From the NCBI GenBank assembly GCA_026390575.1, contig JAPLFR010000009.1, positions 310,001 through 374,000 on the forward strand: 64,000 nucleotides of DNA, in the 5' to 3' direction. The position numbers and the translations under genes are program-made. Every line of letters begins with the position of its first letter. Position 1 is the first letter of the stretch. Positions 1 to 64,000 of the stretch are shown one piece after another. The stretch is from Ignavibacteriales bacterium (lineage in GTDB: Bacteria > Bacteroidota > Ignavibacteria > UBA10030). The notes under the pieces were generated by a model. That model was not told the origin of the DNA. It worked only from the letters and a program-made list of their open reading frames with translations, and ran no database searches.

Positions 1-535
1 AAATGACATCTGCTAAAGTTGGAAAGTTATCTGACACTGGCGAAAAGTAATTTGGTGTTGTAGTAATTTCAATAGTCAAGTGCGAAAAGTACTTTGACAG
101 TCCTGAAAAGTAGTTTGACATCGGCGGGAAGCAATCTAACGTTGACGCGATGCCACCTATCATCGACGCGAAGACATCTGACAACGATGCGAAGCTACCT
201 GACATTAACGCGAAGCCATCTGATGATGGCGCGGAGTAGTTTGACGTTGCCGCGGAGTAGTCTGACTGTGCCGCGAAGCAGTTTGACATCTGTGCGGAGT
301 GGTTTGACGAGGAAGAAATGTCAGGTTACGATGACGCGAAGTCAGTTTACATCGGCGCGAACCTGTCTGACGTTGTAACAATTTCAAAATTGAATTGTGA
401 AAAGCACTTTGTCAGTCGCGAAAAGCAGTTTTGCACAAGCGAAAAGTAGTTTGCAGTTGTTGCGAAGCAGTTTGACGTTTCCGCGGAGTGGTTTGGCGAT
501 GGTGCGGAGCAGTTTGAGGAGAAAGAAATGGTGAG
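1..535. repeat. Degenerate 21-bp tandem repeat field
   Basis: About 24 imperfect units of 21 bases run from the window edge to about 535. Typical units read like cgcggagtagtttgacgttgc, with a conserved core gcgaag/gcggag followed by a tttgac-like block. The clearest run is at about 118-375, and it resumes after a short break at about 410-520. Because 21 is a multiple of three, open frames through it give seven-residue repeats of the type RSSLTLP on one strand and a similar low-complexity peptide on the other. I see no start signal that favours translation, so I treat it as a non-coding satellite-like repeat. The left end lies outside the window. Confidence 0.8.
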
Positions 536-594
536 TACAGCAGGAAAATTGTTATTTGAATAACCGGTGAAGGTTTTTTCTTTTTGAGCTTTTG

Positions 595-620
595 TAGGGA
601 CGTTTAATTAAACGTCCCTA
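595..620. repeat. Perfect 26-bp palindrome in a gene-free stretch
   Basis: The arms tagggacgtttaa and ttaaacgtcccta form a perfect palindrome, preceded by a T-rich run. It may act as a bidirectional terminator or be a dispersed palindromic repeat. The stretch from 536 to 914 holds nothing else I recognise except one copy of the GGATGGATGTGAAG-type repeat at 811-825 and the left hairpin of the following DUF559 cassette. Confidence 0.6.
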
Positions 621-868
621 CCGAGTATGTCTCTACTTGATTCTCACCCGATAACTCGCTACCATTTTCACGAGAAGCGTGTTGGGGAAACATCGCTTAC
701 AATCCGCTATCGTCAGATTTCAAATCAGATTCCTAATATTGATTTCAACGCGATTCCATTTCTATGCTGATGTACAAAACGTTGGCTTGTTTATTGTAAT
801 TTATACTAACGGGATGGATGTGAAGAATAAATAAATGCAAATGCATTTTTTCATATGTAAGATCAAAT

Positions 869-1329
869 GTCCCCTCTCCAGAGGGGACTACAGGGGTGTG
901 TGACAAAGGTTTGTATGGAAGATCGATGGATTCGATATAGTCCGAGATTAAAACAGATAGCCCGAACATTGCGGAAGAATATGACGTTGTCGGAAATTCT
1001 TCTCTGGCAGCAGATTAAGGGTAAGCAATTATTGGGATATGATTTTCACAGGCAGAAACCGATTGATGAATATGTGGTAGATTTCTACTGTCCGCGATTG
1101 AAATTAGTTCTTGAAATAGACGGTGATTCTCATGATGGAAAGGAAGAGGCAGACAAGATAAGACAAGAAAAACTGGAATCATTGGGATTGACGGTGATGC
1201 GATTCTGGGATTCAGATGTTAAGAGCAATGTCGATGGCATTGTTGAGCAATTGCGGGAATGGATTGAAGCTCGAAGAACACACCCCTAAATCCCCTCTCG
1301 GCTCGGTTAATTCTTATGTGAGAGGGGAC
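869..1329. repeat. Inverted repeats bracketing the first DUF559 gene
   Basis: The left side has a hairpin gtcccctctccagaggggac (869-888) followed by aggggtgtgt (892-901). The right side has the exact complement acacacccct (1278-1287), which includes the T of the stop codon, followed by tcccctctc...gagagggga (1291-1328). The gene therefore sits between imperfect terminal inverted repeats of about 30-50 bases. That arrangement suggests a small mobile or recently moved cassette. No transposase is present inside. Confidence 0.6.
915..1289 (+). CDS. DUF559 domain protein (Vsr-like endonuclease fold)
   Basis: A 124-residue protein matching the DUF559 family, small proteins with the very-short-patch-repair endonuclease fold. 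Visible family marks are a basic N-terminus, the LWQQIKGKQLLGYDFHRQ segment, VVDFYCPRLKLVLEIDGDSH (aspartates and a glutamate in a PD-(D/E)XK-like core) and the C-terminal LRFWDSDV-like end. The frame is open back to an ATG at 867, but that start lies in the inverted-repeat hairpin. The ATG at 915, giving MEDRWIRYSPRLK, fits the family length better. Cellular role is unknown; a DNA nuclease is inferred from the fold. The gene lies alone between inverted repeats, and a second family member is at 10370. Confidence 0.75.
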   Translation: MEDRWIRYSPRLKQIARTLRKNMTLSEILLWQQIKGKQLLGYDFHRQKPIDEYVVDFYCPRLKLVLEIDGDSHDGKEEADKIRQEKLESLGLTVMRFWDSDVKSNVDGIVEQLREWIEARRTHP

Positions 1330-1481
1330 TTTTAGGGGATTTTTGTCGGCATGATGGATGTGAGAGTTGAAGGTTTATAATTAGTACTCCACAAATGAAG
1401 AATACCGATCTTTGATATTGCAAAATGCAACTTCAAAGAAGGGTCGTGACGGAGTGGATGTGAAGAAGAAGGATAATTAAA

Positions 1482-2048
1482 ATGAATGAGAACACAATTA
1501 TCCCGAGCGAAGTGATTGAAAAAAGGATATTTCTTTTGCGGGGACAGAAAGTAATGCTGGATACTCATCTCGCTGAATTATATAATGTTCCCACAAAATC
1601 TCTTAATCTTGCTGTGAAGCGAAACAGTGACAGATTCCCAGCAGATTTTATGTTTCAGCTAAGTGATGAAGAATATTCATTGATATCCAGCCATTTGAGG
1701 TTGCAGAATGAAACCTCAAAGGAATCCAGAAGAGGCGGAAGGCGATACTTACCATATGCTTTTTCGGAACAAGGTGTTGCAATGCTTTCCAGTGTTTTAA
1801 GAAGTCGAAGAGCTGTTCAGGTCAACATTGAAATCATGAGGGCATTTGTTAAATTACGTGAATTGTTAACTTCAAATAAAGATTTGGCACATAAATTATT
1901 GAAACTTGAAAAGAGGTATGATTCGCAGTTTAAAATTGTTTTTGACGCTATTCGTCAGTTAATGGCACCGCCTGAATATCCCAAGAAAGAAATCGGTTTC
2001 CGTGTAAAAGAAACACCAGCAAAATATAATGTAAAGAGAACAAGATAA
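1482..2048 (+). CDS. ORF6N domain DNA-binding protein, copy 1
   Basis: A 188-residue protein with an N-terminal ORF6N domain (about residues 8-95): IRGQKVMLD-like start, the segment LAELYNVPTKSLNLAVKRN, then FPADFMFQLS, and later YAFSEQGVAMLSSVL. The C-terminal half is helical and charged. ORF6N proteins are common in phages and mobile regions and are thought to bind DNA, often as antirepressor-like regulators; the target here is unknown. The start ATG follows an A-rich leader (ggataattaaa) with only a weak ribosome site. It is a close paralogue of the next gene, almost identical over the first 20 codons. Confidence 0.8.
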   Translation: MNENTIIPSEVIEKRIFLLRGQKVMLDTHLAELYNVPTKSLNLAVKRNSDRFPADFMFQLSDEEYSLISSHLRLQNETSKESRRGGRRYLPYAFSEQGVAMLSSVLRSRRAVQVNIEIMRAFVKLRELLTSNKDLAHKLLKLEKRYDSQFKIVFDAIRQLMAPPEYPKKEIGFRVKETPAKYNVKRTR

Positions 2049-2141
2049 AACAATACATATAAAGAATATACCGGCGGGATGGATGTGAAGAGCCGGAGGC
2101 CTATAATTAATACTGGCGAAAGCCAGTTACAAAATTATCAA

Positions 2142-2711
2142 ATGAATGAGAACACAATTATCCCAAGCGAAGTGATTGAAAAACGAATATTTCTTATTCG
2201 CGGTCAGAAGGTAATGCTTGATCGGCATCTCGCAGAGCTTTATGGTGTGCCAACCAAGCGTTTGAATGAGGCTGTAAAAAGAAATGTCAAAAGATTCCCA
2301 CTAGATTTTATGTTCCAACTTTCAGTGGATGAAAATGATTCTTTGATGTCGCAATTTGCGACATCAAAAGGACGAGGCGGACACAGAAAATTGTCTTTTG
2401 TATTCACCGAGCAGGGAATTGCAATGCTTTCGTCGGTTCTCAAAAGCGATAGAGCAGTTCTTGTGAATATTGAGATTATGAGGGCATTTGTAAAATTACG
2501 GCAATTGCTCTCTACTCATAAAGACCTTGCAGCTAAGCTTGAAGAACTGGAAAGGAAATACGACGCTCAATTCAAAGTGGTCTTTGACGCTATTCGACAA
2601 ATTATATATACTCCCGAAAAACCAAAGCGAGAGATAGGTTTCCGTGTGAAAGAAACAACGGCAAAATATAATGGGAAAAGAACAAGAAGAAACAAAGCTA
2701 TAAAAATATGA
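2142..2711 (+). CDS. ORF6N domain DNA-binding protein, copy 2
   Basis: A 189-residue paralogue of the gene just upstream. The first codons (MNENTIIPSEVIEKRIFL) are nearly identical, as are LAELYGVPTKRLNEAVKRN, the FTEQGIAMLSSVL block and the tail KEIGFRVKET/REIGFRVKET. The frame is open from 2079, but the extra 21 residues are encoded by the dispersed GGATGGATGTGAAG repeat and its flank. I therefore start at 2142, the position equivalent to copy 1. The variable middle (about residues 65-85) differs most between copies, as expected if specificity diverged after a tandem duplication. It precedes the large NACHT gene by 161 bases. Confidence 0.78.
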   Translation: MNENTIIPSEVIEKRIFLIRGQKVMLDRHLAELYGVPTKRLNEAVKRNVKRFPLDFMFQLSVDENDSLMSQFATSKGRGGHRKLSFVFTEQGIAMLSSVLKSDRAVLVNIEIMRAFVKLRQLLSTHKDLAAKLEELERKYDAQFKVVFDAIRQIIYTPEKPKREIGFRVKETTAKYNGKRTRRNKAIKI

Positions 2712-2872
2712 CGAAGCGCAAAATAGAATTCGTAACAAGAACAATACCTTCCCAAGTTATACTTGAGAACGAGATAACATTGCATAGAAGCAAAGGGTTT
2801 GGTAGATTTGAGTGTTCCTGTTATTTTAAGTTATAAGTGAGTTGAGCTCACGAACTAAAAGAGTCTAGCAAA

Positions 2873-5800
2873 ATGACAATTCTACATTTGTCTGATCTTC
2901 ATTTCGGTTGGGATGGGAATGACCCAAACAAGATTGCTGATCGCAAGCTTTGTTTAGATGGCTTAATCTCTAAAATAGCTTCGCTTGATCCTAGTTGGAA
3001 ACCTACCATAATTTGTATTTCAGGTGATATTGGCTGGAAGGGAATTACGGGTGATTATGTCGAGGCGAAGGCTTGGATCGAAATACTTCTTTCAAGTTGC
3101 AAGTTGAATTTCGATCATATTGTGGTTTGTCCTGGTAATCATGATGTAAACCGCCCTGATGCAGAAGGAAATGCAAGACCATCTAATGCCGAAGAAGCAG
3201 ATTCTGTACTAGGTTTGCCGATTAGAAAACATTTTCTGAAACCTTTTAAAGCATTTGATGAGTTCTGCCATACTTCAGGCATCCCACCGATGAAGTTTGA
3301 TCAGCATTCATATTTAGTTGGAGAGAGACAAGCTCTTGGCTTCCGTTTTATTACGCTTAACTCTTCTTGGTTCTCAAAAGATAAATTTGACAAAGAAAAA
3401 CTCTGGATTGGCCTGCCACATTTGAAATTCTTGGAGAGCAAAGGTCAACTTGATGAGGTGCACCGCGAACATCGTTCTCCTTTAACAATTGCTTTGGTAC
3501 ATCACCCTTTAAATTGGCTTCATCCTGATGAAACGAATGGTCAAGGTTTACGCCCGAACACATGGGACTACTTAGCGCGTCGATGCCACGTTCTACTCAC
3601 AGGTCATACGCATGGAGAGATTCGAAGAACTGATCAGGTTGCAGAGGGAGCAAGGCAATTCACTGCCGGGGCGACTTTTGCTGGTGCTCACCACTTTAAT
3701 TCTTTTAGGTTGATTAAAATCGATGAAAAAGGAATTACATATCGGTCCTTTGAATTCGACCCAAGAGCTGTAGAAGATTCGTGGCGTTCACTTGAATCTG
3801 TTAGGTTGCCATATATAGGCGAAGTTGATTTGCCACAATCCCAACAAGATAAAAAGGAAGCTGAAACAATAATACTTTTACGTGCTGCCCTTAGATCACA
3901 TGCAGAACGGGTTGTTGAGCAAAAATCTCGACTCCTACGTCCGATAGGCGTACTACCTAAAAAAGTTTCTCAGCAATTATCGGTTCGTATTAGCGATCTA
4001 AGCGAACGGTTTGATTCAAGCAGACGTTTACTGCGAGATCGACGTAACGATCAAACTATGTCGGTTTACGAAGCCGTCCGTAGAAATCGTTGCACTCTCA
4101 TTCTTGGAGATCTCGGAAGTGGAAAGAGCACACTCGTAGGAGGGCTTGTTTCTGAAACTATGGACCGATCTGAGAATTCCGTCTCAGTTTTGATTCCACT
4201 GAAGAGTCTGAGGATATCAGGTCAATTTTCTACAGATGATCTACTACAAGCTGTGGATAGATTTATTCTTGGAGAGGCGGCACCGACTGTTTCGGGAACA
4301 TCAATCAAGAAACTGCTGGAGACGCAAACAGAGGTATTAATTGTATTCGATGGCCTAGACGAACTGAATCCGGACGTCGCTTCACGGCTCTTACGCCACG
4401 CAGTATCTCTACCTCAACATTGGCCTTCAATACAAATAGTTGCATCAGGCCGACCAGTCGAGCTTATTGGTGTGGCATATGAAGACTGGGGGATCGCCCG
4501 CACGATTCCGCTCAATGACAATAGGAAAAGGCAGTTCATTGTTGAGGAACTGCTAGTTGACGGGCTTTCTCAGCCTGAAGTTGAGACTAAATCCTTATCT
4601 CTTTTGAACACGCTCAAAGGATTTACTTCTCTTGATCGTCTTGCTGAGACACCGCTTGCTATTCGTTTGATCTACCCACGGCTCAAGTCAATTTCAGGGT
4701 CGTCTAACGATACTACTCTTGGCGATCTTTTGTACGATATAATGCTTGATCGTCTTGGAAGATGGCAACGAAGAGATGACAAACCGAAAGTTTTTGATTC
4801 CTTCGAGGATGCGTTTACAACTCCAGAGGCAAAAGCAAATATCCTTGGGGCATTAGCTAGGGGAATTTCTTCAAGCTCACATTTGTCGGAGGATGAAGCA
4901 AAATCTCACCTTCGAGAAATGGCAAAAGATTATCCTGGTGGCAAGAATGACCTGATTGCAGAACAAGCTCTTGAATATTATAAGTTGTCGGGTCTCATTA
5001 CTTCTGAACAATCGATTGAATTTCCGATCCAACCCTTATGGGAGATGGTTTCAGCAATCAGTCTAGCTACGGAATGGTCATCTCAATCTTCGGACTGGAA
5101 CTTGCCATCTAAAGATCAGTGGAGAATTGTTTCCTTCGTTGGAACTGTTATCCGGAGGCGTGGGTGGCTTTCGACGCTACGTGAGCCCGTTATAAGATTC
5201 ATCCAGTCAATACTTGCGCCAATGGCATCCCCTAACGTTCCGGCAGCTTGCTACATCGTGCAGGAAACATCGGACAAATCAGTTGCTATAAAAACAATCG
5301 AGTGCTTTTCTCTTCTCGAGCCACGTCCTCTCAGTCTTTTCAATGATGAGTGGGACGTATCGGCAAACAACATAGCTAGAACGATTTGGTTGTCTAGTGA
5401 AGTTGGTTTCAAATGGCTCTATGATGAATACTTGAATCCGCGTTATCCTTTATCAAACATCGGAAGCGCGATTATACAAAGAGTAATGGAAAACTGGACC
5501 GCCGTAGCCAGAGGTCACTTAAGTGATGATCAGAAGGCAAAACTGAAGTCGAGTGTTAAGCCTTATCTTGCAGCAGGTGAAGGAAACTTCTTTGGAATCT
5601 TAAGTTTGCTAGTTATTCTTGTCCCTGAAGCCTTTGAAAAGGAAGAGAGACTCTGGATCTCAGGTCACACGTTGGGACGTGACCCGCTTAGTTCGCATTC
5701 AGCCGAAATTTTGTTGGCAGCATACGAGGCAGGGGATAAAGATATTATAAACAAGGTACTTTTGGCTAATAGTTCTGATTATCCAAGGGCTGCCTTAATG

Positions 5801-8380
5801 TGGTGCGAGATAAACAAGAAGGAGGATTTGCCAATACAGATTGTTGAGGCAATATTCAAGTCAATTGCAATGCACCAAAACAGGTCAGAAGTTTCGACGC
5901 TTGAAAATGAATATCGATCACGCTTAGGAGAAGAACGATGGCTCAGATTTGCAAGGTGGATTCTGTTTGCTCAAGATAGTTATTCTGCTACCGGTGCAGC
6001 GATTGCACTATACAACACAGGCGAGGAACGGCTTACGGTGCTTGGTAAGGCGTTCCTTGAGAGAATGCATGATGGAGGATATATTGCAGAGGCAGAGAGG
6101 ATACTCCAATTACTAGTAATCAAAGAAGGAGATAAAGGTATACGTTGGCTAGTGCAGCAAATGACCCACCACGCACACCATTGGGAAACGCATTCTGGAT
6201 GCTGGAGAATCTTGCTTGCACAGGTTGAAAATTTAGTGGATGGCCCACAATTGCTCGTCGGTTGTATGTCTGCGCTTGGACCATATACTCTCCCGAGATA
6301 TCCTGAAATTCGCGAAGCATTTCGCCGTGTCTTGAATGGAAAGCGGGGCCAAGAATTTCGTGAAGTATTTATAAAACATCTCCACGACCTGAATCCCGAA
6401 ATACGTCGTGGGATTTCCGTAACATTGGTTAGCACCGATCCAAATGCATATCCTGAAGCATTGGTTGTTGCCATTCAAGGAAGGACAAATCGTTGGTTAC
6501 AGCATGACTGGCATGAATGGGAGCGATTTTGCCTTTCACTAACGTTTAGTGCAAGTGTTCTCGGTTTTCTCAAAAGCTGTCTTGAAGACCTAGAACCTTT
6601 TGCACGCTCCTTTGCCTTAGCAATTCTTGTAAAGGGTAAAATGCCGATTGAGCAAAAGTATATTTCCGAATTATCCTCGTCATTGCTGGATCTCGGGAAT
6701 TGGTATCTCGACATTGATAGCCTTGGTAAAATGGGACTGAGGTCTGAAGACTCTATTGAATTTCTTTGGAAAACAGTAAACGGTTCACATACCGAAAGGG
6801 CCGAACAAGCTGCCTCAAAACTAATAGAATTGCATAACACAAAATTAACTTTTGCACAACAAACGAAATGCATTGCTCTTGTGACAAAACCTCGATACAC
6901 CTGGGACCTTTCTCGTTATCTATCAAGAATCTACTATGATCATGAATTCGCGGAGTCCCTAAGAATTGCATGCGATGAAATAACGGCACAACATGGCAAA
7001 AGACCCTTTCTACAATTCGTGCTAAATGCAAATGCTGATAGTGCAGCTTGGAAAGATGTAGTTTGGATAATGCTTTGCGACGACACGAGCTTTGGTGGAA
7101 GCAGCGAAGCAGATATCAACGGTCAGGCATTGATTGAATATGGCCGTAAGGTTCCACTTCATGCTCGATGGATTGGTGAAGCTGCGAGAGAATGTCTTGT
7201 AGATCCTAGGGTGAAACAAAATCATTGGATCGATGCATATCATTGGCTGGCCGTTATTGCCGATGAGTTTGGCGGACTGTCCCCAGAGTTAATGGAAGAT
7301 GCGCTAAAAAGAGGAGAACCAATTAGTGGATCAGCCGAGATATCGCTCATTGCTAGACTCGGAAAAGTTCCACCAGGGGCAATATTTTCTCAGAGAGCCA
7401 AAAAACAGCGCGGGGGAATTACAGCTTCAACTTCTACCACTATTCTAAAAAAGGAATCAATTATTGGTTTGTTAAAGGAATGTTCAAGAAACTCAGACAC
7501 ATGGCATCCTGCAATTAACTTTGCGATAGAAAGTGCTCTTTATTATCCCCAACTACTTGATGAACAGCTTACTGAATTTGCAAAGATTGGTAATCACGGA
7601 ATTCTTATTGCATTAGTTCTCCGATATTGCTATGGAATTTCTCCCGACTTAGTTGAATCTATTCCGTTGCTTGATTCTCGGGCATTCTCGCTGCTTCATA
7701 AATCTCAAAATCAATTCAAGAGACTTTACGCGATTTGGGCAACGGTTAGAGCATCGGTGATCCAATATGATAGCAAAATAACAGAGGAGTACCTTCATGC
7801 TCTCGATGTTGCGCTCTCAAGCGATAAAGCCTGGGACTTGTCTATAGCATCTGAAATTCTTCATGTTAGACGAAAACTACTTTCTACACAAATCGTCAAA
7901 GTGTTCTGTGCATACGCACGAGGCACAACCTGGCTTCATCCAGATTTGTTCGTACAGTTATCAAAATGGCTTGATAACGATCTAACTGAAGAAGAAAAAC
8001 TTTCAGTCTCGTCAGGGACGAAGGCGGCTTTAGCAATTCTGAACGAAGACCAATGGGATTCATCAGATGGCAGGTCACGAGGGCCGTGGGCTTTTCTACT
8101 TTTTCCGGTGGTGCATTGGATGTTAGCTGGTCAATCAGACGAGGAACCGAATGCGGTGTTTTTGCGAGGGATTAAATTTTCTCTTTCAAAACTGCAAACA
8201 GCGCAGAATGAAGTAACTTATGACATTAATAATTTATTAGGATCTCTTGAACCACTCTTGCAAAGAGTCCCGCCAGACATATTGCGGAAAGTAACAAAGC
8301 AAGGTCTTCAAATGTTTGACCCATCGGTGCGAGCATTTTCACGGTTGCTTCATACTTTGGGGCAAAGAGGTGTATCTTGA
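2873..8380 (+). CDS. Metallophosphatase-NACHT STAND protein with helical C-terminal sensor
   Basis: A 1835-residue multidomain protein. Residues 1-300 are a calcineurin-like phosphoesterase with the full metal ladder: D8/H10 (SDLHFG), GD52, GNHD at 88-91, HH at 210-211 and GHTH at 244-247. Residues about 400-700 are a NACHT-type P-loop NTPase with Walker A GDLGSGKST (412-420) and Walker B with the NACHT signature VFDGLDEL (491-498). About 1100 further residues are helix-rich, HEAT/TPR-like, without sharp motifs. This is the effector-NTPase-sensor order of bacterial STAND/NLR-like immune proteins. I infer that the phosphoesterase is the effector and the C-terminus the sensor. The ribosome site is weak. 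A membrane patatin gene follows 169 bases downstream on the same strand. Exact family unknown. Confidence 0.85.
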   Translation: MTILHLSDLHFGWDGNDPNKIADRKLCLDGLISKIASLDPSWKPTIICISGDIGWKGITGDYVEAKAWIEILLSSCKLNFDHIVVCPGNHDVNRPDAEGNARPSNAEEADSVLGLPIRKHFLKPFKAFDEFCHTSGIPPMKFDQHSYLVGERQALGFRFITLNSSWFSKDKFDKEKLWIGLPHLKFLESKGQLDEVHREHRSPLTIALVHHPLNWLHPDETNGQGLRPNTWDYLARRCHVLLTGHTHGEIRRTDQVAEGARQFTAGATFAGAHHFNSFRLIKIDEKGITYRSFEFDPRAVEDSWRSLESVRLPYIGEVDLPQSQQDKKEAETIILLRAALRSHAERVVEQKSRLLRPIGVLPKKVSQQLSVRISDLSERFDSSRRLLRDRRNDQTMSVYEAVRRNRCTLILGDLGSGKSTLVGGLVSETMDRSENSVSVLIPLKSLRISGQFSTDDLLQAVDRFILGEAAPTVSGTSIKKLLETQTEVLIVFDGLDELNPDVASRLLRHAVSLPQHWPSIQIVASGRPVELIGVAYEDWGIARTIPLNDNRKRQFIVEELLVDGLSQPEVETKSLSLLNTLKGFTSLDRLAETPLAIRLIYPRLKSISGSSNDTTLGDLLYDIMLDRLGRWQRRDDKPKVFDSFEDAFTTPEAKANILGALARGISSSSHLSEDEAKSHLREMAKDYPGGKNDLIAEQALEYYKLSGLITSEQSIEFPIQPLWEMVSAISLATEWSSQSSDWNLPSKDQWRIVSFVGTVIRRRGWLSTLREPVIRFIQSILAPMASPNVPAACYIVQETSDKSVAIKTIECFSLLEPRPLSLFNDEWDVSANNIARTIWLSSEVGFKWLYDEYLNPRYPLSNIGSAIIQRVMENWTAVARGHLSDDQKAKLKSSVKPYLAAGEGNFFGILSLLVILVPEAFEKEERLWISGHTLGRDPLSSHSAEILLAAYEAGDKDIINKVLLANSSDYPRAALMWCEINKKEDLPIQIVEAIFKSIAMHQNRSEVSTLENEYRSRLGEERWLRFARWILFAQDSYSATGAAIALYNTGEERLTVLGKAFLERMHDGGYIAEAERILQLLVIKEGDKGIRWLVQQMTHHAHHWETHSGCWRILLAQVENLVDGPQLLVGCMSALGPYTLPRYPEIREAFRRVLNGKRGQEFREVFIKHLHDLNPEIRRGISVTLVSTDPNAYPEALVVAIQGRTNRWLQHDWHEWERFCLSLTFSASVLGFLKSCLEDLEPFARSFALAILVKGKMPIEQKYISELSSSLLDLGNWYLDIDSLGKMGLRSEDSIEFLWKTVNGSHTERAEQAASKLIELHNTKLTFAQQTKCIALVTKPRYTWDLSRYLSRIYYDHEFAESLRIACDEITAQHGKRPFLQFVLNANADSAAWKDVVWIMLCDDTSFGGSSEADINGQALIEYGRKVPLHARWIGEAARECLVDPRVKQNHWIDAYHWLAVIADEFGGLSPELMEDALKRGEPISGSAEISLIARLGKVPPGAIFSQRAKKQRGGITASTSTTILKKESIIGLLKECSRNSDTWHPAINFAIESALYYPQLLDEQLTEFAKIGNHGILIALVLRYCYGISPDLVESIPLLDSRAFSLLHKSQNQFKRLYAIWATVRASVIQYDSKITEEYLHALDVALSSDKAWDLSIASEILHVRRKLLSTQIVKVFCAYARGTTWLHPDLFVQLSKWLDNDLTEEEKLSVSSGTKAALAILNEDQWDSSDGRSRGPWAFLLFPVVHWMLAGQSDEEPNAVFLRGIKFSLSKLQTAQNEVTYDINNLLGSLEPLLQRVPPDILRKVTKQGLQMFDPSVRAFSRLLHTLGQRGVS

Positions 8381-8549
8381 GAATAAAAATAATTTAGTAT
8401 TCAAGAATTTTACTCCCGAACAGAACCAGTGTCAACATTTAATATCCTAAACCGGAGATGATGCGATAGAAAAAGTACGTTAAAAGACTTATCGGTTGTT
8501 AGTGGAGGATAAGGAAAGTATTATGATTGAGGGAGAGTAGGAGGTTCGT

Positions 8550-10079
8550 ATGGCACAGCGTCGCAGAAAAGAATCTACCGGCATCGCGCTTTGTTTCTCC
8601 GGCGGCGGGTACAGGGCGGCGGCTTTCCATCTGGGTGTTCTCGCATATCTTAATCACATACAATTACTGCCGCAGGTGGAAATCCTCTCCACCGTTTCAG
8701 GAGGAACACTTGCAGGGCTAACGTATGCCTATTCGCTAAAAAAGAAAAAGAGTTTTGAGGAATTTTATAAAAACTTCCACGAGTTTCTCTCAAATGTGAA
8801 CCTGGTAAAATTGAGTTTTGCGAATATCGGAAAGAAATCGGAAAATGCATTGGGCTTTGAAGATCTCATAACCTCTATTGCGGATGTGTACGATGCGAAA
8901 TTATTCTCCGGCGACCGGTTTGAACTATTCTGGCAAAAGCCTGCTATACACCTGCAGGAAATTATTTTCAATGCGACGGAATTCAGAACGGGCATAGACT
9001 TCCGGTTCCAGAAGAGCCGGAACGATAAGGGCAGAATAGGAAACGGCAACGTGAGCATTTCGCTCGAAGATGCGCAAAAGATTCGTCTGGCAGATATAGC
9101 CGCGGCTTCTTCCTGCTTCCCCGGCGGTTTTGAGCCGCTGGCTTTTCCCCAGGACTTCCAATGGCCTGATAATGTTATTCCGCAATCTTTAAAAGAAAAA
9201 TTTATCAAAGCACTCCCGCTGATGGATGGCGGTATATATGATAATCAGGGAATCGACGCTGCTCTGCTGGCAATAAAACGGCATAAGACGGATATCGGGA
9301 TGTTCATCATCTCGGATACCGATAAAAAGAATGAAAACCTGTTCGCTTATCCCGAGAGGAAAAGCACTCTATCGCTTTCATTGAACGCTGTCAATAAAAT
9401 ATTATTGGCAATGATGGCTCTTTCCATATTCAGCGGTGCTGCTTTATTAACCAATCTTTGGTACTCGATCGGACATACTGCAGAATGGATACCTGCGCTG
9501 CTTATCTATGGTTTCTCTGCTGTGGTGCTTTTATTGCTGGCGTATGGGATCTATTGGCTGCGGCACAAAATTAAGACAGAAGTATTGAACCGGATACCCA
9601 AAATACACCTTGCGGCATGGAACGAGATCAAACACCTGACGATCGATCAGGTGATCGATATGGCTGCGCTGCGTGTGACGTCTCTGTTCGCGCTTGCGAG
9701 TTCGGTCTTTATGAAAAGGATACGAAGTCTAGTTTTTGCGCATGTGTATGATAACGAGGAGTATGAACATAAGCGTGTCTCGAACTTGATTTATGAATTG
9801 GACGGAACGAAAGAAAATAGAGCGGCCTGGCTTAAGCCGTCCGCCGAGATGCAGGAAATCACGCGCGCCGCAGCAGCTATGCCGACCACGCTCTGGTTTG
9901 ACGATTTATCGGATTTACAAAAACTCATAGCGTGCGGCGAGTATTCCATCTGTTACAATCTCATTGATTATATTTTGCGCATCGATGAAGCTCACAAAAT
10001 GAAATATCCCGAGTGGTTCGACCGGGTTGTCGAGGACTGGAAGAAATTCGAACGTGACCCGATGATGATGGTGAGGTAA
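8550..10079 (+). CDS. Membrane-anchored patatin-like phospholipase
   Basis: A 509-residue protein with a patatin (phospholipase A/acyl hydrolase) domain in the first 260 residues. The oxyanion loop is SGGGYR (17-22), the nucleophile elbow is STVSGGT with Ser50, and the catalytic Asp226 is in MDGGIYDNQG. Two hydrophobic segments at about 283-340 should anchor it in the membrane, followed by a charged C-terminal region. The start is well supported by aggagg eleven bases upstream. The family cleaves fatty acyl chains from lipids. In several bacterial defence systems patatins destroy the host membrane on command. Its place 169 bases after the NACHT gene on the same strand suggests a functional pair, but co-transcription is not proven. 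Confidence 0.85.
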   Translation: MAQRRRKESTGIALCFSGGGYRAAAFHLGVLAYLNHIQLLPQVEILSTVSGGTLAGLTYAYSLKKKKSFEEFYKNFHEFLSNVNLVKLSFANIGKKSENALGFEDLITSIADVYDAKLFSGDRFELFWQKPAIHLQEIIFNATEFRTGIDFRFQKSRNDKGRIGNGNVSISLEDAQKIRLADIAAASSCFPGGFEPLAFPQDFQWPDNVIPQSLKEKFIKALPLMDGGIYDNQGIDAALLAIKRHKTDIGMFIISDTDKKNENLFAYPERKSTLSLSLNAVNKILLAMMALSIFSGAALLTNLWYSIGHTAEWIPALLIYGFSAVVLLLLAYGIYWLRHKIKTEVLNRIPKIHLAAWNEIKHLTIDQVIDMAALRVTSLFALASSVFMKRIRSLVFAHVYDNEEYEHKRVSNLIYELDGTKENRAAWLKPSAEMQEITRAAAAMPTTLWFDDLSDLQKLIACGEYSICYNLIDYILRIDEAHKMKYPEWFDRVVEDWKKFERDPMMMVR

Positions 10080-10151
10080 GATCAAAACGACCACCCCGCT
10101 CAATAATATCTGCGTATTTCTGGAACACGCGATGCGTGATACTTTTATACG

Positions 10152-10350
10152 CTCCTCCTCAAATGAGGAGGGGATAATCCCGACACGATAGTTCGTGTCG
10201 GGATGGGGTGGTGGAAACATCGATGGCTGAACATTACAACAAATCAAAAATGAAGCCATGCCGCAAAGTGTTGAGGAAAAATCTATCCTAAAATTTAACC
10301 CCCCATATCCCCCCTTTATTAAAGGGGGGAAGTTCCGATGCAATCGGAAC
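10152..10350. repeat. Cluster of palindromic repeats before second DUF559 gene
   Basis: The gap between the patatin gene and the second DUF559 gene holds four hairpins: ctcctcctc/gaggagg near 10152-10171, cccgacacga/tcgtgtcggg at 10179-10202, cccccctt/aagggggg near 10309-10329, and gttccgat/atcggaac at 10332-10350. The last two lie right at the DUF559 start. Similar GC-rich palindromes border DUF559 cassette 1, so these probably mark the edge of a mobile cassette; one could also terminate patatin transcription. Confidence 0.6.
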
Positions 10351-10369
10351 GGGGGGTTCCGTAGAAGCT

Positions 10370-10786
10370 ATGACACTAGTTTTTAATAAAAAGAAAGAAC
10401 AAAACAGACGTAGGTATCTTCGCAAAAACATGCCTAAGTCTGAAGTATTGCTGTGGATGAAACTAAAAAACAGACAAATGCATGGAGAGCGCTTTCTTCG
10501 TCAATATGGAGTCGATCAATATATTCTTGATTTCTATTGTCCGCGGTTGAAACTTGCCATTGAAATTGATGGTGACTCGCATTTTATTTCTGATGCTGAA
10601 GAGAAAGATAAAATGCGCCACGAATACATTGAATCATTTGGAATACAGTTCCTGCCTGCCTCGCCGGCAGGCGGGCGTTTTACCAATGAGGATGTCTATA
10701 AAAATATTGATGGAGTGTGCCAGACTGTTTATAATAAGATTGAAGAGAAAAAGAATATGGAGAGTGGTACGAACGCGATCAGATGA
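10370..10786 (+). CDS. DUF559 domain protein with in-frame palindromic insert
   Basis: A 138-residue DUF559 family protein: RRYLRKNMPKSEVLLWMKLK, a QMHGERFLRQYGVDQYILDF segment, YCPRLKLAIEIDGDSH, and the tail RFTNEDVYKNIDGV. Between IQFL and RFTNEDV it has eight extra residues (PASPAGG plus a neighbour) that the family normally lacks. They are encoded by a GC-rich palindrome at 10651-10675. The insert keeps the frame, so the gene may still work. It lies next to the tRNA integration site, 133 bases upstream. The start is ATG at 10370, just after the left palindromes, with no clear ribosome site. Function is inferred from the nuclease fold only. Confidence 0.72.
   Translation: MTLVFNKKKEQNRRRYLRKNMPKSEVLLWMKLKNRQMHGERFLRQYGVDQYILDFYCPRLKLAIEIDGDSHFISDAEEKDKMRHEYIESFGIQFLPASPAGGRFTNEDVYKNIDGVCQTVYNKIEEKKNMESGTNAIR
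10651..10675 (+). repeat. Palindromic element inserted inside a coding region
   Basis: The arms gcctgcc (10654-10660) and ggcaggc (10666-10672) are separated by tcgcc, with further imperfect pairing outside. It adds 24 bases in frame to the DUF559 gene between two conserved family segments. It resembles the repeat-palindromic elements known to insert in frame within proteins of some bacteria; that comparison is from general knowledge, not a search. Confidence 0.6.
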
Positions 10787-10919
10787 GGATGGTGAAGAAA
10801 ATAATTTGAGTGAGGCATACGAGACCGCGCCGCTTGCTTTTGTAGTGGAACATTTGATTCGATGGGATAAAATTAGTAAATTTAATTTGAACGGCAGTCA
10901 GTCACACCGTAATTTGTTG

Positions 10920-10993
10920 GGGCCCTTAGCTCAGTTGGTTAGAGCAGCAGACTCATAATCTGCGGGTCGCTGGTTCGAGCCCAGCAGGGCCCA
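10920..10993 (+). tRNA. tRNA with anticodon CAU (Met, or Ile2)
   Basis: A complete cloverleaf: acceptor GGGCCCT pairs with AGGGCCC, D-arm GCTC/GAGC, anticodon stem GCAGA/TCTGC with loop CTCATAA, and T-arm GCTGG-TTCGAGC-CCAGC. CCA is not encoded. Anticodon CAU means elongator or initiator methionine, or isoleucine-2 after lysidine modification; base-level rules were not applied to choose. The 3' 45 bases (10950-10994) are repeated at 43743-43787, so this tRNA is the attachment site of the mobile element and stays intact after insertion. Confidence 0.93.
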
Positions 10994-10994
10994 C
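10950..10994 (+). repeat. attL: 45-bp direct repeat in tRNA 3' half
   Basis: The 45 bases from the anticodon stem to just past the tRNA end (gactcataatct...cagggcccac) are identical to 43743-43787. A tyrosine integrase gene ends 54 bases to the right. This is the usual arrangement of a tRNA-targeted integrative element, with the left copy inside the complete tRNA. Confidence 0.9.
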
Positions 10995-11047
10995 GCTGAT
11001 TTTAAGCTGAGTCCTTTTTTGTTTTCTGGCTACGATCTGGCTACCTT

Positions 11048-12019
11048 TTAGGGGAGAAGCTGAAGGTATCGTTGCGTGGTGCTAATCTGGGAGTGGCCGA
11101 GCAAAATCATTATCTCATAGATAGGTTTGCCCTGCTTTGATAATAGGGAAGCGTATCTATGGCGAAAGCTATGCCAACCCCAAACCTTGGCAGTCGGGTC
11201 TTTCTTCTTAAGCTCCCTTAATTTCTTATCAAGAAACTTTGGAAGCTCTGACCAAGTTCCGAATACCAATTCGTCTGCTCGGTATTTGCTTTTAAGGGAT
11301 ACCGGCTTAGGAAGTTTGCGGGGGGTCAAATCGGAGTTCTTGCTTTTCCTTGTGTAAAGAACTATGTAGTCTTGGGAGATGTCTTTACCCTTGAATCTTA
11401 ACGCCTCACCGATACGACAGCCGGTTTCCTTTGCGAAGTCCATTAAAAGTTTCTGCTGTTTATTACAGACACTTCTGACCTTCTCAATCTCGGTGTCGGA
11501 AGGGATATACTTCAACCGCTTATTTACGGAAAACATCCTAATTCCTTTACAAGGATTTGAGATATTTAGGTTAAAGTTATCAATGCCGAAATAGAAAAGA
11601 GATTTGAAAGCCCTTATCATTGTGTTGACGGCGTAGTTCCCAAAACCTTTGGCGTGCTGATCGTTGGCATAAGCCAAAAGGAAGTTATTGATATCCGACT
11701 TCGTTATCTGACTTATGGGGACATTTCCTAAAGCATCTAAGAGCAATTTGAAGTGTGCCTTATTGCCAAGATAGTATTTGTGGCTTTTCTTTATCTTAAG
11801 CTCGTCCAACCTCGCATTTATCAAGTCCAATAAGAGAACATCATTTTTTAAGTTGGGGTTTCTCCGTTGTTCGTCTATCTCTTTGTATCTGTCAGACTCG
11901 GCAAGTTTCGCCTCTCCTTTGGAGTGATAGATACAAGGGCTAAAATAGACTTTCCCGTTATAAGAAAATTTGAAGAACCAATGGATACCCTTGCTGAGTT
12001 TTCTACTATACGCTGGCAT
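11048..12019 (-). CDS. Tyrosine recombinase (phage-type integrase)
   Basis: A 323-residue site-specific recombinase. The catalytic set is visible: R202 (GCRIGEAL), H283 and R286 (HSFRHR), H309 (LLGHSQ) and the nucleophile Y318 (TTQRYL). The N-terminal half carries an arm-binding and core-binding SAM-like region (about 65-160). It should integrate and excise the element at the tRNA. The gene ends 54 bases from attL and reads towards it, the common orientation for tRNA-targeting integrases. It starts at ATG 12019, with only a weak ribosome site. The divergent excisionase-like gene begins 122 bases away, so the shared gap likely controls integration. Confidence 0.95.
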   Translation of the reverse strand: MPAYSRKLSKGIHWFFKFSYNGKVYFSPCIYHSKGEAKLAESDRYKEIDEQRRNPNLKNDVLLLDLINARLDELKIKKSHKYYLGNKAHFKLLLDALGNVPISQITKSDINNFLLAYANDQHAKGFGNYAVNTMIRAFKSLFYFGIDNFNLNISNPCKGIRMFSVNKRLKYIPSDTEIEKVRSVCNKQQKLLMDFAKETGCRIGEALRFKGKDISQDYIVLYTRKSKNSDLTPRKLPKPVSLKSKYRADELVFGTWSELPKFLDKKLRELKKKDPTAKVWGWHSFRHRYASLLSKQGKPIYEIMILLGHSQISTTQRYLQLLP

Positions 12020-12141
12020 TGTTGACTCCTGTATTTAGAGGTGTTATATTCTGTGGCGGTAAAATTTGGTTTGAGTATAGGTGGAGGTGTGCTCAACTTG
12101 TAAAATAAAAGTGGAGGTAATGGGAATCCTAGGAGGTTTTT

Positions 12142-12360
12142 ATGGATTCTCAATATCTCACCGTCAAAGAGATTGCCTTGTTGTTGGGCAAGAGCGAAAA
12201 ATGGGTATATCTTAACAAGAGTAAGATTCCCGGGTTTTTCGTTCTCGCAAAAAGCATTTTCTTTGACAAACAGTTTTTGCTTACGACGTTGAGGCAACTT
12301 GCCGCTCAACCAAAACAGAACAAGCCGAAAGGTCGTAATGACCCTCACGGCTTGCTTTAG
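12142..12360 (+). CDS. Excisionase-like helix-turn-helix protein
   Basis: A 72-residue protein with a MerR-like winged helix of the kind found in excisionases: YLTVKEIALLLGKSEKWVYL followed by IPGFFVLAKSIFFDKQFL. The start is well supported by ggaggt nine bases upstream. It is divergent from the integrase and next to it, as expected for a recombination directionality factor; it could also act as a repressor. A strong terminator follows within 10 bases of the stop. Confidence 0.75.
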   Translation: MDSQYLTVKEIALLLGKSEKWVYLNKSKIPGFFVLAKSIFFDKQFLLTTLRQLAAQPKQNKPKGRNDPHGLL

Positions 12361-12366
12361 AACTTT

Positions 12367-12399
12367 CCCCTTAGGCGTAATGCTTAAGGGGATTTTTTT
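12367..12399 (+). terminator. Terminator after the excisionase-like gene
   Basis: The stem ccccttaggc / gcttaagggg (12367-12391, one G-T type mismatch region) is followed by a run of seven T. It is placed just after the stop of the small helix-turn-helix gene. Confidence 0.8.
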
Positions 12400-12424
12400 A
12401 TGCAGGCACATTTTGATTGCGCCG

Positions 12425-12622
12425 CTATCTTGTCCAACCCTTGCTTTTGGCAAGGTGCTGGGCTTGTTCGTAGGCCTTCCTATTCTCAAAGGCCGCTTGT
12501 TTCATCTTGTAGATCTCTCTTTCGTAATCTCTGTGGTTGGGTTTGCGATTAGACCTTCTGGAATTTCTCGAAGAGCTTCCGAAAATCTGATGGGCTATTT
12601 CCTGTAATAGGGTTCTAGACAT
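12425..12622 (-). CDS. Small basic protein of unknown function
   Basis: A 65-residue, very basic, probably helical protein (SSRNSRRSNRKPNHRDYER then a lysine/alanine-rich helix). I do not recognise the family. A good ribosome site (ggagga, six bases before the ATG on the minus strand) supports it as a real gene. It lies downstream of a broken HNH gene on the same strand. Its size and charge would suit a DNA-binding accessory protein of the element, but that is a guess. Confidence 0.55.
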   Translation of the reverse strand: MSRTLLQEIAHQIFGSSSRNSRRSNRKPNHRDYEREIYKMKQAAFENRKAYEQAQHLAKSKGWTR

Positions 12623-12734
12623 TGTATCCTCCGTTGATTGTTGGTGATGTTATTTACAAGGGTAAGTTATTTATTCAGTTGGGAAAGAGCATTGGAAAGG
12701 ATTGGAACAGAATGGAAAATCTTCTAAAGAGTGT

Positions 12735-13086
12735 CTAAAATTTCTTGAAGATCGGCAATCTTATCTTGGTAATATCCGATTGTGTCGCATTTGCTGAAAT
12801 TCTTTTTCCTTCTTTAAGTCCGGTAAGCCATTCCTCTCCCTTGATAAAATTTATCTTGTTTTGGATTTCAGGATATCTTTTATGATGAAGAAAATGAAAA
12901 CCATGGCATAAAAGTATGCCGTTAGCTTCGGGGTATCTTAAATTACCGACAGAAAAATTTTAGAAAGAAGTGATGCAGGCAGGATATTAGTTTGCCACAA
13001 ACCGGATATTTATCATATCTCTTTTTTCCTATTTTCTGATATGAATGGACGGTTTTGTTGCGGTAGTAGGACTTACTTTTAGACAT
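12735..13086 (-). pseudogene. HNH endonuclease-like gene broken by a frameshift
   Basis: Read leftwards from ATG at 13086, the first frame gives MSKSKSYYRNK..., then KYPVCGKLISCLHHFF, and stops after about 45 codons. Another frame continues at 12959-12735 as SVGNLRYPEANGILLCHGFH, then FLHHKRYPE, to a stop. Together they match an HNH-type nuclease: a zinc-binding C-x-x-C region, an LHH motif, the NGILLC...FH..HH core. A single indel near 12960-12975 separates the halves. A good promoter lies upstream (13114-13141). Programmed frameshifting is possible, but decay is simpler. Confidence 0.65.
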
Positions 13087-13113
13087 AAAAAAAGCGTGAT
13101 ATAGTATATTACT

Positions 13114-13141
13114 ATTATACCACGCTTAAGAAAAAAGTCAA
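13114..13141 (-). promoter_or_regulatory. Sigma-70-type promoter, leftward
   Basis: On the minus strand TTGACT and TATAAT are separated by 16 bases, with TGG before the -10 box. It fires towards the broken HNH gene. The -10 box lies inside an inverted repeat (aagcgtg 13092-13098 / cacgctt 13121-13127) that could be an operator or a leader hairpin. Confidence 0.6.
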
Positions 13142-13152
13142 TATGTATTATT

Positions 13153-13398
13153 TCACTTCGGGTGTGGAATAATATCTAGAAGGTAGTACGTATCACCTTT
13201 GATCGTAAAGTAGAATCGCCAATTAAGAGTAACCCGGGCTTGCCAAATGTCTTGTGCTTCATTGTATTTCTTCGCTCTTAAGGAAGGGTGACGGATATCC
13301 GCCAGCAAAAGAGCAACACGTCGGTCAAACGCACTTTGAATTGCGTCAGGTGCATTGTCGTAACTCTTACGAAACCGTTCGGTGTAGAAGATCTGCAT
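13153..13398 (-). CDS. RelE/ParE-family toxin
   Basis: An 81-residue protein of the RelE/ParE/HigB-like toxin fold: N-terminal IFYTERFRKSYDNAPD, a helical region, then the sheet region IWQARVTLNWRFYFTIKGDTYYLLDI and a short histidine-containing end. RelE-type members cut mRNA on ribosomes, ParE-type poison gyrase; the sequence does not settle which. The start overlaps the stop of the upstream antitoxin gene by one base (TAATG). As part of an addiction module it would stabilise the mobile element. Confidence 0.82.
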   Translation of the reverse strand: MQIFYTERFRKSYDNAPDAIQSAFDRRVALLLADIRHPSLRAKKYNEAQDIWQARVTLNWRFYFTIKGDTYYLLDIIPHPK

Positions 13399-13673
13399 TA
13401 GCTTTTTTTGGATTTCCGCGATGAAGCGCGAAGGGAATGAACCGTTTCCTTTGCACTCTGAAACGGACCATAAACACGGCCCTGCTTGACATCCTCAAGA
13501 GCCTCAGAAAGTCGTCCCTCAAGATGCCTGTCAACGAGGGTTTTCGGAGTGAGCACGAGCTTTCCTTTATAAAGTTCCACCTCTAAATAATCACCAGTCT
13601 GGAGATGAAGAGCCTCGTGGATTTTCTTAGGGATGGCTACTTGGCGGCTCGCGCCAACTTTAACGGCCTGCAT
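13398..13673 (-). CDS. AbrB/MazE-type antitoxin
   Basis: A 91-residue protein with an N-terminal SpoVT/AbrB DNA-binding domain: VKVGASRQVAIPKKIHEALHL, then GDYLEVELYKGKLVLTPK. The C-terminal tail (about 50-91) is charged and probably neutralises the toxin. The frame opens at 13712, but the internal ATG at 13673 has aaggagaa at the right distance and begins the AbrB fold at once, so I choose it. It is translationally coupled to the toxin gene. AbrB-type antitoxins usually repress their own promoter; none is clear just upstream. Confidence 0.82.
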   Translation of the reverse strand: MQAVKVGASRQVAIPKKIHEALHLQTGDYLEVELYKGKLVLTPKTLVDRHLEGRLSEALEDVKQGRVYGPFQSAKETVHSLRASSRKSKKS

Positions 13674-14021
13674 GATGAGTTCTCCTTGTGTTTGTAGTTT
13701 CATATAATACAATTATATGAAAACAATATAGCGAGAGAAAAGCAGACTGTCAACCATCAAAGCATCTCAAAACCAATCTCAAAACCAATAATAAACATCT
13801 GAAATAACAACATAGTGTAGCAGCGACTGCTGCTTTCTACGCGAATATTGTCACAAATTGACTCTAATAATGTAATTTTGTAATTTCCATATGTAAATAT
13901 TCGGAAGCATACATTTTACCTTAAAACACAAATAGAGATTAACGTATGAGATAGATTCTCGATAAAATAATTTGATGCAGATTTCTGCATTGTTCTATCC
14001 TGAAAAACTGGCAATTTTATA

Positions 14022-14142
14022 CTGACAAGAACATGCGAGAGAGATGCGTCCCGAATGGGACGCGCTTTCTTATGTCTTTGTCAGTAGGTACGCCAGTACC
14101 GCAGGATAGGACGTAATGAAAGTTGCGTCCTTTTTGTTTTTT
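14022..14142 (+). ncRNA. Structured leader or small RNA with terminator-like 3' hairpin
   Basis: This lies in the 600-base gap between the antitoxin and the first cargo gene. The outer arms ctgacaag (14022-14029) and ctttgtcag (14076-14084) enclose acat/atgt and a perfect inner hairpin gcgtccc-gaat-gggacgc (14046-14063). A second hairpin aggacg/cgtcct (14108-14131) is followed by a T-rich run. It could be a leader that controls the downstream secreted-protein gene or a short independent RNA. It does not match a riboswitch class I know. Flanking bases 13674-14021 and 14143-14270 show nothing else. Confidence 0.4.
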
Positions 14143-14270
14143 AAAGCGAATGGATTAAACAAAATAATTTAACACAAAATTTTAGAGAAAAAAAAATGGG
14201 AAAGAGTTTCTTTACTCATTTACATAGTTAGGCTTAATTGTTCTTTACTATTTCATAAAGGGATTAACAG

Positions 14271-16676
14271 ATGAAAAACATTTTCAGATTCCTCTTTGCG
14301 GTGTTTTGCTTATTCACCACTACGAATTCATTGCTTTCCCAATGGATACCAACAAACACCGGTTTGACGAGCGCGTGGTTCAGCACTCTTGCTGTCAACG
14401 GCACAAATCTCTTTGCGGGAACGCTACTTGGCGGCGGCATTTTTCTCTCGACCAACAACGGCGAAAGCTGGACAGCAGTTAACAACGGCTTGACGAACAC
14501 TTATATTCATACCCTTACTGTCTCTGGCACGGATCTCTTTGCTGGGACTAATGGCGGCGTTTTTCTTTCTACCAACAACGGCACAAAATGGATTGTGGCG
14601 AGTAATGGCTTGACGAACACTGATGTTCGTGCCCTTACCGTCATCGGCACAAATCTCTTTGCTGGGACTTACGGTGGTGGCGTTTTTCGTTCCACTAACA
14701 ACGGGACGAGCTGGACTTCATTAAGTACCGGCATTACGAACACTTCTGTCTGGTCTTTTGCCGTTTTAGGAACGAATCTCTTTGCCGGGACGTATGGCGG
14801 TGGCATTTTTCTCTCGACCAACAACGGTACAAGTTGGACTCAAGTTAACACCGGCTTAACGAACACTGATGTTCGTACCCTTACCGTCTCCGGACCGAAT
14901 CTCTTTGCCGGTACGTGGGGCGGAGGCGTTTTTCTTTCGACCAACAATGGCACGAGCTGGACTGGAGTGAATACAGGCTTGACGAACCTTGGGTTAGCGG
15001 TCACTGCTCTTGCCAACAGCGGCACAGATCTTTTTGCCGGAACTTATGGCGGTGTTTTTAGTTCCACCAACAATGGTACGAGTTGGAGAATGGTTAACAC
15101 AGGTTTGGCGGATACTCTGATCTATTCGCTTGCCGTCTCGGGCACGAATCTCTTTGCCGGGAATTATAGTGGCGTTTGGAGGCGACCGCTATCAGAGATG
15201 ATTATCATTGCCACTCCTACCGCACCAACACTGGTTGCGCCTTCAGATGGAGCCACGGCAATCCCAACCAATGTTTCGCTCACATGGAATGTACCCAGTG
15301 AAGATGTTTCGTATCAGTTGCAAGTATCAACCAATTCAAGTTTCTCCACCACTGTGGTGAATCAAAGTAGCATCACCTCAACATTATATTCCATCAGTGG
15401 TCTTGTGGACAATACTACCTACTATTGGCGTGTCAATGCAACTAATATTGCCGGAACAAGTGTGTGGTCACAAATATGGAGCTTTACTACGCTCATAGAT
15501 GGGCATGGTCAATGGTCCCAAACCAATGGCCCCAATAGTGGTGCCATTTCTTCCCTTGCTATTTCAGGCACAAATCTCTTTGCTGGAATTTATGATAACG
15601 GGATTTTTCTTTCCACTAACAATGGTACAAGTTGGGTCGCGGCGAGTTCAGGCTTGACGAATTATAATGTCCGTGCACTTGCCCTCTCCGGCGCGAATAT
15701 CTTTGCCGGGACGTATGGCGGTGGTGTTTTTCTTTCCACCAATAACGGAACAAGCTGGACTCAAGTTAATACTGGCATGACGAGCTATAATGTCAATGCT
15801 CTTACTGTCTCCGGCACTAATATCTTTGCCGGGACTGATTACGGCATCTTTCTTTCGGCCAACAATGGTACAAGCTGGACTGCGGTCAATTCAGGATTAC
15901 CATATGATTATTATTATAACTATTCCTCTGTCAGTGCTCTAACCGTCTCCGGCACAAATATCTTTGCTGGGACTTATGATGATGGCATCTTTCTTTCCAC
16001 CAACAATGGTACACGCTGGAATCAAGTCATTAATGGCTTGACACAGGTCAATGCTTTTGCCGTTTCCGGCACGACTATTTTTGCGGGAACTGATGGAGGA
16101 GGCGTCTATTGTTCTACCGACAACGTCATATACTGGAGTGCAAGTTACAATTACGGCTTGACAAACACTCATGTCAATGCTCTTGTCGTCTCCGGCATAA
16201 ATCTCTTTGCGGGGACTAATAGCGGCGTTTTTCTATCCATCGACAATGGCACAATTTGGAATGAAGTCAATAACGGCTTAGCCGACAAATATATCAGAAC
16301 TCTTATAGTCTCCGGCACGAATCTTTTTGCCGGTTCTTCTGGTGGTCTCGTATGGCGGCGACCGTTGACGGAAATGATCACATCAGTGGAAAAAACCTCA
16401 ATCGATTTGCCGAAGCATTTCAGTCTTTCTCAAAACTATCCCAATCCCTTTAATCCGTCAACGAATATTTCTTTCAGTCTTTTATCAAAATCGTTCGTGT
16501 CACTTAGGGTATTTGATTTGATAGGAAGAGAAGTGGCAACGCTCATAAGTCAGGAAAAGTCGGCGGGTACTTATCACGTTACGTTTGATGCAAGCAAGCT
16601 GCGGAGCGGTGTTTATTTTTATCGCTTGCAGGCTGGAAATTATACTGAGACAAAAAAATTAGTATTACTCAAATAG
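14271..16676 (+). CDS. Secreted beta-propeller repeat protein with T9SS sorting domain
   Basis: An 801-residue secreted protein. A signal peptide (about 1-24) is followed by two blocks of roughly seven repeats of about 42 residues, each with SGTNLFAGTYGGGVFLSTNN and GTSWTQVNTGLTN-like text, typical of BNR/sialidase-type or two-component-regulator-like propellers. A fibronectin type III domain (about 315-405) lies between the blocks. The last 85 residues are a T9SS type A sorting domain (SQNYPNPFNPSTNISF ... LRSGVYFYRLQAGN ... KKLVLLK). It should cross the outer membrane by T9SS and be anchored or released. Ligand or activity is unknown; propellers often bind proteins or sugars. The repeats are also near-identical at DNA level, so copy number may change by recombination. 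Confidence 0.85.
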   Translation: MKNIFRFLFAVFCLFTTTNSLLSQWIPTNTGLTSAWFSTLAVNGTNLFAGTLLGGGIFLSTNNGESWTAVNNGLTNTYIHTLTVSGTDLFAGTNGGVFLSTNNGTKWIVASNGLTNTDVRALTVIGTNLFAGTYGGGVFRSTNNGTSWTSLSTGITNTSVWSFAVLGTNLFAGTYGGGIFLSTNNGTSWTQVNTGLTNTDVRTLTVSGPNLFAGTWGGGVFLSTNNGTSWTGVNTGLTNLGLAVTALANSGTDLFAGTYGGVFSSTNNGTSWRMVNTGLADTLIYSLAVSGTNLFAGNYSGVWRRPLSEMIIIATPTAPTLVAPSDGATAIPTNVSLTWNVPSEDVSYQLQVSTNSSFSTTVVNQSSITSTLYSISGLVDNTTYYWRVNATNIAGTSVWSQIWSFTTLIDGHGQWSQTNGPNSGAISSLAISGTNLFAGIYDNGIFLSTNNGTSWVAASSGLTNYNVRALALSGANIFAGTYGGGVFLSTNNGTSWTQVNTGMTSYNVNALTVSGTNIFAGTDYGIFLSANNGTSWTAVNSGLPYDYYYNYSSVSALTVSGTNIFAGTYDDGIFLSTNNGTRWNQVINGLTQVNAFAVSGTTIFAGTDGGGVYCSTDNVIYWSASYNYGLTNTHVNALVVSGINLFAGTNSGVFLSIDNGTIWNEVNNGLADKYIRTLIVSGTNLFAGSSGGLVWRRPLTEMITSVEKTSIDLPKHFSLSQNYPNPFNPSTNISFSLLSKSFVSLRVFDLIGREVATLISQEKSAGTYHVTFDASKLRSGVYFYRLQAGNYTETKKLVLLK

Positions 16677-16717
16677 TATCAAATGCAATTGCGCTCTAAC
16701 CAGACTACTTAATGACA

Positions 16718-16978
16718 TCATCTGGGAATAAGCTGTAAGCCGAGGGAAGCGGTTTTTTTTCGCAACAAGCGCAGTTGTTGTTCTTTAAGACGCTGTTGAT
16801 AGAGTTCTATACCATGTTCAACAAAGGCAAGCTCTTTAGTCATGATGCGGTAATAGATGACAGCAATTTTTCGGGCAGTGACTTTCAAGGCATGTAGAAA
16901 GCCCTTTTTGGCTTTCATTCGCTTGTAAAAAACGGAGAGTGCGGAATGTTTACTAGCTGCAATGGTTGTCGATGCTTT
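16718..16978 (-). pseudogene. Remnant of an IS110-family transposase (C-terminal end)
   Basis: About 86 codons open on the minus strand (KASTTIAASKHSALSVFY, KRMKAKKGFLHALKVTARK, then IAVIYYRIMTK) resemble the C-terminal part of IS110/IS116 transposases, with the KxKG...A..A.ARKL(I)AV pattern. A stop at 16979-16981 cuts it off and the catalytic N-terminus is missing. It lies between two T9SS cargo genes and shows that insertion sequences have acted here. The rest of the gap (16979-17295) shows no convincing gene. Confidence 0.6.
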
Positions 16979-17295
16979 TTAATTGAGATTTAAAGGAATA
17001 AAGCGTAAGATTCTGGTGGTTATTGGGGAAGTGCTCTACCAACGCACCATCGTTTTACGGGGAACACTTCGAAGAGAAAATTATGAGTCAACGACTCCCG
17101 TGCAACTTCACTAAAGTTACATTCTTTTTGAGTCAATACGCTATCATCGTAACTCATAAGTATTACTCTACTACGTTTAATCAAACGAAATACTATCCAG
17201 CGGTTGTAAAATATTACGTTTTAGCAGTGTGGCCGCCATCCGTTATGCACATTGACAAGAATAAGTTTAACGGAGTAATCTGAGGAAAACCAAAC

Positions 17296-20200
17296 ATGAA
17301 CATTAAACAAGTTTCTTGCATAGTGCATTGCTCACTTTCGAAAATATTCTTTCTCCTCATTTTTTCTACTCAATTGGTCTTTACGCAGACCCACATTTCC
17401 CCATCGAACAGACATAAGGAAGACCGTTACCCATCAAGTAAAAATAATTCAACGATTGAATGCCAATCTTATTCCCAGCCCATTCAGAAAAACGATGGTT
17501 CGCAAGGGTTAATAAAAACAAACAATATCATAAGTTCCGCAAACAGCTTACCCTTACCGCCAAAGGTTTATCCGTCAAATGGGGCGACAAATATTCCCTT
17601 GATTCCAGAATTTGTAGTCTTAACCGTTAATGGTGCGGATACGTATGGATTACAGATATCCACAGATTCGAATTTCTACCAAATCATAGCTGAATCCTAC
17701 CAGAGATTTGGATACAAGACGACTGCAAATGATACAGTATATTTAGCTGCTGCAATTCTCTCGCCAAACAGTTACAAAGGCAATACGACCTATTATTGGC
17801 GAACCAGAGCATACTTGTTCGATGGATCTGATACAAGTCCATGGTCGTCACCATTTAGCTATAGAACAAAACCTGATGGTCCAGCAATCTCGTCACCAAA
17901 TCTATTGCTCCCATCATACGCCTCGACTCTATCTTGGATCAACGTTCCATTTGTTTGGGACAATGTCAGCAACGCGACACATTATCAAGTTCAATATTCG
18001 ACAGATGCTAACTTTAATGGCTTTACATATTGGTGGCCACCGGGAACCCAAACGTCGCTTTATTTTGGTCTCAAGCCAAAACAGGCTTACTATTGGAGAG
18101 TTGTTGCCTACACGGACTTCTCCATAAGTCAGTTTTCAGCTACATATATGTTTTACACTGGAAATCTTGCAGTCTTGAGCGAACCGACTCAAAGTTTTGA
18201 CGATGGAAGTGGCCTCGATAATTACGATAATAACCTTGACCTATCTTGGCTCATTTCGCCTACTGACGCTCAGAAGATTGTGTTATCGTTCTCATCCTTC
18301 CGCACTGAGAAAAACTATGACTTTGTTACCATCTACGATGGGTCCACAACAGCTTCGCCTGTTCTAGGGAAGTTCAGTGGTTCAGCCATCCCTAATTCTA
18401 TAATATCATCAGGCGGTACGATGTTAGTTCGATTCACATCTGATGGGTTTGTGGCTGATTCCGGCTGGGGAGCGAGCTACTATAGTTTAAGCGGAGACAA
18501 ACTATTTCCCTCCCTTACTTTATCCACGGGAAGCTTATTTACCGGAAATAGTTTAACTCTTTATGTTAAACATATGACCAATGGTGGTGTAGTGAAATTG
18601 ACCTTGTCTAGCCCAGATACAACAATTTCATCCACAGTGCTTGCGAACACACAGGGAAGTGCATCTACAACATTTTATATTCCAATTGATGCTGCCGAGG
18701 GTACATATGTTGCAAGTGCTCTCGATATTTCATCGGACAGAAGTGCTCCTAATAAATACCTGAATGTACAGCGCTCTCAGGCAGTCCCGGCTATTCTTTG
18801 GGCATCTTCCATTGCAGATACTATCTTTAGTAATCAAAAGTTTTACTTACAATGGACGGACCTGATGACAATAGGTGCGCCATATACAACTGATGGTGCG
18901 ACAAGAAAATATGCTTACCGAATACAATTATCAAGCAACGACGGCCTAAGTTGGAGTCAAATAAAGACGATCAATGGAGGAGGAAGAGTGAATGATCGGA
19001 TAATGATGTCAACTGATGTCAGTATACAAAATCCTGGTAGATATCAGTTTCGCATTGTCGATAGCCTGATGGCCTCGCGATCCCTGATCTCAAATAAGAT
19101 CAATATAGTGACTCCACCATCAAATGCCATAGACTTAGCTTTGGCATGGGATTATAGTTACACCAGTCCTATTATCAATGCTCCGTTGGGTGTTGCGGCG
19201 GATGGAGTCTCGCGGTTGTATATGATAGCCTCATTGTCAAAGAGTGCAAGTAAAGTTCAAATCACACTTTCTGATGAGTTTGGAGATACGGACGTACGAA
19301 AGATCGGCAAAGTTATGGATGCAACGACAACTGACCAATTTAGCGATGAAGCGAACAATGCTATAAGCACATCCGCGAGTCAAAGTAGACCTATTAACGG
19401 TAACCAATACTGGTTTTGGTATGTCGCTCCTGATGATTTTGTAGGAAATAATACATCCAATCAGAATGCAAGTGAGAAAACGGTTTGGCTTACGGTGAAT
19501 GCCTTACTCACCGATGGGACGAATATTTCTAAAAAGATGCCAATCAAAGTCGTAAGACCCCCGCTCTTGTTCATTCACGGTCTTGGAGGTAGCTCATCAA
19601 CATGGTCTAACTTCGGTTACGATTACCAAGGAGCAAAGCAACTTTTCATAAATGATAACCGTTTTCTAGTGAAATCTGCTCCATCGATTATAAACAATGC
19701 AGGATTCAATGTCGGAAGCATATGGATTAAAAACCGGTGTGTTCAGCTTATAAGAAGCATGCGCGAGTTGGGTTATTCCTCGAATCAAGTGATGTATGTC
19801 TCACATAGCATGGGCGGTAATTATCTTCGTGCCTTTGTAGAAAATCCTTCTTACTCAACACCGACAAACTATTCCAAGGGGTATGTTAATCGAGCAATTC
19901 TACTTGATTGCCCTAATGATGGGTCTCCTCTTGCAAATTTACTTTCGGCAGAAATCATTCCATTCATCAACCAAAATATATATGCTCGCGATCTAATCAA
20001 AACTTGGTACCTATTCGACCCTAGTATAGCCGTAAATCGCATGTCAGCAGCCTTTCTTCAATTCAATGGAGATTGGCCAAATCTTAACTACATATCACCC
20101 ACAGATGCAATTCTAGATTTGCGGACGATTTTACAAGGTGGACATGTCTTTGCAAAAACAAATGTCCCGGCACACTTAGTTGCTGGTGATTTCTTTGCTG

Positions 20201-21552
20201 GTATTCAGGGTTGGCCAGATGTTCCCCCTGAACTCTGGAGCGCCATAACGAATGGGCAAGATTTTCTAGAATTGATGGATAAACTATCCGATATATTAGT
20301 GGTGATCTATCCGCCAGCCGGTGCGGCAGCTAAAGAGACCACAGATCTAGCGTTGCGCACAATGTTAATTCTTGACTATGCATTGAAAGCGTATTCCACG
20401 ACCTCTTTTTTACTTGACAGTGACATAATGGTCTCAATTCAAAGTCAACTCGCTGGGTTAGAAACGAACGCTGCAAATGTCTCGGTATTTGACAATGTGA
20501 TCCATTGGGGTGATTGGTCTAATTCTGTTACTTCTCGTCTCGACGTAGGTGACTTAGTCAGCAATTTATTGAACATCAATTCTAACAGTAACACATTTGG
20601 TTCCATTCCAACTAATTCAACATTTGCAAAGATACTGGCATCTCAGGGGTCGGGAACTTCTGCCTCGGTTCGTTTCGGTGTAAAGACTACTGGATTAAGA
20701 ATAGTATCTCTTTCCGACACAACAAATCTTCTTGTAGACAGCACTTTGAACATCCACTTTAGTTTACAGGATACAGCAGGTCTTCAATATGTAAAGCTAT
20801 TCTTCCAAGGAAAGTCATATATTTCATACGACCGAGCATTCGATCAAGGTTTCACAATTCAAGTAAGCGGTACATATTTGAATGATCAGCCTTTAGAAAT
20901 CCTTTCTGTTTATAGATCGGGCGACTCAACTTACTGGTCATATGACAAGCGATTAATGAAGGTTAATACACTGTCCCAGGTTAGCAACTTTTATGCGAGA
21001 CCCAAGGTAGTCGAAATTCCTGTTGGCCAACGTTTTTCACCGGAATATCTTGCCGTTTACAGCACATTTTTGTCAAAAGTTTCCTCCAATAGTTCAGATT
21101 TGCATATATCAATTCAGAATCCGAGTGTACTATCATTGAACTCCGGTACAAACATGTTCACGGGAAAATCGAAAGGTGAAACATCTGTAATAATTGCCTA
21201 TAAAGGATTGACAGATACAATGTTCTTTGCTGTGGATGACAGCGCAGTAATCACTGGGGTGCCCCATATCGGTGACGTGCAACTGCCGACACATTTTAGC
21301 TTGAATCAAAATTATCCAAATCCTTTTAATCCGTCTACAAGCATTTCTTACGACTTACCCGTGTCGGGAAGAGTCGCCCTGGAGATTTATGATTTACTGG
21401 GAAGAAAGGTAAAAATCATTGTTGATGAATGGCAGCAGGCTGGTGCTTACACTGCGCATATTAATATGAATGGTTTCTCATCTGGCGTGTACTTTTTCCG
21501 GATTAAGTTCCAAGAGTATATTGCAGTACGCAAAATGCTCCTATTGAAATGA
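17296..21552 (+). CDS. Secreted CUB-lipase/esterase-like protein with T9SS sorting domain
   Basis: A 1418-residue secreted protein. A signal peptide (1-31) precedes Ig/fibronectin-like modules with Asp-box-like TYYWRTRAY and AYYWRVVAY text. A CUB-like domain (about 290-400) contains DFVTIYDGST. After further beta domains comes an alpha/beta-hydrolase: LLFIHGLGG with H761 in the oxyanion region and the nucleophile elbow SHSMGG with S838, like lipases and PGAP1-type esterases. An Ig-like or BIG2-like segment precedes the C-terminal T9SS sorting domain (QNYPNPFNPSTSISY ... SGVYFFRI ... RKMLLLK). It probably hydrolyses ester bonds outside the cell; substrate unknown. It starts at ATG 17296; the bases upstream contain taatctgagga. 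Confidence 0.82.
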   Translation: MNIKQVSCIVHCSLSKIFFLLIFSTQLVFTQTHISPSNRHKEDRYPSSKNNSTIECQSYSQPIQKNDGSQGLIKTNNIISSANSLPLPPKVYPSNGATNIPLIPEFVVLTVNGADTYGLQISTDSNFYQIIAESYQRFGYKTTANDTVYLAAAILSPNSYKGNTTYYWRTRAYLFDGSDTSPWSSPFSYRTKPDGPAISSPNLLLPSYASTLSWINVPFVWDNVSNATHYQVQYSTDANFNGFTYWWPPGTQTSLYFGLKPKQAYYWRVVAYTDFSISQFSATYMFYTGNLAVLSEPTQSFDDGSGLDNYDNNLDLSWLISPTDAQKIVLSFSSFRTEKNYDFVTIYDGSTTASPVLGKFSGSAIPNSIISSGGTMLVRFTSDGFVADSGWGASYYSLSGDKLFPSLTLSTGSLFTGNSLTLYVKHMTNGGVVKLTLSSPDTTISSTVLANTQGSASTTFYIPIDAAEGTYVASALDISSDRSAPNKYLNVQRSQAVPAILWASSIADTIFSNQKFYLQWTDLMTIGAPYTTDGATRKYAYRIQLSSNDGLSWSQIKTINGGGRVNDRIMMSTDVSIQNPGRYQFRIVDSLMASRSLISNKINIVTPPSNAIDLALAWDYSYTSPIINAPLGVAADGVSRLYMIASLSKSASKVQITLSDEFGDTDVRKIGKVMDATTTDQFSDEANNAISTSASQSRPINGNQYWFWYVAPDDFVGNNTSNQNASEKTVWLTVNALLTDGTNISKKMPIKVVRPPLLFIHGLGGSSSTWSNFGYDYQGAKQLFINDNRFLVKSAPSIINNAGFNVGSIWIKNRCVQLIRSMRELGYSSNQVMYVSHSMGGNYLRAFVENPSYSTPTNYSKGYVNRAILLDCPNDGSPLANLLSAEIIPFINQNIYARDLIKTWYLFDPSIAVNRMSAAFLQFNGDWPNLNYISPTDAILDLRTILQGGHVFAKTNVPAHLVAGDFFAGIQGWPDVPPELWSAITNGQDFLELMDKLSDILVVIYPPAGAAAKETTDLALRTMLILDYALKAYSTTSFLLDSDIMVSIQSQLAGLETNAANVSVFDNVIHWGDWSNSVTSRLDVGDLVSNLLNINSNSNTFGSIPTNSTFAKILASQGSGTSASVRFGVKTTGLRIVSLSDTTNLLVDSTLNIHFSLQDTAGLQYVKLFFQGKSYISYDRAFDQGFTIQVSGTYLNDQPLEILSVYRSGDSTYWSYDKRLMKVNTLSQVSNFYARPKVVEIPVGQRFSPEYLAVYSTFLSKVSSNSSDLHISIQNPSVLSLNSGTNMFTGKSKGETSVIIAYKGLTDTMFFAVDDSAVITGVPHIGDVQLPTHFSLNQNYPNPFNPSTSISYDLPVSGRVALEIYDLLGRKVKIIVDEWQQAGAYTAHINMNGFSSGVYFFRIKFQEYIAVRKMLLLK

Positions 21553-21849
21553 TCAGCTTAGCTAGTCTGTTATGTTGCAATTGCAAATCACAATTAAGTA
21601 AATGAAACAGATGAAAATCATTTCAGATTGGTGTTCAACACTTAAATCGATAGTATTTTTCGATAAAGTCTACAATCGCGCGAATCAATAGTATATGAGA
21701 AAGTTTAAAAGGCATATTGAAAAAACACGAGAATCTCAAAGATTATCCTTTGACACTTCATGATATCAATTTTGCGATAAGAAAATAGTGGAAACCAGAA
21801 ACCACTTTAAAAAACGGGACATTACCAATTAAATCTTGAGAGGTAAAAA

Positions 21850-23064
21850 ATGGAAACAAAAAAACATTATTATTCAGCATTTATACTAATCATGTTTGCT
21901 TTATTATTTTGGTCTTGTGCAGTTCAAAAATTTTCACGGACAGACAAAACATATTACGATATAAAGAAGCAAAGTGAAAACATAACTGTTTCATATAAGT
22001 TGCCGGTAATTAAAGCAACCGGTAAAACCACACAATCGCAAAAAAAAGGTGGAGTTACTATTTCAACTGAAATAGTCCCATTCGTAGCAACGCGTAATGT
22101 CAATCGAGATAAACAGGTTACCTATGCAGATCCTACCCAACCGGGTTATGATAATTATGAAGTCTCAAACACTCCATATTATACAGTCACTCCAGAAAAT
22201 ATTAAATTTAAAATTCGGATACGAAATAATGAGCAAGTGCCTTTAAAGCTTAGTGATGTCGGATTTGCAATAATCATTGATGGGACACAATGGTCTTTTC
22301 CAACCGGGTATTTAGATGATTGGAACAAAGGATTAATATTGACGGGGTTTGATAAAGAATATACCATCAATGGCCCCCAATTAGAAGGATTATATAATGC
22401 TCAAGTTGTTTATATTCTTCTTAATGGTGTTCCAGTTTCCTATAATGAAGCTGGAAGCGTTACTAAAAAAAGCAACTTTGAATGGTATTTTGAATGTAAG
22501 GCAGAAACAGTAAGCAAAGACGAACAAAAAACTTATACCTATGAAACAGCTCCTATTTATCAAAAAAAATGTCCTAAATGCAGTGGGACAGGAACAGATC
22601 CACAACCTTACAAGTGCACTTATTGTGACGGTAAGGGGTATTATGTTAATTCAAAAGATAAAAAATCTTACAAGTGTTCTACTTGCGGTGGCAGCGGAGT
22701 TGTACATTACAAATGCCCCGACTGTGGTGGTAACGGCGTCCTATCATATCCAAAATCAACGGAAGCGCCAGTAAAGAATAGCATTACTTGGACTGGCTGG
22801 AAAGTCAATGTTACAACAAATCCGCCAGGTGCAAAAGTCAGTATGGTAAACACGAGAACAGGAGAATACGAAAGCGTTGGTATGTCTACTGTAGAAGCAA
22901 TTTGGTATTCATCAACCGCAAAATCGTACCCTATCATTATTGAATATCAAGGGAAGTCCGTGAAAGTGTTACCTTATGACAAGGACGGAAAAGAAATTTC
23001 AAATGTTGTAGTTGATTTTTTAAGCGGGCCACCAATTGTAAGAGAAGGAGGAAAGGTGGACTAA
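21850..23064 (+). CDS. Lipoprotein with DnaJ-type zinc-finger repeats
   Basis: A 404-residue predicted lipoprotein with a hydrophobic leader ending in LFWSC (Cys23). Residues 50-235 form a beta-rich region of no known family. Four CxxCxGxG motifs follow at 241-248, 256-263, 276-283 and 289-296, spaced exactly as in the DnaJ (Hsp40) cysteine-rich zinc domain. The C-terminal part (about 315-395) is a PEGA-like domain (NVTTNPPGAKV). No J-domain is present. A two-zinc chaperone-type module on an exported protein is unusual and suggests binding of unfolded protein or redox/metal sensing in the envelope; this is inference. agaggt lies seven bases before the start. It sits between the T9SS esterase and protease genes, all on the same strand. 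Confidence 0.75.
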   Translation: METKKHYYSAFILIMFALLFWSCAVQKFSRTDKTYYDIKKQSENITVSYKLPVIKATGKTTQSQKKGGVTISTEIVPFVATRNVNRDKQVTYADPTQPGYDNYEVSNTPYYTVTPENIKFKIRIRNNEQVPLKLSDVGFAIIIDGTQWSFPTGYLDDWNKGLILTGFDKEYTINGPQLEGLYNAQVVYILLNGVPVSYNEAGSVTKKSNFEWYFECKAETVSKDEQKTYTYETAPIYQKKCPKCSGTGTDPQPYKCTYCDGKGYYVNSKDKKSYKCSTCGGSGVVHYKCPDCGGNGVLSYPKSTEAPVKNSITWTGWKVNVTTNPPGAKVSMVNTRTGEYESVGMSTVEAIWYSSTAKSYPIIIEYQGKSVKVLPYDKDGKEISNVVVDFLSGPPIVREGGKVD

Positions 23065-23536
23065 ATAATTGCATAAACACCGAACAATAAGAGGTTTGTG
23101 AAAAACGGCAAGGACGGTACAGGTAGAAAAAGTTTTCTTCATTATATTATCTTTTGGCGTGTGGCGATAGTAAAGTGCAAATAATATCGCCACTTCGCGA
23201 AGCCCTGACCGTTTTCTGCAATCAGTTGAAGTATTTTGAGTCGATGAGATATAAAAGCGACAGAGGGACATTTTCAAAGCCCCTCTTCTTTGGCGCAGGT
23301 AATTTGAAAAGGGCTTTGTGGCTTGCTTGCCCGTCGTCTTTCGCGTTTTGTGCCTGCTTGTCGCAGGGCACGGCGTCCGCCATTTTTGGGCGGATTGGCG
23401 GAGCCGCCATCCTTTCTGTTGTGAGAGCCGGAGACATAGAAATAATGTCCCCGCTTTGTGGAGTAACAAATTTATCTAATGATCTCCCATGCATATTAGG
23501 TCGGTAATCCCGCCTGTGAATGAAGAGGATAGGAAA
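23065..23536. other. Gene-free stretch with short palindromes
   Basis: No convincing gene. Open frames on both strands here are GC-rich shadows without ribosome sites. GC-rich inverted segments occur near 23380-23412 (gtccgcc / ggcgga and ggcggagccgcc). It separates the zinc-finger lipoprotein from the protease and may carry the protease promoter. Confidence 0.4.
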
Positions 23537-26500
23537 ATGTTTAATCACCTGAAATACAGTGTTATTCTTTTATTATTTAGTCTTATATCATCGGTTTATT
23601 CGCAACAGATGAATAATGAAATCAATCCGGACTATGTGAAATGGCTAGAACAAAAAGGAAGCGGGAACAGCGAACAATTTACCATTGATGGACATCCATT
23701 AGGGTACATTCCACCTCCTTATAAAATACATACAGAATTACCTGAATATTTAAAAAAACAATTAGCAAAAAAAGAGTCACTTCCTGCAAGTTTTGACTTG
23801 CGCAGTACCGGAGGATTAACCCCTGTAAAAGACCAAGGTACTTGTGGAGCGTGTTGGACATTTGCTACTATGGGTGCGATTGAATCTCGCTGGAAAGTTA
23901 ATGGCAAAGGTACATACGACCTTTCGGAAGATAATTTGAATACATGTCATTCTCCTTTTTTAGTGGCTCCTTGTGAAGGGGGGAATTCTTCATATTCGTT
24001 AGCCTATTTATCAAGAGGCTCAGGACCAAAATCAGAAACAGATGATCCCTATAATGATAAACATACTACTGTCGATTGTCCCTCTGGTCTCAATCCTCAA
24101 GGTATAGTTACCTCAGGTTGGTTTATTCCCAAATCTGATCCAATACTAATAAAGAGCCTTATCCAACAATATGGTGCATTATCTACAAATATGTATTATA
24201 CAGAATCATCGTACAATGCAAGTAATTATACTTATTATTATTCTGGAACTGCGGGTAACAATCATTCTGTGACACTCGTTGGATGGGATGATAATAAAGT
24301 TACGGCAGGAGGAACCGGTGCTTGGATAATTAAAAATAGTTGGGGAACAAGCTGGGGTGAAAACGGTTATTTCTATATTGCATATCAAGATACAAAAGTC
24401 AATAACGAAGTGACGTTATTTAAAGATTATATCGATTATAATCCAAATCAAACAATTTCTACATATTCGGAATCTGGATCGGTAGAGAGTGTAGGATATG
24501 GCACATCACAAGCATATGCCTTAGTGAAATTCATTGCAACGGGAAATGTCCAATTGATGAAAATTGGAACATATGTAACTTATCCAGGATCTGTTGTCAG
24601 TATGGAAGTCTATGATAATTTTGATGGTAGCAGTTCATTGACTGGATTATTGGGATCAATTTCGAGTCAGACTTGCACCTATACAGGATATTACGCCTTT
24701 GATTTTTCTTCTCCAATAAACATTTCAAATGGGAATAATTATTATGTAAAAATTAGTTATCAAACACCAGGTTGGAATTATCCAATTCCCATTGAAGCGT
24801 ATATTGCTGGTTATAATAATCCTACCTTCGAAACAGGAAAATGTTGGATAAGTTCAGGAGGATCAACTTGGTCTTCGTTGGGTAATAATGAGGATCTATG
24901 TGCTTATGCTTATACAAGTACGAACATTGCCCCTAATGCACCCACAGTAACAACGACAACTGCTACAAACATAACCAGTACAAGTGCATCATCTGGAGGA
25001 AATGTAACCTCTGACGGAGGAGCTACTATAACAGTCCGGGGAGTATGTTGGAGTACAGGTAGTAATCCCACATTAGGTAATAGTCATACATCGGATGGAA
25101 CAGGCACCGGAACATTTACAAGCAGTATAACCGGATTGAGTCCTGGAATCCTGTATCATTACAGGGCATATGCAACCAACTCTGCGGGGACCAGCTACGG
25201 AAGCGAGCTCACATTTACAACAACTTCTTCAACACCAACAATAACAATATCGCCAACTTCATTACCATATTTTGGAAATGTCGTAGTAGGCCAGAATTCA
25301 TCATCTCAATCCTACACAGTTTCGGGTAGTAATCTGACAGCAAATATTGCGATTCAAGCACCAACTGGATTTCAAGTATCGTTAAACTCAATATCTGGAT
25401 TTGCAAGTTCACTAAACCTAACACAATCTGGTAGTACGGTTCCTAGCACAACAATTTATGCAAAATTCAGTCCGATGAGTGCCGGATTTCAATCGGGGAA
25501 TATTTCACATACAAGCTCAGGTGCGACGACTAAAAATATTTCAATTAGTGGAACTGGTACGGCGGTTTCGACATCAGCAGTTTTATCCTTCACTCCAACA
25601 TCCGGTCCCATTGGAACAACAGTTACCATCACCGGCTCAAACTTTAGTACAACTCCAGCAAATAATATTGTATACTTTGGCGCAGTAAGTGCACAGGTAT
25701 CTTCTGCCACCCAAACGCAGCTTGTTGTCGCTGTTCCAACCGGAGCGACGTACCAGCCAATTTCTGTAACAGTAAATGGATTAACGGCATACGCAAATGC
25801 TCCCTTTATTGTAACTTTTCCAAGTTCACAAATTATAGATACATCATCCTTTGCCTCAAAATTAGATTTCACAACAGGATCGGCTCCCATTGGCGGTGTG
25901 ATATGTGATGTGGATGGAGACGGCAAACCAGACCTCGTTGTTACAAACGCGAACAGCAATACTGTTTCGGTCTTCAGGAACACAAGCGCTTCCGGAGTTA
26001 TGACGGCAAGCTCCTTTGCTCCAAAGGTTGACTTCACGACGGGATCGCATCCATACGGTGTTGCTATCGGTGATGTGGATGGAGACGGTAAACCAGACCT
26101 CGTTGTTATAAACGCGAACAGCAACACTGTTTCGGTCTTCAGGAACACAAGCTCTTCCGGTTCCATTACAACAAGCTCCTTTGCTCCAAAGGTTGACTTC
26201 ACGACGGGGCCGTCTCCCGTTAGTGTTACTATCTGTGATGTGGATGGAGATGGCAAACCAGACCTCGTTGTTACAAACGCGAGCAGCAATACTGTTTCGA
26301 TCTTCAGGAACACAAGCTCTTCCGGAGTTATGATGGCAAGCTCCTTTGCTCTAAAGGTTGACTTCACGACGGGATCGTATCCATACGGTGTTGCTATCGA
26401 TGATGTGGATAGAGACGGCAAACCAGATCTCGTTGTTACAAACGCGAGCAGCAATACTGTTTCGGTCTTCAGGAACACAAGCTCTTCCGGTTCCATTACT

Positions 26501-28414
26501 GCAAGTTCCTTTGCATCTAAGGTTGACTTCACAACGGGAACGACTCCCGTTGGTGTTGCTATCTGTGATGCGGATGGAGACGGCAAACCTGACCTCGTTG
26601 TTACAAACGCGAACAGCAATACTGTTTCGGTCTTCAGGAACACAAGCTCTTCCGGAGTTATGACGGCAAGCTCCTTTGCTCTAAAGGTTGATTTCACGAC
26701 GGGATTGTATCCATGCGGTGTTGCTATCGGTGATGTGGATGGAGACAGCAAACCTGACCTCGTTGTTACAAACGCGAACAGCAATACTGTTTCGGTCTTC
26801 AGGAACAGAAGCGATTCCGGAGTTATGACGGCAAGCTCCTTTGCTCCAAAAGTTGACTTCACGACGGGATCGTATCCATACGGTGTTGCTATCGGTGATA
26901 TGGATGGAGATGGTAAACCAGACTTCGTTGTTACAAACGCGAACAGCAATACTGTTTCGGTATTGCGGAACACGATCCTTGCCATCAACACATACACATT
27001 AGCGGTAACTGCAGTTAACGGAACAGTAACCAAGAATCCTGATCAGGTGAATTATAATTACGGATCGACAATTACATTAACAGCGACACCAAATCAAGGT
27101 TATACATTTACTGGTTGGAGCGGAGATACAAGTGGTTCGACTAATCCGCTAACATTAACAATGAATGGTAATAAAAAAATTACAGCAAACTTTAAAACAA
27201 CCAATGACGGAATCAGTTGGGTAAAACAATCAAGCGGTACAAGTGATTGGCTAAGCTCTGTTGATTTTATCGATGAGAATACAGGGTGGGTTGTGGGACA
27301 AACCGGCGACATTACCAATGTCGGTAGCATAATCCTAAAAACAACTGATGGAGGAACCGCTTGGATAAGTCAATCAAGCGGGGTAAGCAGTTGGTTATTC
27401 TCAGTTGATTTTATAGACCAGAGTACTGGTTGGACTGTAGGTCAATCTGGCACAATTCTTAAGACTACAAATGGAGGAACTAATTGGATAAGCCAATCAA
27501 GTGGTGTTAGTGACTGGTTACGTTCAGTCCATTTTATTGACCAGAATATCGGTTGGGTAGTCGGTGATGGTAGTACAATTCTTAAAACAACCAACGGCGG
27601 AATTAATTGGGTTAGACAATCAAGTGGCATCAGTGATTGGTTAAGTTCGGTTGACTTTGTTGATCAAAATGCCGGGTGGGCTGTGGGACAGTCCGGCGCT
27701 ATCATCAAAACAACCGACGGGGGAAACAGTTGGATAAGTCAATTAAGCGGAACAAGTGGTAATCTACAATCCGTTGATTTTATTGATCAGAATACTGGTT
27801 GGATAGTAGGAGTATTTTTAAATTCTTCTGGTGTTGTACTTGGACCCATTCTTAAGACGACCGACGGAGGAGCTAATTGGATAAATCAAACTAACGGAAA
27901 TGATAAATTTTTGTATTCAGTTCATTTTATTGATCAGAATACTGGTTGGGCTGTGGGTTCTTTAGGTCTGATACTCAAAACAACCAATGGTGGTAATAAT
28001 TGGATAAGTCAAACAAGCGAGATAAATACAGCGTTAAACTCTGTTTATTTTGTAAATAATACAGGCTGGGCTGTTGGGGAAGCTGGCACAATCCTTAAGA
28101 CAACCAACGGCGGTGTTACTTTTGTAAAAGATGCTAAGACAGAAATACCAGATCAATTTGTTTTATACCAGAACTATCCGAACCCGTTCAATCCAAATAC
28201 AAGGATAGAATATGGAATATCGAAAGCATCTCATATAACAATTAAAATATTTGATATACTGGGAAGAGAAGTCGCAACACTTATCAACGAAGTGAAATCG
28301 GCAGGAATATATACCACAACATTTAATGCGGCAAAAATGTTGAGCGGGATTTATTTTTATCGATTGCAGGCTGGAAATTTTGTTGAAACGAAAAAACTTG
28401 TTTTGCTGAAATAG
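23537..28414 (+). CDS. Secreted papain-like protease, multi-domain, with T9SS sorting domain
   Basis: A 1625-residue secreted protein. After a signal peptide (1-22) comes a C1A papain-type peptidase with Q100, nucleophile C106 (GTCGACWTFA), H243 (NHSVTLVGWD) and N267 (IKNSWGTSWGENGY), then a lectin-like beta domain. Downstream are fibronectin-like and choice-of-anchor-like modules, an IPT/TIG domain (PTSGPIGTTVTITG), seven VCBS/FG-GAP repeats (VDGDGKPDLVVTNA), a repeat ending in WSGDTSG, about seven YCF48/BNR-type repeats (WAVGQSGAIIKTTDGG) and the T9SS tail (YQNYPNPFNPNTRIEY ... KKLVLLK). It should degrade protein outside the cell or on its surface. The start at 23537 has aggataggaaa upstream; the frame extends to 23489 without support. 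Confidence 0.88.
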   Translation: MFNHLKYSVILLLFSLISSVYSQQMNNEINPDYVKWLEQKGSGNSEQFTIDGHPLGYIPPPYKIHTELPEYLKKQLAKKESLPASFDLRSTGGLTPVKDQGTCGACWTFATMGAIESRWKVNGKGTYDLSEDNLNTCHSPFLVAPCEGGNSSYSLAYLSRGSGPKSETDDPYNDKHTTVDCPSGLNPQGIVTSGWFIPKSDPILIKSLIQQYGALSTNMYYTESSYNASNYTYYYSGTAGNNHSVTLVGWDDNKVTAGGTGAWIIKNSWGTSWGENGYFYIAYQDTKVNNEVTLFKDYIDYNPNQTISTYSESGSVESVGYGTSQAYALVKFIATGNVQLMKIGTYVTYPGSVVSMEVYDNFDGSSSLTGLLGSISSQTCTYTGYYAFDFSSPINISNGNNYYVKISYQTPGWNYPIPIEAYIAGYNNPTFETGKCWISSGGSTWSSLGNNEDLCAYAYTSTNIAPNAPTVTTTTATNITSTSASSGGNVTSDGGATITVRGVCWSTGSNPTLGNSHTSDGTGTGTFTSSITGLSPGILYHYRAYATNSAGTSYGSELTFTTTSSTPTITISPTSLPYFGNVVVGQNSSSQSYTVSGSNLTANIAIQAPTGFQVSLNSISGFASSLNLTQSGSTVPSTTIYAKFSPMSAGFQSGNISHTSSGATTKNISISGTGTAVSTSAVLSFTPTSGPIGTTVTITGSNFSTTPANNIVYFGAVSAQVSSATQTQLVVAVPTGATYQPISVTVNGLTAYANAPFIVTFPSSQIIDTSSFASKLDFTTGSAPIGGVICDVDGDGKPDLVVTNANSNTVSVFRNTSASGVMTASSFAPKVDFTTGSHPYGVAIGDVDGDGKPDLVVINANSNTVSVFRNTSSSGSITTSSFAPKVDFTTGPSPVSVTICDVDGDGKPDLVVTNASSNTVSIFRNTSSSGVMMASSFALKVDFTTGSYPYGVAIDDVDRDGKPDLVVTNASSNTVSVFRNTSSSGSITASSFASKVDFTTGTTPVGVAICDADGDGKPDLVVTNANSNTVSVFRNTSSSGVMTASSFALKVDFTTGLYPCGVAIGDVDGDSKPDLVVTNANSNTVSVFRNRSDSGVMTASSFAPKVDFTTGSYPYGVAIGDMDGDGKPDFVVTNANSNTVSVLRNTILAINTYTLAVTAVNGTVTKNPDQVNYNYGSTITLTATPNQGYTFTGWSGDTSGSTNPLTLTMNGNKKITANFKTTNDGISWVKQSSGTSDWLSSVDFIDENTGWVVGQTGDITNVGSIILKTTDGGTAWISQSSGVSSWLFSVDFIDQSTGWTVGQSGTILKTTNGGTNWISQSSGVSDWLRSVHFIDQNIGWVVGDGSTILKTTNGGINWVRQSSGISDWLSSVDFVDQNAGWAVGQSGAIIKTTDGGNSWISQLSGTSGNLQSVDFIDQNTGWIVGVFLNSSGVVLGPILKTTDGGANWINQTNGNDKFLYSVHFIDQNTGWAVGSLGLILKTTNGGNNWISQTSEINTALNSVYFVNNTGWAVGEAGTILKTTNGGVTFVKDAKTEIPDQFVLYQNYPNPFNPNTRIEYGISKASHITIKIFDILGREVATLINEVKSAGIYTTTFNAAKMLSGIYFYRLQAGNFVETKKLVLLK
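25850..27000 (+). repeat. Seven 165-bp repeats coding FG-GAP/VCBS units
   Basis: The segment gatgtggatggagac and its flanks recur with exact 165-base spacing (25907, 26072, 26237, 26402, 26567, 26732, 26897). The units are nearly identical at DNA level and keep the frame, so they arose by recent tandem duplication or are kept alike by gene conversion. Each encodes a 55-residue calcium-binding-type propeller blade (DVDGDGKPDLVV). Long antisense open frames here are a by-product of the repeat. Confidence 0.85.
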
Positions 28415-28691
28415 TATCACCTGACACCAATTGCACTCCGCTGTCCGGTCAAAGTAGAAAAAGTGTAAAAAGAAATGAAACTTAAATCAAGAGTGTGTTA
28501 CTTTCTGAAAGAATCGAGCCGCCGGCGTGATGGGAACGCTAACCGTTTTAAAAAAGGAAAGAGTCAAGTAAAATAAATCCTCGTCAATCCAGAAATCGTC
28601 AACAGGAGTAATTTTATCTTTCTTGATTGCTTCGCTTGCGCTCTAACGAAAATATATTTTCTAATAATAAAAAGTCTTTCTCCGATTTTAA

Positions 28692-28943
28692 TCATATTCT
28701 TCTCCGTTTTTCACAGTTAACCTCTAAAATATCAACTTGTAAATAATTGGATATTGCTCTAATGTTTTTTTGAACTTCGGCTAATTTATCTTCAAGTATT
28801 TTAAGGCGGGAAGCGATGCTTAATCTTTGCATTGCCGCAATATAAATTCTATAATGACAAAATAATTCGCCAAATTTATGGATCAGTTCATGATGCTTTT
28901 GTTTGTAGGAATGAAAGATGTCAAACATATAAATAGAAAGCAC
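28692..28943 (-). CDS. Small helical protein, unknown
   Basis: An 83-residue open frame from GTG at 28943 with a helix-rich, coiled-coil-like C-terminal half (SRLKILEDKLAEVQKNIRA). I do not recognise a family. It is the last frame of the leftward module before the cargo genes, but the start lacks a ribosome site. It may not be a gene. Confidence 0.35.
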   Translation of the reverse strand: MLSIYMFDIFHSYKQKHHELIHKFGELFCHYRIYIAAMQRLSIASRLKILEDKLAEVQKNIRAISNYLQVDILEVNCEKRRRI

Positions 28944-29031
28944 AAACGGGAGGGTATTACCCCTCGCGTGTGCGAATTATTACTTAATGATATGTTTCGC
29001 CAAATGGTGTTATCATATCCGTCTTATTTCA

Positions 29032-29262
29032 TTATAGCATATCCCGCAAAACGCCAAATGCTTCAAGGACATACTTCTTTATTTCCGCCAAACCTATCAT
29101 AGTTTTAAATTGGTCTGATATTAGTTTTACCTTTCGGATTGGCATTTTTAATCTCTTGCCTGTTTCTGTGCAAGTCAATTTTAAAATAAAGCGATACAGA
29201 AATATACTGCGCTCCTCGTGCGTCATCTCGTCTATATATGTTAGATAAAAATCGTTATTCAT
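29032..29262 (-). CDS. Small helix-turn-helix-like protein, unknown
   Basis: A 76-residue protein with a helix arrangement similar to sigma region 4 or other small helix-turn-helix domains (EERSIFLYRFILKL then TGKRLKMPIRKVKLISDQFK). A near-consensus promoter lies directly upstream (29281-29308), which supports a real, separately transcribed gene. No ribosome site is visible. It may be a regulator of the element, but there is no specific match. Confidence 0.5.
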   Translation of the reverse strand: MNNDFYLTYIDEMTHEERSIFLYRFILKLTCTETGKRLKMPIRKVKLISDQFKTMIGLAEIKKYVLEAFGVLRDML

Positions 29263-29280
29263 ATTTTTGTTTAACAGTGT

Positions 29281-29308
29281 ATATTAACACATCCAAATAT
29301 TATGTCAA
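29281..29308 (-). promoter_or_regulatory. Sigma-70-type promoter, leftward
   Basis: On the minus strand TTGACA, 16 bases, TAATAT. The expected start of transcription is a few bases upstream of the 76-residue gene. Confidence 0.55.
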
Positions 29309-29340
29309 GTAGTGATATAGGGTTAAGCTGTTAATAAAAA

Positions 29341-29361
29341 AGCCCTGTTTTATTCAGGGCT
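29341..29361 (-). terminator. Intrinsic terminator of the leftward module
   Basis: The stem agccctg/cagggct is followed on the minus strand by a T run. It lies a few bases after the stop of the primase-like gene, with the next promoter just beyond it. Confidence 0.75.
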
Positions 29362-29368
29362 ATTAAGG

Positions 29369-30091
29369 TTAGGCAACCTTGACGAAAGTTTTATTAGCGA
29401 GACGGACAACTATGTTATCGGGCTCAGGGTGATGAACAATTACACAAAAGAACTTGGATAACTGCTCGGCTTGGATGTCGGTCATAGTCTTACCGATAAG
29501 GGAAACAGAGGGGTCGCCTTTCTTGATAAGCTCAAGCGTTTCCCAAATAGATACAGTCAGATGAACCACCTCGGACGCGGCGCGGTTTCCGTTATAAAGA
29601 GTTCTCTTAAACCCTTTTGGGAAAAACCATTCATCAGTCTTGGGGTTGTAAGCGACATAGCCGGAATGATTGCCGTTTTCATCATACATCTTAAAAGCAA
29701 TCCGACCGGAAATAATGCTATGCTGCTTGACGAGGCCGATTTCGTATTTCTTAGCCATTTCTTCGGAGATCCCTTTGTCCTCAAGGAATTTACAATAGTG
29801 TAATTCCAGATTAGGCAATTCCCGTTTTGGTTCTTTCGGTGTCGTCAAGAAATGGTCTTTCAAATCCTTGGCTGCCATTCTTAAATCAACTCCTTTCTGT
29901 TGCGCCAAAAAGTTAATGATGCTTCCTTTATCTTCTCCAATTGGATTAAAGTAAAGGTTTTTAGAAGTGGTGATTACGAATCTCTCGCCCTTCAATTCTC
30001 CGTTTGTCGTGGTGTAAGGGATATTGAGCCAATCCAAAACATCTTTGAATTGTATCTTCTGGCTAATCTCTTGGAAATTGAGGTATTCCAT
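29369..30091 (-). CDS. Primase-like protein with degenerate TOPRIM
   Basis: A 240-residue protein. The N-terminus (NFQEISQKIQFKDVLDWLNI ... GERFVITTSKNLYFNPIGEDKGSIINFLA) resembles the N-terminal zinc-binding/CHC2-type region of plasmid primases, but no zinc cysteines are present. The middle GRIAFKMYDENGNHSGYVAY matches the TOPRIM-N segment of DnaG-like proteins. The C-terminus (SIWETLELIKKGDPSVSLIG, TDIQAEQL) has TOPRIM shape but lacks the catalytic glutamate of VEGxxD, so activity is doubtful. It may bind DNA or be a primase relic. Good ribosome site aaaggag before ATG 30091. Role is inferred as replication of the element. Confidence 0.6.
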   Translation of the reverse strand: MEYLNFQEISQKIQFKDVLDWLNIPYTTTNGELKGERFVITTSKNLYFNPIGEDKGSIINFLAQQKGVDLRMAAKDLKDHFLTTPKEPKRELPNLELHYCKFLEDKGISEEMAKKYEIGLVKQHSIISGRIAFKMYDENGNHSGYVAYNPKTDEWFFPKGFKRTLYNGNRAASEVVHLTVSIWETLELIKKGDPSVSLIGKTMTDIQAEQLSKFFCVIVHHPEPDNIVVRLANKTFVKVA

Positions 30092-30139
30092 AGAAGCTCC
30101 TTTCTTTTTAATGGACTACTTCTATTATACCATATAAAG

Positions 30140-30376
30140 CAAAAGACCGGCATGAGCCGGTCCTTCGTCATCAAATCGAAACGCAAATAATATCTATTCA
30201 GTTTCAGCCAAAGACTAAATAAATATTATAGTTCAACCGCTGGCCGTTAATCGCATTGATAGGAGTCATCAAATGCTCCGTTAGCTTCCGCTCACAATAC
30301 GACTTATCTGTGCTTGGTGACAAGTCAAACTAAGATTCGGTTTTTCGCCTATCTCTGCGTTTCTATATCTATTATA
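30140..30376 (-). ncRNA. Candidate small RNA unit between promoter and terminator
   Basis: The 280-base gap holds no gene. On the minus strand, -35 TTGTCT (30393-30398) and an extended -10 TGGTATAAT (-10 box at 30371-30376) lie at the end of the coupling-protein gene. About 210 bases on is a strong hairpin gaccggc-tcat-gccggtc (30145-30162) followed by TTTT. This could be a short RNA gene. A further extended -10 box (30124-30129) follows and may drive the primase-like gene instead. Confidence 0.35.
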
Positions 30377-31598
30377 CCATTATCCAGTCATCAGACAAGA
30401 AATTATATGTTGGTTCTTGTTCTGTTGGGGTGGTTTGGCTTGGGATTGGTTCTGTTTGATTGGGAAGAGGGGGAAAAGTTTTGATATGGCTGTTGCTTGT
30501 TCCTAATCTCGTAAAAGCGTGGTAATCCGGCAAGTCCATTATTTCGGATTCCTTAACTCTCAGAATATCGGCTAATCTCTTTGCTTCAGTGTCGCCGCAA
30601 TTAAAAACAATATAAGAACCGACTATTCCGAATATTGAGCTTAATACCTTTGGTTCTATTTCCAAAAAATCGTGGTGAGAAAGAGTGAATCCAACTTGGC
30701 AACTTCTGGCAAATTGTAATAGGGAAGGGAAGCTGGAATTGACGCTTGTCTGAAATTCATCAATGTAAATCATCAAAGGTTTCTTGATCGTGTTATTCTT
30801 GATATAGGAAAAAACTGAATAGAGAATCAGAGCAGATAAGAACCTCTGGTTGTCGTTGTCGCTGGTGGCGGTATTAACAAGTAAGGACTGACCCTGTTCT
30901 ATGATAGAAGAAATATCAAACTCGTTTTCTCCTGTCGTAAGAAATTGGCTCATCTCTTCATTATCAAGAAATTGAGAAAGACGGCTTGATATGCTTCCCA
31001 TTGTGTTTATATAATCGCTCGTTTTTTTAAATCCGCTTTTCTTGGTGTCTTCTATTTCGTTGAACCATTTCCGAGTGGCTGGCTCGGAAAATGGATAACG
31101 CTCTCTGACATCCTTAAAACTCAAAAATTCATTTAAAAACTTAAGATTGCGGTCTTCTTCTTTAAATCCCTTAATCGCTTTGGAGAGTATCTCTTTCATA
31201 CGAACGGTCGCCTCCGGATTTATAGAGGTGGCTGTAATCATAATATCCATAACATCTGTAAATTCTCGGATAAGAGTATCTACTTTATACCCGCGGCGTC
31301 TTAAAGGGTTTATCTTGACAGGGTTATTAAAGGAAACATAACGAGCATTAGGATTTATCAGTTTGTTGACGCTGTCGCCTTTCGGATCTATGAAGATAAC
31401 GGATAGCCCATACTTCATATCATAGTCGGCCATTCGTTCCATTAGAACGGATTTTCCCATACCCGTCTTGCCGATTATGTATGTGTGGTTAAATCTTTGA
31501 TTAAGATTTGTTATATATGGCAACTCAAGGTGAATATCTTCTAATGAACCGAGTTTTAGTAAATACTTATTCACGCGTGGCAGCCTTGTCTCTTTCAT
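30372..31598 (-). CDS. Type IV coupling-protein-like ATPase (TraD/TcpA/FtsK-like)
   Basis: A 408-residue P-loop ATPase. Walker A IIGKTGMGKS (41-50) is followed by VIFIDPKGDS; Walker B is MIYIDEFQ (D280, E281). A later TLSHHDFLEI segment fits a sensor motif. This is the pattern of conjugative coupling proteins and HerA/FtsK-like DNA pumps. It lacks its own N-terminal membrane helices; the gene upstream, which overlaps it by 32 bases, encodes a protein with two such helices and a coiled coil and could supply the anchor. It would drive DNA transfer of the element. No VirB4-type partner was seen. Confidence 0.8.
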   Translation of the reverse strand: MKETRLPRVNKYLLKLGSLEDIHLELPYITNLNQRFNHTYIIGKTGMGKSVLMERMADYDMKYGLSVIFIDPKGDSVNKLINPNARYVSFNNPVKINPLRRRGYKVDTLIREFTDVMDIMITATSINPEATVRMKEILSKAIKGFKEEDRNLKFLNEFLSFKDVRERYPFSEPATRKWFNEIEDTKKSGFKKTSDYINTMGSISSRLSQFLDNEEMSQFLTTGENEFDISSIIEQGQSLLVNTATSDNDNQRFLSALILYSVFSYIKNNTIKKPLMIYIDEFQTSVNSSFPSLLQFARSCQVGFTLSHHDFLEIEPKVLSSIFGIVGSYIVFNCGDTEAKRLADILRVKESEIMDLPDYHAFTRLGTSNSHIKTFPPLPNQTEPIPSQTTPTEQEPTYNFLSDDWIMV

Positions 31599-32676
31599 AT
31601 TTAAAATTAAGAACCTCTGCTTCGGTAAACTTACTTTTCGCCTCCGCCTTTTTATAGGCAGTTTCCTGTTTCATCTTATTCAGTGTTTCTTCCGCTAATT
31701 TGCGTTTCATATCAAAATCTTCTATCGAAGATGTAACACCACTGCCAAATAAAGAAATAAGTATAAGGGTTTGAGAGGGAGTGATGTTTTCTGTGTCTAA
31801 ATCCTGAACAATTTTTTTATATAATTCAATAACTTGTTTTTTTACTTTTCCATCAAACTTAGCTTGCCATTTTTCCAGATAGATATGAGTTTCATTGATG
31901 TTTTTCCTATTGGTGGCATCCATTATGCGTTCTTCTTTTGCTGTCTCACGTTCGGCCATTTCCATTTGATGACGGTCTTTATCTCTTTGAAGTTCATCTT
32001 GCTGTCTTTGTAGTTCAATCCTTTCTTTCTCTAGCCTGATTTTCATTAATTCTGTATCTGTTTTGAGGGCAGTAAGTTCATTTTCGTATTTATCTTGCAA
32101 TAACTTTAAGTTATTATCAGATATTATTGATTGTCTTTTTAATTCATTTAACTCGGTGTGGGCAAGATGATTAATCTTATCATAACTGATTAATGCATCT
32201 ACTTTCAAACGAATAAAAGATTGACCGGTGTCCGCTATACTCCGAATATATTGATTTAATAACCTAACTCTTTCAACATCCAATTCTAAACGTCTATTTC
32301 CCCATCCCTTAAAAAATATCGGTGTGGGAGAAGTTAGGGTATTCTGGAGTTCTCCGATCAATGATTGTAGATTAACTTCCGATAAATTAATTTCTTTTTT
32401 GGTCGGAAGATTGTCATCTGTGGGTTCAAGTAATGACATAATTTTATCCTTGTTATAAAGGTCTTTATAACTTGTTAATGATGCTAAATAATATGTAATA
32501 GCTAAAGTTCCAAAAATAAGAAGTGGCCAAATAAAAAAACTGGAATATTCTACACCCAACAAATTAAAGAGGAAATGTCCGATTGCTTCGGTAGAGATAA
32601 AAAATATATTAATAACTAAAAAGATAAGACAAAGTGAAATAAATACAATAAGAAATATAGCACCCAAAATTTTCAT
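31567..32676 (-). CDS. Membrane protein with long coiled coil
   Basis: A 369-residue protein with two N-terminal membrane segments (about 2-28 and 45-70) and a long charged coiled coil (about 180-265, rich in LQRQQDELQRDKDRHQMEM-like text), then a helical C-terminus. I choose the ATG at 32676, seven bases after the preceding stop, over a TTG at 32712 that would overlap it. I do not recognise the family. Placement just before and overlapping the coupling ATPase suggests a membrane partner in DNA transfer, like the small membrane proteins that anchor soluble coupling ATPases; this is inference. Confidence 0.6.
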   Translation of the reverse strand: MKILGAIFLIVFISLCLIFLVINIFFISTEAIGHFLFNLLGVEYSSFFIWPLLIFGTLAITYYLASLTSYKDLYNKDKIMSLLEPTDDNLPTKKEINLSEVNLQSLIGELQNTLTSPTPIFFKGWGNRRLELDVERVRLLNQYIRSIADTGQSFIRLKVDALISYDKINHLAHTELNELKRQSIISDNNLKLLQDKYENELTALKTDTELMKIRLEKERIELQRQQDELQRDKDRHQMEMAERETAKEERIMDATNRKNINETHIYLEKWQAKFDGKVKKQVIELYKKIVQDLDTENITPSQTLILISLFGSGVTSSIEDFDMKRKLAEETLNKMKQETAYKKAEAKSKFTEAEVLNFKYERDKAATRE

Positions 32677-32683
32677 AAATAAT

Positions 32684-33157
32684 CTATTTATTAAATATTT
32701 TGTGATACCCAAAATTATGTCTTATCACTTTTTCATAATCCGATTTTACATAGTAAAATTGGAGTGTATCTCTATAAAATGTAATACCCATATCGTCTAT
32801 TTGATTCTCGTAAACGACAAAGTCATGTTTCCAAAAAAAAGAAAAATTATAAAGATGTTCATCGTGTCTAAATTTTAAAATACAATTTTTATCGCAAATT
32901 ATCGAAAAGTGATAAAATATATAATGAGTATAATTAACATCGTTGATAAATAGACCCTTATCATCAAAATCACAATCAAATTTGTAAAGAACATTCTTTT
33001 TTAGTGATACCTCGCTGGTATAAAAATAATTATCACTATATCGAGTTGCTCCTTTTATTGGTTTTCGTCCATATAAAAAACCAATAAGTAAGACAAGAAT
33101 AAATAAAAACGTAAAAACGAACCCTAATAATCTAAACTTGTTTTTTAATAAATTCAT
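32684..33157 (-). CDS. Small membrane protein, unknown
   Basis: A 157-residue protein with one N-terminal membrane helix (about 9-29) and an aromatic-rich, probably beta-rich outer domain. No family recognised. Its start overlaps the stop of the Replic_Relax-like gene by four bases (ATGA), and the next membrane protein follows after seven bases, so the three genes and the coupling ATPase look like one transcript. Confidence 0.55.
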   Translation of the reverse strand: MNLLKNKFRLLGFVFTFLFILVLLIGFLYGRKPIKGATRYSDNYFYTSEVSLKKNVLYKFDCDFDDKGLFINDVNYTHYIFYHFSIICDKNCILKFRHDEHLYNFSFFWKHDFVVYENQIDDMGITFYRDTLQFYYVKSDYEKVIRHNFGYHKIFNK

Positions 33158-33906
33158 AAACTACTTAAAAAATTAAATCCTTGTCCAAAATCTTTTTTTA
33201 ATTTACAAACAAACACGACAGAAAACTTAAAGGTATTTATAGAAGGAACGGGCAAATCTAAATGATAAGATTTTTCTTTCCAATAATTATAAACTCTCTT
33301 GTCGCGGGCAAGTTTCAAATAGTTGATCCTCTTACTCTCAAGCCAATCACTCCAACCGGCCTTACTCGCTTCTATTTCTAAAAATTCTAACTTATAAGCC
33401 TTATCATTAGCTCTAACAAGTAAAGCGTCTGGCCTTAAGTAATCAAAAGAAGGGTAGAGCAACGCCTTGAAGTCTGGAAGTTTAAGGGCTTGGATAAAAA
33501 CCTCGGTGTTGTTAAGCTCGTTTATACCGCCTTCTCCGTTAAAGTTCTTAGGCACGGCTCTGGTATCGTAGCCCGCTTCTTTTAGAATATCTAAACTCCT
33601 AGGAGTGGACACATAGACGCCGTTGGCGGTCAGATTCAAAAGTCCTAATCCTACAAGCCGATCAAGTTTCTTTGTAGAGCAAATCTTAGAGTATCGGGAA
33701 TTAATTAACTTAATGTCTGACTGCCGGACATACTTAAGCAATCGGATATGATAAAGCATATCCCAAAGTAGTTTGAAACTTCCGCCGCTTTCTAATGGGA
33801 TTATGTCTCTTAAGTCGTTTTTTAATTCCGATAGCTCCACCTGTAAAAGATATATAAAAAACCTGTAAATCTCTTGTGTGGATACAGAATAATCAGGTGG
33901 TCGCAA
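33154..33906 (-). CDS. Replication-relaxation (Replic_Relax) family-like protein
   Basis: A 250-residue protein with a winged-helix-like N-terminal part (about 45-105: LKYVRQSDIKLINSR ... LDRLVGLGLLNLTANGVYV) and a C-terminal PD-(D/E)XK-like core: YLRPDALLV, then FLEIEASK. This layout is that of the Replic_Relax family, found on plasmids and conjugative elements with TcpA/FtsK-type coupling ATPases, where it is proposed to initiate DNA processing. The start is TTG at 33906; no ATG is available in frame upstream. It leads the transcript that ends with the coupling ATPase. Two ttacaggt motifs lie upstream and may be operator or binding sites. Confidence 0.6.
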   Translation of the reverse strand: MRPPDYSVSTQEIYRFFIYLLQVELSELKNDLRDIIPLESGGSFKLLWDMLYHIRLLKYVRQSDIKLINSRYSKICSTKKLDRLVGLGLLNLTANGVYVSTPRSLDILKEAGYDTRAVPKNFNGEGGINELNNTEVFIQALKLPDFKALLYPSFDYLRPDALLVRANDKAYKLEFLEIEASKAGWSDWLESKRINYLKLARDKRVYNYWKEKSYHLDLPVPSINTFKFSVVFVCKLKKDFGQGFNFLSSL

Positions 33907-33907
33907 A

Positions 33908-33965
33908 TTACAGGTAAAAACAAAAACCCCCTTTGTTAGTGAGGTATAATTATAAATTTACAGGT
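33908..33965. repeat. Pair of TTACAGGT direct repeats
   Basis: The motif aaattacaggt/aatttacaggt occurs at 33908-33915 and 33958-33965 (eight-base cores), 50 bases apart, directly before the Replic_Relax-like gene. A related cctgtaaa lies inside the gene start. Possible regulator binding sites or a small iteron pair; weak evidence. Confidence 0.35.
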
Positions 33966-33975
33966 TGCTATATAA

Positions 33976-34130
33976 GGCGTGAGAATGGAAGGCCGGAGGT
34001 CGAGCGCTCCGTTTCGTGCGGAGGGTGAGAAAACGATGGCCTTTGATTCTAGGGAGTGGCATCGGGATATACAAAAAACAGGCTTACGCCCGTTTATTGC
34101 CGACTTTGATGTAATTAGCAGTCAAAGTCT
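33976..34130. ncRNA. Hairpin-rich gene-free segment (small RNA or oriT candidate)
   Basis: This lies in the 250-base gap between the Replic_Relax-like gene and a small gene. Arms aaggcc (33989-33994) and ggcctt (34038-34043) enclose a hairpin gctccg/cggag (34006-34023). Then come aaacaggc/gcccgttt (34076-34095) and a perfect pair gactttga (34102-34109) / tcaaagtc (34122-34129). Four nested or adjacent hairpins beside a relaxase-like gene suggest an origin of transfer or a structured RNA. No known motif matched by eye. Confidence 0.4.
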
Positions 34131-34153
34131 CTTCTGTTGTTATAATAACTCCG

Positions 34154-34357
34154 TTAGGGCTTACTACTCTCAATAAGCTTCTTAGCTTGTTCTATGGCCA
34201 TATCCAAAGCGTTCTCTATCGTACTCGTACAAAACCCTCCGTCTACGGATTCCGCGTCATCGTCCGTTATATCAGCCGTATCGTATATATCGTAAAAATA
34301 TCCCGGCTCATTATCCGACTCAAATATTCGTATCACTAACTCATTTATCTTTGCCAT
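34154..34357 (-). CDS. Small acidic protein, unknown
   Basis: A 67-residue protein (MAKINELVIRIFESD start) with an acidic middle (DTADITDDDAESVDGG) and a C-terminal helix. The frame extends to 34417 into the preceding gene; I start at 34357, four bases after the preceding stop. Family not recognised. It is one of a row of small leftward genes of the element. Confidence 0.55.
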   Translation of the reverse strand: MAKINELVIRIFESDNEPGYFYDIYDTADITDDDAESVDGGFCTSTIENALDMAIEQAKKLIESSKP

Positions 34358-34361
34358 ATAA

Positions 34362-34553
34362 TTAAAAATTAATCTGTTTAAAATCTTCCTCGCTATAAAC
34401 CTTGTCGCATTTCGCACAAACCACTTTTAATACTTCACATTCTTGACTCTTATAGACCGTCAGCTCTCCATCATCATCCATCTCCGCTTGGTGAGCTATT
34501 GCCTCATCAACAATAAACTCTTTCGATCCGCACTCGCATTTATTAATAGACAT
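34362..34553 (-). CDS. Small zinc-ribbon-like protein
   Basis: A 63-residue protein with two cysteine pairs: CxC (KCECGSKEF) near the N-terminus and CAKC near residue 46, fitting a single zinc ribbon with a long insert. Function unknown; such proteins often bind nucleic acid. Spacing to neighbours is a few bases, so it is likely co-transcribed with the next gene. Confidence 0.55.
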   Translation of the reverse strand: MSINKCECGSKEFIVDEAIAHQAEMDDDGELTVYKSQECEVLKVVCAKCDKVYSEEDFKQINF

Positions 34554-34564
34554 ACATCTAATAA

Positions 34565-34774
34565 TTAGTTTATAGTTTCATTTAGACACTTCATAAGCTC
34601 TATTGAATCATCATATCCTAACTCCTCAATCAAAATCACTGATATATCTTTAATGCTTAAATAAGAACTTTCATAACGAGAACGTTTGAGGGCAGTTCGT
34701 AAATCATTTTCATTAAAACATTTTGCTAATTCATTAAACATATCGTTTAATAATTGTGATGAGTTATTTCTCAT
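34565..34774 (-). CDS. Small protein, unknown
   Basis: A 69-residue helical protein (NDMFNELAKCFNENDLRTALKR start region). No family recognised. It follows a long hairpin in its leader (34791-34868), and two more small genes follow within 12 bases. Its place in a compact row of leftward genes supports it. Confidence 0.5.
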   Translation of the reverse strand: MRNNSSQLLNDMFNELAKCFNENDLRTALKRSRYESSYLSIKDISVILIEELGYDDSIELMKCLNETIN

Positions 34775-34790
34775 CTATGCCTGAAAGAAA

Positions 34791-34868
34791 GCAAGCGGGT
34801 TCCCTGGCAAGTCATAGGGCTGGAGACGAACGAAGTGAGTTCTACCCTTGACTTGTTAGGGTGCTTGC
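34791..34868. ncRNA. Long imperfect hairpin RNA element
   Basis: Nested arms: gcaagc (34791-34796)/gcttgc (34863-34868); ccctggcaagtca (34802-34814)/tgacttgttaggg (34849-34861), pairing fully if G-U is allowed; aggg/ccct (34816-34819 with 34845-34848); and gaac/gttc (34828-34831 with 34839-34842). G-U pairs and interruptions in a long stem suggest a folded RNA rather than a DNA palindrome. It lies directly upstream of a leftward small gene and may be its leader, or an independent RNA; it does not match a class I know. Confidence 0.5.
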
Positions 34869-34956
34869 TATAATTGAAAGGCAGATGACAATTATGCTGT
34901 TCTCATTTTAGAATTGTAATTCAATTCCTTTCTCCAAAATTCTTCATTCAACAGTG

Positions 34957-35337
34957 TTACACGAAACTTTTAAACCAGCTTCCTATTGAATCTGCATACT
35001 TAACCTTGTTGTTCCTGATTACCAAATCAATGACCTCGTTAAATGTTGCCCACTGATTATTAAGAACCCTTCTTATACAATAGACACTATGACCGCAATT
35101 GAAATTCCATTTTCCATTGCTCTCGTCTTTAATCCATTTCAGGATTTGTATTTTGATTTCTTCTTTGGTGTATTGTTCTTTGGGCTTGAACCAACAACGC
35201 ATATCCCATAAATACTCCTCATCTAAAATCTGTCTGAAATAATAATCGCGATTATGTTTATCCTGTTCTAATTTGAGATTAACATTTTCGGATATTTTCA
35301 ATTCCGTGTTGGGAAATAGGTCTTGTTGAGATGTCAT
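34957..35337 (-). CDS. Hypothetical protein of the element
   Basis: A 126-residue protein, aromatic-rich (RDYYFRQILDEEYLWDMRCW), with a helical C-terminus. Not recognised. A near-perfect promoter sits just upstream (35359-35386), which supports a real transcript. It may be an early gene of the element. Confidence 0.6.
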   Translation of the reverse strand: MTSQQDLFPNTELKISENVNLKLEQDKHNRDYYFRQILDEEYLWDMRCWFKPKEQYTKEEIKIQILKWIKDESNGKWNFNCGHSVYCIRRVLNNQWATFNEVIDLVIRNNKVKYADSIGSWFKSFV

Positions 35338-35358
35338 AGGTTTAATGATTATATAAGT

Positions 35359-35386
35359 ATTATAGCATACCTATTAATCCTGTCAA
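35359..35386 (-). promoter_or_regulatory. Consensus sigma-70-type promoter, leftward
   Basis: On the minus strand TTGACA, 16 bases, TGC-TATAAT (extended -10). It is almost the same as the promoter at 38055-38082: 13 of the 16 spacer bases match in order, including the shared block taataggt. Confidence 0.75.
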
Positions 35387-35390
35387 GCGG

Positions 35391-35591
35391 TTATTTGCTT
35401 TGATGAGTATTAGCTACCTCAACCTTTTTAACATACCGCGCTATGTAATTTCTCAACACAATACTAAATTGTTCTCCTCGAATAGCGCAGGCTGCCTTAA
35501 ATCTATTTTTGAGACTAATGGGAAGTAAAATATTAAGAGTCGTTATCTTGTTTTTTTCTTTATAGGATTTGTTACTTTGTAATTGAGACAT
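35391..35591 (-). CDS. Small ribbon-helix-helix-like protein
   Basis: A 66-residue protein with the pattern of a ribbon-helix-helix DNA-binding fold: a short strand (ITTLNILLPIS), helix (LKNRFKAACAIRG) and helix (FSIVLRNYIARYVKK). Likely a small regulator or partition-type protein of the element. The bases from 35592 to 35789 contain nothing else I can support. Confidence 0.6.
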   Translation of the reverse strand: MSQLQSNKSYKEKNKITTLNILLPISLKNRFKAACAIRGEQFSIVLRNYIARYVKKVEVANTHQSK

Positions 35592-35789
35592 AGTAATTAC
35601 CGATATTTGAAAACCTCACGACGTTATAAAAATCCTTGCAACGGTTTCATATCCTTTTAGAGTTACTTTTGTTCTTGCCATGTGAATCCTTATCCTGTCC
35701 GATAACTGTTAGGTATGGTAAGTTCTCAAGTTTGTAGATGTATTTATAATCTCCATTTGTTCTAACGGGGTCCTGACAACGCAGTTCAT

Positions 35790-36857
35790 TTATTTCTTTT
35801 CAAATAAGAAAATATATTCATGTTTAAAGATGTAGAAACCATCAACCAATGCACGATATCGCCAGAGTTCTTTCTGATTCCTTTTTCCTTTTGTCTCATC
35901 GAAATTCTTGATGATAACGGACTTGAGAGAATATCCGCGTTTTAGAACTTCTTGCATTGTATAGAAACCAAGAGGAATCCAATTTCCTCCGGAATATTTA
36001 TCACCAATAACCACTGCAAAGTAACGACCTTTGTCCAACACGGGATATGTAGCGTCAATGATTTTTCCAAAGAGACATAGGAACTCGTCTATTGTTTTTG
36101 CATTAGACAAATCTTTATTGTTTTCACTGAATTTTATTATATCCCAGTATGGCGGGTGCATTATCAGAAGTTGGACACTTTTAATATTTCGCTGCTTTAA
36201 TTCCGCCTTAAAATCTATACTTGAACTATCGCCAACTATTATTTCTGTGCGAGCGGAGAACAAATCATCTTCTTGGTCAATTGCCTTTGCCGCAGATTGC
36301 GCAACTTTCCGTAAAAGTTCTACTCCAACACCATTCCTTCCCAATCGTTTACTTTCTATCAAAGTTGTTCCACTACCCAAAAAAGCATCGAGAACCCATT
36401 CACCATTTTTAGTATAACGTCTTAATAATTGGTTGGGAATTTGGGGAATAAAGTTGCCCCAATAACCACCATTGTGTGCACCGGAAATGTCGCGTTTATC
36501 CAGAATCCAAAGGCTGTCGGTAAGAATATCGTCGTACTCTTTCCATCTGTGTAAATTCAGATCATTTATCTTGCTTGTCTTTGACTCAGAGAGCGAACGA
36601 ACCAGTCGTTTGATATAATATTTTGTTCGTTCAATTGTTTTAGTGTCGAGTATCTGGTCAAGCTCGCCAATGAGATATTTTGAGCTAACCATTAAAATAT
36701 CTCCATTGGAACCTATGTTGAAAAATCCCTTTTTATCGATAGGCAGGTTTGCAACATTAGTCTTAAAATCCTCGACTGTAGCACGGATTTGATTAAGATT
36801 CTGCCGCTCAAGCGATTTCGACAATATATTCGTAATCTTCCTTTTGGTTAATTTCAT
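35790..36857 (-). CDS. DNA methyltransferase, N4/N6-type
   Basis: A 355-residue DNA amino-methyltransferase. The AdoMet-binding motif LDAFLGSGTTLIESKRLG and the catalytic motif LLIMHPPYWDII are both present, the latter with histidine in place of the usual aspartate before PPYW. A segment GGYWGNFIPQIPNQLLRRYT precedes motif I, as in many phage and plasmid enzymes. No restriction enzyme is adjacent, so it is probably a solitary methylase that shields the element from host restriction or marks its own DNA. It is followed in the leftward direction by a small regulator gene. Confidence 0.82.
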   Translation of the reverse strand: MKLTKRKITNILSKSLERQNLNQIRATVEDFKTNVANLPIDKKGFFNIGSNGDILMVSSKYLIGELDQILDTKTIERTKYYIKRLVRSLSESKTSKINDLNLHRWKEYDDILTDSLWILDKRDISGAHNGGYWGNFIPQIPNQLLRRYTKNGEWVLDAFLGSGTTLIESKRLGRNGVGVELLRKVAQSAAKAIDQEDDLFSARTEIIVGDSSSIDFKAELKQRNIKSVQLLIMHPPYWDIIKFSENNKDLSNAKTIDEFLCLFGKIIDATYPVLDKGRYFAVVIGDKYSGGNWIPLGFYTMQEVLKRGYSLKSVIIKNFDETKGKRNQKELWRYRALVDGFYIFKHEYIFLFEKK

Positions 36858-36875
36858 TTCATCTATAAGAGGAAA

Positions 36876-37190
36876 CTAGAAAGGAATATCGGCAACATTA
36901 ATATCCTTTTCTTCCTCTGCTATAGCTTTGTCGGGACTAACTTCTTGTTTAACGGAAGATGATTTCGCTCCGTTTGGTTTCCAATCATCAAGTTTAGCAT
37001 AGAGCTTTCCTTCTTTACTCAATAGCAAATTGATGTTGACATAGCCTACACCGTTGGAAGTAATTACTGCTTTTGATTTTAAATAGGGAATAAACTTGTC
37101 TACATTAATTGAAATGCTGCCCTTCACAAATTCGGGTGCATTCTCTCTTGGTTGGTTCACGAAAAATCCGTCAATAAAATTGTTTGGCAT
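36876..37190 (-). CDS. SSB-like protein with acidic DIPF tail
   Basis: A 104-residue protein whose C-terminus (EEEKDINVADIPF) has the acidic tail and final IPF of bacterial single-stranded DNA-binding proteins. The body (residues 15-70) is compatible with a small OB-type or replication-accessory fold but has weak similarity. Directly downstream of the ERF gene with a one-base gap, so they likely work together in strand annealing and protection of single strands. Confidence 0.55.
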   Translation of the reverse strand: MPNNFIDGFFVNQPRENAPEFVKGSISINVDKFIPYLKSKAVITSNGVGYVNINLLLSKEGKLYAKLDDWKPNGAKSSSVKQEVSPDKAIAEEEKDINVADIPF

Positions 37191-37191
37191 A

Positions 37192-37749
37192 TTATTTTTT
37201 TAAATGATTAATAATTAAATCATAATTAGCGGGCAATAACTCAAAACCGGTGATGTTCATACATGCCTCCTTGTAATCTTCCGGCGTTTCCAATTTATTC
37301 TGAGAAGCCTTTCTCAACAGAGTAGCGAGTATAGTTTTTTTGTCTATTGCTTTAGGAACTCCCTGTTTCACTATCTTCTTTGGAACTTGCGCCGCGCTGT
37401 TTCCGTCATCGTCTTCCGCTTGCAGGAATAATAATGACTGAATAGCATATCGGCGGTAATAGGTTATGATGCTCCCCATTTTTTGTGGATCGGGATTTTC
37501 TGGCAAGGGGGTCGTGCTTTTTAATAGCTCTTTATCGCTTTCGGTATCAAAAATAATTGTTTGTAGAGCGGGTTTATCATTCGCTGTTTGGGATAACGGC
37601 TGTACTAGGATTAATCCTAACTCATTGAGTATTGGTTTGATTACATCAATCAGCTTATTGATGTCAAAATAATTAGATTTGAAAAATGGATTAATGCTGT
37701 CTTTGGTAATTGCACCTACCTTTTTTTGAAATTCTAACAGCTTGTTCAT
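37192..37749 (-). CDS. ERF-family single-strand annealing protein
   Basis: A 185-residue protein matching the ERF recombinase family: KDSINPFFKSNYFDINKLI, LNELGLILVQPLSQ, and the signature segment QKMGSIITYYRRYAIQSLLF followed by DDDGN. ERF proteins anneal complementary single strands in phages and mobile elements. It sits in a tight row with the SSB-like gene behind it and an unknown 84-residue gene ahead of it (one base apart). Confidence 0.88.
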   Translation of the reverse strand: MNKLLEFQKKVGAITKDSINPFFKSNYFDINKLIDVIKPILNELGLILVQPLSQTANDKPALQTIIFDTESDKELLKSTTPLPENPDPQKMGSIITYYRRYAIQSLLFLQAEDDDGNSAAQVPKKIVKQGVPKAIDKKTILATLLRKASQNKLETPEDYKEACMNITGFELLPANYDLIINHLKK

Positions 37750-37750
37750 A

Positions 37751-38005
37751 TTAGTTTAATTTAGTTTCTAAGTAATATTTTGTCTTATCGCTATACTCCC
37801 TCGGTTTTAGTTTCTCTTTCCCACATTCTAAAATATTCTTTATCGCTCCTTCAACTTTCTTGCCTTGCGTCCAATCATGTATCAGATGTGCTAAAAGGTT
37901 TCGTTGTTTTTCAGTGAATTGTTCAAGTATCTTTTCACTAACTGGGGTATTCAACACGTTCTCAAGTTCAGAAGATAAATCGCTAAGATTATTTGGATTA
38001 AACAT
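37751..38005 (-). CDS. Small protein before ERF, unknown
   Basis: An 84-residue helical protein (LEQFTEKQRNLLAHLIHDW segment). Not recognised. It is the first gene after a strong promoter (38055-38082) and lies one base upstream of the ERF gene, so it is probably part of the recombination operon. Confidence 0.55.
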   Translation of the reverse strand: MFNPNNLSDLSSELENVLNTPVSEKILEQFTEKQRNLLAHLIHDWTQGKKVEGAIKNILECGKEKLKPREYSDKTKYYLETKLN

Positions 38006-38054
38006 ATTTCGCTAATATTACTATCGGTGTAAGCATTGTAATACTTATATAGAT

Positions 38055-38082
38055 ATTATAGCACACCTATTAAATCTGTCAA
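38055..38082 (-). promoter_or_regulatory. Consensus sigma-70-type promoter of the recombination operon
   Basis: On the minus strand TTGACA, 16 bases, TGC-TATAAT. It should drive the 84-residue gene, ERF, the SSB-like gene and perhaps the methylase. Confidence 0.75.
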
Positions 38083-38116
38083 GCTATATAAGCAATGGTT
38101 ATCCACAGGAAATAAA

Positions 38117-38142
38117 AACCACCGGCCTATTGGCTGGTGGTT
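38117..38142 (-). terminator. Terminator overlapping a gene end
   Basis: On the minus strand the stem accaccagcc/ggccggtggt is followed by TTTTATTT. The stop codon of the 75-residue gene lies in the loop region, so the last codons are part of the hairpin. It separates this transcript from the ERF operon promoter. Confidence 0.75.
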
Positions 38143-38354
38143 AAAAGAAATACGGCAGAATTACATTTATCGCAATATCCCTCTTTACTTCCTTGATCTG
38201 CCGAAATTGTGTTATTACAATTTCGACAAAAGAAGTCTTCACAGAGTTCTGCCGTCAAAATCTCATTGACGACTTTCGTCATCGGCTTATTAGAGGATTT
38301 GGCTCGCCTGTATATTACAGGGATTAGCTTTTCGTCTATGCGGGGACTATACAT
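38127..38354 (-). CDS. Small protein: helix-turn region plus zinc ribbon
   Basis: A 75-residue protein. The first 38 residues look like a ribbon-helix-helix-type helix pair (LIPVIYRRAKSSNKPMTKVV). The rest is a zinc ribbon with two CxxC pairs (CRNC and CDKC). Likely a DNA-binding regulator. It follows the RadC-like gene on the same strand by 11 bases and ends in a terminator. Confidence 0.6.
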   Translation of the reverse strand: MYSPRIDEKLIPVIYRRAKSSNKPMTKVVNEILTAELCEDFFCRNCNNTISADQGSKEGYCDKCNSAVFLLTTSQ

Positions 38355-38365
38355 CTGGCTACTCC

Positions 38366-38830
38366 TTATATTAAACCGCGTTCAGCAAAAGAAGTAAAAG
38401 CATTGTCGGCAAATATTAAATGGTCGTGGATAGATATACCAATAATCTTTCCCGCTTCTACAAGCTGTTTGGTTATTGAGATGTCCTCACTAGAGGGTTC
38501 TTGATTTCCTGACGGGTGATTATGAGCAACTATTATAGCAGCACAATTAGCCACTATCGCTCCTCGGAAAACAATACGGGGGTCTACAAGTGAAGAACTA
38601 AGACAGCCAGAAGAAACTATCTCAAAACCTTGCGCTCGGTTTGTGGCACTCAACCAGACTACAAGGAAAACCTCTTTTGATTCTTCTCTTAATAAAGGGT
38701 TGAAAAGTCTGAAAACATCTTCGGGAGAGTTTATTGCTTTCTTTGGTATCTCTGAAAGTTCGGGATACTTGAAGCTTGTCTCCTTAAACTTCCAGACAAG
38801 GGTCTTGAACTTCACGACACGGTCGGACAT
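38366..38830 (-). CDS. RadC-like JAB/MPN domain protein
   Basis: A 154-residue RadC-family protein with the JAMM metal motif HNHPSG (103-108) and D116 in SSEDISITKQL, and ending with IHDHLIFADNAFTSFAERGL as in the family. It is shorter than chromosomal RadC because the N-terminal helix-hairpin-helix part is missing. Such short RadC proteins are common on plasmids and integrative elements, with unclear function; metal-dependent hydrolase activity is presumed. The start overlaps the end of the ArdC-like gene by 19 bases. Confidence 0.88.
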   Translation of the reverse strand: MSDRVVKFKTLVWKFKETSFKYPELSEIPKKAINSPEDVFRLFNPLLREESKEVFLVVWLSATNRAQGFEIVSSGCLSSSLVDPRIVFRGAIVANCAAIIVAHNHPSGNQEPSSEDISITKQLVEAGKIIGISIHDHLIFADNAFTSFAERGLI

Positions 38831-39600
38831 TGTTCGCCTCCCTTCAAAATCAGGTTCAGCACCTTTTCAGTTTCGGCTAAAACTCGGATAACTGCGGTGT
38901 AAGTGGAGATGCCTAACTTTTTGGCGTGGTCTTCAATATAGCGGTAGGAATTGCCAATGTGCTTAGATCCGTCAAGCCCCACGATATTACAGAGGGCTAA
39001 TGCTCCAAGTTCGGCGGTTATCTCTTGAAGCGGGTCCTGTCCTTTCTTTAATCCGTTCTTGATAAGGTCATCAGCTCGGTGGCACATCTCGTGGAAGAAA
39101 ACGCACTCTTCGGGGCTGGCTAGAGCAATGACTTTCTTAGAATGGGAATAATATCCCAAATGTTCTTTATTTCCCGGAATTACTTTGACTTCAACTCCAA
39201 GTTCTTTGGCTCTTTCCATTAGTGGGAGTTCGGGGAGTTGAATTTGTTGGTAGTCAAGCGGTTCACCTTCGGTATCCTCAACTCGGAAAACAGGTGCGAC
39301 ACCGAATCCCTTTAAGAGAGATTTTTCTTCTCCATTCTCTTTATCTTTCTTGATAAGAGGAACGAAAATGTAAATCGCCTTTGCTCCTTTTTTAACAAAG
39401 CGTTTCGACTCAAGCCATTGCTTGTATCCCCGTGCATCGCAAGTCTTAGCAAAAACCATTGCCAGTTGGTTTAGCAAACTCCACTTAGAGCTTGGGAGAT
39501 TAGGAATAGGGAAAGAGGCAAGAGCCACATTTTGGGGAATATTACCACTCTTGAATTGTTCTATTATTGAATCCAGGACTGCTTTTACTTTGGGGTTCAT
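38812..39600 (-). CDS. ArdC-like antirestriction protein
   Basis: A 262-residue protein of the ArdC/DUF1738 type. The N-terminal single-strand DNA-binding part includes NQLAMVFAKTCDARGYKQWL and KGAKAIYIFVPL; the C-terminal zincin domain has HEMCH (H170, E171, H174) and a downstream glutamate-containing helix (EITAELGALALC). ArdC proteins protect incoming plasmid DNA from restriction. The ribosome site gaggtg before ATG 39600 lies within the 3' arm of a hairpin, hinting at translational control. The RadC-like gene follows with overlap. Confidence 0.82.
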   Translation of the reverse strand: MNPKVKAVLDSIIEQFKSGNIPQNVALASFPIPNLPSSKWSLLNQLAMVFAKTCDARGYKQWLESKRFVKKGAKAIYIFVPLIKKDKENGEEKSLLKGFGVAPVFRVEDTEGEPLDYQQIQLPELPLMERAKELGVEVKVIPGNKEHLGYYSHSKKVIALASPEECVFFHEMCHRADDLIKNGLKKGQDPLQEITAELGALALCNIVGLDGSKHIGNSYRYIEDHAKKLGISTYTAVIRVLAETEKVLNLILKGGEQCPTVS

Positions 39601-39604
39601 TTTT

Positions 39605-39665
39605 CACCTCATATTATGGCTGTGAAATATGAGGTGGGACTAACCCATCTCATATTGATGGGTTA
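39605..39665 (-). promoter_or_regulatory. Hairpin hiding the ribosome site of the ArdC-like gene
   Basis: On the minus strand CACCTCATATT (39636-39626) can pair exactly with AATATGAGGTG (39615-39605), and GAGGTG in the second arm is the ribosome site for the ATG at 39600. A second hairpin taacccatc/gatgggtta (39641-39665) lies just upstream. The arrangement could limit translation until the hairpin opens. Confidence 0.55.
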
Positions 39666-39680
39666 GTTATTTTTAAAGTG

Positions 39681-40478
39681 CTATTCTATAATCTTTACTT
39701 TCGTTCCGCTTGGCATACGCCAAATGGGTTTTGCTATATCGGTAAATTCGGGGAAGGGGATAAAGCGAAAATGCTTGTCGGAAATGTCTTTAATTCCTGA
39801 TAGGAAATATTCAAACTGCTTGTAAAGCAAATTGATAGTTGGTCTATTGAGCGGTTCGGAATATTGAATGGGTCTCATATAAATATCGAAGCGGTGATTA
39901 GCGCAAACAAACAATATTTTAGTCTTGGGAGATAATCCGTTCTTGGTAAATAATCCCTCCTTGATGAATTTATTATATCTTAAAATTTTGTCTCGGCTAA
40001 TCCTTGTGAATTCCTTTTTGCGTTCTATCTCTACAAAGAAAGAATATTCTCGGTGATCGTGAATGTTTTTTGCTTTGATAAATATATCCGGTCTTATGCC
40101 GTTAAAGTCAGCTTTGTAATTAAAATCAAACTCACAATCGGGGAAGTTTCTCAGGAAGGATAAGGCAACATCAAACTTCATTGACTCGTGTTCGGCGTTA
40201 TTCAAAGACTTGGTTATCTTTTGTTTAAAGTCCTCAAGTCGGTCAATAACTTTTGTGCCGCCTCTCGTAACGAAATAAAAATATTGCTGGCGTTTGTTTC
40301 TTGGTCTTATGTCGAAGGGTATCTGTTGGACCCAACCGGCTTTTACGTATTTCTTGATATCCTTATTCACCTGCAACAAAGATCCCTTATAAGACTTGGC
40401 TTCATAAGAGAAAAGGTTGTTGATACTTCCGGCTTGAATTGATAATAATTCGTGGAGGGTATTATGTTGGTGATTCAT
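39681..40478 (-). CDS. Replication-relaxation (Replic_Relax) family protein
   Basis: A 265-residue protein. The N-terminal half has a winged-helix layout (VNKDIKKYVKAGWVQQIPF then FYFVTRGGTKVIDRL). The C-terminal half has the family's PD-(D/E)XK-like core: GIRPDIFIKAK and YSFFVEIERKKEF, followed by RDKILRYNKFI. It is clearer than the second family member at 33154. The family is tied to relaxation and initiation on conjugative plasmids that use TcpA-type coupling proteins. It is followed by the ArdC-like and RadC-like genes on the same strand. Confidence 0.72.
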   Translation of the reverse strand: MNHQHNTLHELLSIQAGSINNLFSYEAKSYKGSLLQVNKDIKKYVKAGWVQQIPFDIRPRNKRQQYFYFVTRGGTKVIDRLEDFKQKITKSLNNAEHESMKFDVALSFLRNFPDCEFDFNYKADFNGIRPDIFIKAKNIHDHREYSFFVEIERKKEFTRISRDKILRYNKFIKEGLFTKNGLSPKTKILFVCANHRFDIYMRPIQYSEPLNRPTINLLYKQFEYFLSGIKDISDKHFRFIPFPEFTDIAKPIWRMPSGTKVKIIE

Positions 40479-40522
40479 ACTAATGGGGCTATAACAGGAA
40501 TGAGTATCCTACCGATACCGCT

Positions 40523-40554
40523 GCCAGAACAAACTATTGACGAGTCGTTCTGGC
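40523..40554. terminator. Hairpin between two leftward genes
   Basis: The perfect eight-base arms gccagaac and gttctggc are separated by 16 bases. They lie just after the stop of the small zincin gene on the minus strand. There is no T run, so it may be an attenuator or an RNA-end structure rather than a terminator. Confidence 0.4.
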
Positions 40555-40558
40555 CATG

Positions 40559-40828
40559 TTATTTTAAAAGGTTATTATCTTTTAAAACTTGATAAAACTG
40601 TTCGGCCAAGCTATCCATAAAGGCGTGGTTCATGCCGTGATCAAAGGTGGTGTTTAAAAAATGAAATATCTCGTGTATCAAAGTGGACTCTTTTTGGCTC
40701 TGAGCTATCTCCTTACTAATCTTTATCAGATTAATGCAAGGTTCCGACTCGCCATTATTATCCAATTCCTCACTCATGTCAACCTTAACGATATGACCGC
40801 CTATTTTTAGCTGTTTGGGTATGTTCAT
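40559..40828 (-). CDS. Small HExxH zincin-like protein
   Basis: An 89-residue protein with a zincin motif HEIFH (H52, E53, H56) in the helix ESTLIHEIFHFLN and a C-terminal helix ending in FYQVLKDNNLL, like short phage-type ImmA/IrrE or SprT-related metallopeptidases. It could cleave a repressor to induce the element, as ImmA does for ICEBs1, but no matching repressor is identified. An extended -10 box (TGC-TATAAT at 40833-40838) lies so close to the start that the mRNA may be nearly leaderless. Confidence 0.65.
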   Translation of the reverse strand: MNIPKQLKIGGHIVKVDMSEELDNNGESEPCINLIKISKEIAQSQKESTLIHEIFHFLNTTFDHGMNHAFMDSLAEQFYQVLKDNNLLK

Positions 40829-40916
40829 ATGTATTATAGCATATTAGTTATTTAAGACTCGTGTTTTTGAAAAGTTTGCAGTCAATGAATAGATTAGTGT
40901 TCCGATATTATCATAA

Positions 40917-41198
40917 TTATCGAGATCGGCTTTCTTCCAATTTTGTTTTTTCAGATATATCAGACTCAAGTAATTTCCTTGATTCTATAATGGCATATTT
41001 GATAGCGTCAAGGATAGTAAGCCACTTGTTCATATAGTCGAGAGAACGATTGGCAAAAACATATTCCTTGTATCGGGTAAAGCATCCGCGATTGCTGTTA
41101 ATATCGACTAATGAAATTGTCTTGGCGATATAATCTATTTCGACATTTACTTTTATTTGATTCTGTTCGATGGTGAGCACCTCAAGTCGTTTTATCAT
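40917..41198 (-). CDS. Hypothetical protein, first leftward gene after structured RNA
   Basis: A 93-residue protein (beta strands in the first 50 residues, helical and charged tail). Not recognised. It is preceded by the structured region at 41228-41366 and a consensus promoter at 41479-41507. It may be the first gene of the leftward module. Confidence 0.55.
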   Translation of the reverse strand: MIKRLEVLTIEQNQIKVNVEIDYIAKTISLVDINSNRGCFTRYKEYVFANRSLDYMNKWLTILDAIKYAIIESRKLLESDISEKTKLEESRSR

Positions 41199-41227
41199 AT
41201 TGACAATTATTAAGATTTATTTTATTA

Positions 41228-41366
41228 GTCCGCATCTTGTCCGCAAGGACAGCAACCGAGTTAATCTTATCCGAATTTCATTATTTATTGTGAGGGAAGT
41301 TAAGTAGGTTGCTGTCCTTTTTGGTTTGAAGCTTATAGCTCAAACTAAAAGGGCAATGATGCGGAC
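41228..41366 (-). ncRNA. Structured RNA candidate, three-helix fold
   Basis: On the minus strand the closing arms GTCCGCATC (41366-41358) and GATGCGGAC (41236-41228) pair exactly. Inside are a hairpin GTTTGAGCTATAAGCTTCAAAC (41345-41324, one bulge) and a second exact 13-base pair AAGGACAGCAACC (41319-41307) with GGTTGCTGTCCTT (41257-41245) enclosing about 49 bases. The result is a multibranch fold of about 139 bases. A consensus promoter lies about 110 bases upstream on the same strand. It may be a leader of the 93-residue gene, a small RNA of the element, or an oriT-type DNA structure. It matches no RNA family I know. Confidence 0.55.
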
Positions 41367-41478
41367 ACTATCAATACTTTTTGCCTTACATTAGGTCAAA
41401 AAGATTTATTATTAAGTTTGTAGGATACTTGCTGCGGGATATAATGATTTATATAACTGCGAGAGTGCTATTATTCTT

Positions 41479-41507
41479 ATTATAGATCATCTGAAAAAAA
41501 ATGTCAA
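41479..41507 (-). promoter_or_regulatory. Consensus sigma-70-type promoter, leftward
   Basis: On the minus strand TTGACA, 17 bases, TATAAT: a perfect match. It should drive the structured RNA and the 93-residue gene. The bases 41508-41715 hold nothing else clear apart from the leader of the divergent GHKL gene. Confidence 0.75.
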
Positions 41508-41715
41508 GACACGTACTTTTATGCAGAAGCTAATGGAAGACATCAAGTATGGTCGCAAAAAATGAATGTCCAGAAGAAATCGATGAGGTTGAGTGATTTA
41601 ATGATTTGAATTGTATAGATCTTTGCTCCTTGTGTTAATGAGAGAGAATGAGTAATATTGTAACACTAGAAACAACGATTTGCTAAAAGATACTGCAAAG
41701 AATGGAGTCTATAGA

Positions 41716-43551
41716 ATGTCTAACATGATCAAAGTCAATAGCAAGTATGAAATTCTTCAAATTATTCGAGATTTTGGCGAACCTCTAGAAATTTTTAGAG
41801 AAGCAATTCAAAATGCATTTGACGAAGATGCGACAAAAGTTGTATGCCATGTTTATGAAAATCAAAAAATAAGCGGAAACGAATTAATAATTGACATATT
41901 CAACAATGGGAAAGGCCTACCTAAGGCAAATATTCCTAATTTTTTTGACTTAGCGAATTCTACAAAGGTCAATAAACAACTGATACCGGACAAGACTAAA
42001 ATTGGATATAAAGGGCATGGCGCCAAGATATTCTTTAATTCTATTAAGGTGATTATTACTTCAAAAGTACTTAATGGTGATTATTATTCGGTAGTCCTAA
42101 ATAATCCTATTGATCAGATCGCGAGTGACAAAGAAGGCATTGAATACTCTGATCCCATATCCCCAGACGATACGAATGTAAAGCTACCCTCTGATTGGAA
42201 TCAAGGCTTTTTTGTGAGAATAATTGGCCATTTGCATTTTCGAACACAACACACAAAATTTAAGCTTAACCACAAACACCTTCGTGATTATTGTATGTGG
42301 TATACAATCCTAGGCACTGTTCGCACATATTTTGATGAAAACATTAAGAATCGTCAATTTGAATTATACTTACGTAGTCTTGATTGTGATGCCTTCTTAA
42401 AAGACTACAACTCGAAGAAAGCAATTGATCCATTGCCTATAATTGAGCAATACGAAAATAGCAATTTTGAAAAAATCTCTATGGGACATTATTTCCCTTC
42501 TGAGCGTTCGACTGATAAGGAAATGAAGAAATACGTTTCTGAAATCGGGAGTAATAAGGCCTATTATGACTATTTTAGCCAAATAATTTACAAGAAGCCA
42601 GTTTCCTGTTCTGACGGAACTACATTTAATTTAATTATTAGTCTTGAAGGGTATGAGACCAAACGTCGCTATGATATTCTCCTAACGGGGCGTGGTAGAG
42701 GCCGAACAGAAATAACTCATGCAGACAGTGATAGATATGGTATTTGGGCGTGCAAAGGTGGCATCCCCGTTGAAAAAGTGGATACTTGGATAGAGGGTGC
42801 AAAAGGTGTATACACTTATTTGCAGGCATTTATTGACTCGGATGCTTTTAGTCTTACAGCAAACAGAGGCTCAATTCACAATTCTGAAATCGAAATAATT
42901 GATCTTATCAAGAAAAAAGTCACAGATATTTTTAATACTGCAGAAATCAAGGGAGCTATCAATCAGCGAATAGAAATAGAAAACATGGAGAAAAAGATTG
43001 AATCAATTGAAGAAGATCGAAAAGCACTTTCTTTGCGACATAAAAACAGCGAATCAAGGAAGAAGATTATTGTCGGAGATCATATTTTTTATGAACCCAA
43101 GAAATTGAGTTCTGGATATTATTCAGAATCTGAAACCCTTATTTTACTCATACAATTGATGCAAGCATTTCCCAATCTATTTACTTTTGATATACGAGAT
43201 TATAATACAACAACAGGAATTGATTTTGTCGTAACGCATCAATCAAACCCCAAGTACATAGAGCTTAAGGGAACTTTTACGAAATCAATTAATCACCCTT
43301 TTCGTTACATTTATAAATTCATTTGTTATGAAGTAATGCTTGATCCCACTGCGATTGTGGAAGATATTGAGCCTATAATCGCTAAATTAAAAATTAATCA
43401 AGGAGACAAATTCGTTTCATTTGATGACAACTACAAAGGAAAAACCTTTCGGAGCTATAATCTCATTCCTGAAAGTGCCTATTTTACAAGTATGGAAATA
43501 GTCGAACTAAAAACAATTTTACAGAATGTTTTAAATGCCCGCTTTGACTAG
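41716..43551 (+). CDS. GHKL ATPase fused to PD-(D/E)XK nuclease
   Basis: A 611-residue protein. The N-terminal GHKL (Hsp90/MutL/MORC-like) ATPase domain has the N-box EAIQNAFDEDA (E29, N33), G1 DIFNNGKGLP (from D60) and G2 IGYKGHGAK (97-104). A coiled coil (about 415-450) links to a C-terminal domain with GIDFVV (D503) and YIELKG (E516, K518), the D...ExK core of restriction-type nucleases. The start at 41716 has ggag eight bases upstream; a TTG at 41680 is possible. It lies alone on the + strand by the right end of the mobile element, the usual slot for cargo. A defence role is inferred from the architecture; the exact family is unknown to me. Confidence 0.75.
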   Translation: MSNMIKVNSKYEILQIIRDFGEPLEIFREAIQNAFDEDATKVVCHVYENQKISGNELIIDIFNNGKGLPKANIPNFFDLANSTKVNKQLIPDKTKIGYKGHGAKIFFNSIKVIITSKVLNGDYYSVVLNNPIDQIASDKEGIEYSDPISPDDTNVKLPSDWNQGFFVRIIGHLHFRTQHTKFKLNHKHLRDYCMWYTILGTVRTYFDENIKNRQFELYLRSLDCDAFLKDYNSKKAIDPLPIIEQYENSNFEKISMGHYFPSERSTDKEMKKYVSEIGSNKAYYDYFSQIIYKKPVSCSDGTTFNLIISLEGYETKRRYDILLTGRGRGRTEITHADSDRYGIWACKGGIPVEKVDTWIEGAKGVYTYLQAFIDSDAFSLTANRGSIHNSEIEIIDLIKKKVTDIFNTAEIKGAINQRIEIENMEKKIESIEEDRKALSLRHKNSESRKKIIVGDHIFYEPKKLSSGYYSESETLILLIQLMQAFPNLFTFDIRDYNTTTGIDFVVTHQSNPKYIELKGTFTKSINHPFRYIYKFICYEVMLDPTAIVEDIEPIIAKLKINQGDKFVSFDDNYKGKTFRSYNLIPESAYFTSMEIVELKTILQNVLNARFD

Positions 43552-43742
43552 GAGCGTTGATTCAATTAAATATTTTTATAAAAAATATGTAAAGGAAAGT
43601 TATTCTTCGCTACGATTTGGCTACGGAAAATATGGAAATGAATAGAAAATGTGGAAAAATGTTCCTTCATCTTCCAAGCCTTAAGATGTTGAAAAATATT
43701 AAGTTGCGATGAAATAACGATTTATGAAATTGTGCCCGAAGT

Positions 43743-43787
43743 GACTCATAATCTGCGGGTCGCTGGTTCGAGCCCAGCAGGGCCCAC
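43743..43787 (+). repeat. attR: 45-bp copy of tRNA 3' half
   Basis: Identical to 10950-10994. The sequence to its left (gaagt) differs from the tRNA, so it is only the 3' half and not a second gene. It marks the right end of the element. The bases 43552-43742 between the GHKL gene and attR show no gene. Confidence 0.9.
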
Positions 43788-43796
43788 AGAATAAAA

Positions 43797-43880
43797 GGTC
43801 ACAGGTTCTGCGCCAGAGGCGCATGCTTGTACGCCATCTTTTTGGCGTAAGCCTTCGGCTCAGAGCCCAGCAGGGCCCAC
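43797..43880 (+). repeat. Second, interrupted copy of the tRNA 3' end
   Basis: Ten bases after attR, ggtcacaggttc resembles the tRNA ggtcgctggttc (10 of 12). After about 52 bases containing hairpins (tgcgcc/ggcgca; tacgcca/tggcgta) the exact tRNA end gagcccagcagggcccac resumes at 43863-43880. It looks like an older attachment copy split by a palindromic insertion. The bases 43881-44041 lead into the DUF2807 gene. Confidence 0.55.
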
Positions 43881-44041
43881 AAATTATTTCCATTTATATA
43901 ATTATTTGTACGAAAAGCAGATTGGAAAAAACATTTATTCCCGGTTGAAACCTTTAGATGAAAAGTAAGGTATACTGTTAAGGAGATATGCAGAGGTATC
44001 TGGCAAGACAGTCAAACTTTTCTGAAAGGGAAATACACGTC

Positions 44042-44686
44042 ATGAAAAAACTGCTCATGTTTTCATTGGTAAGTATCTTCGCGCTCAGCTCCTGTCAGTG
44101 GCATAGAATTCACGGGAATGGATCCATTAAAACTGAAACGAGGGACGTTCCGGCTTTTGAAGCTATTACGTGCGATGGCAGTTATGAAATCCAGATTGAT
44201 TGCCAGGCGAAACAGTCATTAACAATTGAAACTGATGAAAATCTGCTGCCGCTTGTAAAAACTGAGGTTCGCGATCATACACTTCGTATTTACACAAAAG
44301 GATTTGTTTTGCCTACCAATAGGATTCGCGTTGTGGCTTCTGTTCCGAATATCAGCGGATTCACATCGAACGGTTCGGCTGACGGCGAAATCAATCACGT
44401 CAACAATAACTCTTTAGAAATTGAAATTAACGGCTCCGGAAAATTACACCTCAACGGAAAGAGCGGTGATGTTCGTATCCATACATCAGGTTCCTCAAAG
44501 ATTGATGCAGCTTCACTCGTTGCAGACGATATTGATGTCCAGATCAATGGGAGCGGTAATATTCAAGTCTACGCGAATAATTCCATCTCTGCCCAAATCA
44601 ATGGATCCGGTACTGTGAAATATAAAGGGGAACCAAAGAGCGTCAATCAACAAATCAATGGTTCGGGGAGGATTATAAAGGAATAA
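44042..44686 (+). CDS. DUF2807 (GIN-domain) putative adhesin lipoprotein
   Basis: A 214-residue lipoprotein: signal MKKLLMFSLVSIFALSSC with the lipobox at Cys18, then a DUF2807/putative auto-transporter adhesin head domain with the typical IEINGSGKLHL, IDVQINGSGNIQV and QINGSGRI repeats of a right-handed beta fold. The family is widespread in Bacteroidota and of unknown binding function on the cell surface. The frame opens at 43988 but the signal peptide starts at 44042. It is the first chromosomal gene after the element. Confidence 0.85.
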   Translation: MKKLLMFSLVSIFALSSCQWHRIHGNGSIKTETRDVPAFEAITCDGSYEIQIDCQAKQSLTIETDENLLPLVKTEVRDHTLRIYTKGFVLPTNRIRVVASVPNISGFTSNGSADGEINHVNNNSLEIEINGSGKLHLNGKSGDVRIHTSGSSKIDAASLVADDIDVQINGSGNIQVYANNSISAQINGSGTVKYKGEPKSVNQQINGSGRIIKE

Positions 44687-44746
44687 ACGCGTGCGTAGCG
44701 GCAGTCACTTACGGTAAACTCTCCACCGATTTATTGAAGAATAAAA

Positions 44747-44771
44747 AAGCCTCAGATATTTTCTGAGGCTT
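44747..44771. terminator. Bidirectional terminator
   Basis: The stem aagcctcaga/tctgaggctt is flanked by A and T runs. It lies downstream of the DUF2807 gene and can also stop leftward transcripts from the plsC operon. Confidence 0.75.
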
Positions 44772-44824
44772 TATATTCTCTATTGGATTTAATACCCCGA
44801 CGCTTGCGTCGTATTATAGATTGT

Positions 44825-44911
44825 CATGCCGAACTTGTTTCGGCATCTATACTGTAGACCCTGAAACAAGTTCAGGGTGACATAGTGAATACCCCGCTGC
44901 TTGCGGCGGGG
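44825..44911. repeat. REP-like palindromic repeats
   Basis: Three palindromes in a row: atgccgaac/gtttcggcat (44825-44845), accctgaac-type arms around caag (44858-44878) and ccccgctg/cggcgggg (44892-44911). A related ccccgacgcttgcgtcg lies at about 44794. These look like dispersed repetitive extragenic palindromes of the chromosome; they fill the gap before plsC. Confidence 0.6.
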
Positions 44912-44961
44912 ATCATTTATTGTGAGAGACTTAATCGGATTTCACTTCAAGCGTTGTGCTT

Positions 44962-45729
44962 TTACGATTCCGGTGGAGTCACTTGCATTCCATCCACATC
45001 TTCAATTGAAACAGAGCGCCATTCTGCAATCTGTTTCATCATTGCAGAACGAACGGAATCGCGAAGTGAAGGAACATCCTGTATGGTCAACGAAGATGTT
45101 TCGATCGGTTGGAGGACTTTCAAAAAAATATCCGACGGTTTGCCGAATTTCCAACTGTTCTTAGGAATACAATCGCGCGAACCCTCTATGACGAGAGGGA
45201 GGATTGGGACCTTCGCTCTGATAGCGAGGTGAAATGCTCCATCGGTAAATTGCCGTACGCGTCCATCAAGAGTACGCGTTCCTTCGGGGAAAATCATCAC
45301 TGAACATTTTTGTTGAAGAATATGCTGTGCTTTGATGAGTGCCTGAGCGCCGCTGCGCGGATTCTTTCGATCGACACTAATATCGCCTGCAAGCCACATC
45401 ATCCAGCCAAGGATTGGAAGTTTGAACAATTCCACTTTTCCCAGCCATTTCATTTCCCACGGCAAGTTGCTGATCAATGGAATGTCAGCCATCGATTGAT
45501 GATTGCACACAACAACATACGGTCGCCGGGGGTCGGAAATAATTTCGCCTGTAATGTGAAGCCGCCATGCAGAATTGATCCAGGTTATTGCGTTTCCGAT
45601 TTTTCGAAAAAGATAACCAGTCCGGTAGTGTACCGGATCACGGTCAAATAATCTGCTCACCGCTAATAAAACAAACCAAAGAAGAATAAGTATGCATGTT
45701 GTAAGCCAGACAAGTGCGGAACGAAGCAT
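44962..45729 (-). CDS. plsC: 1-acylglycerol-3-phosphate acyltransferase
   Basis: A 255-residue membrane enzyme that adds the second acyl chain to lysophosphatidic acid in phospholipid synthesis. An N-terminal membrane helix (8-26), NHQSMAD (catalytic H77 and D82) and FPEGTRTLDG are visible, with a further VPILPLVIEGS segment. The start at 45729 has aaagga before it and lies ten bases after the NCS2 permease stop; the frame is open to 45795 inside that gene. Last gene of the leftward nupC-NCS2-plsC row. Confidence 0.9.
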   Translation of the reverse strand: MLRSALVWLTTCILILLWFVLLAVSRLFDRDPVHYRTGYLFRKIGNAITWINSAWRLHITGEIISDPRRPYVVVCNHQSMADIPLISNLPWEMKWLGKVELFKLPILGWMMWLAGDISVDRKNPRSGAQALIKAQHILQQKCSVMIFPEGTRTLDGRVRQFTDGAFHLAIRAKVPILPLVIEGSRDCIPKNSWKFGKPSDIFLKVLQPIETSSLTIQDVPSLRDSVRSAMMKQIAEWRSVSIEDVDGMQVTPPES

Positions 45730-45739
45730 AAGAAATCCT

Positions 45740-47344
45740 TTAGTGTTCCATTCCTGTAATCGGTTCGCGGCTCTCTTTTGTCCATGACATGGCAAAGAAG
45801 AAAACAGCCAATGCGAGATATGCCGCAGTGAATTGATAGGGAACCTGTCTTGCTAATCCATCAAGTGTCCATGGCAGATACATGACACCATCGGGCATGG
45901 CAGAATGTATAATACCGAAGAACGCGAGCACAGCAAGCACAACGAGATAGATGGAGGAGCTTCGCAATTTCCGATCAATCAATTCTGCAAGAAATGCTCC
46001 CCATAACATTCCCGTGACGATGAATCCATTGCCGAGTGCAACGATGACCAGCATTTCCGGCAGCGCTTTACCGGGAAGCGTCATCAACTTATTAAATGTT
46101 TCAGGAAGTACGGCGTCCGGGTTTCCCAACTTTATAGCGAGTAACCGGGCGATGGTGGGAAAGAATGCAAACGCTACTGCCGGTGCATGCCGAGCCGGAC
46201 ATGCCTGGAATGATTGTGCGATGATATCAAATGCGACAAAAATAAGGATCGGCGCCAGGACTGCCCGCGGAATTAATTCAACGATAAATGATACGTATCC
46301 GAATATGCCGCCTAATCCAATAAAGATACCGGTAAGCAATGTATAGCCGGAGCGTGAACCCATGTGTTTGTATGCCGGCTGTCCGATGTAGGGAGTTGAC
46401 TGTGCCACGCCACCGCAAATTCCAGCGATAAGTGTCGCAAATGCCTCTGTAAGAAGAATGTCGCGTGTTTTATAATCATCTCCTGCAACGCGGGCGCTTT
46501 CCGTAACGTTAATTCCGCCGACAACAGTTAAAATGCCGAACGGAATTGCTATGGGTAGATATTTTAATGCAGGACCAAGGCCTTTGATGAAATCCAATGT
46601 CGGCAAAGGAAGACCGAAATGAAGTTCAGCAGGAGGCGGACCGACGTATGTTCCGCCGATAATTCCCGAAGGGCCGAGTGAATAATAGAGTAAGGTTCCA
46701 ATGGCAACGGATGCAAGCACTCCCGGGATTTTAAATGGCAGTTTGATTCCAGCAACCAAGGTATAGAATATCAGACCAAGTGCGATGAGTCCAACAAGCG
46801 GCATACCGAAGATATCGATTAGCGGTGTCATCGCAATGAGTCCGAGTCCGATGCCTGCAAGTGAACCAAGGAGTCCTGCTTGTGGGACTATTTTTTGCAC
46901 CCAACTTCCAAAAAAAGAAAATACTACTTTCACTAATCCCATAAAAACCATTGTTGCCATACCGATGTACCAAGTCATCATTGCGGCGTCGCGTTCTGGA
47001 ATTCCTTCTGCCTTCAATCCGATAAAAGCGGGGCCAAGAACGACAAGCGCAATACCAATGGTCGATGGTGTATCAAGTCCAAGGGGCATTGCTGTGACTT
47101 TCGTGTTGCCGGTTTTCTTCGCGAGCCGAAATGCCATCCATGTATAGATAAGATCGCCGAACAAGACACCGAAGGCAGTTCCAGGAAACATCCGCGTGTA
47201 GACAATGTCTGCGGGATATTTGAAAACGAAAATGAGAATACCGGCGAGAAAAGAGAGAACGGTCAGGTTGTCGAACATGAGGCCGAAGAAACCGTTCCAG
47301 TCTCCGAGTACAAACCATTTATACTTTTTCTGGTTGTCGTTCAT
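45740..47344 (-). CDS. NCS2-type nucleobase permease (xanthine/uracil permease-like)
   Basis: A 534-residue transporter with about 13 membrane segments. VTAMPLGLDTPSTIGIALVV and the glycine-rich GLLGSLAGIGLGL helix fit nucleobase:cation symporter-2/AzgA-like proteins. Substrate is not readable from sequence; a purine or uracil is likely given nupC next door. The start is set at 47344 with aaggat upstream; the frame opens at 47413 inside nupC. Likely co-transcribed with nupC (29-base gap). Confidence 0.78.
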   Translation of the reverse strand: MNDNQKKYKWFVLGDWNGFFGLMFDNLTVLSFLAGILIFVFKYPADIVYTRMFPGTAFGVLFGDLIYTWMAFRLAKKTGNTKVTAMPLGLDTPSTIGIALVVLGPAFIGLKAEGIPERDAAMMTWYIGMATMVFMGLVKVVFSFFGSWVQKIVPQAGLLGSLAGIGLGLIAMTPLIDIFGMPLVGLIALGLIFYTLVAGIKLPFKIPGVLASVAIGTLLYYSLGPSGIIGGTYVGPPPAELHFGLPLPTLDFIKGLGPALKYLPIAIPFGILTVVGGINVTESARVAGDDYKTRDILLTEAFATLIAGICGGVAQSTPYIGQPAYKHMGSRSGYTLLTGIFIGLGGIFGYVSFIVELIPRAVLAPILIFVAFDIIAQSFQACPARHAPAVAFAFFPTIARLLAIKLGNPDAVLPETFNKLMTLPGKALPEMLVIVALGNGFIVTGMLWGAFLAELIDRKLRSSSIYLVVLAVLAFFGIIHSAMPDGVMYLPWTLDGLARQVPYQFTAAYLALAVFFFAMSWTKESREPITGMEH

Positions 47345-47373
47345 AGGGCGATCCTTGAATAATACATACAGAA

Positions 47374-48702
47374 TTAGTTTGCGAGAAGTCCTGCGATTGA
47401 AGCGGTCATCCATGTTGCGATTGTTCCGCCGAGCAATGATTTCATACCGAGTTTGGCGATGTCGCCTCGGCGGTTTTCAGCCAGAGGGCTCAATCCACCG
47501 ATTTGAATTGCAATGGATGAAAAGTTTGCAAACCCGCAAAGCGCATACGTTGCGATCACAATTGCTTTTGGCGAGAGCATTCCTGCCGAGATCATGTCGG
47601 TCATTCGCAAGTAGGCTACGAATTCGTTCACGACCAGTTTGATACCCATCAGGCTGCCGACATTGAGTGAATCATGCCACGGCACTCCGATGGTAAATGC
47701 GATAAATTGGAACACGAGTCCGAAAAGGAGTTCGAGTGAAAGTTTCTGCTGGAACTGTGCCTGGCAAACTGCATTCAAGCCTGATACATCTCCAACGTAC
47801 CCAAGCAATGCATTGATGAGCGCAATGATAGCGATGAATGCAATAAGCATTCCGCCGACATTGAGCGCGAGACGCACGCCATCACCAGCACCGCCTGCTG
47901 CAGCTTCGATAACATTGGAGTGAGTTCGCTCGATTTTGACTCGTACAGTTCCCATCGTCAACGGCGTGTCTGTTTCCGGCATCAGCATTTTCGCAACAAC
48001 CATCGTTGCAGGGGCCGCCATAATACTTGCCGCGAGAAGGTGGCCGGCAAAATAAACCTGCGATGCATCAACAGATAATCCGGAGGCTTTTGCGTATGCA
48101 ATACCAAGCATTTGCATATACGCTGCAAGGACTCCACCGGCAATATGCGCCATACCGCTGGTCATAATGGTGAAGAGTTCGGAATTTGTTAGTGTTGAAA
48201 GATAGGGACGAATGACGAGCGGCGCTTCAGTTTGTCCAATAAATGTATTTGCAGCGACATCAAGTGATTCGGCACCACTGGTTCCTAATAAGCGTAACAT
48301 CACATATGCAATCCCTTGCACAATGCGTTGCATAATGCCGAGATAATACATAACGCTCATGAAGCATGCAAAGAAAATAATGGTCGGCAATACTTGGAAA
48401 GCGAATATCATACCGAGGCTTCCAGGCGTGCCGGGACCTTTTGCCAGAGCGCCGAAAACGAATTGCGCCCCATTACTTGCGAAGCTAAAGAGCCACACGA
48501 AGAATTGACTGCAATAGTTGAAGATCTCCCTTCCAATATCGGTCTTAACCACGATAAACGCGAAAGCGAATTGAAGCACGATGCCTGTGCCAACAAGTCT
48601 CCAATTGATCTTCTTCTTATTATTTGAGAAAAGGTATGCAAGCGCCGTGATGATAGTAAGGCCAAAGAGCCCGCGAAGGATTGATTCGAGATTCATATTC
48701 AT
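47374..48702 (-). CDS. nupC: Concentrative nucleoside transporter NupC-like
   Basis: A 442-residue membrane protein of the CNT family, which imports nucleosides with a sodium or proton gradient. Family marks: N-terminal helices, VAANTFIGQTEAPLVIRPYL, SGMAHIAGGVLAAYM, the YFAGHLLAASIMAAPATMVVAK stretch and the C-terminal LCGFANFSSIAIQIGGLSPLA with the conserved substrate-site residues. It begins the leftward row with the NCS2 permease, pointing to salvage of nucleosides and bases. Confidence 0.92.
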   Translation of the reverse strand: MNMNLESILRGLFGLTIITALAYLFSNNKKKINWRLVGTGIVLQFAFAFIVVKTDIGREIFNYCSQFFVWLFSFASNGAQFVFGALAKGPGTPGSLGMIFAFQVLPTIIFFACFMSVMYYLGIMQRIVQGIAYVMLRLLGTSGAESLDVAANTFIGQTEAPLVIRPYLSTLTNSELFTIMTSGMAHIAGGVLAAYMQMLGIAYAKASGLSVDASQVYFAGHLLAASIMAAPATMVVAKMLMPETDTPLTMGTVRVKIERTHSNVIEAAAGGAGDGVRLALNVGGMLIAFIAIIALINALLGYVGDVSGLNAVCQAQFQQKLSLELLFGLVFQFIAFTIGVPWHDSLNVGSLMGIKLVVNEFVAYLRMTDMISAGMLSPKAIVIATYALCGFANFSSIAIQIGGLSPLAENRRGDIAKLGMKSLLGGTIATWMTASIAGLLAN

Positions 48703-49032
48703 CCTATTCTATAGGAAAAATCTGTAAAACAATTTGCAGAAATATAAGAAACTTTCTCTATCATTCCAGCGAAATATCCCATGATCATCAGGAATATCCC
48801 AGAAATCTATCTGTGTTTAATTGAGGATTTCCATAAGCTCTATGAATGTTTTATATGACATGCTTCCATTTTGGATTTCTTATTGCTTCTTTTCGAGAAT
48901 GAAGAAATTAATGTGACAAAATCAATTTTGACTAGTATCGATTGCTACCTAAAAAAGAAGGAATCGAAAGGAAAGCTTAGATTGGCTTTTCAAGGGGATG
49001 GAGTAGTTGAATTGGACTGGGATAAAAAGCAA

Positions 49033-49058
49033 AAAGTCGAAACCGCTGTTTCGACTTT
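49033..49058 (-). terminator. Terminator of tRNA-Asn
   Basis: The ten-base arms aaagtcgaaa and tttcgacttt are followed on the minus strand by TTTGCTTTTTA. They lie 14 bases past the tRNA end. The 330 bases between nupC and this hairpin contain only a short open frame that runs into the hairpin and tRNA, which I do not accept as a gene. Confidence 0.75.
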
Positions 49059-49071
49059 CTACCTTCCTTGG

Positions 49072-49143
49072 CTCCGCGAGTAGGACTCGAACCTACAACC
49101 CTGCGGTTAACAGCCGCATGCTCTACCATTGAGCTATCGCGGA
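49072..49143 (-). tRNA. tRNA-Asn (anticodon GUU)
   Basis: On the minus strand: acceptor TCCGCGA with TCGCGGA, D-arm GCTC/GAGC, anticodon stem around CTGTTAA (GUU) and T-arm GTAGG-TTCGAGT-CCTAC. Complete cloverleaf; CCA is not encoded. Confidence 0.92.
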
Positions 49144-49214
49144 ATTTTGTGAACGATGAAATCCAATTCCATCATCCACTAAACAACGCTTATCTAAAAG
49201 AACTTCACACTATT

Positions 49215-49333
49215 TTCGAACCTACGTCCCGACTTCGTCGATATAATAGCCGCATGTTGAGAACCGACACTAAAGGTGGCGGCTCGAAATCCCGCAGTTG
49301 TTTTGCGGGACTCTACCATTGAGCTATCGCGGA
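49215..49333 (-). pseudogene. Decayed tRNA copies behind tRNA-Asn
   Basis: At 49327-49333 and leftwards the acceptor, D-arm and D-loop of tRNA-Asn recur exactly (TCCGCGATAGCTCAATGGTA), but the anticodon arm becomes CCCGC-loop-GCGGG with a nine-base loop and the T-arm is lost (TTTCGAGCCGCCACC). At about 49215-49260 another stretch resembles the tRNA's ttcgaacctac...gccgcatg. These look like relics of tRNA duplication or of past integrations. Confidence 0.5.
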
Positions 49334-49504
49334 ATCACATCACTAAAAAACTCATCACTGCTGATGAGCTTTACCTAAATATATCTCCAATTCTTCGGAA
49401 AGTCAAGATGAGTATTCCAAATTTCGTGCGTTGACTTTCCTTCCATTTCGGGGTATATTGACGCAGAAAGTTATTTTCGAACAAAAAACTTAGGAGATAT
49501 CGAA

Positions 49505-49849
49505 ATGTTTAAAGGCGGCATGCCGAATATGCAGCAGATGATGAAGCAAGTGCAGAAAATGCAGGAGAAGATGGATCAAGTTCAGGCAGAGCTTGAAAAT
49601 AAAACTGTGACTGCCGAAGCCGGCGGAGGTATGGTGAAAGTAACTTCCAACGGCAAACAGCATATCATGAAAATTGAAATTGAAAAGGAAGTTATAAATC
49701 CGGATGAGAAAGAGATGCTGGAAGACTTAGTTTTGGCAGCTGTCAATCAAGCGCTGGAACGATCAACTGCAATGGCGGCGGAAGAAATGCAAAAAGCGAC
49801 CGGTGGAATGATGCCCAATATTCCCGGTATGAAGCTTCCAGGTTTTTAA
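49505..49849 (+). CDS. ybaB: YbaB/EbfC nucleoid-associated protein
   Basis: A 114-residue DNA-binding protein of the YbaB/EbfC family: methionine- and glutamine-rich start ([19 protein letters not shown]), then [17 protein letters not shown] and [20 protein letters not shown]. It binds DNA as a dimer and often sits before recR, as here. Ribosome site aggag seven bases before the start. A perfect 14-base hairpin separates it from recR, yet the two are probably one transcript. Confidence 0.95.
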
Positions 49850-49852
49850 TAA

Positions 49853-49883
49853 GATTCCCGAAGTCTTTGAGACTTCGGGAATC
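49853..49883. terminator. Perfect hairpin between ybaB and recR
   Basis: The arms gattcccgaagtct and agacttcgggaatc are separated by ttg. Without a T run it may attenuate or stabilise the ybaB mRNA rather than end it. Confidence 0.5.
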
Positions 49884-49900
49884 TGTATGGAAAGAATATA

Positions 49901-50500
49901 ATGTTTTATACAGCTGAATCAATTGAACAACTTGCAGAACAATTTGCACAGCTTCCCGGTATAGGGAGAAAGACTGCGCAACGTCTTGCGCTCTATGTAC
50001 TCAAAATGTCGCGTGATGAAGTCGTTACGATGGCAAAAGCATTGGTGAATGTGAAAGATAAAGTACGGTATTGTACTATCTGCTCAAACATCACGGAAAC
50101 CGATCCGTGCGCAATCTGCTCGAATCCTAAACGAGAACGATCATTCATCTGCATTGTAGAAGAGCCCCACGATGTTCTTGCCATTGAAAAAACAAATGAA
50201 TTTAAGGGTTTATACCACGTTTTGGGTGGAGCGCTTTCGCCGCTTGACGGCATTGGTCCTGAAGAATTAAAGATTAAAGAATTACTCCAGCGTCTTTCTT
50301 CTTCACCAATCGAAGAAATTATCTTGGCGCTGAATCCAAATGTGGAAGGAGAAACTACAACACTCTATCTTTCCCGATTGTTGAAACCCCTGGGAATAAA
50401 AGTAACGCGTATTGCACGCGGGTTGCCGGTAGGTTCTGATCTCGAATTTGCAGATGAAGCGACTCTCTCCAGAGCATTTGAAGGGCGTATTGCGGTGTGA
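49901..50500 (+). CDS. recR: Recombination protein RecR
   Basis: A 199-residue protein, normal family length. It has the N-terminal helix-hairpin-helix ([15 protein letters not shown]), the C4 zinc finger (C58, C61, C70, C73) and the TOPRIM domain ([14 protein letters not shown] ... [14 protein letters not shown]), and ends with a Walker-B-like region and [18 protein letters not shown]. It forms the RecR ring that loads RecA at gaps with RecO/RecF. It follows ybaB and leads a row of chromosomal genes. Confidence 0.96.
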
Positions 50501-50510
50501 AGGAACTTTG

Positions 50511-51092
50511 ATGCCGCGCAGTCTCGATATAGCTCTTGGCATAGCGTTCTGTTTCAATTTGATGTCCTGCGATTTGTTCAAAACGAGAACACCGGCAGAA
50601 CCGTCACAACAGAGTTCGAATTATATTCCACCCACAGATGCATCGCTCGTATTGCAGAATATGGTAAACGCGTTCCAAGACCGTGATGCTGTCAACTATA
50701 GCAAATCATTTTCCGAAACGTCATTTAGTTTTGAACCAGCGACAAGTGCTCGTACCAGATATGGCGGCGAATTAATGAACTGGGACAAAACAAAAGAGCA
50801 GCAATATTTTGAAAACGTGAAGAATAGTCTTCAACAAAACACGAATGTGACTCTGGAATTTGTACCGATGACATCAACGAATTTTCCAGATTCTTGTGAA
50901 ATCGGAACTGCGTATCATCTGAATGTTCCACATACAAGGTCGGCCGTGGCAAAAGTTTTTTCGGGGCAATCACAATTCACGATTATTCGTGATCCGCAGA
51001 TTGGATATTGGTACATTAGGCGGTGGGTGGATATTGGAGTGAATCCTTCTGATTCGACTTGGAGCGATTTGAAAGGAGCTTTTGCACGATAG
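50511..51092 (+). CDS. Lipoprotein, NTF2-like, first of two
   Basis: A 193-residue predicted lipoprotein (leader ends FNLMSC, Cys20) with an outer domain resembling the SnoaL/NTF2-like fold: LQNMVNAFQDRDAVNYSKSF and a C-terminal YWYIRRWVDIG. It has the same layout as the next protein, so the two probably arose by duplication. The start is at 50511 with aaggaac upstream, ten bases after recR; the longer frame from 50448 overlaps recR. Function unknown, envelope location. Confidence 0.65.
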   Translation: MPRSLDIALGIAFCFNLMSCDLFKTRTPAEPSQQSSNYIPPTDASLVLQNMVNAFQDRDAVNYSKSFSETSFSFEPATSARTRYGGELMNWDKTKEQQYFENVKNSLQQNTNVTLEFVPMTSTNFPDSCEIGTAYHLNVPHTRSAVAKVFSGQSQFTIIRDPQIGYWYIRRWVDIGVNPSDSTWSDLKGAFAR

Positions 51093-51216
51093 CATGGTGG
51101 ATCGATGATTCGTACTTCAACAAGTATAGATTCGGAACCGGAGCTTGAAGTTTTTGATTTCATGGAAAAGTGCCGACTTCTTTCTGCGTGCGTACGCTCT
51201 GACGGCTAAAACCTCA

Positions 51217-51726
51217 ATGAAAATCATTATTATCTCCATACCGTTCATCTTGTTGCTCGTTGGCTGTAATCCATTTGCGCCAGGGTTGGATAATTCTTCC
51301 GATGGAACATCGAAAATCCTGAGTGATCAAAAAACGTCCGACGGAATATTTCAAAATCTTAAATATGCTTACACTCTTCGCGATACATCAATTTATGGGC
51401 AACTTCTTGACGGTAACTTTACATTTGTGTATCACGATTATGACAGGAGTGTTGATGTGACATGGGGAAGAGATGAGGAGATGCGAACAGCATGGGGACT
51501 GTTCCAGAATGCGCAGCGATTAGATATCTTATGGAACGACATTGTATCGTCTTCAGTTGATTCGACAAATACAAAAGTGATGATCAAACGAGGATTCAAT
51601 CTCACGGTTACGTTTAATCCGAGCGATATTATTTATGTCAACGGATATGCGAATCTCACATTGGAACGCATGCGAGTGCAGGATCCGTGGATGATTGTCC
51701 GATGGAATGATGAATCCAATAATTAA
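51217..51726 (+). CDS. Lipoprotein, NTF2-like, second of two
   Basis: A 169-residue predicted lipoprotein (lipobox LLLVGC, Cys17) with FQNLKYAYTLRDTSIYGQLL and a C-terminal PWMIVRWNDES like the preceding protein. The frame opens at 51145; starting at 51217 gives a normal signal peptide. Function unknown. It lies just before pheA with an 18-base gap. Confidence 0.65.
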   Translation: MKIIIISIPFILLLVGCNPFAPGLDNSSDGTSKILSDQKTSDGIFQNLKYAYTLRDTSIYGQLLDGNFTFVYHDYDRSVDVTWGRDEEMRTAWGLFQNAQRLDILWNDIVSSSVDSTNTKVMIKRGFNLTVTFNPSDIIYVNGYANLTLERMRVQDPWMIVRWNDESNN

Positions 51727-51744
51727 TTTGGAAAGGCAGACGTG

Positions 51745-52584
51745 ATGATTGCATATCAAGGTGAACCGGGTGCATTCAGTGAGCAAGCGGCGCGTACATT
51801 CTTTGGTGCCCATGCCAACTTGAAACCGCTGCCTGCTTTTTCCGATGTTTTTGCGGATGCCGAACGCCATGCCGCGGGTTTTGGCATTGTACCGATTGAA
51901 AATTCACTCTTCGGTAGTATTCATCAAGTGTACGATCTTCTTCTGAAGCATAAGCTTTTTATCATCGGAGAAGTAAAACTCCGTATTGAATTACATCTCA
52001 TGGCGCTGCCAAAAACCAAACGGAACAGTGTCCGCACAATCTACTCACAATTGCAGGCGATCGGTCAATGCGAAAACTTTCTTAGCACACTCAAACATGT
52101 GAAAGTAGAAGCAGTGCATGATACCGCGGCGGCGGCCCGGTTCATTCAGGAACGGAAACGCAACGATGCAGCGGCTATCGCCAGCGAGCAGGCAGCGCAG
52201 GTACACGGACTGCATATTTTGAAACGAAACGTTGAGAGTAATCATCGCAATTTCACGCGCTTCATTGCGCTTTCGCGAAAACCAATTCAACCGTTTGGCA
52301 ACGTGAAGACGTCGCTCGTCTTTGCAGTAAAGGATATTCCCGGTGCACTCTTCAAAGCGCTTGCAGTATTTGCACTGCGGGACATTAATCTCCTGAAGAT
52401 TGAATCACGCCCGATCATCGGCAAACCGTGGGAATATCTCTTCTACTTAGATGTGGAGGGAATACCTGCTCGTGATCCGCTGCGGCAGGCATTACATCAT
52501 TTGGAAGAAGTGTGTACTTTTGTACGTGTGCTGGGCAGTTACCAGCCGTTCGACGACTCCGTTATATCACGCCACAGGAAGTGA
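51745..52584 (+). CDS. pheA: Prephenate dehydratase
   Basis: A 279-residue enzyme that makes phenylpyruvate from prephenate in phenylalanine synthesis. IAYQGEPGAFSE start, GFGIVPIENSLFGSI, the catalytic motif NFTRFIAL, and a C-terminal ACT regulatory domain with DIPGALFKALAVF and the IESRP phenylalanine-binding motif. A GTG three bases earlier is possible; ATG at 51745 is better placed after ggaaagg. No chorismate mutase domain, so it is the monofunctional type. Confidence 0.93.
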   Translation: MIAYQGEPGAFSEQAARTFFGAHANLKPLPAFSDVFADAERHAAGFGIVPIENSLFGSIHQVYDLLLKHKLFIIGEVKLRIELHLMALPKTKRNSVRTIYSQLQAIGQCENFLSTLKHVKVEAVHDTAAAARFIQERKRNDAAAIASEQAAQVHGLHILKRNVESNHRNFTRFIALSRKPIQPFGNVKTSLVFAVKDIPGALFKALAVFALRDINLLKIESRPIIGKPWEYLFYLDVEGIPARDPLRQALHHLEEVCTFVRVLGSYQPFDDSVISRHRK

Positions 52585-52591
52585 GAACAAT

Positions 52592-53470
52592 ATGCAACTC
52601 GGATATGTTGTAAAAGAAGGATTTTCAGGTTTCCAACGCGCCAAGCTTTCGATGTTTGCCGCTGTCTTCACGATTTGCGTGTCTCTTTTACTACTGAGTT
52701 TTTTTGCCATTCTTTTTTTAAATGTGAATGATTTGGTAAAATCCCTTCGCGAACGAGTGGAGATGGAAGCCTTTCTGAATGAACAAGTTTCCAACGATCA
52801 GCTCATTGAAGTAAAAGGCCAAGTAGAGATGCTGGACGGTGTGCGCGAGGTTCGGTACGTTTCAAAAGAAGAAGCAGCGAAAATATTCAATGAAGAGTTC
52901 GGCGAGGATATTTACAAAGTGTTGAATTTCAACCCGCTGCCGGCGTCTCTGAAAATATTCTTAAAAGACGGCTACAAAACTGCAAAACATGCAGAGGGTA
53001 TTGCCAATCAAATACGATCCATCAAAGGCGTGGATGATGTCATCTACCGGAAACAATTATTGGAGATGCTGGATCAACGCGCGATGCTGTTTCTTTGGAT
53101 TACACTCGGTGTTGGCATTTTTATTACAATCTCTTCGGTCATTTTAGTAGCGAACACGATACGCCTTGCCATCTATGCCAAGCGTAAAATTATCCAAACA
53201 ATGAAACTCATTGGCGCAACACGAACCTTTATCCGTACGCCGTTCTTGCTGGAAGGATTTCTTCAGGGTCTGCTGGGCGGAGCAATCGCCGCCATAATTA
53301 TTTTCGCGCTCTTTCAATATCTGGAACAGTGGTTGACTGTCTCGCTTTCAGAGTTTGTCCGTGTTCAGCCTTACTACTACGGCGTCATCGTTGGAATCGG
53401 TTGCGTTCTGGGATTGCTGGGAAGCATGATTTCCGTTCGTCGATTTATTAGTGAAGGAGTTGGAAATTAA
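52592..53470 (+). CDS. ftsX: Cell-division ABC transporter permease FtsX
   Basis: A 292-residue membrane protein with four membrane segments (about 22-45, 165-190, 215-240, 258-280) and the FtsX extracellular loop (ELVEMEAFLNEQ..., PLPASLKIFLKDGYK). It works with FtsE to activate peptidoglycan hydrolases at the septum; ftsE is not next to it. The start at 52592 lies just after pheA, ahead of an open frame reaching back to 52451 inside pheA. Confidence 0.9.
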   Translation: MQLGYVVKEGFSGFQRAKLSMFAAVFTICVSLLLLSFFAILFLNVNDLVKSLRERVEMEAFLNEQVSNDQLIEVKGQVEMLDGVREVRYVSKEEAAKIFNEEFGEDIYKVLNFNPLPASLKIFLKDGYKTAKHAEGIANQIRSIKGVDDVIYRKQLLEMLDQRAMLFLWITLGVGIFITISSVILVANTIRLAIYAKRKIIQTMKLIGATRTFIRTPFLLEGFLQGLLGGAIAAIIIFALFQYLEQWLTVSLSEFVRVQPYYYGVIVGIGCVLGLLGSMISVRRFISEGVGN

Positions 53471-53507
53471 ACTTCCCTCCATTTAAGAAAATCAGCATGA
53501 ACTCCTG

Positions 53508-53564
53508 ATGCTCTTGTTGCTGGGATGCAGTACTATTCTGCGAAGCAAAAAACGGACAGCTTAA
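53508..53564 (+). pseudogene. Truncated lipoprotein leader after ftsX
   Basis: An 18-codon open frame reads MLLLLGCSTILRSKKRTA, a plausible lipoprotein signal that stops at once. It may be the broken 5' end of a former gene. The rest of the gap, 53565-54109, holds no gene I can support; it contains short A/T-rich repeats only. Confidence 0.4.
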
Positions 53565-54109
53565 AATTGAACTAGTGAGGATACGTACCTATAGATATTT
53601 TTTTAACAAGTGTTTCAAATCTGAAGGTTTAACCTCTCTTCAAAAAATACCTTCCTAGTGCCGATTCTAATAAATGATCTTGTATTCCATGCGGCACAGT
53701 GCCGCGAAAAAATTGCGATTTCTATGAACGAAACGCAATGCTACTTATTTGAAGCGGTACTAGTACAACTTATCATACCTGATAATAGGTCGTTATTAAC
53801 ATAATAATCGGTTTGGAATAAAATAATGACCTGCATTGAATATATTTGGTTCTTTGCATGGTACGGATGTTGTTAAATGCTGGTAGTGCACTGGCGAGTA
53901 TCACGATTTTCAAGTTTACCGCTTGAAGGCTTTTATTCATATCTCCTTTTGATTTCAAGGAGTCTCCTCATGGATATCCTTTGAAAGGAAAATATTCGCC
54001 GTACGAGCTTTTATCCTTTGTTGCATAACTTGCTAGTCCAAAAAAATAAATCACTTCCCAGGTGTAATTGAATGATGAAAGCTTAATGTTCTTTTGGCAG
54101 AAAGATAAT

Positions 54110-55126
54110 ATGACGCGGATCGAAGTATCGCTAGGCGTGACTATCGGTGGTACGTATACAGGTTTTGGCTACGTCGATAGAAAAGGGAAATGCCTTGCAC
54201 GTGCGACTATTCCAACTATAGCTTATCAAGCAGCTGAATTATTTTTTGAACGACTCCATGAAGGAGCGAAAACACTTCTTGGTACAATGCCTGAGAAATG
54301 CAAATTAGTCGGAATCGGCGTAAGTGCACCTAACGCTAATTATTATTCAGGAACAATTGAATATCCACCCAATTTGAGCTGGGAGTATGTAGATGTCCTG
54401 GCAGAAATTGGCAAGTATTACAGCGTACCGGTGTTAACAACGAATGATGCGAATGCTATTGCGCTTGGTGAAATGCTGTTTGGTACTGCCCAGGGTATGA
54501 AGAATTTTATTGTGATCACTCTGGGTACAGGACTTGGCAGCGGCATCGTGGCAAATGGTGAATTGATTTGTGGTGCAGATGGAAATGCCGGAGAAATAGG
54601 CCATACGACAGTCGACTTAAAGGGGCGGGAATGTGGTTGTGGTCGCCGCGGCTGTCTTGAAACATATGTCTCTGCTACGGGTATATGCCGAACTGTGCAA
54701 GATCTCATTTGCAACACCACTGAGTCAAGCGATCTCCGTTATATCAGTTTCGAGAACTTGACATTTAAAATGATCTATGATGCTGCACAACGGGGCGATC
54801 GATTGGCACTGGAAGCGTTTGATTACACAGGAAATATTCTTGGAATTAAACTCGCCGACTCTATTGCACATTTAAGCCCTGAGGCTGTAATTTTCTTTGG
54901 TGGTTTGGCTTCGGCAGGCGATCTTCTCTTCATGCCAGCAAAACAATCGATGGAGGAGCATCTCTTCGGTACTTTCAAGAACAAAGTGAAGTTACTTCCT
55001 TCGGGATTAGCCGAGGATCATGCATCCGTCCTTGGGGCGAGTGCATTGATTTGGAATATTTTGAAGACACACACAAGAATCTCTGCACGGAAAGAATTAC
55101 TTACCCGGCATGTCGCAATTCGATGA
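54110..55126 (+). CDS. ROK family sugar kinase or regulator
   Basis: A 338-residue ROK protein: GVTIGGTYTGFGYVD (ATP-binding phosphate 1), NDANAIALGEMLFG, ITLGTGLGSGIV, and the ROK zinc signature EIGHTTVDLKGREC-GCGRRGCLE. No N-terminal helix-turn-helix, so a hexokinase or glucokinase-type enzyme is more likely than a repressor. Start uncertain: ATG 54110 is chosen because the ATP-binding fold begins there; ATG 54086 or TTG 54068 are possible. It stands alone between two long gene-poor gaps. Confidence 0.85.
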   Translation: MTRIEVSLGVTIGGTYTGFGYVDRKGKCLARATIPTIAYQAAELFFERLHEGAKTLLGTMPEKCKLVGIGVSAPNANYYSGTIEYPPNLSWEYVDVLAEIGKYYSVPVLTTNDANAIALGEMLFGTAQGMKNFIVITLGTGLGSGIVANGELICGADGNAGEIGHTTVDLKGRECGCGRRGCLETYVSATGICRTVQDLICNTTESSDLRYISFENLTFKMIYDAAQRGDRLALEAFDYTGNILGIKLADSIAHLSPEAVIFFGGLASAGDLLFMPAKQSMEEHLFGTFKNKVKLLPSGLAEDHASVLGASALIWNILKTHTRISARKELLTRHVAIR

Positions 55127-55300
55127 CTGTCGGATGTATTCTATAGATCCTATCCGTACGCTTTCCAATTTTGCTTTTACTCAAATGAGTCAACTACCTT
55201 TTTAAGAGAAGGTGTTGATGTTTATTCATGTGTTCTACCGATGAGAGGCGATCGATGGCGAAATATGTCCGGCTTCGATCTGCATAAACCAATTTATGGT

Positions 55301-55604
55301 ACCTCTCCGATCGCTGTAAGCGGTCGGAGAGGTTAAATCTTGAGAATTGTAATCGCTGTAAGCGGTCGGAGAGGTTAAATCTTGAGAATTGTAATTGCTG
55401 TAAGCGGTCGGAGAGGTTAAATCTTGAGAATGGTAATCGCTGTAAGCGGGCGGAGAGGCTAAATTTTGAGAATTGTAATCGCTGTAAGCGGTAGAAGAGG
55501 TAAAACATTGAGAAGTATATTTGCGGCTTTTGTGTTCGTGAGTGAAACTCACTCACAACTTGGAGGGTTGAACCTCTCCGATCTCTAAAAGAGGTCGGAG
55601 AGGT
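55301..55604. repeat. Five-copy 42-bp tandem repeat flanked by matching hairpins
   Basis: Five units of 42 bases start at 55312, 55354, 55396, 55438 and 55480 (cgctgtaagcggtcggagag, then gttaaatcttgagaattgtaat). The left edge forms a 15-base stem acctctccgatcgct/agcggtcggagaggt (55301-55333), and the right edge forms acctctccgatctct/agaggtcggagaggt (55572-55604). Each unit contains the ggagaggt arm, so alternative pairings are possible. Open frames on the minus strand (14-residue repeats) have no start support. The rest of the gap 55127-55618 holds nothing else. Confidence 0.75.
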
Positions 55605-55618
55605 ATCAATTACTGTTT

Positions 55619-56737
55619 TTATTGTACCGCGAGGACTCGTTCGTAGTACTGTTCATACTGGCTGATAATTTTTGAAGATTCAAATTCAATTGCGCGCTTG
55701 CGCGCCGCTTCTGCAAAAAGTTTATGTTTGGATGAATTCGTGAGCAAGTCAATTGCGTAGCGGGCCATTCGGTCGATGTCGCCAAATTCAGCAATAAATC
55801 CTGTCTGTCCATGCACTTGAAGTTCAGGCAGTCCGCCGACACTTGAGGAAATGACGGGCACTTCACACGCCATCGCTTCGAGTGCTGAAAGTCCAAAACT
55901 TTCCGATTGACTTGGCATCAAGAAAAGATCAGCAGTAGAAAGAATTGGCACCAGCTCGACTTGCTTCCCGAGGAAGCGAACTTTTTCTTGAATGCCAAAT
56001 TCACGGCACAACATTTCACATTGTGAACGGTCTGGACCATCGCCAATGAGAATAAGGACGCTTGGTATCTTTTTCTGCACTTCATTAAAAATTCGAATCA
56101 CATCTGTGACGCGTTTCACCGGACGGAAGTTTGAAGTATGTGCTAAAATCTTTTGACCCTTTGACGCGCACTTCAAACCAAATGTGTCCGATGGTTGTCG
56201 TTTGTATTTTGTTGTATCGATAAAATTCGGAATTACTTCGATCTCTTTATCTATTCCATAATTTGTCTGAGTCTTTTCTTTGAGGAAGCGGGATACAGCC
56301 GTCACGCCATCACTCTGCTCGATACTAAATTTCATGATCGGCAGAAAACTGGGTTCCAGTCCAACAAGCGTGATGTCTGTACCGTGAAGCGTTGTGACGA
56401 TCTTGATATGGTCTCCCATGATCTGCTTTGCCAAGTATGCGCTCGTCGCGTGCGGGATTGCATAATGACAATGAAGAAGATCAAGTTTCTCATAACGTGA
56501 TACTTCTACCATTTTACTGGCGAGGGCAAGTGTGTAAAGCGGAAAGTCGAAGAGCGGATAATTCGACATCTCTACTTCGTGATAGACAATGTTGTCCTGA
56601 AATCCGCTCAACCGCATCGGCATAGCGTAGCTGATAAAATGGATAGAATGTCCGCGATTGGCAAGCGCTTTACCAAGTTCGGTTGCGACAACGCCACTGC
56701 CGCCGTATGTGGGATAGCATGTTATACCGATTCTCAT
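55619..56737 (-). CDS. bshA: N-acetyl-alpha-D-glucosaminyl L-malate synthase
   Basis: A 372-residue GT4 glycosyltransferase matching BshA, which makes GlcNAc-malate, the first step of bacillithiol synthesis: MRIGITCYPTYGGSGVVATELG, LHCHYAIPHATSAYLAKQ, TSNFRPVKRVTDVI, and MPSQSESFGLSALEAMACEVPVI with the family's E..E-type donor site. Start at 56737 gives the usual N-terminus. It lies between the 42-bp repeat and the ABC exporter genes, transcribed leftward. Confidence 0.92.
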   Translation of the reverse strand: MRIGITCYPTYGGSGVVATELGKALANRGHSIHFISYAMPMRLSGFQDNIVYHEVEMSNYPLFDFPLYTLALASKMVEVSRYEKLDLLHCHYAIPHATSAYLAKQIMGDHIKIVTTLHGTDITLVGLEPSFLPIMKFSIEQSDGVTAVSRFLKEKTQTNYGIDKEIEVIPNFIDTTKYKRQPSDTFGLKCASKGQKILAHTSNFRPVKRVTDVIRIFNEVQKKIPSVLILIGDGPDRSQCEMLCREFGIQEKVRFLGKQVELVPILSTADLFLMPSQSESFGLSALEAMACEVPVISSSVGGLPELQVHGQTGFIAEFGDIDRMARYAIDLLTNSSKHKLFAEAARKRAIEFESSKIISQYEQYYERVLAVQ

Positions 56738-56824
56738 TGCGTCCTCTTTAATTGCAAAAAGGTATATAGAAATCGTATAATATTCAAACGAAGTCGGACT
56801 AAGAATGGAAGCCCTGCTTTGCGT

Positions 56825-57664
56825 TTAAAAATCCTGTCTCGAGAAATACCAGATCGAAAGGAAATAGAGGAGGCACGTTGAGAAGAAGGAATAGACGAAC
56901 GGCATAATAGTAAAATCCGGTGCATTGGAAATATAGGGAAGTTTGCCAATGACACGAGTAGAATTTTCGAGCATGGCGTTCAGCTGCGGAGTGAGATAAT
57001 AAAGCGCGTCCAGTAAACGGTGGTATACAACATTGTCCCAGAGTATGTATAATCCATTTTCCCTCACCTCAAGTCCCCACGAAATGATAGAAAAAATAAA
57101 TGCCAGCATAATTGAGAAGCTGGCGCTTCTGGTTATCAATCCAACGATGGTCACGACGGAGAAGAAACATACAAACGCATAAACGACATATAGAGTTGAA
57201 GAAAGAAATCCCCAATGCCACACTCCAACTTTCAAACCAAAGACAAGCCAAACGCCGAGAAAGAAATAAATAAGATTAATGACAATTCCGGAGACTGCGC
57301 CCAATGCGCGGGCCATGAGCAATTCAGCTCGTGTAAGGGGTTTGCTGAGGAAGAGATCGATCATTCCTTTCTCGAGCATTGATGGAATCAGTCCTGCGAC
57401 ACCGAACATACCAAGAAGAATGATCCAAAAGATAGATAATGAATGCAGTTGAATAAGAAGAAATTCGATAACATTCAATCCTGGTTGAGATAAGCGCGCA
57501 AGCGGCTGACCAAACAGAGTCACCATATCCGGTTCATTGAGAGGATGGCTAACTCCAAGAGTGAGAAGTAATAAAATAATTGATGCGACAATGAAATAGA
57601 AAATGAGCGTTCCCCTGCGCATTGCTTCTTCCACTGTGAACCGAAACATGCCCCAAAACCTCAT
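56825..57664 (-). CDS. ABC transporter permease (ABC-2 type)
   Basis: A 279-residue permease with about six membrane segments and the ABC-2 layout (EKGMIDLFLSKPLTRAELLMAR-type coupling region). Start overlaps the stop of the ATPase gene by four bases (57661-57664), so the two are translationally coupled. Substrate unknown; copper/nitrous-oxide (NosY-like) and lipid or drug exporters share this form. Confidence 0.85.
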   Translation of the reverse strand: MRFWGMFRFTVEEAMRRGTLIFYFIVASIILLLLTLGVSHPLNEPDMVTLFGQPLARLSQPGLNVIEFLLIQLHSLSIFWIILLGMFGVAGLIPSMLEKGMIDLFLSKPLTRAELLMARALGAVSGIVINLIYFFLGVWLVFGLKVGVWHWGFLSSTLYVVYAFVCFFSVVTIVGLITRSASFSIMLAFIFSIISWGLEVRENGLYILWDNVVYHRLLDALYYLTPQLNAMLENSTRVIGKLPYISNAPDFTIMPFVYSFFSTCLLYFLSIWYFSRQDF

Positions 57665-58596
57665 TGTTCGTTTTCTCCTTTCATGATCTGAATGAAGTAA
57701 TCCTCTAATGATGTTTTTTGTTGAGCCATACCTTCAATTCCGACACTACCTTCACGGAGGATATCGATGATCGTATTAAGCTCAGACTTGTCATGCAGGG
57801 AAACGATTAAATTTGTGTCATTATATTCGATAGGGAGAATCGTTTGCTGTAATCGTTCATGTATCTCTTTGGTTATAGGAGAAGACAACTGAATGACATA
57901 CGCGAGTTTCTGTGTTGTGAGTTCTGCAATCGTCCCGGTGCGCACTACTTTTCCTTTATTCAGAATCGCCACACGATCGCAGATCATTTCCACTTCAGAA
58001 AGAAGGTGCGAGTTTAAGAAAATGGTTGTGCCTTGCGCTTTCAAACTTAAAAGTAAGTCGCGAATTTCTTTCCGTCCAAGAGGGTCTACGCCATCTGTGG
58101 GTTCATCCAAAAATAATATTTTCGGGTCGTTGATCAGAGCTTGTGCAAGTCCGAGCCGCTGCAGCATTCCTTTGGAAAACTTTTTTGTCTTGACCTTCGT
58201 CCAGTCTTTCAATCCGACTGTTTCGAGGAGTGACCGTGCTTTTTCTTTCAAGGTCGATTCCGGCAAACCATTTAATCTTCCAAAAAATATCAGTGTATTT
58301 TCCGCTGTGAGAAATCCTGGATAACGATGATTTTCAGGTAAATAGCCGCAATACTCTTTCAATGCCCGTTGTCCTAAAGGATATCCAAGGACGGTTGCTG
58401 TACCAGATGTTGGGTGAACGATGGAAAGAATAAGTTTGACGAATGTGGTCTTTCCTGCTCCATTTGGACCAAGCAATCCAAATATTTCACCTTGTTCAAC
58501 GGAAAGGGAAACTTTTTCGAGTGCAGGAATGTTCTTTCTTTTGAATGCGCCGGAGCGATAATGCTTCGTGAGATCAAGTGTTTGTAGTGCTTCCAT
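57661..58596 (-). CDS. ABC transporter ATPase
   Basis: A 311-residue ATP-binding subunit: Walker A GLLGPNGAGKTTFVK (about 39-53), signature FSKGMLQRLGLAQAL, Walker B ILFLDEPTDGVDP, and a C-terminal extension typical of CcmA/NosF-type exporters. Forms an exporter with the permease downstream. The 160-base gap to the divergent Rrf2 gene carries a hairpin. Confidence 0.92.
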   Translation of the reverse strand: MEALQTLDLTKHYRSGAFKRKNIPALEKVSLSVEQGEIFGLLGPNGAGKTTFVKLILSIVHPTSGTATVLGYPLGQRALKEYCGYLPENHRYPGFLTAENTLIFFGRLNGLPESTLKEKARSLLETVGLKDWTKVKTKKFSKGMLQRLGLAQALINDPKILFLDEPTDGVDPLGRKEIRDLLLSLKAQGTTIFLNSHLLSEVEMICDRVAILNKGKVVRTGTIAELTTQKLAYVIQLSSPITKEIHERLQQTILPIEYNDTNLIVSLHDKSELNTIIDILREGSVGIEGMAQQKTSLEDYFIQIMKGENEQ

Positions 58597-58699
58597 ATAC
58601 TTTGTAAGATAAAAAAAAATGTGACCTCTTCAAAGATTTGAAAAGAGGTTTATATCAGTACTTGATTTAGTAGAAAAAGAGAGAGATATTTAAATAGAA

Positions 58700-58728
58700 A
58701 GAGTCATAAAAAGACTCTAATTTTTTGG
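58700..58728 (+). promoter_or_regulatory. Hairpin and possible operator before the Rrf2 gene
   Basis: agagtc/gactct (58700-58718) is followed by a T run, a terminator-like hairpin that could attenuate the suf operon. Further on, gaccggaatggtc (just before the start) is an imperfect palindrome that may bind the Rrf2 protein. Neither matches a defined IscR or SufR box by eye. Confidence 0.4.
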
Positions 58729-58757
58729 AGTAATGTAAGACCGGAATGGTCGTATTT

Positions 58758-59162
58758 ATGCTTCAACTTTCAAAAAAAGTGGAATATGGTTTGATGGCTC
58801 TTCGGCACATGGCAATGAATCCACGAGGACAAGTATTCACTGCGAAAGAAATTGCCGCGAAGTACGATATTCCGTATGAATTGCTAGCGAAGGTTTTGCA
58901 GAAACTCACAAGAGCAGGGCTTGTCGTTTCAACCCAAGGAATGCATGGCGGTTATTCACTTGCAAAACAACCGAATGAATTACATATCTCGAACATCATC
59001 AGTGTCATTGAAGATGAAAAACCGACGATTGCTGAATGCTATGCCGAAGGCGGAGAAGATTGCTCTATCTTTCAAGCATGTACGATTCGTAAACCTCTCG
59101 GGAAAATGCAGCACAATCTGAATTTGCTTCTCGAGAACACAACACTGGAGCAAATTGTGTAA
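58758..59162 (+). CDS. Rrf2-family Fe-S regulator (SufR/IscR-like)
   Basis: A 134-residue winged-helix regulator: [39 protein letters not shown], then [10 protein letters not shown] and three cysteines C94, C102 and C108 ([21 protein letters not shown]) that can ligate an iron-sulfur cluster. It heads the suf cluster and most likely senses Fe-S status and regulates sufBCDS. The start at 58758 gives the family N-terminus; a nearer ATG at 58746 is possible. SufB starts 23 bases after its stop. Confidence 0.9.
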
Positions 59163-59185
59163 CCGGTTACCAGATTGAGAAATTT

Positions 59186-60631
59186 ATGAACAATGAAACA
59201 AATACTATAGAAGAATTTGCTGCTCAAGAATACAAGTATGGCTTTATAACTGATATTGAAGCCGATTCCGCACCTCCTGGTTTGAACGAGGACATCATCC
59301 GTTTGATTTCTACAAAAAAGCAGGAGCCGGTTTGGCTGCTTGAATGGCGGCTGAAAGCGTTCCGGCATTGGCAAACGATGGAAGAACCGCATTGGCAGAA
59401 TATTAAGTATCCTCCAATCGATTATCAGGCAATTGTCTATTATTCAGCGCCGAAACAAAATTCGCTGCTTAAAGATTTATCAGAAGTTGATCCTGAATTA
59501 TTGAAGACATACGATAAACTTGGTATTCCCCTTCGTGAGCAAGAGTGGCTCGCAGGTGTTGCGGTCGATGCTGTTTTCGATAGTGTTTCGGTGGCAACCA
59601 CATTTAAAGAAAAGCTGAAAGAGCTGGGAATAATATTCGGTTCTTTTTCAGAAGCAGTTCGCGAACATCCTGATTTAGTAAAGAAGTATCTTGGTTCTGT
59701 TGTACCTGCGAATGATAATTATTTCGCCGCATTGAATTCGGCAGTATTCAGTGATGGTTCGTTCTGCTTCATCCCCAAAGGCGTCCGGTGTCCGATGGAG
59801 TTATCAACGTACTTCCGTATTAATGCCGCATCGACAGGACAATTTGAGCGAACGCTCATTGTGGCGGAAGAAGGCGCTCAGGTGAGTTATTTAGAAGGAT
59901 GCACAGCGCCCATGCGGGATAAAAATCAACTGCATGCGGCGGTGGTAGAATTGGTTGCGTTAGATAATGCGAAGATCAAATATTCGACCGTGCAGAATTG
60001 GTACCCCGGTGATAAAGAAGGGCGCGGAGGTATTTACAACTTTGTCACGAAACGCGGTAAATGTGCAGGCGTGAATTCAAAAATTTCATGGACACAAGTA
60101 GAAACCGGTTCAGCGATCACGTGGAAGTATCCGAGTGTGCTTCTGATAGGCGACAATTCAGTAGGAGAATTTTATTCTGTTGCGGTTGTCAATAATTACC
60201 AGCAAGCAGATACAGGAACGAAGATGATTCACATCGGGAAGAATACGAAGAGTACGATCGTTTCAAAAGGAATTTCTGCAGGACACGGACAGAATTCCTA
60301 TCGCGGATTAGTAGAAATGAAAAAGGGCGCAATGAACGCGCGTAACTTTTCGCAATGCGATTCTCTGCTCTTGGGTGACAAATGCGGTGCCCATACGTTT
60401 CCATATATTGAAGTGAAAAATACATCCGCAAAAGCCGAGCACGAGGCAACGACATCAAAAATTGGCGACGATCAAATATTCTATTGTAAACAGCGCGGAC
60501 TTTCTGCAGAAGATGCTGTGAATCTGATCGTCAATGGTTTTTGTAAAGAAGTATTTCGTGAATTGCCTATGGAGTTTGCGGTGGAAGCGCAGAAACTGCT
60601 TGGTGTGAGTTTGGAAGGAAGCGTTGGATAA
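59186..60631 (+). CDS. sufB: Fe-S cluster assembly protein SufB
   Basis: A 481-residue SufB, normal length: [53 protein letters not shown], the conserved [37 protein letters not shown] region with the cysteine and histidine residues used for cluster assembly, and the tail [17 protein letters not shown]. With SufC and SufD it forms the scaffold that builds Fe-S clusters in the cytoplasm. Second gene of the suf operon. Confidence 0.96.
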
Positions 60632-60692
60632 CAAATCAAAAATAAAAATGCAAAATGAAAAAGTAAAAAGTTAGAAGAAGGAAAATTATAAA

Positions 60693-61457
60693 ATGCAGTT
60701 ACTTGAAATTAAGAATTTGCATGCGAGTGTGAATGGAAATGAAATCCTGCGCGGGATCAATTTGACGGTGAATGCTGGAGAAGTTCATGCAATTATGGGG
60801 CCGAACGGTTCGGGAAAGAGTACGCTTGCCGGAGTGCTTGCAGGGCGTGAAGCATATAACGTGACCGATGGTCAGGTGTTGTATAAAGGAATTAATTTAT
60901 TGGAAATGATTCCCGAAGAACGCGCGCGCGAAGGATTGTTTCTTGCCTTTCAATATCCGGTGGAAATTCCAGGCGTGAATAATTCCTATTTTCTCAAGGA
61001 AGCGCTCAACGCTATTCGCAAGCATAAAGGACTAGAACAACTTGATGCGATTGATTTTTTGACGCTCATCAAACAGAAAGTTAAAATAGTGGAGATGGAC
61101 GAAAGTTTTTTGAACCGTCCTGTAAATGAGGGATTCTCCGGCGGCGAAAAGAAACGCAACGAAATATTCCATATGGCAGTGCTCGAACCGATATTATCAA
61201 TACTCGATGAAACAGATTCCGGCCTCGACATCGACGCGCTCAGAACTGTTTCGGAAGGTGTGAACAAACTTCGATCGCATGAAAATGCGACAATTGTCGT
61301 GACGCATTATCAACGGCTGCTCAATTATATTATTCCGGATGTAGTTCATGTCATGAAGGATGGAAGATTCGTCAAATCCGGTGGTAAGGAACTTGCACTG
61401 GAACTTGAAGACCGCGGGTACGATTGGATCCACGAAGAGGCCGGACAGATAGCCTAA
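60693..61457 (+). CDS. sufC: Fe-S assembly ATPase SufC
   Basis: A 254-residue ABC-type ATPase of the SufC family: Walker [12 protein letters not shown], signature [10 protein letters not shown], Walker [17 protein letters not shown], and the family end. It drives SufBCD conformational change. Lies 61 bases after sufB; ribosome site agaaggaaa. Confidence 0.96.
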
Positions 61458-61475
61458 ACGAAGAATAGAAAAAAA

Positions 61476-62810
61476 ATGCAGCCGATCAATCAAAATATTA
61501 AATGGTATCAATCAAAGTTTGAAGCATTTGAGCGGAGTTTGAACGGTGAGAAGTCGACGTCAGTGCATGCAATGCGACGCGATGCGATGCACAGGTTCAT
61601 GGAACTCGGCTTCCCCACAACACGGCAAGAGGAGTGGCGCTTCACCAACATTGTACCTCTCACGAAAATAGAATTCCAGCCCATCCTTCATTATGAATTG
61701 AATGGAGTAACGAAAAACGACATTCAACCTTATGTATTGGAGAGCGCACTGCATGTGGTGTTTCTTGATGGAATGTTCTCACCGGAGTTGTCAGATAGTG
61801 TTTCGTTTCCAGCAGGAATAACGGTTGGAAGTCTGGCAGAAATGTTGAAGAAATACCCGGACACAATTCAGTCGACCATGAATACTAAGGTGATAGGCGA
61901 GGAGAATGCATTCACAACGCTCAATACAGCTTTTTTATGGGATGGTGCTTTTATTTCGGTGCCTCGCGGAGCTGTTCTGGAATATCCGATTCAGCTTCTT
62001 TTTGTCGCAACCAATCGCGAGGAAGTTTTTGCCGCTCAGCCCAGAAATCTTATCATCGCAGGAATCGATAGTCAATTCAAAATTGTCGAGACGTTTGTTG
62101 GTCTTGCCCAAAACACATATCTGACGAACACACTGACAGAAATAGCGCTTGGTGTTCATTCGATTGTCGAGCATGATAAATTGCAAGCAGAAAGCATCAA
62201 CGCGTACCATGTTGGAACGACACATGTGCAGATGAGCGCGGCAAGCCGTTATACGTCGAACGTGATCTCGCTGGGCGGTTCAATTGTTCGGAACAATATT
62301 ACTGCTCGTTTTAGTGCTGAAGGTGCTGAGTGCGTACTCAACGGATTATCGCTCAGCAGAGGCACGCAGATCGTTGATAACCATACAGTCATCGATCATG
62401 CAGTGCCGCATTGCAGCAGTCATGAATTGTACAAGTCGATTCTGGATGGTTCGTCGAAAGGCGTTTTCAACGGGAAAGTATTTGTCAGACAAGACGCGCA
62501 GAAGACCGACGCGAAACAAACGAATAAAACACTGCTCTTGTCCGACGATGCGACGATGAACACGAAACCGCAATTGGAAATATTTGCGGATGATGTGAAG
62601 TGCACACACGGCGCGACCATCGGACAGTTGGATGATGAACAAATATTCTATTTGCGTTCGCGCGGTATCGATCTTGATGCGGCGCGTGACATTCTAACCT
62701 CTGCGTTTGCAAGTGATGTGATCAACCGGATAACGATTGAACCATTGCGCCAGCAAGCAGAACGGACGATTCATGATCGACTAAGTAAGAATCATATATC
62801 AAACTCATGA
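61476..62810 (+). CDS. sufD: Fe-S assembly protein SufD
   Basis: A 444-residue SufD: N-terminal helical region, GFPTTRQEEWRFTNI, a right-handed beta-helix core with VDNHTVIDHAVPHCSSHELYKSILD, and the end QIFYLRSRGIDLDAARDILTSAFA. Heterodimerises with SufB. Its stop overlaps the sufS start (ATGA). Confidence 0.95.
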   Translation: MQPINQNIKWYQSKFEAFERSLNGEKSTSVHAMRRDAMHRFMELGFPTTRQEEWRFTNIVPLTKIEFQPILHYELNGVTKNDIQPYVLESALHVVFLDGMFSPELSDSVSFPAGITVGSLAEMLKKYPDTIQSTMNTKVIGEENAFTTLNTAFLWDGAFISVPRGAVLEYPIQLLFVATNREEVFAAQPRNLIIAGIDSQFKIVETFVGLAQNTYLTNTLTEIALGVHSIVEHDKLQAESINAYHVGTTHVQMSAASRYTSNVISLGGSIVRNNITARFSAEGAECVLNGLSLSRGTQIVDNHTVIDHAVPHCSSHELYKSILDGSSKGVFNGKVFVRQDAQKTDAKQTNKTLLLSDDATMNTKPQLEIFADDVKCTHGATIGQLDDEQIFYLRSRGIDLDAARDILTSAFASDVINRITIEPLRQQAERTIHDRLSKNHISNS

Positions 62811-64000
62811 ACATGAAAAATACATCAACAAGTACGAAACAGGCTGTCATAGATTTCCCGGTGGAGGAGATTCGGAGAGATTTTCCAATTTTATCCACAA
62901 GCGTTCATGGCAAGCCGTTAGTGTATCTTGATAACGCGGCATCAACTCAAAAACCTCATGTGGTGATAGATACCATCAAACGGTACTATTGTTCAGAGAA
63001 TTCTAACGTACATCGCGGTGTGCATTATCTGAGTGAATTAGCAACGAAGAAATATGAGGCAGCGCGCGTAAGTGTGCGGAAATTTCTGAATGCTGAGTCG
63101 GAACGGGAAATTATTTTCGTCCGAGGTGCAACAGAGGCAATCAACCTTGTCGCGGCAACATTTGGCAGACAAAATGTTCATCCTGGCGACGAAGTGCTTA
63201 TTACTGAATTGGAACATCACTCTAATATCGTTCCGTGGCAAATGCTCTGCGAAGAACAAGGAGCAAAACTTCGCATTGCGCCTATTGATGACAATGGTGA
63301 AGTTGTGTTGGAAGAATTTGCGCACTTGCTTTCGGGTAAGACCAAGATTGCTGCTATAAGCCATGTTTCCAACGCGCTTGGCACCGTCAATCCGGTGAAA
63401 CAAATGATTGAGATGGCGCATCAGCACGGAGTTCCTGTGTTGGTGGATGGAGCGCAAGCCGTCCAGCACATGCGCATTGACGTACGAGATCTTGATGCAG
63501 ATTTCTATGCATTTTCATCTCACAAAATTTTTGGTCCAACTGGATTAGGAATACTTTTCGGGAAAGCTCATCTCCTTGAATCTATGCCGCCCTATCAAGG
63601 CGGTGGTGATATGATCAAGTCGGTGACATTTGAAAAAACAATCTTCACCGATATCCCACATAAATATGAAGCAGGAACGCCGCATATTGCAGGTGCAATC
63701 GGTTTGGCGGCGGCGATCGATTATATGAATTTATTTGATTGGAACGTTGTTCAGCAATACGAACAAACACTGCTCCGTTCAGCACAGGAAAGGCTCACGG
63801 CAATTCAAGGTTTGAGAATAATCGGAACGGCAAAAGAAAAAGCTGGAGTTGTGTCGTTTGTCATGGAAGGAATTCATCCTCATGATATTGGGACGATTCT
63901 CGATCAAGAAGGGATCGCAATTCGTACTGGACATCATTGTGCTCAACCGGTGATGCAGAAGTACGGCATTCCGGCGACGGCGAGGGCATCGTTTACGTTT
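62807..64000 (+). CDS. sufS: Cysteine desulfurase SufS (3' end outside window)
   Basis: 398 codons are visible before the window end; only about ten residues are missing. A PLP enzyme of the SufS/Csd class that draws sulfur from cysteine: LDNAASTQKP, ELEHHSNIVPW, the PLP lysine K240 in SSHKIFGPTG, and the active-site Cys378 in RTGHHCAQPVM. The start ATG at 62807 overlaps sufD's stop. It supplies sulfur to SufBCD; a sufU- or sufE-type acceptor may follow outside the window. Confidence 0.93.
   Translation, partial: MNMKNTSTSTKQAVIDFPVEEIRRDFPILSTSVHGKPLVYLDNAASTQKPHVVIDTIKRYYCSENSNVHRGVHYLSELATKKYEAARVSVRKFLNAESEREIIFVRGATEAINLVAATFGRQNVHPGDEVLITELEHHSNIVPWQMLCEEQGAKLRIAPIDDNGEVVLEEFAHLLSGKTKIAAISHVSNALGTVNPVKQMIEMAHQHGVPVLVDGAQAVQHMRIDVRDLDADFYAFSSHKIFGPTGLGILFGKAHLLESMPPYQGGGDMIKSVTFEKTIFTDIPHKYEAGTPHIAGAIGLAAAIDYMNLFDWNVVQQYEQTLLRSAQERLTAIQGLRIIGTAKEKAGVVSFVMEGIHPHDIGTILDQEGIAIRTGHHCAQPVMQKYGIPATARASFTF

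Follow-up and report, generated by a model that had tools for sequence, protein, structure and literature searches.

A GHKL-S5 ATPase fused to a PD-(D/E)XK-type nuclease domain as candidate defensive cargo of an integrative element, with haloarchaeal relatives that lack the nuclease residues

An integrative element and its solitary last gene

The window (the whole stretch of 64,000 nucleotides that was analysed) contains a 32.8-kb element inserted at a tRNA(CAT) gene, the last gene of which encodes a protein of 611 amino acids with an N-terminal ATPase region and a predicted C-terminal nuclease domain. The features of the locus are:

10920..10994, + strand: tRNA(CAT) gene, the integration site; attL corresponds to 10950-10994
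11048..12019, - strand: tyrosine integrase of the element, beside attL (family assigned by eye and from a cluster of integrase-like genes)
35790..36857, - strand: N6_N4 DNA methyltransferase inside the element (Pfam PF01555, 1.2e-20)
39681..40478, - strand: replication-relaxation-like protein of the element (weak match, E 5.4e-4, below the Pfam cut-off)
41716..43551, + strand: GHKL-S5-PD-(D/E)XK nuclease fusion gene, 611 aa (open reading frame; Pfam HATPase_c_3, 1.7e-6; AlphaFold model)
43743..43787, + strand: attR, an exact 45-bp repeat of the 3' end of the tRNA(CAT) gene

The attL and attR sequences have 45 identical bases of the tRNA(CAT) 3' end in common. In a genome of the same genus (G505, locus L142) the counterpart of the gene at 43988-44686 comes immediately after an identical tRNA. 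This is an unoccupied site, from which we conclude that the GHKL gene arrived with the 32.8-kb insertion. The att repeats and the empty site confirm the mobile element that had been proposed from the sequence alone, and they support the placing of the fusion gene as cargo at its right end. The element probably carries a transfer module. Just past attR, 18 bp of the tRNA 3' end recur for a third time (43863-43880), perhaps as the scar of an earlier integration. Near the integrase end a small gene pair (13153-13712) reads, by eye, as a RelE/ParE-type toxin and an AbrB-like antitoxin, while 23489-28414, unusually large for the cargo of an element, encodes a predicted secreted protein of 1641 amino acids with a papain-family protease-like start (QGTCGACWTFA, by eye). 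A second copy of the N6/N4 methyltransferase of the element, 76% identical, is located elsewhere in the same genome (G000:C16:574833-575882).

The open reading frame 41716-43551 starts with an ATG and extends over 611 codons without stops; upstream of the ATG the frame stays open back to a TTG at 41680. Full-length homologues in many phyla (dozens of genomes) show that it is a real gene rather than a chance frame. Its G+C content is 34%, compared to 39% for the element and 44% for the right flank. Its left-hand neighbour (40917-41198) is encoded on the other strand, and 191 bp to the right comes attR, in line with the earlier claim that the gene stands alone. In the encoded protein only the ATPase is recognised by Pfam (besides HATPase_c_3, HATPase_c with 8.6e-6), and outside the GHKL domain a comparison with the PADLOC defence profiles gave no match.

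Domain structure of the fusion protein

41716..42360, + strand: GHKL ATPase domain, approximately residues 1-215 (N box E29-N33; G1 box N63-N-G65-x-G67; G2 box G97-Y-K99-G100-H101-G102)
42361..43053, + strand: S5/transducer domain and long helix, approximately residues 216-446 (invariant R384 in LTANRGS; VIA-align)
43054..43548, + strand: PD-(D/E)XK-type nuclease domain, approximately residues 447-611 (E471, D503, E516, K518 and H527; invariance and model)

The AlphaFold model of the whole protein, obtained with a 70-row alignment, has a mean pLDDT of 91.4 and a pTM of 0.82. Comparison of residues 1-427 of the model to solved structures by VIA-align gave Hsp90 (8ffv, Z 20.5), MORC3 (5ix2, Z 19.7) and MutL (9n2k, Z 18.4), and the ATPase and transducer region of GyrB was also among the fold matches of residues 1-430, a part of the protein that models as a GHKL and S5 clamp. 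The label "MORC-like" of the sequence-only reading agrees with the MORC3 match, but MORC3 fits no better than Hsp90 or MutL.

Residue conservation was counted in a 70-protein alignment that consists of 65 non-haloarchaeal and 5 haloarchaeal sequences. E29 and the G2-box residues G97, K99, G100, H101 and G102 are kept in all 70 proteins and N33 in 69 of them. R384, in the LTANRGS motif, is likewise found in 70 of 70. Hsp90 has a motif with its catalytic arginine that resembles LTANRGS, and by position and motif R384 probably corresponds to this ATPase arginine finger. All three GHKL boxes had been read as present: the N box (E29/N33), G65 and the G2 box are as described, but the Asp of the G1 box is replaced by Asn63 (codon AAC), so that the box is N63-N-G-K-G and not D-x-G-x-G. 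This position is Asp in 68 of the 70 aligned homologues and Asn exclusively in the fusion protein and its nearest relative, L094, which besides has a Ser at the position of G67. In characterised GHKL proteins the G1-box Asp contacts the adenine, and an Asp-to-Asn exchange at the equivalent position of Hsp90 abolishes ATP binding. With Asn63 in place of the adenine-contacting Asp, normal ATP binding or use by the fusion protein is therefore not assured and its ATP gating may be altered. The assignment of the GHKL fold is based on the model and on the other boxes.

The D503...E516-x-K518 core that had been noted in the C-terminal region is present as described, and E471 completes an E-D-ExK set with these three residues. 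In the model, a helix (471-484) that carries E471 is followed by strands at 492-496, 504-508 and 511-521, hence by alignment and model the domain has the alpha-beta-beta-beta core with E-D-ExK residues of the PD-(D/E)XK nucleases. None of the 65 non-haloarchaeal relatives in the alignment, which come from many phyla, deviates at E471, D503, E516, K518 or H527, and such invariance speaks for an active nuclease. A separate model of the C-terminal domain has a pLDDT of 94.4. Its VIA alignment resulted in 18 rows, nearly all of them PD-(D/E)XK nucleases, the best being EndoMS (5gkj; Z 5.1 over 86 residues, rmsd 2.7), which is below the confidence threshold of the tool; the best rows, all with low Z values, include EndoMS/NucS, AF1548, SfsA, FokI, MspJI, LmuA, DdmD, McrC and NucC. 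Foldseek with the modelled domain returned nothing at E <= 0.001, and no solved structure was found for the nuclease domain by sequence search. Since the structural Z values are low, the PD-(D/E)XK fold rests mainly on the motif. Structure prediction and conservation together support the earlier description of the protein as a fusion between a GHKL ATPase and a nuclease of restriction type, and the family of this nuclease is absent from both Pfam and PADLOC.

Relatives, their neighbourhoods and a haloarchaeal branch

A scan with the single fusion protein found nothing in genomes or viral contigs, as the patterns were too specific. With an alignment-based query instead, and one genome per species, at least 104 relatives were detected, of which 80 loci were kept; no phage record matched. 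The relatives occur in Bacillota, Bacteroidota, Pseudomonadota, Acidobacteriota, Chloroflexota, Spirochaetota, Verrucomicrobiota, archaea and other groups, and in 3 of 395 genomes of the phylum to which the fusion gene itself belongs. L094 is 53% identical to the fusion protein over the full length, and both fall into a small, fully supported clade (100/100) with L095, L090 and L097, the hosts of these four relatives being Bacillota (two families), Bacteroidota and Sumerlaeota. Near-identical or close pairs across phyla (Bacteroidota/Sumerlaeota and Oceanospirillaceae/Chlorobiaceae) indicate recent lateral transfer. One relative resides on a mobilizable Caballeronia plasmid, and 11 loci have tyrosine integrases. 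In genome G330 a C-terminal fragment of the family (L006:548-937, about 57% identical) lies behind a transposase-like frame as a decaying copy of the subfamily of the fusion protein. At L049:2085-3791 a GHKL gene stands between apparent cydA and cydB genes (gaps of 8 and 21 bp), as if inserted in a housekeeping operon; the contig is 4.7 kb long and the arrangement is possibly a chimaera.

The neighbourhood survey of the loci revealed no constant partner gene of the bacterial relatives, many of which adjoin ordinary housekeeping genes. L094 is situated about 0.9 kb past the last gene of a run with DrmA (1.6e-282), DrmB (2e-85) and DrmC (8.6e-101) of DISARM, with a piece of a type III restriction gene before it and a TOTE-type primase gene after it. 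L050 is flanked by a DUF1156 methylase (2.9e-258) on one side and by SoFic with a PLD-helicase (4.4e-216) on the other. In a Pacearchaeota contig (L091:7750-13233) the GHKL-nuclease gene sits within a type II restriction-modification operon, in the order QueC, N6/N4 methylase, GHKL-nuclease, BsaWI-type endonuclease (with a 4-bp overlap) and a second methylase, and the same set of BsaWI-type endonuclease and methylase adjoins the family member of L086, on opposite strands. A pooled scan of 145 flanking genes detected many defence families, including a type I restriction enzyme, GajB, HerA and type II methylases; these hits are pooled over the loci, and the defence neighbours are a qualitative observation for which no enrichment figure is claimed. 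The homologues that adjoin DISARM, restriction-modification and other defence genes support the link to bacterial conflict systems that had been drawn from the GHKL domain. The PADLOC matches "REase_II", "TmtA" and "MzaB" fall within the GHKL domain only, in the members scanned singly, and are no evidence for those systems.

The haloarchaeal homologues (L003, L004 and L100-L107) form a case of their own. All ten are located directly after a gene similar to tRNA-guanine transglycosylase (TGT-like), and nine of the ten loci also have a gene of DUF6884, the family to which DpdC is assigned. Several loci bear a second TGT gene, TGT with DUF5591 like ArcS, downstream or further upstream, and the neighbours in Haladaptatus match DpdJ (8.5e-44), DpdK (3.8e-11), DpdC (5e-6) and DpdA (3e-6). 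E471, E516 and K518 are absent from all five haloarchaeal sequences of the large alignment, and the two plasmid-borne haloarchaeal copies show, by eye, the same loss of nuclease residues. An example of the arrangement is:

L101:8277-13637: haloarchaeal operon with DUF6884 (DpdC-like) gene, TGT-like gene and GHKL protein without nuclease residues

This operon has the appearance of a 7-deazaguanine-based DNA modification system not described before. It was proposed in the literature that a different NTPase can replace DpdB in TGT-bearing systems, and by analogy the haloarchaeal GHKL protein could stand in likewise for DpdB. A survey of archaeal immunity does not mention the haloarchaeal GHKL-TGT arrangement, and under the terms searched neither this survey nor a paper on BREX describes the family. 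It is possible, if somewhat doubtful, that the GHKL-S5 clamp represents a DNA-loading module of general use with a replaceable C-terminal nuclease effector, in which case the haloarchaeal form, its catalytic residues lost, would replace DpdB as the ATPase that assists TGT-like enzymes in writing 7-deazaguanine bases into DNA, and the solo bacterial form would restrict DNA. If so, there would be an undescribed archaeal DNA-modification system, and a restriction family and a modification family would be tied together by one clamp. The nuclease residues were lost in the same clade that gained the linkage to TGT operons, which constitutes a natural experiment on the role of the clamp itself, and the nuclease-dead haloarchaeal branch is a more surprising lead than the gene in the window.

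Proposed function and comparison with known systems

We propose that the fusion protein is, with fair probability, a one-gene ATP-gated DNA restriction enzyme that serves as defensive cargo of the integrative element. Its GHKL-S5 model, the invariant nuclease residues, the position as solitary cargo in a mobile element, the wide horizontal spread, the homologues among defence genes and the precedent of VcSduA (see below) lead to this reading; Asn63, the modest match of the nuclease fold (Z 5.1) and the many housekeeping neighbours were counted against it. The GHKL domains of two subunits would shut around ATP in the manner of Hsp90, MutL and MORC, giving a clamp that spans a DNA-sized cavity. 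Closure would be triggered by a cue on the invading DNA and would place both C-terminal PD-(D/E)XK domains on the duplex, which they would cut by means of K518 and a metal ion coordinated by E471, D503 and E516. We infer the dimer clamp, the cleavage of DNA, a phage or plasmid as target and the control by ATP.

The cargo might serve the element rather than its host, by cutting incoming rival conjugative elements or plasmids, not phages, and so guarding the niche of the resident element. The integrase and the probable transfer module of the element, the relative on the Caballeronia plasmid and the 11 integrase-bearing loci agree with this, but homologues beside chromosomal DISARM and restriction-modification loci fit general anti-phage islands equally well and VcSduA acts on phages (PMC12137116); we regard such competition as unlikely. 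That this copy has a dead ATPase or a changed use of nucleotides (D63N), with a nuclease either free or permanently gated, is suggested by the Asn that it has, together with L094, where 68 of 70 proteins have Asp, and by the additional Ser of L094 at G67. E29, G97-G102 and R384 are however kept in both proteins, whose 53% identity over the full length is not a pattern of decay, and we give this account little credence.

The N6/N4 methyltransferase of the element (35790-36857) is a conceivable protecting partner, the fusion protein being then the restriction half of a restriction-modification pair. Such pairing is brought to mind by the tight operon of methylase, GHKL gene and BsaWI-type endonuclease in L091, by the same set on opposite strands in L086 and by the connection of MORC/paraMORC proteins with restriction-modification made by Iyer et al. 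in 2008 (PMC2292703). Yet in L091 and L086 the methylase is already paired with a BsaWI-type endonuclease of its own, a methylase partner is missing from most homologues, and the methylase of the element lies at a distance of 5 kb and on the opposite strand. Relatives of this methylase are found in 20 of 390 genomes of the phylum, among which only the genome of the window is also listed with the GHKL gene, while the GHKL-positive G291 and G330 are not among the genomes listed with the methylase. Since no other genome of the phylum sample is listed with both genes, the pairing is not supported, and we consider it improbable. A Shedu type I-D protein like VcSduA would have the same domain order and a similar spacing of the key residues (E29...K518, compared to E27...K557 in VcSduA; PMC12137116). 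SduA_C (PF14082) was however detected in none of 65 C-terminal domains at E <= 0.1 and nowhere in the whole genome that carries the fusion gene, and profile-profile comparison (hhalign) of the family nuclease with SduA_C sequences gave a probability of 0.6%. A bona fide GHKL-SduA_C protein, L126, aligns with the family in the GHKL domain only (probability 95.5%). Membership in Shedu is rejected on the basis of Pfam for the 65 members and of the profile-profile comparison, and this identity is the one to which we attach the very least belief.

The alignment, model and phylogeny define a wide family of one-gene ATPase-nucleases that is absent from the defence library used and whose nuclease belongs to a family that Pfam lacks, so that profile scans would miss it; its conserved residues offer a direct mutational test.

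Among known systems, Dpd resembles the haloarchaeal branch through the operons with DpdC-like DUF6884 and DpdA/TGT-like genes and, in Haladaptatus, DpdJ- and DpdK-like genes; the element and all bacterial members differ in lacking these partners (by eye, no TGT-like DpdA gene is among the gene calls of the element), and the haloarchaeal members lack the nuclease residues. MutL, MORC and Hsp90 have in common with the fusion protein the modelled fold of residues 1-430 (Z 18-20), but the fusion protein has a fused nuclease and a G1 Asn, and has no mismatch-repair or chromatin partner.

A tested analogue is VcSduA, the GHKL-Shedu protein of V. cholerae, for which the block of phages, belonging to the Drexlerviridae, was shown in 2025; the E27A and K557A changes abolish it, and in the published model two entwined subunits form a dimer whose middle domain resembles a clamp (PMC12137116). 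VcSduA is encoded by a single gene on a genomic island and its nuclease is DUF4263/SduA_C (PMC12137116). Both proteins are single-gene products of a mobile or genomic island in which a GHKL clamp precedes a PD-(D/E)XK nuclease, but the nuclease of the fusion protein has no detectable relation to SduA_C. By sequence, the fusion protein appears as a sister design to VcSduA and not a Shedu member, the likeness being evidence of how it may work. Viral contigs contained no GHKL-Shedu sequences.

The statement of the sequence-only reading that the fusion could not be placed in a named system can be improved upon, since besides this analogue the architecture is that of paraMORC3, defined by Iyer, Abhiman and Aravind in 2008 as GHKL and S5 followed by a C-terminal restriction-fold nuclease with E-D-ExK (PMC2292703). 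Genes for paraMORC3 are sporadic and laterally mobile, prevail in Proteobacteria and Bacteroidetes, and in a subset are standalone, without conserved neighbours (PMC2292703). The fusion protein has each element of that definition, a likeness at the level of the published architecture, and its solo bacterial relatives have no constant partner, like the standalone paraMORC3 genes. Whereas paraMORC3 was described mainly in Proteobacteria and Bacteroidetes, the present family extends across many phyla. The gene at the right end of the element most likely encodes a paraMORC3-like standalone ATPase-nuclease that acts as a one-gene defence enzyme against phages or plasmids.
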